The position numbers and the translations under genes were made by a program. From a virus: a stretch of DNA of 26,011 nt. Each line of letters opens with the position of its first letter. Within the stretch, counting starts at the first letter, position 1. Under the pieces are notes generated by a model, which saw only the letters and a program-made list of their open reading frames with translations, ran no database searches and had not been told where the DNA came from. This document shows positions 1 to 26,011 of the stretch, in pieces. The DNA is taken from IMG/VR virus record IMGVR_UViG_3300032238_000043, positions 1 to 26,011 of that record. One strand, 5' to 3'.

Positions 1-2284
1 CCAAGAATCGCAATATTGGATCGGCCTTGTTGGACATACTGTCCATCACAAACTCAGTGCCGTTTTGGATGTCTGCAATATTTAAATAGGCTGCATCCAT
101 CAGCGTCTCAAGATAGAAATGCCCTAGCTCGTGAATGATGGTTTCGGGCCCAGCATTGGATGCCTGACTCAAATCAATCACGCGAGTTGCTGGGTTGTAG
201 CTGCCAGCAACCTTCACCGACTTGCGACTAGCCAAGGGTTGCGATGGCTTAGGTGCGACTGCAACCGGCTCCGTTGGCGTAGGCGCTTGTTCGCTAGGGA
301 TGGCAACTTCAGGAGTTGGCACAGCTTCCTGAGTAGGCGCAACACTGGGAGCGGATTCCGGCGTCACCACCTGTTGCTCGACTCCAGCGAATCGAACGCC
401 ACTTTGCGCATGCCAGTCCATTGGCAGCATCTGCTCTTGAGCCGCATGGACAACCGCAAAATCGCGATACAGACTTGCAATAGTCTTGGCTTGCGTCTTT
501 TGAACAATGCCAGTAGCCACAAGCTGCTCAACAAACATGTCCTCTAGCTGCTTGGCAGACTTGACAAACGCATCATCTTCAGCCGCTTTGCTATCAATGA
601 CCTTTGCAGCCTCTTCAGCCATGGCTGGCAAGTTAGCCAACACTTCTTCTGCCTCCGCCAAGCTCAAGGTTTCCGGGTCAATCTTGATGTGCCGGACCAG
701 TTCCTTGCCTAGATCCGTTCGGGCAATCTTTTCCTGATAAACACCAGTGGGGATTTCGACAGTTTCGCCAGCAACGATCTTGGGGATTTGCGCCGCTAGC
801 TCTGGATATTGTTGAGCCAGTTCATCTGGGGTGATCTTTAGACTTCTGAGAACTTCGCTCAGAGCGTCGCCTTCTACGTGCAGGGTGCCTACGTCGTTGC
901 CATCGGCAGCCGCTTGAACGGCAGCCCTATAGGCTTCTGGATTGCGATCTTTTACCTTGTCGTCAGTAGCCGCCTGCTGAATATCCTTGAAGTGTTGAGC
1001 GCGCTTAACGCCAGCACGAGCCTCGTGAGCGTCGAGCATCAAGCGTTGACCAGGGCCAACACCGCCAAGGACTACCATGGCCAGTGCCGTTTTCTTGGCG
1101 ATAGCGATCAATCGCTCCGTCGTGTCCATAGGCTCGCCAGTTGGGCCGTAAGTTTCGCCACGAGCATATTGCTCCGCCTTGATGTTGGTGACCTCTTGCA
1201 AAATCTCGGTCATCACTTCAGCCGCACCACCAGTGACGTATTGCTTGACAAACTTACCAACGGCTCTAGACCCGGTTTTTTGGATCATCGACTCCGCTAC
1301 AGCCTTGGTAATCTGCTTCGATAACATCTTGCGAGCGCCAGTTGCCAAGCCAAACGTCAACTCCTCGCCGACTAGCTCTAGTGCGCCATTCACAAGGCCA
1401 ACACCGATAGCCGCACTTGCTGCCGCATCAGGGTCAAGGCCCATGCTGACCATATCCAAGTAGGCATTACCACCTTCGATAATGGCGGCTTGAGTAAACA
1501 CGGCTGTTCCAGTGCCCACAGCCGCACCAATCGCCGCACCCTGTGGAGTTCCAGTTAACGCACCGGCCTTCCCACCAAGCCAACCTGATGCAATAACGGC
1601 AGGAATGGTCGATGACATTTGGCCAATGACCTCGACAACGTTGTCGTAAATGCCAGAAGATTCGCCCATCTCCTGCAACCGACGATTCATCCATGCCGCA
1701 CGACGCTCGTCCTTAGCCGAATCCGGCTCACCGCCTAGCCGGGCAGCCAACATCTTGGCTCCAAGGTATCCTAGGTCGTTGGTCAACTGACCTTTTTCGT
1801 AAGGTGCTGATAGCTTTTGGAACGCACCCTCCGTCTTGTAGAGATTTTGCAAGCTATCGTGCGCGATATTTGCAAAGTTGATGTCGGCAAGCTGGTTGGA
1901 CATGACCGGATATTTCTTGGCCAACTCCAGCATCTTGATCTGCTTTTCGCGATCCAACTCCTCAGCGATTTGCAGTTGACTAGATGCGGCACTCGGGTCA
2001 ATACCAAGCCTAGATGCAATGCGCTGGGTCTCCCCTGCCGTATTCGGGTCAATTTGCGACGAGACTCGCAAAGACGTGACCATCTGCTGTTCAACAGAAG
2101 CCTGTCGAACGGCAGACATATCCCTAGCCACATCCGACATATAGTCCGACAAAGGGCGGATACCCTGTGGCTGTTGAGCAACAACCTTAGCCGGATCTTG
2201 AAATGCCCCCTCTGTCAGTCCTTGGGCGAGCAAATCAATGTTGAGGGTGGATGGTTGGAATGCGCCGCCATCAAGGGTTGACAT
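1..2284 (-). CDS. Giant virion (ejection/core-type) protein with HELGH metallopeptidase motif, 3' end missing
   Basis: I translated an uninterrupted frame of 761 codons from the ATG at 2284 to the window edge; no stop is reached, so the C-terminus lies outside. It starts 4 bp after the stop of the 806-residue gene. Residues about 215-310 are Gly/Ala-rich and hydrophobic, with a stretch containing EGGNAYLDMVSMG, a pattern common in very large podovirus virion proteins that may interact with membrane. Residues about 640-684 are a Pro/Ala/Thr/Glu-rich linker. After it comes ETIIHELGHFYLETL, with HELGH at residues 718-722 (positions 119-133), the HExxH signature of zinc metallopeptidases. By position (after gp14- and gp15-like genes) it occupies the place of T7 gp16, but I see no lytic transglycosylase motif in the visible part. 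Being a virion protein is inference from size and order; the peptidase call rests on the motif and its setting. Confidence 0.8.
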   Translation of the reverse strand, partial: MSTLDGGAFQPSTLNIDLLAQGLTEGAFQDPAKVVAQQPQGIRPLSDYMSDVARDMSAVRQASVEQQMVTSLRVSSQIDPNTAGETQRIASRLGIDPSAASSQLQIAEELDREKQIKMLELAKKYPVMSNQLADINFANIAHDSLQNLYKTEGAFQKLSAPYEKGQLTNDLGYLGAKMLAARLGGEPDSAKDERRAAWMNRRLQEMGESSGIYDNVVEVIGQMSSTIPAVIASGWLGGKAGALTGTPQGAAIGAAVGTGTAVFTQAAIIEGGNAYLDMVSMGLDPDAAASAAIGVGLVNGALELVGEELTFGLATGARKMLSKQITKAVAESMIQKTGSRAVGKFVKQYVTGGAAEVMTEILQEVTNIKAEQYARGETYGPTGEPMDTTERLIAIAKKTALAMVVLGGVGPGQRLMLDAHEARAGVKRAQHFKDIQQAATDDKVKDRNPEAYRAAVQAAADGNDVGTLHVEGDALSEVLRSLKITPDELAQQYPELAAQIPKIVAGETVEIPTGVYQEKIARTDLGKELVRHIKIDPETLSLAEAEEVLANLPAMAEEAAKVIDSKAAEDDAFVKSAKQLEDMFVEQLVATGIVQKTQAKTIASLYRDFAVVHAAQEQMLPMDWHAQSGVRFAGVEQQVVTPESAPSVAPTQEAVPTPEVAIPSEQAPTPTEPVAVAPKPSQPLASRKSVKVAGSYNPATRVIDLSQASNAGPETIIHELGHFYLETLMDAAYLNIADIQNGTEFVMDSMSNKADPILRFL

Positions 2285-2288
2285 AGAA

Positions 2289-4709
2289 TTACTTTGCCAG
2301 TTTCGGGTTGCTCTCGCGCACGTACTTCAGAATCGGGATGTATTGTTCGCGCAACGCTTCAGTGGAAATATTGTTCTTGGTCACGTTCACGTTGGCGTTT
2401 TGCAGCACATGCCGAAAGTAGGCCGGATCAACGTCATCTGGCTTGCTAAAAAACATTCGCATTGCCGACTCAACAGAGATGGCAGTGTCTACATCAACTC
2501 CGCCGGTAGCTTCGCGCAAGGCATCGTAAAACGGCTTGCCACCAACCTTTTGACGGATTTGATTTGGAGTAGGGAGTGACATGCCTTCCAAAATGACCTG
2601 CTCTTGAATAGCTGCAAAAGCCATGGCCGTCATTTCGGTTTTTCGGTACCCAGAATCGGCACGGTATCCACCACCAAATCTGGGATCGCTCAAACCTTTA
2701 AGGCGCTCTTCAATTTCAGAGGCCGTCATTCCAAGCGCATGTTGCGCATCAATAACGTTGATGGTTGCAAGTTTGGGATCAACGTTATTTTTAACTTGGA
2801 TTCCAGCATCCAAAAGTTTAGTGGAGACATTATTTGCAATGTCGTTCAACCGCCGTTGACGGGCTTGGTCATAAATCTCTACGCGCATCTCCATGTTGTC
2901 TGGGATACGCTGGCTTGGATTTTTGGCATCAGCATTTAACTGACTAATTGTTTTTTTAGCGCCAAGCAACTCTTCAGGAGGAATCTCCCTCAACTTGTAG
3001 ATTGTCCCAGACTTGGTGGTAAACTCTAGTTCGCCACGCTCTTGCGGACTTAACCCAGATATAATCACGGGTTTAGATTCAGGGCCAACAGGCTCCATAA
3101 CTTGCTCAATAAGTTTTGGAGTCGAAATATCTGGATCGGCTAAACGGGATTTCCAATAGTTGTTCTTGATCCGCAAAAATCTGGCTTGATGTTCTGGATC
3201 TTGCCCACTTCCAATAATTTTGTACCCAGCATTGATCGCCGCCTCTTGAAGCAAATCTTCTTGCAACGCCTTTTGCATGTCGTTTGGCGTTGCTCGATTT
3301 TGAGCGGTCGCAATCTTGCGAATGGCCCATGACATATCGTCGCGACTTAGCTTGGTAAAATACTGAGAAGTAAAGTCGTTTGCATCCAACGACCTCCATT
3401 CTTTATCAGTATAGCCTCGCAACTGGCCAAGGACATTTTGATTGGTCGCAATGTCTCGCGTTGCACTGTACTTGGCAAGATCATCCGATTTGCCATAGGC
3501 TTTAGCTTCTTCGTGAAGATCAATGTTGTCGGACAGGTTTTGGGTTGGATTGTCATTCAACCACTTGACCCCACGAGCTAGAACGTCGTTGCCCTCACGA
3601 ACGTATCTCTCATCTTCCTTGGCCATGATGGCCGAAACGGTGTCGATAGCGCGCAACCCAACGGCAGTCGAAATAGACTTATCGTTGATCTGGGCGTACA
3701 GATTGGTGATGGCTTCGTAACCTTGCGAAATGCGTTGCGATCTTTCGGATGTCTTGATGTCTGAATACGACCCAGTTGAAGCCGATGGTTTGGAAGCCAT
3801 CAACTGCAATCCCAGGGAAGCGCCCTCATCCTTGTCAACATACTTCCTGATGGTTGCTCCCAGGGCGGACTTGGCAGATTCGCTAATCTCACCGGAATCC
3901 TTGATCTTGTCAAAATACTCAGATGCGCCCTTGGAATCTTCGTTGCTCAGGTAGCTGTTGATGGCATCTGAATGGAGTTGGGTAGTTTCATCTAGCATCA
4001 TCAGTCGATGCTGATCGGAACCAATTGGTATCCCTTGCAACTGTGCCAGATGATTTACGTTGTCGCGAATTGTGTTGCGAAACGTGGTGTAGCCAGCTTG
4101 AATCTTTGGATCGGTGCTTTGAAGCGCCATCACAGCATCGTTGCGCGAAGCATTGATGTGAGCCTTGGTCGCTTGAATATCGCTATTCTTAGCCTCCGAG
4201 CTAAAGTGGCCATCTACATGCGACATGAAGTCAATGCGGCGGCGTGCAATATTGTATCGCCAGTTGTTGCGTTGAGTCTCGTTTTGCAGCGAGTCCTCCG
4301 TTGCTTTTGCTTGCTTGTCGAACGCTTCAATAGTGGATGATCGAGTATCAATGGCTCCCTGGCCTTTTTTATTCAGGTAGCCCTTTTCGGGATCTTGCAA
4401 TAGTGCCCGGCTAAACTCCGAGAAAGCAGCATCCGCCTCCTTGGTCTTGGAGTCATCAATGCGATCTTGCGTGCGCATAGCCGCCTGAGCCTTGCGCTCG
4501 GCTTCCTGTGCCTGCAACCGTTCGACAGCACGCATATCGCCGGAGAAGCTCATGGCCCCTTGGCCTAGGCGTTCCATGCCAGCGCCCAACTTTTCGATTT
4601 GCTGGGATTGAGTCTCTACATAAGGCTGCACACCAGGAGCCTGCATGGCAGGCATTTGCACTGGGCGAAGCTGCTCAGAAGGCACAAAAAGGTTGGGGAC
4701 TTTAGGCAT
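2289..4709 (-). CDS. Internal virion protein, T7 gp15-like by position (806 aa)
   Basis: A single 806-residue frame that begins MPKVPNLFVPSEQ, with ATG 2 bp after the stop of the preceding gene (TAATCATG). Residues about 30-150 are rich in Gln, Glu, Lys and Ala and look helical or coiled-coil; the rest is mostly alpha-helical and hydrophilic, with no signal peptide, membrane segment or catalytic motif that I can recognise. T7 gp15 has 747 residues and lies between gp14 and gp16; this protein has similar size and lies between a gp14-like gene and a giant protein, so I infer that it is an ejected core protein acting in DNA delivery. Sequence identity to gp15 is not evident by eye, and the assignment rests on order and composition. 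No strong ribosome site precedes it, so translation is probably coupled to the upstream gene. Confidence 0.75.
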   Translation of the reverse strand: MPKVPNLFVPSEQLRPVQMPAMQAPGVQPYVETQSQQIEKLGAGMERLGQGAMSFSGDMRAVERLQAQEAERKAQAAMRTQDRIDDSKTKEADAAFSEFSRALLQDPEKGYLNKKGQGAIDTRSSTIEAFDKQAKATEDSLQNETQRNNWRYNIARRRIDFMSHVDGHFSSEAKNSDIQATKAHINASRNDAVMALQSTDPKIQAGYTTFRNTIRDNVNHLAQLQGIPIGSDQHRLMMLDETTQLHSDAINSYLSNEDSKGASEYFDKIKDSGEISESAKSALGATIRKYVDKDEGASLGLQLMASKPSASTGSYSDIKTSERSQRISQGYEAITNLYAQINDKSISTAVGLRAIDTVSAIMAKEDERYVREGNDVLARGVKWLNDNPTQNLSDNIDLHEEAKAYGKSDDLAKYSATRDIATNQNVLGQLRGYTDKEWRSLDANDFTSQYFTKLSRDDMSWAIRKIATAQNRATPNDMQKALQEDLLQEAAINAGYKIIGSGQDPEHQARFLRIKNNYWKSRLADPDISTPKLIEQVMEPVGPESKPVIISGLSPQERGELEFTTKSGTIYKLREIPPEELLGAKKTISQLNADAKNPSQRIPDNMEMRVEIYDQARQRRLNDIANNVSTKLLDAGIQVKNNVDPKLATINVIDAQHALGMTASEIEERLKGLSDPRFGGGYRADSGYRKTEMTAMAFAAIQEQVILEGMSLPTPNQIRQKVGGKPFYDALREATGGVDVDTAISVESAMRMFFSKPDDVDPAYFRHVLQNANVNVTKNNISTEALREQYIPILKYVRESNPKLAK

Positions 4710-4711
4710 GA

Positions 4712-5407
4712 TTATCGGTTGTAGTATTGCGAGATGCGTTCGGATTGAGCCCAGTTGGCAGCTACCGTCCCGGCGCTACCCATCAAACTGCCAGTGATCC
4801 CCATCCAAGGCTGGTTATTACGAGCCGAACGGTAGAGGTTTTGGGCGGATACACCCTGCATCAGCCCTTGAGCCCGGTAGTTGGCGGCTTGCATTCTGGC
4901 GGCTGAAGCAGCACGAACTCGATTACTGTTGATGGTAAGTGAGTCTACCTGCTTGACGTATTCCATGGAAGCCATGGTTTCGGCTGCACTTCCAACGCCT
5001 GCTTGGATACCGGAAGCGGCTTGAACAACCTGTTGAGACGCCTTGGCCTGTCCGGCGCGCATGGTGTATTGACCAATCTCGCGCTCACCGGCTTGCATAA
5101 TGCTCTGGGCTTCCTCTTCAGCCATGCGAGCATTGATGTTCGACATGGTTTGCTGATACTCCAGGTTTTTAGCCTGGGACTTCATCTGGTAGGATTGGCT
5201 CTTGGCGGCGTAAAAGCTCCCTACAGCCCCTGTCAGCGCGCCAAACATCTGGAGGATCAACCCGGCCGATTGGATGTCTCCTAGGCGATCGTGGGGCGCG
5301 CCAGGGGTCGAGGTGTCCATGGTCCTCATGGATGCGCCGGGGGCCAATGGATTCGGCGACGACCTTGGAGTTACGAATCGTGCATACTCAGGATATTGAT
5401 ATGGCAT
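4712..5407 (-). CDS. Internal virion protein, T7 gp14-like (231 aa)
   Basis: The 231-residue product has a Pro-rich N-terminus (MPYQYPEYARFVTP), a short hydrophobic Gly/Ala segment at about residues 46-66 (AGLILQMFGALTGAVGSFYA), then a long helical Ala/Gln/Arg-rich part containing AAKSQSYQMKSQAKNLEYQ and INARMAEEEAQSIMQAGERE. This arrangement is typical of the small internal core protein of T7-like phages, which joins the core and is ejected into the cell envelope. The gene lies directly after tail tubular protein B and before the gp15-like gene, as in T7. The ATG at 5407 follows GGACGATACAAA, a weak ribosome site, 35 bp after the preceding stop. Function is inferred from composition and order; I am fairly sure of the class. 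Confidence 0.8.
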   Translation of the reverse strand: MPYQYPEYARFVTPRSSPNPLAPGASMRTMDTSTPGAPHDRLGDIQSAGLILQMFGALTGAVGSFYAAKSQSYQMKSQAKNLEYQQTMSNINARMAEEEAQSIMQAGEREIGQYTMRAGQAKASQQVVQAASGIQAGVGSAAETMASMEYVKQVDSLTINSNRVRAASAARMQAANYRAQGLMQGVSAQNLYRSARNNQPWMGITGSLMGSAGTVAANWAQSERISQYYNR

Positions 5408-5432
5408 TTTGTATCGTCCAATCAGTAGATCG

Positions 5433-5454
5433 GTAGGTGTTTTTATCCACCTAC
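5433..5454 (-). other. Short inverted repeat spanning the stop of tail tubular protein B
   Basis: A 7-bp perfect inverted repeat (GTAGGTG / CACCTAC) with an 8-base A/T-rich spacer covers the stop codon at 5443-5445. There is no following T run on the minus strand, so it is not a standard intrinsic terminator. It could protect or process the messenger RNA, or be chance. Confidence 0.35.
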
Positions 5455-8175
5455 GGCAACTTCAAGAGTCAAACCGACAACGGAAAGGGGTAGGGGATTG
5501 GTTTGGCGAATCCAAATCTGGCCACTGGTAGTCCAGCTTGGAGTCAATAGAACCTGGATCTCGTCCGTCTTGAGGGTGGGCGTCGTCTCGTACGGATCAA
5601 AGGGAACAAGATTGTCGGTATCAGGCCCAATGCTGATGCCGGACGACCGATAGAGGCGCAACCAAGCCTTGTTGAGATTCTTGGTCCGGCCCTGCCCGTA
5701 TCCATCAATCTGCATGGTTACCGGCAACGTCTGCAAATCGGCAACAATCGGCAACCCAACTGTGACGATGGACGCCGCCGAATCCAAGGTAATCGCTCCG
5801 TTCGACACCACCTTTTGTGACTGCACCTTGCCATCGGCCAACACGTTTACCGTGCGCCCATTCAAATGCGTCAAGTTCGATACGGTCGTAACCGGGCTGC
5901 CAAAGGTTTGCGTCAACCCGCTATCCACGAAGAAGCTGGTTGCAATACTGGTGAACGCCATCGTGGACATGCGCTCGACGTAGCGGACCGTGCTGCCGCC
6001 AATCGTTCTAGCCACGATCACGTAGAGTCGATCCTCTTCGCCCTCGCTAACGGATGCACAGGATTCGATCACATCGCCGCCAGTATCGTGCTGGTGCCAT
6101 GCGCCAACCTGCTCTTCAGGGATGTAGGTCAGCCCTAGCAACTTGCCAGTGCTCGACACAAACCACAAGACAGGGTTGGGAGCCTTGCTGTAGGTCATGT
6201 CCTTGATGGTAAACCCATCGAACAAGTGCCCGGCTCGGATCGAAAGGTCTCCAGTGATGTAGCTCTGAGCTTGCCAGTTGTAGCCCAACTCGCGCACATG
6301 GCCGCCACGATTGGCGCAATACACTAGCGCATTGTTGACCACGCTAGGCTGCACGTTGCTAGCGCCGATATACGACTGTGGTCGAACGGCTACCGTGCTC
6401 GGAGTCAAGGCATCCGAGTTGACGCTAGTCACCCGCCATTCGGCTGCATTCGTCAGCAAGATCAACTGGTTTAGCGGAACGATATGCCGAATCGTGTTGG
6501 CTTCTCGCGCCGATACCTTGAAGTAGATGCGATCCGAATCCTTGACCGGGATGCCATAGGATATGTTGGATTCCGTGCCAGATCGCGTCATCCAAATGCT
6601 CTGAGGATCGGTGGTTGTCCCGGCAAAGCACCGACGTTGCTCAAAGTAGCTGACCGCACCAGGGTAGTTGTATTGGGTAGCTAGCGAGGTGTTGTCTACA
6701 ATGGGAATGGTCGTTCCCATGTCTGGAGCAATGTTGTCGTCTCTGAAGGTTACCGTATCGCTTTGGCCAAGGTAGCCAAACAAACCAGACTGCTCTTTGT
6801 AGATGTTGTATCTGACGGCAGAATTTACTACGCTCCACACTAAAGTGTTGTAGCTGCCAACAACGTATAGGTTGTTGTTGACCGAGACTTCAGATGAAGG
6901 CAGTGATTCGTTGCCGTTGCTGTCAACAGCCGTCACCTTGTATTTTTGAGTAATGTCGCTAGTGACAGCCGTCCTAGAAATAGAGCCGTTTTGATAGAGA
7001 GTTAGGCTGTGGATTCCGGTTCCAGTAGACGAAAATGTTTTGATCGTAGCAGCCAAACTATCGGCAATGCTGAACCGATTATTGGCCGGGTCGCTATTGC
7101 GAACTACATAAGTAACATTTGGCAGGAAAGTTCCACCGGCCGACACGGTTGGAAGATTTGCTGTTGTAGTAAACCTAATCTTTGTGCCATTGACTAGCGT
7201 ATGCCCAGTCCAAGTGACGTATTGAGTTCCGCTTGCAAATGTGACCGTAAATGTGGTGTTGAATAAAGATCCGCCAGCGTAATCACGAAGAGTGATTGAT
7301 CCAGTGCTTGCAGTAATGGTATCAATAACCCAGTTGCGACCATCTAGATACGAAAGCCCACTGCCAACAATTGTCAAGTAATCGCCAACAATCAAATCAA
7401 TGTTTGCTGGTAACGTTGTCAACAAAGAATTGGTTAGCGCTGGTGGAGCAAACGGATGTTGAGCAATAGTTGAGATGTTGTAGTATTGCCCAGGAGTCGC
7501 CGTCACCTGCAAACTTGTTGGAGCAGGAAGGCTAGGGGCAAAACTGATCTGGCTGAAAACCCACTGAGTAGCGCCGTATCGACGCAACTCCATAGGGGGA
7601 TATTTGGGATGCACCAGAGTTAGCACATCCCCAGATTGCACATAGTGAATGTCGAAATAGTCGATTGTCGAGTAGTCGTAATTGTTCGGGATCTCGAAAA
7701 TATTGACCCCGCCTTCAATCGGCTGAGGATACCAATAGGTAGGGCTAGCAGACGGGGTTTGCCCGGTTCCGTTTTGGATGCAGTAGTAGTCTACGCCCGA
7801 GTAGCTGGCCAAATCGCCAACTACATATGACTGCCCAGCCAAATACGCGCTTGCCGTCGTCGTCAACGTTCCTGCTGCCGTGTGAAACCTAAAGTATCCA
7901 TTGGTTGCAGACGCACCCCGACTACCCAACTCGATTACCAGCGTATCCGTTGGGCTGTAGGCGAACGGAATCAAGCGCGCCTTCCTAGATGCAGTCTTGG
8001 TCGCGCGCACGAACTCAAACCCAGGGCGCATCTGGGCCGGTCCCTGTGGCTTCACGATGAAGTTGCGAATCTTGGCGGCACCCGACTGGAAGTGAGTGTC
8101 GTCAATACGCCCGAACATCTCCGGGCTAACTTCGCCACCGGCAAACGACCGTTGGAACGTGCGCGTGTTGACCAT
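5443..8175 (-). CDS. Tail tubular protein B (T7 gp12-like nozzle), with added beta modules (910 aa)
   Basis: The start is the ATG at 8175, 2 bp after the preceding stop; an upstream in-frame TTG at 8196 is less likely because it lacks context and overlaps the neighbour. The N-terminus MVNTRTFQRSFAGGEVSPEM and the following RNFIVKPQGPAQMRPGFEFV are the typical opening of podovirus tail nozzle proteins, which form the distal tail tube. At 910 residues it is longer than T7 gp12 (794). Extra modules are visible: residues about 108-150 (YLAGQSYVVGDLASYSGVDY then YC and GTGQTP) resemble small carbohydrate-binding repeats; residues about 309-393 form a beta module also present in the cement paralogue at 11407-12123; residues about 405-480 (KYKVTAVDSNGNES) look fibronectin-III-like. 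The core after residue 500 (YFEQRRCFAG, LTNAAEWRV) is characteristic of the family. It follows tubular protein A, as in T7. Confidence 0.92.
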   Translation of the reverse strand: MVNTRTFQRSFAGGEVSPEMFGRIDDTHFQSGAAKIRNFIVKPQGPAQMRPGFEFVRATKTASRKARLIPFAYSPTDTLVIELGSRGASATNGYFRFHTAAGTLTTTASAYLAGQSYVVGDLASYSGVDYYCIQNGTGQTPSASPTYWYPQPIEGGVNIFEIPNNYDYSTIDYFDIHYVQSGDVLTLVHPKYPPMELRRYGATQWVFSQISFAPSLPAPTSLQVTATPGQYYNISTIAQHPFAPPALTNSLLTTLPANIDLIVGDYLTIVGSGLSYLDGRNWVIDTITASTGSITLRDYAGGSLFNTTFTVTFASGTQYVTWTGHTLVNGTKIRFTTTANLPTVSAGGTFLPNVTYVVRNSDPANNRFSIADSLAATIKTFSSTGTGIHSLTLYQNGSISRTAVTSDITQKYKVTAVDSNGNESLPSSEVSVNNNLYVVGSYNTLVWSVVNSAVRYNIYKEQSGLFGYLGQSDTVTFRDDNIAPDMGTTIPIVDNTSLATQYNYPGAVSYFEQRRCFAGTTTDPQSIWMTRSGTESNISYGIPVKDSDRIYFKVSAREANTIRHIVPLNQLILLTNAAEWRVTSVNSDALTPSTVAVRPQSYIGASNVQPSVVNNALVYCANRGGHVRELGYNWQAQSYITGDLSIRAGHLFDGFTIKDMTYSKAPNPVLWFVSSTGKLLGLTYIPEEQVGAWHQHDTGGDVIESCASVSEGEEDRLYVIVARTIGGSTVRYVERMSTMAFTSIATSFFVDSGLTQTFGSPVTTVSNLTHLNGRTVNVLADGKVQSQKVVSNGAITLDSAASIVTVGLPIVADLQTLPVTMQIDGYGQGRTKNLNKAWLRLYRSSGISIGPDTDNLVPFDPYETTPTLKTDEIQVLLTPSWTTSGQIWIRQTNPLPLSVVGLTLEVAVGG

Positions 8176-8177
8176 GA

Positions 8178-10469
8178 TTATCGCCCCGACATCCAAGAGA
8201 CAATGTGTTCCGGCTTGATGTTGCGCTGGCTACCGTCGCTAGCTTCCGCCTTTGACAAGTATGCAGCCATCATTTGCTGGCAACGCTTGGCTTCAGCCGA
8301 GCCAATATCGCCCTTGAGGATCGGACCCGCCAACATGCTGGCCAAGTGCCACGATAGCGCCATGCTGAACAAGGGCGTAAAGTGATTCGGTTCAGTCACC
8401 AACGAGCAATAGCGAAGGACGGCATCAGCTTGATCCGTCAGGATGATTTGGTCGCCATCCGCATTCACCTCAACTTGGAACGGCTGAGGCGCATACCGAC
8501 CGGCTGCAATAATCGGGATGTTGTTGGCGAAGTAGCCAGGGCTATCGGTGGGCGAGAACCGGGTGCTGTAGTCGTCCGTCGCTTCCGGTGGCAATACGGC
8601 GAAGATGCTGGCAACGCCGGGAGGAACCATGTAGCAGTAGTCCCATTCCGGCCAACTGTTCTCGACAGCCGTCAACGCCACTCGACGGGTAGCAAACGAC
8701 CAATACCGCATCTCCAATAGACTGTTGCGCGCAATCGGGTAGAATCGAGCGCACAAGGCTGCTTGGGTAGAGCCGTCCACAGGGTCAATGCTGGTGACCT
8801 TCGCCGTATCGCCAATATGCGATAGAGCAAGGTTGCAAATGTCTAGGACGCCTTGCGTAGACGCCGACTCGGAAGCGCGAATGTTTTGCCAAGCGGCATA
8901 CGCACGCTCTTCCAGCATGACCGCACCAATACCGGAATAGTGCGCAAGGTCATCGGGCTTCCTAGGAATGTCCGACACATCGAAGGTGCGCATGTATCGG
9001 TCATCTTGAGCCGCACGCTCGATAGCCGTGTTGATCGTGCTAGCGTATGACCAGTAGTCAGGGTTGATCTTGGGATGAACCCATGGCAACGTTTCGGCGC
9101 TTGCAGTCCACAATCCACGATTCTTGAGTTCTTGACGAATACGAGTCTTGAACGTCTTGAGGTTGTAGAGGTAGCGATTGGCCATGTTCTCAAATGAGCC
9201 ATCGCCTTCGCCTTGCGTAAAGAATACACCTACGCATTGCAGGGTATTACCTTCGATGGCAGCAGCAGCAATGGCCGCATCAAGCTCGTCCATCAGTCGG
9301 GCAAAACACCCGTTTGGTTCGCCAGGAGACCACGAACCTTGCTGCTTGTAGTCGCTCCAACCAATGGTTCCGTAACCTTCAGTGACCAGCGCCGTCGTCG
9401 TGCCAAGCTCTGTGTGAGCCAGCGTGCTACCGCCAAAATCGCTAGCGACAACGTAAATGTCCTCACCCAAGGCATCTTGAATGCTGCTTGCAAGACCAAC
9501 ATGGTAGCTTACCCCAGGAGATACCGAGCCCTTGCCGGTTTCCATTGGGGAATATGCTGGCAACAAATGCCAATGATTTGGGTAATCAAAGCCTTTGGGA
9601 TATGGATTGGGCCGAGTTACCAAGCTATCGGCGTTTGATGTGGTATACCCCTCATACATTGTCCATGGCAGGAAATATGCATACTGCTTGAAGTTGGCGA
9701 CGGGCGCGTTGCCTATAGTCCAACTGGTGATGGTAGAGGGTTGCGTGATCGTCAGGACATCGCCAAGAGACGCATTTGCTGAGAACGCATTCGTAGTGAC
9801 GATGAATGGATTGCCGGTATCAACTCCGGTAATAATGCGCCCATGGCCTTGGTTTTGAGGCGTTCCACTCAAACAGTTCAGTTGCAATCCGTTTAGCGTG
9901 CCAATCCACTTTTGGCCAAACTTGATGTTTAGCTCATAAGTCGAGTTTGTGCCGTTAGCCCAGCACTTAACTTCATACGTGTATTGTTCGCCAACAACTG
10001 GAGTGGTAGCAAAAGCCGAGCTGATGGTAAGCGCCGTTCCAGCGCCTCCGGCTAGCGCCGAACCAGCCGTTACCGTGCGAGTCTCACCAGTCTTTTGGCG
10101 GGTGATGGTAAATTGCTGTGACGAAGTATAGCCTCCAGTCTTGAAGATTTGCACCACGTTCAAAGTAGTGCCAGAGCTACCAGCCAAGATGCGCCCAACG
10201 CCAGGATAGGTATCGTATCCTGTAGCCCAAGGGTGGTAGAAGGTCAGGTATCGGATCGAGCGGATAGCCCTGCTGTATAGGTCTAGCGTCGTGAATCCGG
10301 TAAAACTTCCCGGCATCGTAAACGCATCGCTATAGGAGCCAACGCCAGACGCATTCGGGTCGATCAGGCGAAGGTTTAGCTCGGGATGCTTCAACAGCCA
10401 GTTGAACAAATCTGGCGATGGACCTCCATTGCTTTGACCAAACGAAAGAATGAACTTCTTGACTGCCAT
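8178..10469 (-). CDS. Fusion of an SGNH/sialate-esterase-like hydrolase to tail tubular protein A (763 aa)
   Basis: One continuous frame encodes two parts. Residues about 1-535 form an SGNH (GDSL-type) hydrolase: FGQSNGG at 10-16 with the candidate nucleophile Ser13, DFGGSTL at 344-350 as a block II Gly, FTQGEGD at 417-423 as block III, and DDLAHYSG at 506-513 giving the candidate Asp507/His510 pair. Residues about 90-270 are a beta-rich insertion with two similar starts (VGRILAG, HGRIITG). Residues about 537-763 match tail tubular protein A (T7 gp11, 196 aa): VLDICNLALSHIGDTAKVTS, then ARFYPIARNSLLEMRYWSFA. Such esterases remove acetyl groups from surface polysaccharides; the gp11-like part joins portal and nozzle. 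The ATG follows GAGG by 7 bp and directly follows an intrinsic terminator. The fusion is read in the sequence; the esterase activity is inferred. Confidence 0.9.
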   Translation of the reverse strand: MAVKKFILSFGQSNGGPSPDLFNWLLKHPELNLRLIDPNASGVGSYSDAFTMPGSFTGFTTLDLYSRAIRSIRYLTFYHPWATGYDTYPGVGRILAGSSGTTLNVVQIFKTGGYTSSQQFTITRQKTGETRTVTAGSALAGGAGTALTISSAFATTPVVGEQYTYEVKCWANGTNSTYELNIKFGQKWIGTLNGLQLNCLSGTPQNQGHGRIITGVDTGNPFIVTTNAFSANASLGDVLTITQPSTITSWTIGNAPVANFKQYAYFLPWTMYEGYTTSNADSLVTRPNPYPKGFDYPNHWHLLPAYSPMETGKGSVSPGVSYHVGLASSIQDALGEDIYVVASDFGGSTLAHTELGTTTALVTEGYGTIGWSDYKQQGSWSPGEPNGCFARLMDELDAAIAAAAIEGNTLQCVGVFFTQGEGDGSFENMANRYLYNLKTFKTRIRQELKNRGLWTASAETLPWVHPKINPDYWSYASTINTAIERAAQDDRYMRTFDVSDIPRKPDDLAHYSGIGAVMLEERAYAAWQNIRASESASTQGVLDICNLALSHIGDTAKVTSIDPVDGSTQAALCARFYPIARNSLLEMRYWSFATRRVALTAVENSWPEWDYCYMVPPGVASIFAVLPPEATDDYSTRFSPTDSPGYFANNIPIIAAGRYAPQPFQVEVNADGDQIILTDQADAVLRYCSLVTEPNHFTPLFSMALSWHLASMLAGPILKGDIGSAEAKRCQQMMAAYLSKAEASDGSQRNIKPEHIVSWMSGR

Positions 10470-10480
10470 CGCGATACCTC

Positions 10481-10530
10481 AAAAAAATGCTGGCCGCACC
10501 GGGAAACCCCTCTCGGCACGGCCAGCAAAA
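10481..10530 (-). terminator. Intrinsic terminator between capsid and tail genes (T-phi-like position)
   Basis: Inverted repeat TGCTGGCCG (10488-10496) and CGGCCAGCA (10519-10527) with further G+C pairing possible inside, followed on the minus strand by seven T (10481-10487). The T run is immediately followed by GAGG, the ribosome site of the tail gene. T7 carries its main late terminator in the same place, between capsid gene 10 and tail gene 11. Confidence 0.85.
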
Positions 10531-10568
10531 TGCGCCGAATACAGGCGCGTTGGAATGTCATTCAGGGC

Positions 10569-10602
10569 GACTATGGGCCAGAACTTAATCAAGCCCATAG
10601 TC
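10569..10602 (-). repeat. 10-bp inverted repeat after the small gene at 10606-10830
   Basis: GACTATGGGC and its exact reverse complement GCCCATAGTC are separated by 14 bases and lie 3 bp downstream of the stop codon at 10606-10608. No T run follows on the minus strand, so it is more likely an RNA-stabilising hairpin or processing site than a terminator. The rest of the 136-bp gap between 10470 and 10605 holds this hairpin and the terminator; I see no gene in it. Confidence 0.6.
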
Positions 10603-10605
10603 TGG

Positions 10606-10830
10606 TCACACCGTGCCGGATTCCGCATCCTTGGGTGCCTTGGGAGTCCACTTCTTGCGAGTGGAATCCGTCGTCACCGGCTTTTCAATGGGCGAAGCAG
10701 CAACCTTTGCAGCAGGCTTATCGACCGGCTCCAAGAAAGAATACGGCTCACCATTGTATTCAATCACATCGCCCTCTTGACGAAGGTGATTGTCAACAAA
10801 GCACTTTTCTAGGACGCGAAACTTAGGCAT
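10606..10830 (-). CDS. Small hypothetical protein downstream of the cement genes (74 aa)
   Basis: The 74-residue product starts MPKFRVLEKCFVDNHLRQEG and continues DVIEYNGEPYSFLEP, a short beta-type N-terminal unit of about 35 residues, then a Pro/Ala/Lys/Thr-rich tail that is probably disordered. Small proteins opening with an element that reads like 'fvdg/r.egdvieY.G.p..nLep' are frequent next to head genes in podoviruses and other phages, but I know no assigned function. The ATG has a good ribosome site (GAGAGGAACCC) placed 9 bp downstream of the preceding stop. It is the last gene before the strong terminator and so ends the head transcription block. Confidence 0.75.
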   Translation of the reverse strand: MPKFRVLEKCFVDNHLRQEGDVIEYNGEPYSFLEPVDKPAAKVAASPIEKPVTTDSTRKKWTPKAPKDAESGTV

Positions 10831-10839
10831 GGGTTCCTC

Positions 10840-11382
10840 TCAGATAATCGTGAAACTCTTGGGGTAAACTGAACCCCAGACTGGATTACTAGCAGTTCCG
10901 GGTGCAGGATTCCAGCCATAAGTGTCTTGATGGTCAAGGCACAAATCGACCGTCACTCGGCACTTGGGATCGGCTGCAAGGCCATTCGCCAAAACCGCAT
11001 AACTTGCACCAAGATAGAGTTGACTCTTGGATCGCAACCAATCAATGTTGCCACCAATCGGGACAATGATCCGCGCACCAGTAGGTAGGCCGGTGGTGCT
11101 AGAAGCTGTAGTGCAAACGAACGAATCGCTCACTCCAACAATCTTTGAATCATTGATCAAATCGGAAGTACTTGCGACACGAACTTGGAATTGAACTGTT
11201 GCTGGTCCGCCACTGCCCAAAAACTCCGAGTTCACATAAAAATGAGCGTAGAGAATTTGGCCCTGACCAAGATCGCGAACTTGAGACAAGTTCACAATAT
11301 TGGTACTAACTGTCAGCGTATTGACTAGCGCCCCGCCCACTTGCTGGGAGTCCGCCAACCTAAGTAATTGATCTACAATCAT
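10840..11382 (-). CDS. Bbp16-like capsid cement (decoration) protein, copy 2 (180 aa)
   Basis: The 180-residue protein starts MIVDQLLRLADSQQV, very similar to the opening of its upstream neighbour (MYVDVFNRLADAQAV), and shares with it the elements SQVRDLGQGQ / LARDIGEGTQ and a following beta-rich body (VQFQVRVASTSDLIND, GARIIVPIGGNIDWL). Bordetella phage BPP-1 carries a cement protein, Bbp16, next to its major capsid protein; the N-terminal pattern and position fit that family. Such proteins bind the outer capsid surface and stabilise the shell. A very strong ribosome site (AAGGAGG, 8 bp before the ATG) suggests high expression, as expected for a protein present in many copies. The C-terminus (DLCLDHQDTYGW) has no counterpart in the paralogue. 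Family call is by recognition of pattern and context. Confidence 0.75.
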   Translation of the reverse strand: MIVDQLLRLADSQQVGGALVNTLTVSTNIVNLSQVRDLGQGQILYAHFYVNSEFLGSGGPATVQFQVRVASTSDLINDSKIVGVSDSFVCTTASSTTGLPTGARIIVPIGGNIDWLRSKSQLYLGASYAVLANGLAADPKCRVTVDLCLDHQDTYGWNPAPGTASNPVWGSVYPKSFTII

Positions 11383-11406
11383 GGTTTAGCCCTCCTTGGG
11401 CTTACC

Positions 11407-12123
11407 TCAGGCCACCGTAAACCCGGAAGCGTGGAACTTACGACCGTCTTGGATGTTGTGAACAACATCAACGTTCCAAGTACCGGCAACATTGGATGGA
11501 CTTGCAATTGACAAAATCCCACACAAGTATCGAGCGCCATACCGGGCAATCCTGGGATTGATTTCCACAGCCAGAGGGATTTGTGGAACAGCACTGCTAA
11601 CTGCTACTTCAGCTAGGCCAATAGCGCCACTATCGCCAACGTAAATGTAGGCTACTTGACTTGCGGTATGGGCGCCGCTTTGCGTGCCAGTCGTATTAAT
11701 GGGAGTACCCGCCAAGGCATTTGCAAGACTCGTAGCAAGGCGGAAAGTAGTCGTGCTGCCAGTATTGATTACGTAGTAAGTAAGTGCAGCAGCCAATCCG
11801 GTTGGCAAGGTTCCGGTAGTAGCCAATTGAATTGGGCTACCAGTTTGCATTGCGTGAGTGCCGGACCCCAAAGTAACAACGCCAGGACTTGCAACGGAAA
11901 TTGTTACAGTTTGCTGCAAAATATACAACGGGTAATCACTGACCACCATCTGGCAATTCAAAGTCCCCGTGCCAGCAAGCGTTGGCGACGGCGAAAACAA
12001 AGCGGTAAGCTGAGTGCCTTCGCCAATATCGCGAGCCAGAGAGAGGTCAATGTTGTTTGCAGTAAAAGTGGTTGCGGTAACTGCCTGAGCATCCGCCAAC
12101 CGATTAAAAACGTCAACGTACAT
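11407..12123 (-). CDS. Bbp16-like capsid cement protein, copy 1, carrying an inserted beta module (238 aa)
   Basis: This 238-residue protein begins MYVDVFNRLADAQAVTATTF and shares the cement-family opening with the next gene. Residues about 72-155 (VTISVASPGVVTL, then TGTLPTGL, ALTYYVIN, TTGTQSGAHTA) form a compact Ig-like module found widely as an insert in phage structural proteins and also seen in tail tubular protein B of this window. Without it about 154 residues remain, close to a usual cement protein. After the insert come VPLAVEINP-like and ARYLCGILSIASPSNVAGTW elements. It lies 27 bp downstream of the capsid gene with a strong ribosome site (AAGGAG) 7 bp before the ATG. Role: surface decoration of the capsid, with the module probably exposed. 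The role is inferred; the paralogy and insert are visible. Confidence 0.78.
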   Translation of the reverse strand: MYVDVFNRLADAQAVTATTFTANNIDLSLARDIGEGTQLTALFSPSPTLAGTGTLNCQMVVSDYPLYILQQTVTISVASPGVVTLGSGTHAMQTGSPIQLATTGTLPTGLAAALTYYVINTGSTTTFRLATSLANALAGTPINTTGTQSGAHTASQVAYIYVGDSGAIGLAEVAVSSAVPQIPLAVEINPRIARYGARYLCGILSIASPSNVAGTWNVDVVHNIQDGRKFHASGFTVA

Positions 12124-12150
12124 GGTTATTCTCCTTGTTGGTTCCTAGGA

Positions 12151-13194
12151 TCAGACAACGCGAGTTTCCGTGTTGATGATCTTGTCAACGCGACGGAGCG
12201 GCACGCCAAGGAACGACAGGAACTTGTTGGCCGTGCCAAACTGGCTCAGACCGTCCTCAACCTTCAGCACGTATTGCGACTTGTCCATAGCGGCAATGCT
12301 CAGACCACCATGAACCGTACGATTCATGTAGAATGCCGCACGGCCCATCGCCATGTTCGGAATGCGATACAGGGCGCGAGCCATCAGCTTGATAAGAGCG
12401 GTTGATGCAGAAGCCAGTTGGCTACCACTCTGGCTCATCAGTTCGGTCGTATTGATGTTTGCAATGCGAACCACGTAGCGCCAGTCCTTGACGACAAGGC
12501 CCGACTTCCACTGGTAGCGCGTAACCATCGCCTGCATACGGGTGCTCGACGAAGCAACGCCAGCCGTGCTGGTGCTCTCCGTGTAGACCGTCTGCTCGCC
12601 AAGATCCTCGTGAATCAGGCCAGCCTTGCTACCCTTGGGGAATGGGCAGTAAACCGTCTGGTCACCCCAGATAACCAGGTAAACCGACGTAAGCGCGCTA
12701 GTACCACCAGCATCAAGGATGTTCTGGGAGTTAGCAGCACCCAGCGACGAATAACGAGGCGCAAGACCCAGGTACTGCTTGGGATCGGTCGCCGGGTTAC
12801 CATAGAACAGGGTTTCAGCCTGAGTCTGGTTCATCGCCTCAAGGAACGCCGTATCTTCCGACAGGCGGAACTGGGCGGTATTGCCATTGAGCATCGCAAG
12901 ATCCTTATCGACCTCCGAACGAGCCTCAAGGATACCACACGCTTCGTCAACCTGGGCAGTCGTGCTCTTGCTCGACGGAATACCCTGGTTCAAAGCGCGC
13001 CAGTAAACGGCAGGCAAACCAGTGCGAACGACAACGCGCTCGCCGGTGGGGAGGTTACCCTCCTTGAAAACACAGTCCTCAAGGACTTCGTTGCTCTGGC
13101 TCAAAAGCTCGGCAACAACAGGAATACGGCCATCCGGGTCAACGCGCTTGGCCCAGTCAGCAAGGGTGAGATTTGACGTAGAGAGAATTGCCAT
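12151..13194 (-). CDS. Major capsid protein (347 aa)
   Basis: The 347-residue product starts MAILSTSNLTLADWAKRVDP and contains GRIPVVAELLSQSNEVLEDC, GERVVVRTGLPAVYWRALN and DKDLAMLNGNTAQFRLSEDT, which are hallmarks of the major capsid protein group found in BPP-1-like podoviruses (HK97 fold by family knowledge). The C-terminal half has SGLVVKDWRYVVRIANINTT, also typical. Length fits the family. It lies between scaffold and cement genes, the usual order. The start is the ATG at 13194, 10 bp after the scaffold stop; only a weak ribosome site (GATAG) is seen, surprising for the most abundant virion protein, so coupling to scaffold translation is likely. No N-terminal cleavage site is obvious. 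Confidence 0.93.
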   Translation of the reverse strand: MAILSTSNLTLADWAKRVDPDGRIPVVAELLSQSNEVLEDCVFKEGNLPTGERVVVRTGLPAVYWRALNQGIPSSKSTTAQVDEACGILEARSEVDKDLAMLNGNTAQFRLSEDTAFLEAMNQTQAETLFYGNPATDPKQYLGLAPRYSSLGAANSQNILDAGGTSALTSVYLVIWGDQTVYCPFPKGSKAGLIHEDLGEQTVYTESTSTAGVASSSTRMQAMVTRYQWKSGLVVKDWRYVVRIANINTTELMSQSGSQLASASTALIKLMARALYRIPNMAMGRAAFYMNRTVHGGLSIAAMDKSQYVLKVEDGLSQFGTANKFLSFLGVPLRRVDKIINTETRVV

Positions 13195-13204
13195 GATCTA
13201 TCAG

Positions 13205-13885
13205 TTATTGTTGGTTTGAATAAAGTGCTGATGCAAGATCGCTAAACGACTTGGGACCAGCAGGCTTGCTGTTCCCCTGTGAACCAGCGACGAAACGATC
13301 CTCGCTGATTGCCTTGCCTGCCCGGTACATCAACCGAATAATCTCCGGGTGATTACCTAGACCGGACTCATTCAACAGTGTGCGCAACTCTGGACTGCCA
13401 AAGGTGTCGAGCGCCTTCTTGGCTACCGATAGGTTTTCGGACAGCTTGTCGCCGCCAAACTCCTTGTCGGTACGGGCGTTTTGCACCCACTCGTTTTTGA
13501 CGGCTTCGATCTGTTGAGCCTGTCTCTCCTGCATCACTGGAGAGATTCGGTCCAACATTTTTTGCGCTGCTTCTTGCGTGAGGTTCAATTCCTTGGCAAC
13601 TGCCGAGTATGCGTTAAGCACCTCTGGATCGAAATCTCGCCCATTTTCGACGGGCTTGAACTCGTATTTCTCCGGCGCACCCTGAGGTTTGTCGGTGGTA
13701 GCTGCCTGATCCTTGACAGATTCCGACTTAGCCGGAACCTGTTCCTTGGCGGGAGAAGCCTGCTGTTGCACCTGACTATTCGATACCTTGGCTTCTGGGG
13801 CCTTGGTTTCGGTAATCAAGGTTTGTGCTGTAGCTTGGCCTTCAGTTGGGGTCGTTGTGGCTTGCGTCGTCAGCACTTCTGTCAT
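13205..13885 (-). CDS. Capsid scaffolding (head assembly) protein (226 aa)
   Basis: The 226-residue protein is highly hydrophilic. Residues 1-70 are Thr/Gln/Ala/Pro/Lys-rich and probably disordered; residues about 72-200 form the helical part (EFKPVENGRDFDPEVLNAYS, LNLTQEAAQKMLDRISPVM, EWVQNARTDKEFGG); the C-terminus (GPKSFSDLASALYSNQQ) is the conserved end of many phage scaffold proteins. The pattern 'D.e.l..y...akelnlsqeaAQ.lld...' with 'd.efgG....en...ak.al..fg' is characteristic of podovirus head assembly proteins. It precedes the capsid gene, as expected. The ATG follows AAGGAG by 8 bp, and the gene overlaps the end of the upstream Bbp19-like gene by 44 bp. Confidence in the class is high. 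Confidence 0.88.
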   Translation of the reverse strand: MTEVLTTQATTTPTEGQATAQTLITETKAPEAKVSNSQVQQQASPAKEQVPAKSESVKDQAATTDKPQGAPEKYEFKPVENGRDFDPEVLNAYSAVAKELNLTQEAAQKMLDRISPVMQERQAQQIEAVKNEWVQNARTDKEFGGDKLSENLSVAKKALDTFGSPELRTLLNESGLGNHPEIIRLMYRAGKAISEDRFVAGSQGNSKPAGPKSFSDLASALYSNQQ

Positions 13886-14189
13886 GGTTTTGCTCCTTGA
13901 GCATGGTGGGGTAAAGCTCTGGGCAGAGCGCGTGAATCATTGCAAGCATCCGATTACCAAAGTTTCGATTGCCCTCAGCAAATGCCATTTGCATTGCATT
14001 GGGGTTGAAACTCAGGCGGAATACGCCGCTTTGATCCAGAAGCCGCCACAACACGCGACGGCCCCGCTTGCTGCTCATAAGCCACCTAACGTCGGCCTCC
14101 TCGTTCTCCTTGGACAAGCGATCACGCACATCCTTGTCGGACTTGGCGCGCTCTTGACCTCGTATATCGAGGGGGTCGTAGTTACTCAC
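13842..14189 (-). CDS. Bbp19-like phage protein (115 aa)
   Basis: The 115-residue product contains DVRWLMSSKRGRRVLWRLLD, then SGVFRLSFNP and EGNRNFGNRMLAMIHALCPE, which fit the conserved pattern of the Bbp19 family first named in Bordetella phage BPP-1 (a 'm....GRR..WrLL...gvf..sF......faeG.rn.g..l...i' motif). Its molecular role is not known; genes of this family lie next to the scaffold and capsid genes. The start codon is GTG at 14189; a nearby ATG is out of frame and is followed directly by TGA. TAGG lies 8 bp upstream. The first 40 residues are charged and probably disordered. The end overlaps the scaffold start. Confidence 0.8.
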   Translation of the reverse strand: MSNYDPLDIRGQERAKSDKDVRDRLSKENEEADVRWLMSSKRGRRVLWRLLDQSGVFRLSFNPNAMQMAFAEGNRNFGNRMLAMIHALCPELYPTMLKEQNHDRSADDASHNDPN

Positions 14190-14214
14190 ATGAACAACCT
14201 ACTCGCGCAAAAAA

Positions 14215-14230
14215 CCTACATGGGCACCTA
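14215..14230 (-). repeat. 16-bp direct repeat, copy A (begins at the stop codon of the 61-aa gene)
   Basis: Minus-strand TAGGTGCCCATGTAGG; identical to copy B at 21378-21393. Its first three bases are the TAG stop of the gene at 14228-14413. It is followed by six T and lies in the 38-bp gap before the Bbp19-like gene. Nature unknown: promoter, processing site or recombination scar are possible. Confidence 0.75.
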
Positions 14231-14413
14231 TCCGGTGAGCATGTGCAGGATAATGATAATGCAGCCAATAATGGTCAGGATTGCCAAACAGGCTACCCCT
14301 CCCATAATGTAGTTGTTAATGGGCGAAGGCGAGCAATAGACCTTGGGGCACTTGTGCTCTAGGCCCTGCTTGTAGATAGTCCCACAGGAGGTGCAAACGA
14401 TATAGGCTTCCAT
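14228..14413 (-). CDS. Small Cys-rich, zinc-ribbon-like membrane protein (61 aa)
   Basis: The 61-residue product has an N-terminal Cys cluster (C7-x2-C10, H20, C22, C27 in CTSCGTIYKQGLEHKCPKVY and C) that resembles a small zinc ribbon, followed by one strong membrane segment at about residues 37-58 (IMGGVACLAILTIIGCIIII). The ATG at 14413 overlaps the TAA stop of the upstream gene. I do not recognise the family. One membrane span and small size would be compatible with a holin or spanin partner, but no endolysin lies nearby and the Cys cluster is unusual for a holin, so I do not assign a lysis role. The overlap with its neighbour and the clear two-part design make it a likely real gene. Confidence 0.65.
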   Translation of the reverse strand: MEAYIVCTSCGTIYKQGLEHKCPKVYCSPSPINNYIMGGVACLAILTIIGCIIIILHMLTG

Positions 14414-15162
14414 TATCGACGCCTTAGGTATGCGGATCTGCCAGTAGTTCCGCCAAAGCCCTCATTGATGATGCGCACAAATCCGGCAACATAGTTCCGA
14501 TTTTCAATGATGCTGATCACCGAGTCATTGACTATCTTGCAGAGGATTCGGGATACCGCCTCTCCAATGTATTCCGTATCGCCAAGCGCACGACGGAACG
14601 CAAAGGTCGTAGCTAGGTTGTCGGCGATATACTCAAAGTCGCCAAGAGTCTTGCGTAGGGCCAGGCTAGTGGTGTCGTCCGCATCGCCCTTGCTAGTTCC
14701 AACCAGCAAATCCTCGTTGATGATACGCACAAGTGCGCGTACCGAGACGAGGCCCTCGTCGATCTTCTCTAGGTCGGATACAGACCGAATCTGGCCCAGA
14801 ATCCGTTGAACGGCATCGGTGATGCTTTCCGTATCGGATACCGAGCGGATAGCCCCGATAACCTTCAATACGGCATCAGCAATGCTTTCGGTGTCGGAGA
14901 CCGTCCGAACCACCGACATGAGGCGCGAAACCGCTTCCGATACTGATTCAGTTTCGGATACCGAGCGAACAATCGACAGTACGCGCGATACTGCCTCTGA
15001 AACTGCTACATCTTCGTCAGAAGAGTCATCGCCGCCCTTGACGCGAACGATGGCAAGTAGGCGCGATACCGCTTCCGATACCGCTTCCGTCTCGGTTCTG
15101 ACGCCGATGATAGGCGTTGGCGGCAAGCCACCGCCACCGCCCTTCAATAGCGTCAGAAGCAT
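14413..15162 (-). CDS. Protein of tandem 20-residue repeats (249 aa)
   Basis: After MLLTLLKGGGGGLPPTPIIG the protein consists of repeats with the consensus TESVSEAVSRLLxIVRSVSD. Five consecutive units occupy residues 51-150, an earlier partial unit lies at 21-40 separated by an acidic insert (GGDDSSDED), and degenerate units continue at about 176-213. Each unit has an acidic stretch followed by a helix-like part ending in Arg-Ser. There is no membrane segment or catalytic motif. Repeats of the 'vSdtesvSeav.r' kind occur in phage structural or fibre-associated proteins, but I know no assigned function. It follows the Kelch-like protein by 4 bp and overlaps the small membrane protein gene. A solenoid or fibre-like structural role is inference only. 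Confidence 0.8.
   Translation of the reverse strand: MLLTLLKGGGGGLPPTPIIGVRTETEAVSEAVSRLLAIVRVKGGDDSSDEDVAVSEAVSRVLSIVRSVSETESVSEAVSRLMSVVRTVSDTESIADAVLKVIGAIRSVSDTESITDAVQRILGQIRSVSDLEKIDEGLVSVRALVRIINEDLLVGTSKGDADDTTSLALRKTLGDFEYIADNLATTFAFRRALGDTEYIGEAVSRILCKIVNDSVISIIENRNYVAGFVRIINEGFGGTTGRSAYLRRR
14713..15012 (-). repeat. Tandem 60-bp coding repeats (five units)
   Basis: Positions encode residues 51-150 of the repeat protein, five in-register units of 20 codons. Unit ends read RSVSE, RTVSD, RSVSD, RSVSD and RIINE, so the first four are close and the fifth has diverged. Nucleotide similarity is also visible, for example in the repeated plus-strand element GTATCGGATACCGAGCG. Confidence 0.8.
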
Positions 15163-15166
15163 AAGA

Positions 15167-16603
15167 CTAGAACAGCATCAAACGTTGCATGGGCCCTGTA
15201 GATGCTGGGCTTGGTGCATACAGGTAGGTGATCTTGGTTGCACCGTCTGTATATACGAAGTCAAAAATCGTATTGGATGTCCAAGTAGTAAAGCTGGATA
15301 TGTAGTTAGTTGCGTTTGTGATGCCAATGATTCTGCGCGTTGCAAGATCAAATGAATACCAATACTGCTGCCCAGTATTCCTTGCATCTCTTGCGTAGAT
15401 TCGGTCTCCACTATGCACAAAATCTACAACGGTGATGTTTTGAAGACCGCCAGTTGTGATGCTGTTGGACCAAGTATTCAAAGCAATGTCGTAAACATCC
15501 ATGCCAGAACTTGATCTCCACCCATAAATGTATCGTCCATTTTGGATGGCGTTCTCATTAGTCCACGATGAATCAGATACTTGGCTGATCCAAGTAAACC
15601 CAGATTGTGCTTGTTGAGTAGACCTAGCAGTAGTAGGCGATAGCGTTGTCCAGGTATTGGTAGAAATCTGATAGCGATACAGCGTCACAGCACTGTTGCC
15701 GGTCAGATATAGAAAATCATCATTGCCTTCGATGGAATAAACCGACGTATTGTCCGGTGTAGTAGTCCATGTCGGCACTGTCAGCGTGTCGCCAGTATTG
15801 CTGCTGATCGTGCGAATCTGGCCAGCACCAGTTCCACTCACAATGCGAACTTGGTAGTTTGTCCACTGGTTGGTCGTCCAGGCCTTGGCCGAGTTGACCA
15901 AAGTAGTTCCAGTTGCACTGGTCGCCGTGCCAGTTGCAAACTTCAGATAATCATCATCAAGCCAACTTGGTGTTGCTACAAGTTGCGCATATGTTGTGAA
16001 CGTGGACGGAAGTCCAGTCACAGGCAGACTCGTCACCGTTGCTGTTGCATGGTCGTAAACTAAAAAGAAATTACCGGAAAGAGTTCCTAGAGAAAACGTG
16101 TAGACTCTTGGAGTGCAAAGCCGAAATACTGTAGACGCACTAAATGCAGACGCTTGCGTCGGAACAGTGATTACGCTGTTTGCGCCGATTGTATTGCTTG
16201 TGATGGTTAGCGTAGAACCTGCATTTGGCCCGGAAAGAATATGAATCTTGTACCCGGCCAAGCTCTGCACCAAAGTCTGGTTTGTAGCAATCGTGCTAGT
16301 AGTTCCAGACAAAGCAGTCAACGATGCTACACCAGTTGTGCTACCAGTAGACCATGGAATAGCCACCATTGCAGAACCAGATGAAGTTCCGTTTACGCCA
16401 CTGCTCCTTAAGTTTACGGTGCCATCTTCAATCGGGTCATAAATGTTGAAATTGCTAGACCCAACATAAGTAAAAGCTAGTGGTTTAGTGTGCCTAATAT
16501 GGCATATGGGGTTGCCAACGGTAAAGTTAAAAAACCCACCGCTTGGGATTGGTTCCCATCGCCTCAAATCAAGCAGCTTCCGATTGCCGTTTGTAGTTGC
16601 CAT
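15167..16603 (-). CDS. Kelch-like beta-rich phage structural protein with duplicated module (478 aa)
   Basis: The 478-residue product opens MATTNGNRKLLDLRRWEPIP, a start I associate with a group of phage virion proteins encoded near portal and capsid genes. Residues about 98-163 and 225-292 are two copies of one beta module (SLAGYKIHILSGPNAGSTLT versus NYQVRIVSGTGAGQIRTISS). Residues about 295-470 show Kelch-type elements (LYRYQISTNTWTTLSP, MDVYDIALNTWSNS, YWYSFDLATRRI), suggesting a beta propeller or part of one. There is no catalytic motif. Thr, Ser and Asn are very common, as in fibres and surface proteins. The gene starts 1 bp after the preceding stop. A head fibre or surface decoration role is inference. 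Confidence 0.78.
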   Translation of the reverse strand: MATTNGNRKLLDLRRWEPIPSGGFFNFTVGNPICHIRHTKPLAFTYVGSSNFNIYDPIEDGTVNLRSSGVNGTSSGSAMVAIPWSTGSTTGVASLTALSGTTSTIATNQTLVQSLAGYKIHILSGPNAGSTLTITSNTIGANSVITVPTQASAFSASTVFRLCTPRVYTFSLGTLSGNFFLVYDHATATVTSLPVTGLPSTFTTYAQLVATPSWLDDDYLKFATGTATSATGTTLVNSAKAWTTNQWTNYQVRIVSGTGAGQIRTISSNTGDTLTVPTWTTTPDNTSVYSIEGNDDFLYLTGNSAVTLYRYQISTNTWTTLSPTTARSTQQAQSGFTWISQVSDSSWTNENAIQNGRYIYGWRSSSGMDVYDIALNTWSNSITTGGLQNITVVDFVHSGDRIYARDARNTGQQYWYSFDLATRRIIGITNATNYISSFTTWTSNTIFDFVYTDGATKITYLYAPSPASTGPMQRLMLF

Positions 16604-16604
16604 A

Positions 16605-17030
16605 TCAAGTCACTACTATGTTGTTTCTGAGATTGTATGCGTTGGAAGATTGCAACTCTACATGAAGCTGCTCAGATCCGACCTTTCCGGCCAATGACAC
16701 CAAACTAGACAATGTGGTAATAGAGGGAGAGTTGCCAACCGATACCGTGTTTGTTGCCGATCCCGTCAACTGAACTTTAAGATTGCTATTATAGTCAATA
16801 GACAACCTTGAGACTGTGCTAGCCATGGTTTCAATTGCCATGCGCATGGCTTCAATCGCTTCGATCAACTCACCATAGGCAGCAATCGGTAGCGGATCGG
16901 TAGACGATACATCCGTCGCCGTCCCATCGACGCCAACAACCGGCTTGACGCGCTGGTAGAGGACGCCGCCGATTTCGTCGGCTGCAACCGTCGCACCAGA
17001 GCCCGGCGTGTAGCCAACGTTATCTGCCAT
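16605..17030 (-). CDS. Phage structural-type protein of unknown role (141 aa)
   Basis: The 141-residue product begins MADNVGYTPGSGATVAADEI and GGVLYQRVKPVVGVDGTATD, a segment seen at the start of many phage structural proteins that lie beside head or baseplate genes. A helix follows (LIEAIEAMRMAIETMAS, residues about 55-71), then a beta-type C-terminal half with Ser/Thr/Asn. No catalytic or membrane elements. The start is 1 bp after the preceding stop (TAATATG) and the end 1 bp before the next start, so it is translated together with its neighbours. Function is unknown; a minor virion component is the natural inference from the operon. Confidence 0.75.
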   Translation of the reverse strand: MADNVGYTPGSGATVAADEIGGVLYQRVKPVVGVDGTATDVSSTDPLPIAAYGELIEAIEAMRMAIETMASTVSRLSIDYNSNLKVQLTGSATNTVSVGNSPSITTLSSLVSLAGKVGSEQLHVELQSSNAYNLRNNIVVT

Positions 17031-17031
17031 A

Positions 17032-17541
17032 TTACGTTCCCGTCATCGTGTGGTTGACAAACACCTTGAGGGTATCCGTCGTGGCCTTGGTAAACGTGCT
17101 GCTAAACAGTGCTCGCATCAAAATCGGCGAGGTTCCACTCGCGCCAGCTTTGGCAATTGCAACGTCGGCAACATTGGTATAAGTAGTGCCGGTGCTAAAT
17201 GAGCAGGCATAGGTAACAACTTTAGTGCCTCGCCCAGAATTGTCGGTATCCGAATCATTGCTCTTTGGATATCCAGAAATCATGGCGGTTCCACCAGTAT
17301 TCTGAATACTGCTCAAGGCAGCATACGTTTGATTTTTAGCCGGGGGGGTAGTGGCTTGCGACAAAAACATCAAGCCATCAAAAGCCCCTGATGTCCAAAA
17401 ATTGGTAGGCGTCGTGCCACTAGCGCGTTGTGCGTAGTAAACATCGCCATCATCGGTCACAATGTTTTTGGTCTCGTGAACCTCAACCTCGCCATTTGCC
17501 TTTTCAAGAACGGCAATAATCTTAGTATCTACAACACGCAT
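17032..17541 (-). CDS. Phage structural-type protein of unknown role (169 aa)
   Basis: I choose the ATG at 17541 because AGAGGAG lies 6 bp upstream; a longer form from GTG at 17613 (193 residues), overlapping the preceding stop, has no ribosome site. The product starts MRVVDTKIIAVLEKANGEVE and continues VHETKNIVTDDGDVYYAQRA, a pattern I associate with phage proteins of unknown function encoded near structural genes. The remainder is beta-rich (GTKVVTYACSFSTGTTYTNV, LKVFVNHTMTGT). No enzyme motif is seen. It ends 1 bp before the next start. Virion association is inferred from the operon and composition. Confidence 0.72.
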   Translation of the reverse strand: MRVVDTKIIAVLEKANGEVEVHETKNIVTDDGDVYYAQRASGTTPTNFWTSGAFDGLMFLSQATTPPAKNQTYAALSSIQNTGGTAMISGYPKSNDSDTDNSGRGTKVVTYACSFSTGTTYTNVADVAIAKAGASGTSPILMRALFSSTFTKATTDTLKVFVNHTMTGT

Positions 17542-17547
17542 AAGTGG

Positions 17548-17554
17548 CTCCTCT
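17548..17554 (-). promoter_or_regulatory. Ribosome binding site that decides the start at 17541
   Basis: Minus-strand AGAGGAG, 6 bp upstream of the internal ATG, while the upstream GTG at 17613 has no such site. Confidence 0.7.
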
Positions 17555-17609
17555 GGTTCTCCCTTGCGAAGAACGAATACAACGTTGTCCTTGATGTGAT
17601 TGGTCGAGT

Positions 17610-18086
17610 TCACGATGCAGTCAGCTTGGAAAGGAATGCCTTGGCCGAGTCGGCACGCTTCTCAAGCGCCAAGACATCGTTGTTGATCTGAGTGACCTCT
17701 TCCTTGGCTTCCTGCAACTTCTTCAAGGCTTCTTCCTTGGTTTCAGTCGCGTCATCCAGGGTCTGTTGCGCTTGCTCAAGGATGGAAGCTGCCATCTCCT
17801 TGGCTTGAGCCACGATCAACTCGCGTTCAGCCTGGGCCTGCATCAGCAACGATTCCGCTTGTGCGCTAGCCGTCGCCTTGATGGTTTCGATACCCTCGCG
17901 CTCCGCTACAAACCGAGCTTCAGTGTCCTTGATGGTCTGCTCATACTTGGCGACCTTGGCCTGAAGTTCACCCTCGTATTGTTCTAGCGAGCCCAGCTTC
18001 TTGAGCGCGTCCGCCAGTTCTTGGAGGACAGCAAACGTATTGGCAAGTTTCTGCACGTCGGCAGCCGCCTTAAAGGACGAGTTCAT
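17610..18086 (-). CDS. Coiled-coil protein of unknown role (158 aa)
   Basis: The 158-residue product is almost entirely helical and charged. Heptad-like patterns run from about residue 20 to the end (ALKKLGSLEQYEGELQAKVA, ILEQAQQTLDDATETKEEAL, EVTQINNDVLALEKRADSAK). No signal peptide, membrane segment or catalytic motif. The ATG overlaps the preceding TGA by one base. In context, between small structural-type genes, a rod-like virion component or an assembly helper is plausible, but nothing in the sequence decides. Ala, Glu and Gln are very abundant. The family is not recognised. Confidence 0.75.
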   Translation of the reverse strand: MNSSFKAAADVQKLANTFAVLQELADALKKLGSLEQYEGELQAKVAKYEQTIKDTEARFVAEREGIETIKATASAQAESLLMQAQAERELIVAQAKEMAASILEQAQQTLDDATETKEEALKKLQEAKEEVTQINNDVLALEKRADSAKAFLSKLTAS

Positions 18087-18430
18087 CAGACATTCCCCTT
18101 TGCAAAAAGAACAACAGTTAGACTGGCACTAACGCCCGACACAACAGGGCGAATGTAGCGAGTGATTTCGGTAATCATCTCGATCTTTGCCGTCGAGAAC
18201 ACAAGGTCGTTACCTTGAAGATCCGTCAAGGTTGCCCAGTTGGTCCCGTCGTTGGACCCTTGGATCGTGACGCTTCCGCCACTGAAGGTGCCAAAGACTT
18301 GCACCGAGCGATCTGCTAGTGCTGACACTGGCAATGCTTCGCCAACATCAGAATTTGCCAAGTTGGCCCAAGTATAAACTCCAGTCTTTTCGTAGCCTGG
18401 ATACGTGAAAACAACGGAAATAGTCGCCAT
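18086..18430 (-). CDS. Small beta-type phage structural protein (114 aa)
   Basis: The 114-residue product begins MATISVVFTYPGYEKTGVYT and contains SVQVFGTFSGGSVTIQGSND and GTNWATLTDLQGNDLVFSTA, then ITRYIRPVVSGVSASLTVVL. This is the pattern of a small beta-sandwich protein found in many tailed phages near head or tail genes, in which the SGGSVTIQGSNDGTNW element is conserved. I know no proven function. The start (TAACCATG) is 2 bp after the preceding stop and no strong ribosome site is visible. A minor capsid or decoration role is inference. Confidence 0.75.
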   Translation of the reverse strand: MATISVVFTYPGYEKTGVYTWANLANSDVGEALPVSALADRSVQVFGTFSGGSVTIQGSNDGTNWATLTDLQGNDLVFSTAKIEMITEITRYIRPVVSGVSASLTVVLFAKGNV

Positions 18431-18432
18431 GG

Positions 18433-18840
18433 TTATGCCAGTCGGGTTAGCTTGTAGAGAGTCGTCGAGAGAAGCGTGCAGATGGAGTCGATATCATTCT
18501 GAATGTGTGTCTCGCTTCCCATCGTGCCACGCTTCGTCTCGACATATTCGTAAGCGGCTTGAAGTTCGGCGATAGGGCTACCGGCAATGGTGAAGCTGCC
18601 ACCACCAAACTTGAGCTTTTGCCCCGTGCAGCCCATCCACGATTCGGCTAGGCCGTCGGTCAGATCGGCAAGCTCGTTGTACATGCCAAGTGCGGTGTGC
18701 GCCGCATAGCTACCCGGCCCATCGACCATCAGATGATGCATGTGAATCGCCGTGCTCGCGTGCAGCAAGCGCGTGATAAACTCGGATGAGCCACCGGCAT
18801 CACCGGCTGGGGCGTCATAAAGAAGGGTAGACCTAGGCAT
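18433..18840 (-). CDS. DUF5856-like protein (135 aa)
   Basis: The 135-residue product contains FITRLLHASTAIHMHHLMVD, SYAAHTALGMYNELADLTDG and LAESWMGCTGQKL, which fit the DUF5856 group of phage proteins ('H.lHl...syaeHkaL...Yd...dl.D.l.E...g'). The His and Glu spacing and the helical character suggest a four-helix, ferritin/Dps-like fold, which is my inference. The C-terminal helix is IQNDIDSICTLLSTTLYKLT. It lies directly after the portal gene (TAACCATG). Its role in phages is unknown to me. The first 15 residues (MPRSTLLYDAPAGD) are probably flexible. Confidence 0.75.
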   Translation of the reverse strand: MPRSTLLYDAPAGDAGGSSEFITRLLHASTAIHMHHLMVDGPGSYAAHTALGMYNELADLTDGLAESWMGCTGQKLKFGGGSFTIAGSPIAELQAAYEYVETKRGTMGSETHIQNDIDSICTLLSTTLYKLTRLA

Positions 18841-18842
18841 GG

Positions 18843-20561
18843 TTATACTTCAGTTGGGCTAGGGGAGGTGTATCCCGAGAACATGTTGGTGATGTCGGTC
18901 AACGCGCTAGGCTGAGTAGTTTGCGCTGCCGACAGGCTCTTCACGGCGTTCGCCTGTTGAGCCATCATTTGCGTCTGTTCCTTGGCAGCCAAAGCCTTGT
19001 TGCGCGCATCACGAATCAAGGCAACCTGATCGGTCGCTACGATCATCTTGGGATCGACGCCAAGCATGTCGCTATAAGCATCGGCCCATTCATCTGCATT
19101 GAACTTGTCCAGCACATCCGGCTTCATCTGAGCGACAGCGCCAAGATTGCCGATGAAGCGATCCGTACTAGCACTACCGATTGCATTCTGTGCTTGCGCC
19201 AGCATCGACACGAATTCAACGCTTAGGTCCATACCCGACAACTCGGGCGGAGGCGGAGGCAGGATGCCCGCCTTGAGCATGCGCGTGAACGTGATGTCAA
19301 TAAGCGGGTCCAGCAACTCGTTGTGAAGTCGCTCAAGGACCGGCCCAAGCATCAATAGTTTCTCTTCGTGGCGTTCGGCGACCTCTGTTGCCGTCATGCG
19401 CGTATCGGTCGCATTAGCCAGCATCATGAATAGGTCAGCGTAGAACGTGCTACGAATTCGCCCACGAATGTCCTCAAGGTCCGCATGCAGATGCGAAAGG
19501 TTGAGGTTCACCTCAAATGCAGTGCGAATACCGCCTTGTGGGGACGCCGAATCGACGAAGGTCACACCGCCAGGGAGTGTCTCTACGTCACGATTCTTGA
19601 GCGTCGTCGGCACTTGCAGAGGCGGCTTGGTCTGGTAGTCAATCGCCTGGGCCTTGCGCAACTGTTCGTGCTGAAGCTGCTTAATGTCGCCCAAGGACTC
19701 CATGCCCGGCGAGTTCCCATAGATGTCACCACCAGCAAGCGCCCATCGGGGGGCAAGCACGGGGAAATGCTCAAACCCACTTTCGCGCAAGAACTTGGTG
19801 TGATCGCCGCCCACCTCAAAGTAGCAGGAACGCCAAGGCATATTCTTGTCGTCCTTCTTGGTGATGTCGCGATCTTCGCGAGGCTCAATCGCATGAATGA
19901 TGCGAATCCACTGATCCAGTGATCCACGATCATACATGCTCTGCACCGTCTTGGAGCAATTCTTGTATCCGAACTCCTTGACGGTCTCGCCAACGGTCTT
20001 TTCAAACTCCCGGTAGAGCGTGCAGACCTTGCCTTGGAAGTCCTGTGCAATGCAGAACTCACCAACGGTCACCGGGTAGTGGTGAATGACATTGTCAAAG
20101 TCGGGCAAGACAATGCTGGTTGCAGTGCCGAATGCGCCCAACTCCTCATAAACCTGATGTAAAGCGCGATAGGTATTCGACTTCTGGAATACCATACGCA
20201 TGCGCTTGCTAACGTCGTTCAGCCACAACTTGACCGGCTGGTAGTTGTTGAGGTCCGGGTCTGCCGTCGCAAGGCGAAACCATGGTCTAGCCGGGCTAGT
20301 AGCGCCAGCCATCATGCCAGCGCCTAGAACGCGCAAAGCACGGGTAGCCGTGTTGTCGTAGATGTTGTTGTGACGACGCCAACCCTTGTCGCGATCTTGG
20401 ACAAAGTATCGACCATTGCGAGGAAGCAAATAGGTTGTGATCTCCTGCCAGTGAGCCCACCACGTTGCACGCTCAGTCTTGAGGTGCCCCCAACGAGTGT
20501 ATAACTTCTCGCGAGGAAGCGACTTAGAGTTACTGTGATTGTCGCCCGTGTAGTCGCTCAT
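18843..20561 (-). CDS. Portal protein (podovirus head-tail connector, 572 aa)
   Basis: The 572-residue product fits the T7-type head-tail connector family (T7 gp8, 536 aa). Recognisable elements in order: TRWGHLKTERATWWAHWQEI and LPRNGRYFVQD near the N-terminus, ATRALRVLGAGMMAGATSPA and RPWFRLATAD at about residues 72-101, GTATSIVLPDFDN, then DLFMMLANATDTRMTATEVA and ERHEEKLLMLGPVLERLHNE at about 380-420. Twelve copies form the ring at one capsid vertex through which terminase packages DNA and to which tail tubular protein A binds. The C-terminal 60 residues are Gln/Ala/Ser-rich. The start is 1 bp after the stop of the 107-residue gene and lacks a clear ribosome site, so coupling is likely. 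Confidence 0.95.
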   Translation of the reverse strand: MSDYTGDNHSNSKSLPREKLYTRWGHLKTERATWWAHWQEITTYLLPRNGRYFVQDRDKGWRRHNNIYDNTATRALRVLGAGMMAGATSPARPWFRLATADPDLNNYQPVKLWLNDVSKRMRMVFQKSNTYRALHQVYEELGAFGTATSIVLPDFDNVIHHYPVTVGEFCIAQDFQGKVCTLYREFEKTVGETVKEFGYKNCSKTVQSMYDRGSLDQWIRIIHAIEPREDRDITKKDDKNMPWRSCYFEVGGDHTKFLRESGFEHFPVLAPRWALAGGDIYGNSPGMESLGDIKQLQHEQLRKAQAIDYQTKPPLQVPTTLKNRDVETLPGGVTFVDSASPQGGIRTAFEVNLNLSHLHADLEDIRGRIRSTFYADLFMMLANATDTRMTATEVAERHEEKLLMLGPVLERLHNELLDPLIDITFTRMLKAGILPPPPPELSGMDLSVEFVSMLAQAQNAIGSASTDRFIGNLGAVAQMKPDVLDKFNADEWADAYSDMLGVDPKMIVATDQVALIRDARNKALAAKEQTQMMAQQANAVKSLSAAQTTQPSALTDITNMFSGYTSPSPTEV

Positions 20562-20562
20562 A

Positions 20563-20886
20563 TTACTGGCCGAGCAGCGTGTTGCGCCCGAGTTGCAGGC
20601 TCAAAGGATCTACGCCACCCGACAACATTGTCGAGGCAGCGCCGCCAGTAGATGGCTGCATGGATTGCGCCATGATCGTGGCAATATCCGGCGTCTTGCG
20701 ATTCGCCTTGGCCATAGCCTCTTGCGATTCACGACGTTGCGCTTGCTGTTGCGACACAGCTTCCTTTTGCGCCTGCTCTTGTGCTTGAAGGCTACGCTTT
20801 TGCGACGAAGCCGACTTTTGGCCCTGATAGACGCTGGCACCTAGGCTTGCAGCGCCAAGCGCAATGGCTGCTCCGGTAAAACCCAT
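20563..20886 (-). CDS. Small virion-type protein preceding the portal (107 aa)
   Basis: The 107-residue product has a hydrophobic Gly/Ala N-terminus (MGFTGAAIALGAASLGASVY), a Gln/Glu/Lys/Arg-rich helix at about residues 22-62 that is likely coiled-coil, and a C-terminus with SGGVDPLSLQLGRNTLLGQ, a pattern I recognise at the end of small proteins encoded immediately before podovirus portal genes. The N-terminus could be a membrane-interacting helix rather than a signal peptide. It ends 1 bp before the portal start. Function is unknown; virion association is inferred from family context. No strong ribosome site is present. Confidence 0.75.
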   Translation of the reverse strand: MGFTGAAIALGAASLGASVYQGQKSASSQKRSLQAQEQAQKEAVSQQQAQRRESQEAMAKANRKTPDIATIMAQSMQPSTGGAASTMLSGGVDPLSLQLGRNTLLGQ

Positions 20887-20888
20887 AA

Positions 20889-21353
20889 TCAGATCGGCTT
20901 GCTATAGATAATGTCTTGGATGCCATAGCCAAGACGGGGCATAAGTTGCTGCAACGTAGTGTTTGGCTTGGCGTGCCAAAGCATCATCTTCGCGCCCTTT
21001 GCAACGGCTTCTCGCTCCGTCTCGTAGATCAAATCTAGACCCATACGAGTTCCACGAAGGTGAGGCACCAAGAACAGCAAATCGTTCTGGGCTACCGTCA
21101 AGTTTGAGTAGTGGAAGTGCGTCGTAAAGAACGAAACCGAATAGCCTACCAGCACATCGTTTTCGTAGGCCCCAAGCACGATTAGGTTGCCGGAAGCCTC
21201 AAGAGCCTCGTACCGGGTCTGATCAGGACTCAGCACCATTAGCTCTTTGTTCAGTGCGATCTCGCTCCAGTGTTGCTGGAACAAGTCCGCACCATTCGTC
21301 AGCAAATCTGCCACCGTCGTTGGACGGATTTCAAGATTGCGCACAATCGCCAT
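20889..21353 (-). CDS. GNAT-family acetyltransferase-like protein (154 aa)
   Basis: The 154-residue product has the GNAT order of elements: an N-terminal beta strand and helix (LEIRPTTVADLLTNG), central strands VLGAYENDVLVGYSVSFFT at about residues 59-77, and LLFLVPHLRGTRMGLDLIYE at 92-111 containing R100-G-T-R-M-G105, which corresponds to the acetyl-CoA pyrophosphate loop (R/Q-x-x-G-x-G/A). The C-terminal part (LWHAKPNTTLQQLMPRLGYG) fits a late GNAT strand and helix. Proteins of this type occur near terminase or portal genes in several podoviruses; the substrate is unknown. It lies 37 bp after the terminase gene, separated by the 16-bp repeat. No clear ribosome site precedes the ATG. Confidence 0.8.
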   Translation of the reverse strand: MAIVRNLEIRPTTVADLLTNGADLFQQHWSEIALNKELMVLSPDQTRYEALEASGNLIVLGAYENDVLVGYSVSFFTTHFHYSNLTVAQNDLLFLVPHLRGTRMGLDLIYETEREAVAKGAKMMLWHAKPNTTLQQLMPRLGYGIQDIIYSKPI

Positions 21354-21377
21354 AGCAGCACGCTAGGCATTAACTTT

Positions 21378-21393
21378 CCTACATGGGCACCTA
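21378..21393 (-). repeat. 16-bp direct repeat, copy B (begins at the stop codon of terL)
   Basis: Minus-strand TAGGTGCCCATGTAGG, identical to copy A at 14215-14230. Its first three bases are the TAG stop of the terminase large subunit; the remainder opens the 37-bp gap before the acetyltransferase gene and ends in GTAGG. Confidence 0.75.
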
Positions 21394-22920
21394 CAGATAA
21401 TCGTAGGGGTTATATTCCTTCATCACCGTGCGCTTTCGGTGCTCCTGGTAGATAGGAATCCTCTTGGGGGTGTCCATCAACGCGAGGATGTAGGCGCTTG
21501 CATAGTCCGGTGACCTACCGATCCGTTCGGCGATCTCTTCCCTGCTAGCTACCGATAGCGTCTGCCCAACCATTCGCCACGTCGGCGCGCACAGATCCGC
21601 CATCAACCGACCGTCCGGTGGCAACGCAATACCATTGTTCGCCGTCGGGTCTAGCGCCTCGCGCATGCGCCACCACAACTCGCTACGTTGGTTCTTGAAC
21701 TTGAGCCTGCCCGACTTGTCCAGCCCAAGCGCCGATTCGCTCACGTTCACGCCAATCACTTGTTGGTGCATGGCCGAAAGGAAGTCGTACGGACTAGATC
21801 CTACCCCGATGATGTCAATGTGGATCGGGGCATCGTCGCGCATTGCCGAGACTACCAAACCGGCTACCGTCGGTCCATCCGGCGTAGTGCTCCCGGGATA
21901 CACCAATGGAACATCAAACCACATCCCATGGCGTCGGGCGATTACCGTCTGATCCTTGCCACCACGAGCAACGTCAACGCCTACGCTATCCATTGGCGGC
22001 AACACATCTTGGCGCTTCCACCGATCTTGCGCCGCTTGAACCCATGCTGTCGGGATAACCTGCATAGGGTCATCCTCGATGCCAGCATTGAAGTCGCCAT
22101 GCAGCATCTGGCTACGCAAGGGCTCCGGCAAACTTTGCAACTGAGCCATGTAGCCGGTTCCCATCAGGTAGGGGTTATCACTGATGCGGCTAGGGACAAA
22201 CGTCCGACTCATGGGGACGATCTTCTCCCCATTATGCGTAATCGGGTTGCCGCTCTCGACTTCTACATCCTTGCCATCCATGACGGCATACCAGCGAAGC
22301 TCCCCTGGTTTTGCCGGGTTCGGATGCGCCTTATCCAGCCAAGGTGCGAAGAAGCGAATCACCCAACGTCCTTCTGCCGTCGTCGGCGGGTTGAACGTCA
22401 ACAGGGCTCGGCAACGTTGCTTGGGCTCCGTCGTGCGCAACCATCCCAACAGGAACCGAACCGCCTGCTCGCGCATATTCGACGCTTCATCGAATACCAA
22501 CAAGTCATGCGGCCTACCCTGATACTTTCGCTCCTCTTCTGGTGCGGGGAACGAGCCAAATTCAATCTGGATGTTCGCACCATCCATGTGGCGCTTCATT
22601 CGCCAGATGCGCTCTTGGCCATTGAAGCCGTCCCTAGACTTGACCAACTCGGCAATCCGGTCGATCACGCCCACGAGTTCGGTACCATTCTGACGGAAAA
22701 CGCCAACACGGCGATGTTGCGTAAGGGCTAACCCTACCGCCAAATCCGTCTTGCCACCGCCTGCCGCACCACCATACCCAACAATAGATGCTGGCGAGTG
22801 ATACGCCATCTGTTGAGGCCCAGGTAGTGGTCGCCAAATAGACCCGTCAGTAGACAGCAACTCGTCTAGTTGACGGCGCTCCTCAACGGTTAACTTTGCA
22901 AGGAGCGTCGGGTCGATCAT
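21391..22920 (-). CDS. terL: Terminase large subunit (509 aa)
   Basis: The ATPase-nuclease motor that drives DNA into the prohead. In the N-terminal ATPase domain, Walker A is GGAAGGGKTD at residues 50-59, Walker B LLVFDE at 140-145, and the coupling motif LLTFNPP at 173-179. In the C-terminal RNase-H-like nuclease domain, the candidate metal-binding acidic residues are Asp316 (GVDVARGGKDQT), Asp369 (HIDIIGVG) and Asp472 (SPDYASAYILAL). Length is normal for the family and all key motifs are intact. The ATG overlaps the stop of the nuclease-like gene (ATGA). The C-terminal tail (KRTVMKEYNPYDYL) probably contacts the portal, by analogy. The TAG stop is the first triplet of the 16-bp repeat. Confidence 0.97.
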   Translation of the reverse strand: MIDPTLLAKLTVEERRQLDELLSTDGSIWRPLPGPQQMAYHSPASIVGYGGAAGGGKTDLAVGLALTQHRRVGVFRQNGTELVGVIDRIAELVKSRDGFNGQERIWRMKRHMDGANIQIEFGSFPAPEEERKYQGRPHDLLVFDEASNMREQAVRFLLGWLRTTEPKQRCRALLTFNPPTTAEGRWVIRFFAPWLDKAHPNPAKPGELRWYAVMDGKDVEVESGNPITHNGEKIVPMSRTFVPSRISDNPYLMGTGYMAQLQSLPEPLRSQMLHGDFNAGIEDDPMQVIPTAWVQAAQDRWKRQDVLPPMDSVGVDVARGGKDQTVIARRHGMWFDVPLVYPGSTTPDGPTVAGLVVSAMRDDAPIHIDIIGVGSSPYDFLSAMHQQVIGVNVSESALGLDKSGRLKFKNQRSELWWRMREALDPTANNGIALPPDGRLMADLCAPTWRMVGQTLSVASREEIAERIGRSPDYASAYILALMDTPKRIPIYQEHRKRTVMKEYNPYDYL

Positions 22921-23387
22921 GGCTTTAGCTTGCTAATCGGCAACAGGTAGTCTGGCGAAATAAAGTAGGCAGCCGGACGATTCCCATGGGTTTGCAACCA
23001 TGAAGGCGACTTCGCATCCCGGCCATAGATCCAGCCATGAATGGTGAAGTGGGGCGCTCGACCAGTCACCAACACGAACGCATCCTCATCGGCGTCATCG
23101 TGGCGAACGATTAGCTCATGGTATGGACCGCCCCTAGTGCGTACCTGGATGTGGCTACCAATGTCCGGCCCCTTCCAAGCGTTGTAGGCTCCGCCCCAAT
23201 ACACACCAAAATACTTGGCGACAGCCATCTCACCGGCTGCACCTTCGATGTGCTCAGACCAGCCTACGCCATGGAACCCGTGCTTATTTTCGTATCCCTT
23301 GCGCAAGGCGTGACGTTGCCTACCAGCACCAACACAACAGGCAATAGCCATCTCACCCGGATCTAGCGACACTTCAACGCGAACCAT
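22917..23387 (-). CDS. PD-(D/E)XK nuclease-like protein between terminase genes (156 aa)
   Basis: I choose the ATG at 23387 because GGAGG lies 5 bp upstream; a longer in-frame form would run far into the terminase small subunit gene. The product has EGAAGEMAVAKYFG at residues 48-61, GPDIGSHIQVRTRGG at 73-87, and ELIVRHDDADEDAFVLVTGR at 91-110. The arrangement of Glu, then Asp75, then Gln81-Val-Arg83 matches the PD-(D/E)XK fold as seen in a common family of small phage proteins; the canonical Lys is replaced by Arg, so activity is not certain. GWIYGRDAK follows at 118-126, also typical. It overlaps the small subunit gene by 14 bp and the large subunit gene by 4 bp, so it belongs to the packaging operon. 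Confidence 0.75.
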   Translation of the reverse strand: MVRVEVSLDPGEMAIACCVGAGRQRHALRKGYENKHGFHGVGWSEHIEGAAGEMAVAKYFGVYWGGAYNAWKGPDIGSHIQVRTRGGPYHELIVRHDDADEDAFVLVTGRAPHFTIHGWIYGRDAKSPSWLQTHGNRPAAYFISPDYLLPISKLKP

Positions 23388-23925
23388 CAAATCCTCCACT
23401 TTGCTCCAGCTTAAGCCGGGCAGTGGCCGCCGATAGGATCGCTTCGATCTTGGCAGCACGTTCGGAATCGCTAATCATCATCAACGGGACACCAGTAGCA
23501 TCGCCGCCAATCTGGACCTTATCGCCATAGCGCCTAGGGTCCCACTTGGCCAACAGTTGCAACCTAGCCCAAATCTGCAACTTACGATGCTGAACGTCGT
23601 CTTCGTGATCGCTAGGCTGATCGGCAATCGACAACGCTTCCTCAGCAATCACATCATACCCATCGTCTCGGGCTCGCCACATTCGTTGGGCAAACTCCCG
23701 GTCCATCGTACGCCAAGTGTCAATCGTCCGGCGATTAGGCTTCCCAGGCTGACGGCAATAGTCGCGAAGGGTTTTACCCTCACTGATCCATTGCACAACC
23801 TCATCGGCAATGTCCTGCCGAACAGGCGACTTTAGGCTGATCTCATGGTGCACTTCGCTCGTGACCATCTTGCTCTTTTGCGGGGATTTTTGCGTATCTG
23901 TGGGGTGCTTGATCTCTTCGCTCAT
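23374..23925 (-). CDS. terS: Terminase small subunit-like protein (183 aa)
   Basis: The product contains a helix-turn-helix region (GKTLRDYCRQPGKPNRRTID then TWRTMDREFAQRMWRARDDG, residues about 50-88) followed by DVIAEEALSIAD and HRKLQIWARLQLLAKWDPRR then YGDK (about 112-136), the pattern of Sf6-type and similar terminase small subunits, which bind packaging-site DNA and load the large subunit. The start at 23925 (AGGAAAG about 12 bp upstream) overlaps the preceding gene by 83 bp; an alternative ATG at 23868 (residue 20) would reduce the overlap to 26 bp and removes only a polar, disordered stretch. The position two genes before terL supports the call. Confidence 0.85.
   Translation of the reverse strand: MSEEIKHPTDTQKSPQKSKMVTSEVHHEISLKSPVRQDIADEVVQWISEGKTLRDYCRQPGKPNRRTIDTWRTMDREFAQRMWRARDDGYDVIAEEALSIADQPSDHEDDVQHRKLQIWARLQLLAKWDPRRYGDKVQIGGDATGVPLMMISDSERAAKIEAILSAATARLKLEQSGGFDGSR
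23393..23397 (-). promoter_or_regulatory. Ribosome binding site that decides the start of the nuclease-like gene
   Basis: Minus-strand GGAGG, 5 bp before the ATG at 23387 and inside the 3' end of the terminase small subunit gene. Confidence 0.8.
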
Positions 23926-24109
23926 ACCGGCAAATCTTTCCTACTGTGTAGATGCTGATCTCAAACCGAATCGACAATTCCTTGTAGGTCACACCCTCGT
24001 CATGCAACTCACGAATCCGGTTGACTACGCAATCCAGAATCGTCGCACGAGGATGTCCTTCGCCTATACGGCGTCCTTCATCATTGTAGGCCACCGTTCG
24101 CATTCGCAT
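23843..24109 (-). CDS. Small helix-turn-helix DNA-binding protein (88 aa)
   Basis: The 88-residue product opens MRMRTVAYNDEGRRIGEGHP, then VVNRIRELHDEGVTYKELSI at about residues 28-47 and RFEISIYTVGKICRYERRDQ at 48-67. This is the layout of a compact helix-turn-helix protein common in phages ('G..hp.a.lt...v..ir.l...g.sy.elA.kF.vs..tV..I....rR'). The Arg-rich ends fit DNA binding. It could regulate late genes or assist terminase; the sequence does not decide. Its ATG overlaps the preceding TGA (ATGA), and a second ATG two codons later is an alternative. Its 3' end overlaps the terminase small subunit gene. Confidence 0.8.
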   Translation of the reverse strand: MRMRTVAYNDEGRRIGEGHPRATILDCVVNRIRELHDEGVTYKELSIRFEISIYTVGKICRYERRDQAPHRYAKIPAKEQDGHERSAP

Positions 24110-24426
24110 CAGCCAAACGCATCCTTCCCATCCGCCTGCTTTCGCGTGCTACCACGAACCTTAGGCGATGTACCAGAAATCTGCTGATACGATTCTTGCG
24201 TCCGCTCAGGCTCCGTAAGCCTATAGATTTTCACAGCTTGGAAGTCGGACAACGCCTTTAGCGCATCCGCATAATCAATCACGCTCCACATCTGTTGTGC
24301 GGAAATAATGATCTGATCTTGAGTAGCCGGTAGCTGTTTGTCGTAGTCGGTCGCGTCTTGCAGGTTTTCCAAAAGGGATCTATCCGGCAACTGCAACTTC
24401 AAAGACTCAAGGTCGTAATCAATCAC
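24109..24426 (-). CDS. Hypothetical protein (105 aa)
   Basis: Starts with GTG at 24426 overlapping the TGA of the upstream gene (GTGA) and ends overlapping the next ATG (ATGA), which strongly supports a translated gene. The N-terminal two thirds look alpha-helical and acidic (MIDYDLESLKLQLPDRSLLE, IIISAQQMWSVIDYADALKA), and the C-terminal 35 residues (from ERTQESYQQISGT onward) are polar and basic, probably disordered. No motif, membrane segment or signal peptide is seen. I do not recognise the family. It lies in the pre-terminase block. Confidence 0.7.
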   Translation of the reverse strand: MIDYDLESLKLQLPDRSLLENLQDATDYDKQLPATQDQIIISAQQMWSVIDYADALKALSDFQAVKIYRLTEPERTQESYQQISGTSPKVRGSTRKQADGKDAFG

Positions 24427-24839
24427 TGTTGCGACTCCTTCGATTTCGACTTCGCTTTCGGCTTCTGTTTCGCCTCGTGTTTCACCATCTCCACATCCAA
24501 TAGACGAGCACTCAACCGATCCATCAGGTACTCATCGTCAGGATTCGTTACCACAACAGTCAAACACGCACGAGCCGCATCAGCAGCCGCCCGCAAGGCC
24601 ACTAACTCGTCACTAGCCTCACGATCAATCCTTGCAGTCGCCTTTCGACACCTCTGCAACCGAGTCCAAAGGATCAAACCCCATCCAGCTACATCCTCCA
24701 ATTCCTGCTGAATCTCGTCTACCAATCGCTCAGTAGGCAACGTCAATGAAACATCGCCATATTCCTCCTGACCCGATTCTAGGCGGGCTATAACCTTCGA
24801 TGCGAAGCGATCCCATAGCTGGTGGATGTCTTGAGCCAT
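24423..24839 (-). CDS. MazG-like (all-alpha NTP-pyrophosphatase-type) small protein (138 aa)
   Basis: Start chosen at the ATG at 24839 (MAQDIHQLWDRFASKV); ATG 24848 and a TTG at 24887 are in-frame alternatives, and no start has a good ribosome site. The product has ESGQEEYGDVSLTLPTERLV at residues 21-40 and DEIQQELEDVAGWGLILWTR at 41-60. The acidic spacing (E26xxD29, E42xxxE46xxD49) resembles the metal-binding helices of MazG-like nucleotide pyrophosphohydrolases, and small phage proteins with this exact layout are common. Whether it hydrolyses nucleotides is not known to me. The last 18 residues are Lys-rich (KQKPKAKSKSKESQQ). It is the first gene after the noncoding region and so opens the late block. 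Confidence 0.7.
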   Translation of the reverse strand: MAQDIHQLWDRFASKVIARLESGQEEYGDVSLTLPTERLVDEIQQELEDVAGWGLILWTRLQRCRKATARIDREASDELVALRAAADAARACLTVVVTNPDDEYLMDRLSARLLDVEMVKHEAKQKPKAKSKSKESQQ

Positions 24840-24871
24840 ATGCCCCATATACCGGCATTTACCACTATGCG

Positions 24872-24909
24872 CAATAGGTGAGGGCAATAGATCGGCATAA
24901 GGTCAATAG
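24872..24909 (-). repeat. Three CAATAG (minus CTATTG) elements in 38 bp
   Basis: Plus-strand CAATAG at 24872-24877, 24885-24890 and 24904-24909, spaced 13 and 19 bp, just upstream of the first packaging-block gene. They could be operator half-sites; short enough that chance cannot be excluded. Confidence 0.4.
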
Positions 24910-24918
24910 GCGAGTTCG

Positions 24919-25000
24919 ATTTTAGGTAGATTTTTTTGGATAGGGGGTAGTGTTTAGGTAAGTGGATGAGGGGGTAATTTTTTTAGGCAGGGGGGTGATC
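24919..25000. other. G/T-rich tract with alternating T and G runs
   Basis: The plus strand is almost free of C over about 75 bp and carries TTTAGGTA twice, two runs of seven T and G runs of five to six. Such strand asymmetry is typical of origins and control regions, but it has no single meaning. Confidence 0.45.
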
Positions 25001-25022
25001 TTTCACCGTCGCGCCATGGAAC

Positions 25023-25047
25023 GGGGATGCCCCCCGGGTGGGTGGGG
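25023..25047 (+). other. Possible G-quadruplex sequence
   Basis: Four plus-strand G runs (GGGG at 25023-25026, then GGGTGGGTGGGG at 25036-25047) with spacers of 9, 1 and 1 bases. The first spacer is C-rich and could pair with the G runs instead, forming a hairpin. Confidence 0.4.
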
Positions 25048-25059
25048 TCGACTCCTACC

Positions 25060-25086
25060 CCTAACGGACGCCTAACCTAACGGGCG
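25060..25086. repeat. Tandem CCTAACGGRCG direct repeat
   Basis: CCTAACGGACG at 25060-25070 and CCTAACGGGCG at 25076-25086, 16 bp apart, with a further CCTAAC between them (25071) and another at about 25163. Iteron- or operator-like. Confidence 0.45.
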
Positions 25087-25370
25087 GCGAATACGGTCGA
25101 ACCGAATACGTGACCATGCGCCCCATGCCGTCGATGCGGTGGGGTTGGATGCCGAGCACTCACCTAACAGATGCCGAACATCCAGGAGCCCTATACGCCC
25201 CGGCATTCGACGATCTCCCCCCACCCCTTACCCTTGGTCGATGGCGAAGATGGCGCAACCTGGGCGATTGTGGGGGATTAGGGCGGAGTCGCGCGCGCGC
25301 GTGAAGGGGGATGCGGTGTTTCCCTTGGCTATTCTGCCGCTTGCCCCTCTCTATCGCTCCCCCTAGAAAC

Positions 25371-25397
25371 GAAAAAGGGGAGGCACAAGCCCCCCCC
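25371..25397 (-). terminator. Intrinsic terminator after the two right-end genes
   Basis: On the minus strand GGGG-G-GGC, loop TTGT, GCC-T-CCCC, then five T (25372-25376). The stem has one mismatch. It begins 26 bp after the stop of the 86-residue gene and separates that block from the noncoding region. Confidence 0.88.
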
Positions 25398-25423
25398 TAG
25401 TAAACTTGGCAAACTAGCCTAGC

Positions 25424-25684
25424 CTATCGAAGCCGGTCAAAACCGATAGTGCTGTGCCATTCATCGCGGAACGCGATCGCCCGCTCTACCAGCCTGTTGA
25501 CCGTCGCATGGTCGATCCGATCATAACGGACACCGCCAAATTCCAGCCACCACTCACGGACCATAACCCAATCCACGCTCACCCAAGCCCTCGTGCACAC
25601 CAGATCCGCCAATTCGATGGCATCGTGAACGGCCACAAATTGCCTACCCTCTTGTTCGCTAATTTCTTCGATTTCGTCGCTCAT
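25424..25684 (-). CDS. Hypothetical acidic protein (86 aa)
   Basis: The ATG at 25684 has a strong ribosome site, AGGAG, 6 bp upstream and overlapping the stop region of the preceding gene. The product starts MSDEIEEISEQEGRQFVAVH and contains DLVCTRAWVSVDWVMVREWW and LEFGGVRYDRIDHATVNRLV; it is Trp-rich (five Trp), acidic at the N-terminus and helical in appearance. No motif, signal peptide or membrane segment is seen, and I do not recognise the family. It is followed by an intrinsic terminator, so it ends its transcription unit. Confidence 0.75.
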   Translation of the reverse strand: MSDEIEEISEQEGRQFVAVHDAIELADLVCTRAWVSVDWVMVREWWLEFGGVRYDRIDHATVNRLVERAIAFRDEWHSTIGFDRLR

Positions 25685-25692
25685 GGCTTCTC

Positions 25693-26011
25693 CTATTCGT
25701 AGTGAGGAATTTGTTGGGGAAAATCGGTGGGAATTCCGTCGCTTTCGCTCCGCCAGATTAGCGCACCGTCGTGCGATCCCGAACTGTAGCTACGCGTGCG
25801 ATGTGAACCGCCCAATTCCACGCCGTGCTTTTCCGCTAGTCGGCGAGCCCAGTCGATGGTCGCGTCGTCCGGTCCCAAGCACTCGACATAGACGCCATCC
25901 GCATCGGTGTGGAACCCGTTGGCATCGGTGTGGGTAGTGCGGGTGGAGCTCCTGACCGCCAACAATTCGCCTACGTCGTACCACCATCCCCCTTCTTCTG
26001 GGCCACCGTAC
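25693..26011 (-). CDS. Hypothetical small protein with GGWWYD element, 5' end missing
   Basis: The frame is open to the window edge, giving at least 105 residues; the true start is outside, and an internal TTG at 25965 is not needed. The visible N-terminal part reads YGGPEEGGWWYDVGELL, an element I recall from small proteins of unknown function in several phages and bacteria, followed by TEANGF-like and DGVYVECLGPDDATIDWARR segments and a polar C-terminus. No catalytic motif. It ends in TAG with the ribosome site of the next gene overlapping the stop. Function unknown. Confidence 0.7.
   Translation of the reverse strand, partial: YGGPEEGGWWYDVGELLAVRSSTRTTHTDANGFHTDADGVYVECLGPDDATIDWARRLAEKHGVELGGSHRTRSYSSGSHDGALIWRSESDGIPTDFPQQIPHYE

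Follow-up and report, generated by a model that had tools for sequence, protein, structure and literature searches.

Enzymes that act on the host surface usually belong to the fibres or spikes of a phage, which are easily swapped modules. The ordinary arrangement is seen in Carin-1, whose depolymerase is placed on the tail fibre (PMC13317679). Virion-borne SGNH domains are known from tailspikes and fibres too; gp41 of Acinetobacter phage Aristophanes is an SGNH deacetylase that takes an acetyl group off the K26 capsule (PMC8471582), and spikes of this type are attached through an N-terminal fibre or spike anchor. The SGNH esterase of PBR31, in turn, is a separate protein of 215 aa. Connectors such as Carin1 gp37, BPP-1 bbp14, T7 gp11 and P22 gp4 are encoded as a single copy before the nozzle gene, and gp11 and gp4 form dodecameric rings (PMC5440376). 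Tail tubular proteins A (TTPA) of KP32, KP34 and phiYeO3-12 have been reported as "dual-function" hydrolases (PMC5440376, PMC5741709, PMC7060351), with the activity in KP32 ascribed to the TTPA fold. On the enzyme side, the SASA/CE6 family (PF03629; At4g34215, 2apj; CAC0529, 1zmb; E. coli NanS) has described sequence blocks that include a family-peculiar QGE motif (PMC9487903). In CE20 esterases, which belong with SIAE, the domain is split by a variable beta-rich insert, and this ancillary domain is more variable than the core and contributes to the active site (PMC12313940).

The locus described here joins a SASA-like esterase to a connector. The window, meaning the whole stretch of 26,011 nucleotides that was analysed, is a 26-kb virus record and a fragment of a genome. 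Its gene order is of the Bordetella phage BPP-1 type: terminase, acetyltransferase, portal, protease, capsid (PF20911) and two Bbp16-like proteins, followed by the fused gene, the nozzle (phrog_376), an internal virion protein, a bbp11-like protein and a giant bbp10-type gene that is cut by the window end. The fused gene and its surroundings are laid out as follows.

8178-10469, minus strand: SGNH/SASA esterase-tail tubular protein A (connector) fusion, 763 aa (frame, Pfam, PHROGs)
8865-10469, minus strand: SGNH/SASA hydrolase domain, residues 1-535 (Pfam SASA and fold match)
8178-8849, minus strand: tail tubular protein A/connector domain, residues 541-763 (phrog_394; 8ck1_E by sequence and fold)
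10477-10480, minus strand: GAGG, resembling a ribosome-binding site, 7 bases 5' of the ATG of the fused gene (sequence)
10488-10527, minus strand: terminator-like hairpin (-30.4 kcal/mol, z -4.1), then seven T, just 5' of the fused gene (RNA fold)
5443-8196, minus strand: tail tubular protein B/nozzle, which follows the fused gene and probably starts with the ATG at 8175 (phrog_376, E 3.7e-192)

The very stable hairpin ahead of the fused gene is a likely terminator. The nozzle protein is enlarged, at about 917 aa against about 681 aa for BPP-1 bbp13, and its residues 117-155 give a chitin-binding-like CBM_5_12 match just under the cut-off.

The preliminary description had read one uninterrupted frame across both domains, and the frame is borne out: it opens with ATG and runs for 763 codons on the minus strand with no internal stop, and at the junction the connector domain lacks a separate start codon. 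The gp11-like adaptor placed at the C-terminus also holds. PHROG 394 (tail protein) matches residues 540-763 (E 1.2e-36), and the connector part matches the phage Carin1 connector by sequence (8ck1_E, E 1.7e-16), with residues 541-763 sharing 31% identity with gp37 over 192 aligned residues. Compared with stand-alone connectors of about 207-230 aa, the fused protein has about 540 extra N-terminal residues. These carry the SGNH motifs at the residues first named for them.

10428-10439, minus strand: GQSN motif of block I, residues 11-14, with Ser13 as the putative nucleophile (no variation across the six fused proteins)
9684-10202, minus strand: beta-rich, variable insert that separates block I from block II, about residues 90-262 (model strands; dN/dS)
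9426-9434, minus strand: block II, GGS, residues 346-348 (sequence)
9201-9215, minus strand: block III, QGEGD, residues 419-423 (Q419, G420, E421 and D423 invariant)
8940-8951, minus strand: block V, Asp507-x-x-His510 (Asp507 and His510 both invariant)

To follow these motifs we aligned six full-length fused proteins, the window protein included. G11-Q12-S13-N14, Q419-G420-E421, D423, D507 and H510 do not vary in any of the six. Block II, the expected source of the oxyanion-hole Gly, is looser: it reads GGS in the window, GGT in L016 and L017, and VGS, ISS and NSS in L049, L061 and L018, and is thus not kept in half of the set. The GQSN, QGE and DxxH elements are those of SASA/CE6 and CE20/SIAE enzymes, and residues 379-522 score 28.1 bits (E 1.9e-6) with Pfam SASA (PF03629), above the curated cut-off of 24.8. 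The same profile scores 34.6 bits in L016 and 42.2 in L049, while a long variant, L018, reaches 16.1 bits and falls under the Pfam cut-off. The SGNH core is under purifying selection, with dN/dS of 0.06-0.15 between close pairs of fused proteins; the insert evolves faster, at 0.35-0.39. Lying between blocks I and II, this insert recalls the CE20 ancillary domain, a tentative parallel.

Searches with the esterase part alone found little kin. It gave no match above chance in named phages, where the esterase part of L016 weakly matched one minor tail protein, from an Arthrobacter phage, and nothing else. It had no match in plasmids, among which the connector part alone was matched, and none in GTDB genomes. 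Solved SASA enzymes in the PDB likewise showed no sequence match, and profile and sister-protein queries returned chance matches only.

The AlphaFold2 model of the fused protein was built from a 35-sequence alignment and is of moderate quality, with a mean pLDDT of 61.5 and a pTM of 0.48; the esterase core lies mostly at pLDDT 75-88, and residues 14-68 and 346-379 are below 50. Residues 1-534 superpose on At4g34215 (2apj) with Z 18.7 over 206 residues at 2.9 A, on 1zmb with Z 18.0, on XAC1771 with Z 16.1 and on mammalian SIAE with Z 15-16 (15.7), so that the model takes the same SGNH alpha/beta fold as SASA/CE6 and CE20/SIAE enzymes. Residues 539-754 superpose on 8ck1_E with Z 17.5, and the connector fold also fits T7 gp11 and KP32 TTPA with Z of about 12. 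The superpositions proposed in the preliminary description, of the first part on sialate O-acetylesterases and the last on T7 gp11, give Z 15-16 for SIAE and about 12 for gp11. Contact between Ser13, Asp507 and His510, whose lack in a model was named there as a refutation, is supported indirectly at best: the fold agrees with that of SASA enzymes from end to end, but the loop just after Ser13 is modelled with low pLDDT. Because the motifs are conserved and the fold is matched, the esterase domain is probably active.

Two proteins in BFVD, A0A516LTA4 (1084 aa; E 7e-46, TMq 0.54) and A0A516LMG1, match the fold of the fused protein over nearly its whole length, and since the match spans almost the entire length they probably have the same architecture. 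We found no described precedent for an SGNH-connector fusion in the literature searched. SGNH virion deacetylases are already known, and what is apparently new is the mounting on a connector. Unlike SASA/CE6 enzymes, this esterase belongs to a phage connector protein; unlike Aristophanes-type spikes, it has no anchor and is continuous with the connector, and it would be carried on the virion by that route. It also differs from KP32 TTPA in adding a separate esterase domain, and from the free-standing PBR31 enzyme.

The junction bears on whether the two domains stay together. The linker, ASESASTQG, is small and polar, and the length of the junction varies between fused proteins, as might be the case if the protein were cleaved after translation to leave an ordinary TTPA in the connector and release a soluble esterase into the lysate. 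Such processing seems to us improbable: the aligned fused proteins share no conserved cleavage motif at the junction, and a single model helix, of moderate confidence, spans it at residues 513-551. Alternatively, a short TTPA could be made from an internal start alongside the full fusion; the ring would then be mixed and hold few copies of the enzyme. An in-frame ATG does lie about 25-26 codons before ICNLAL in the window, L016 and L017, but it has no Shine-Dalgarno-like sequence ahead of it, and start codons at the junction are not conserved, L061 having none within 40 codons. From the sequence, an internal start for free TTPA is unlikely, and we see little prospect for the mixed ring.

With the window coming from just one metagenomic record, misassembly or a frame error in that contig could have created the fusion. 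We scanned IMG/VR by profile with the TTPA, taking the 80 closest loci each time. Together with earlier relatives this gave at least 81 distinct TTPA sequences, 11 of which are fused, the window's included. Among the matches listed there were at least ten further distinct SGNH-TTPA fusions with the same domain order on other IMG/VR contigs, two of which were each found identically in two metagenome assemblies, and the near-complete records G010 and G013 carry the same fusion. These independent copies in other contigs refute an assembly error, leaving that reading next to no chance; they also answer an early suggestion to look for the same domain pair in phage genomes. The fusions fall into two size classes, one of about 770-780 aa (L016, L017, L049, L061; L053 is incomplete) and one of 1020-1190 aa (L018, L105, L128; L020 and L106 are incomplete).

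In the first 13 relatives the TTPA stands alone at about 207-229 aa, mostly with the start MASE-xDICN, and a SASA domain was sought in these 13 and found in none. It is present in 10/11 fused records and 0/10 stand-alone IMG/VR records. In a maximum-likelihood tree of 81 TTPAs, one branch (support 100/97) separates the 11 fused from the 70 stand-alone proteins, and the fused or stand-alone state changes once. Since the fused TTPAs are one clade with one change on the tree, the phylogeny indicates that the fusion arose once, or was lost once.

Several observations bear on where the fused protein would reside. Each of the 11 fused records searched, among them three of 41-43 kb, has no phrog_394 gene besides it, and it adjoins the nozzle gene as connector genes do in relatives, again in single copy. 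Because it is the only connector gene, the fused protein probably sits in the connector ring. The preliminary description had the enzyme held at the portal-tail junction; its placement in the ring is probable on these grounds, and assembly with the enzyme exposed would be a further step.

If the enzyme sits on the connector, the tail fibre becomes of interest. Gene order was compared between 11 genomes with a stand-alone connector and six fused records. In all 11 stand-alone genomes a fibre gene directly follows the giant gene, and these fibres share an N-terminal anchor that is also present in BPP-1 bbp9. A bbp9-type fibre gene follows the giant gene in none of the four fused records that cover the site (G010, G013, G014, G018), which gives an association of 11/11 against 0/4. 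Fused records have small membrane-protein- or lipoprotein-like frames there, probably lysis genes, and then recombination genes. An HMM of the anchor is found in 11/11 stand-alone genomes and gave no match in the window or any fused record; since it was derived from the stand-alone group only, gene order outweighs the missing match. It had been noted at the outset that no separate spike was visible in the window. The window stops inside the giant gene, before the fibre site, so absence cannot be judged from it alone; the near-complete fused genomes are what support it. Because the fused group is one clade, the fibre's absence counts as one event and not as independent cases, and its link with the fusion, seen in gene content, could be coincidence.

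Within the window there is a further adhesin candidate, a 478-aa kelch-like protein (15167-16603, minus strand). It lies in a four- or five-gene cassette between portal and protease (14413-17613, minus strand), which may itself decorate head or tail or supply a second adhesin. A fibre of another type may be among the unassigned genes, for example this protein in the window, G013, G014 and G016. The esterase might then be a virion enzyme that only removes acetyl groups close to the membrane, with host binding left to another protein, be it the 478-aa protein, the enlarged nozzle protein or an unrecognised fibre. In keeping with this, those three fused records all have the 478-aa protein and the genes beside it, which match in none of the 11 stand-alone genomes, and the window nozzle has its near-cut-off CBM_5_12 match. 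However, the fused 41-kb record G010 lacks the cassette and its large genes are assigned other roles, so that one or more of the fused phages seem able to do without it. Stand-alone connectors, too, can be accompanied by an enlarged nozzle protein (G023, 1015 aa). We regard a mere trimming role as rather unlikely, if still the alternative to be weighed with most care.

The explanation we favour, and consider reasonably likely, is that this uncultured BPP-1-like short-tailed phage has a connector bearing an N-terminal SASA-type SGNH acetylesterase that is mounted on the ring and does the fibre's job. An ancestor would have acquired the esterase as an N-terminal extension of its connector and done without a bbp9-type fibre, the surface enzyme thereby shifting from detachable fibre to connector ring in that one ancestor. 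The fused protein would take its place in the ring that links portal and nozzle, in up to 12 copies by homology, with the esterase domains outside the ring, around the portal-nozzle junction. At adsorption they may use the customary Ser-His-Asp mechanism to deacetylate the host's capsule or O-antigen, and so do the work of recognition or clearing for which relatives have a tail fibre. Ring assembly with an exposed enzyme, esterase activity, its substrate and the takeover of the fibre's job are what we infer. More tentatively, and with somewhat less than even confidence, we propose a podophage lineage in which the connector ring is itself the adhesin, with up to twelve esterase domains replacing detachable fibres altogether.

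Such an arrangement would matter in several ways. Across one clade an enzyme has become part of an essential core protein, and the fibre gene is absent alongside. If our explanation is right, host range would be tied to the connector, and the ring would be a natural scaffold for a circle of esterases. It is also a warning for annotation, as genomes that appear fibre-less may hide a receptor-binding enzyme in a "tail tubular protein".

Other genes of the window are unusual as well. At 10840-12123 (minus strand) lie two adjoining genes related to the Bbp16 cement protein (238 and 180 aa); the relatives read have a single such gene at this place, and an insert in one of the two is similar to a tail-fibre profile. 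In the portal-protease cassette, 14413-15162 (minus strand) encodes a 249-aa protein of near-repeats of the type SVSETESVSEAVSRLL, with no confident family. A 135-aa protein in the structural cluster (18433-18840, minus strand) matches phrog_858 and DUF5856. Finally, Limnohabitans phage DC33 (L011, PQ492659.1) is filed as Inoviridae, yet has BPP-1-like podophage virion genes, and the taxonomy line of PQ492659.1 looks wrong.
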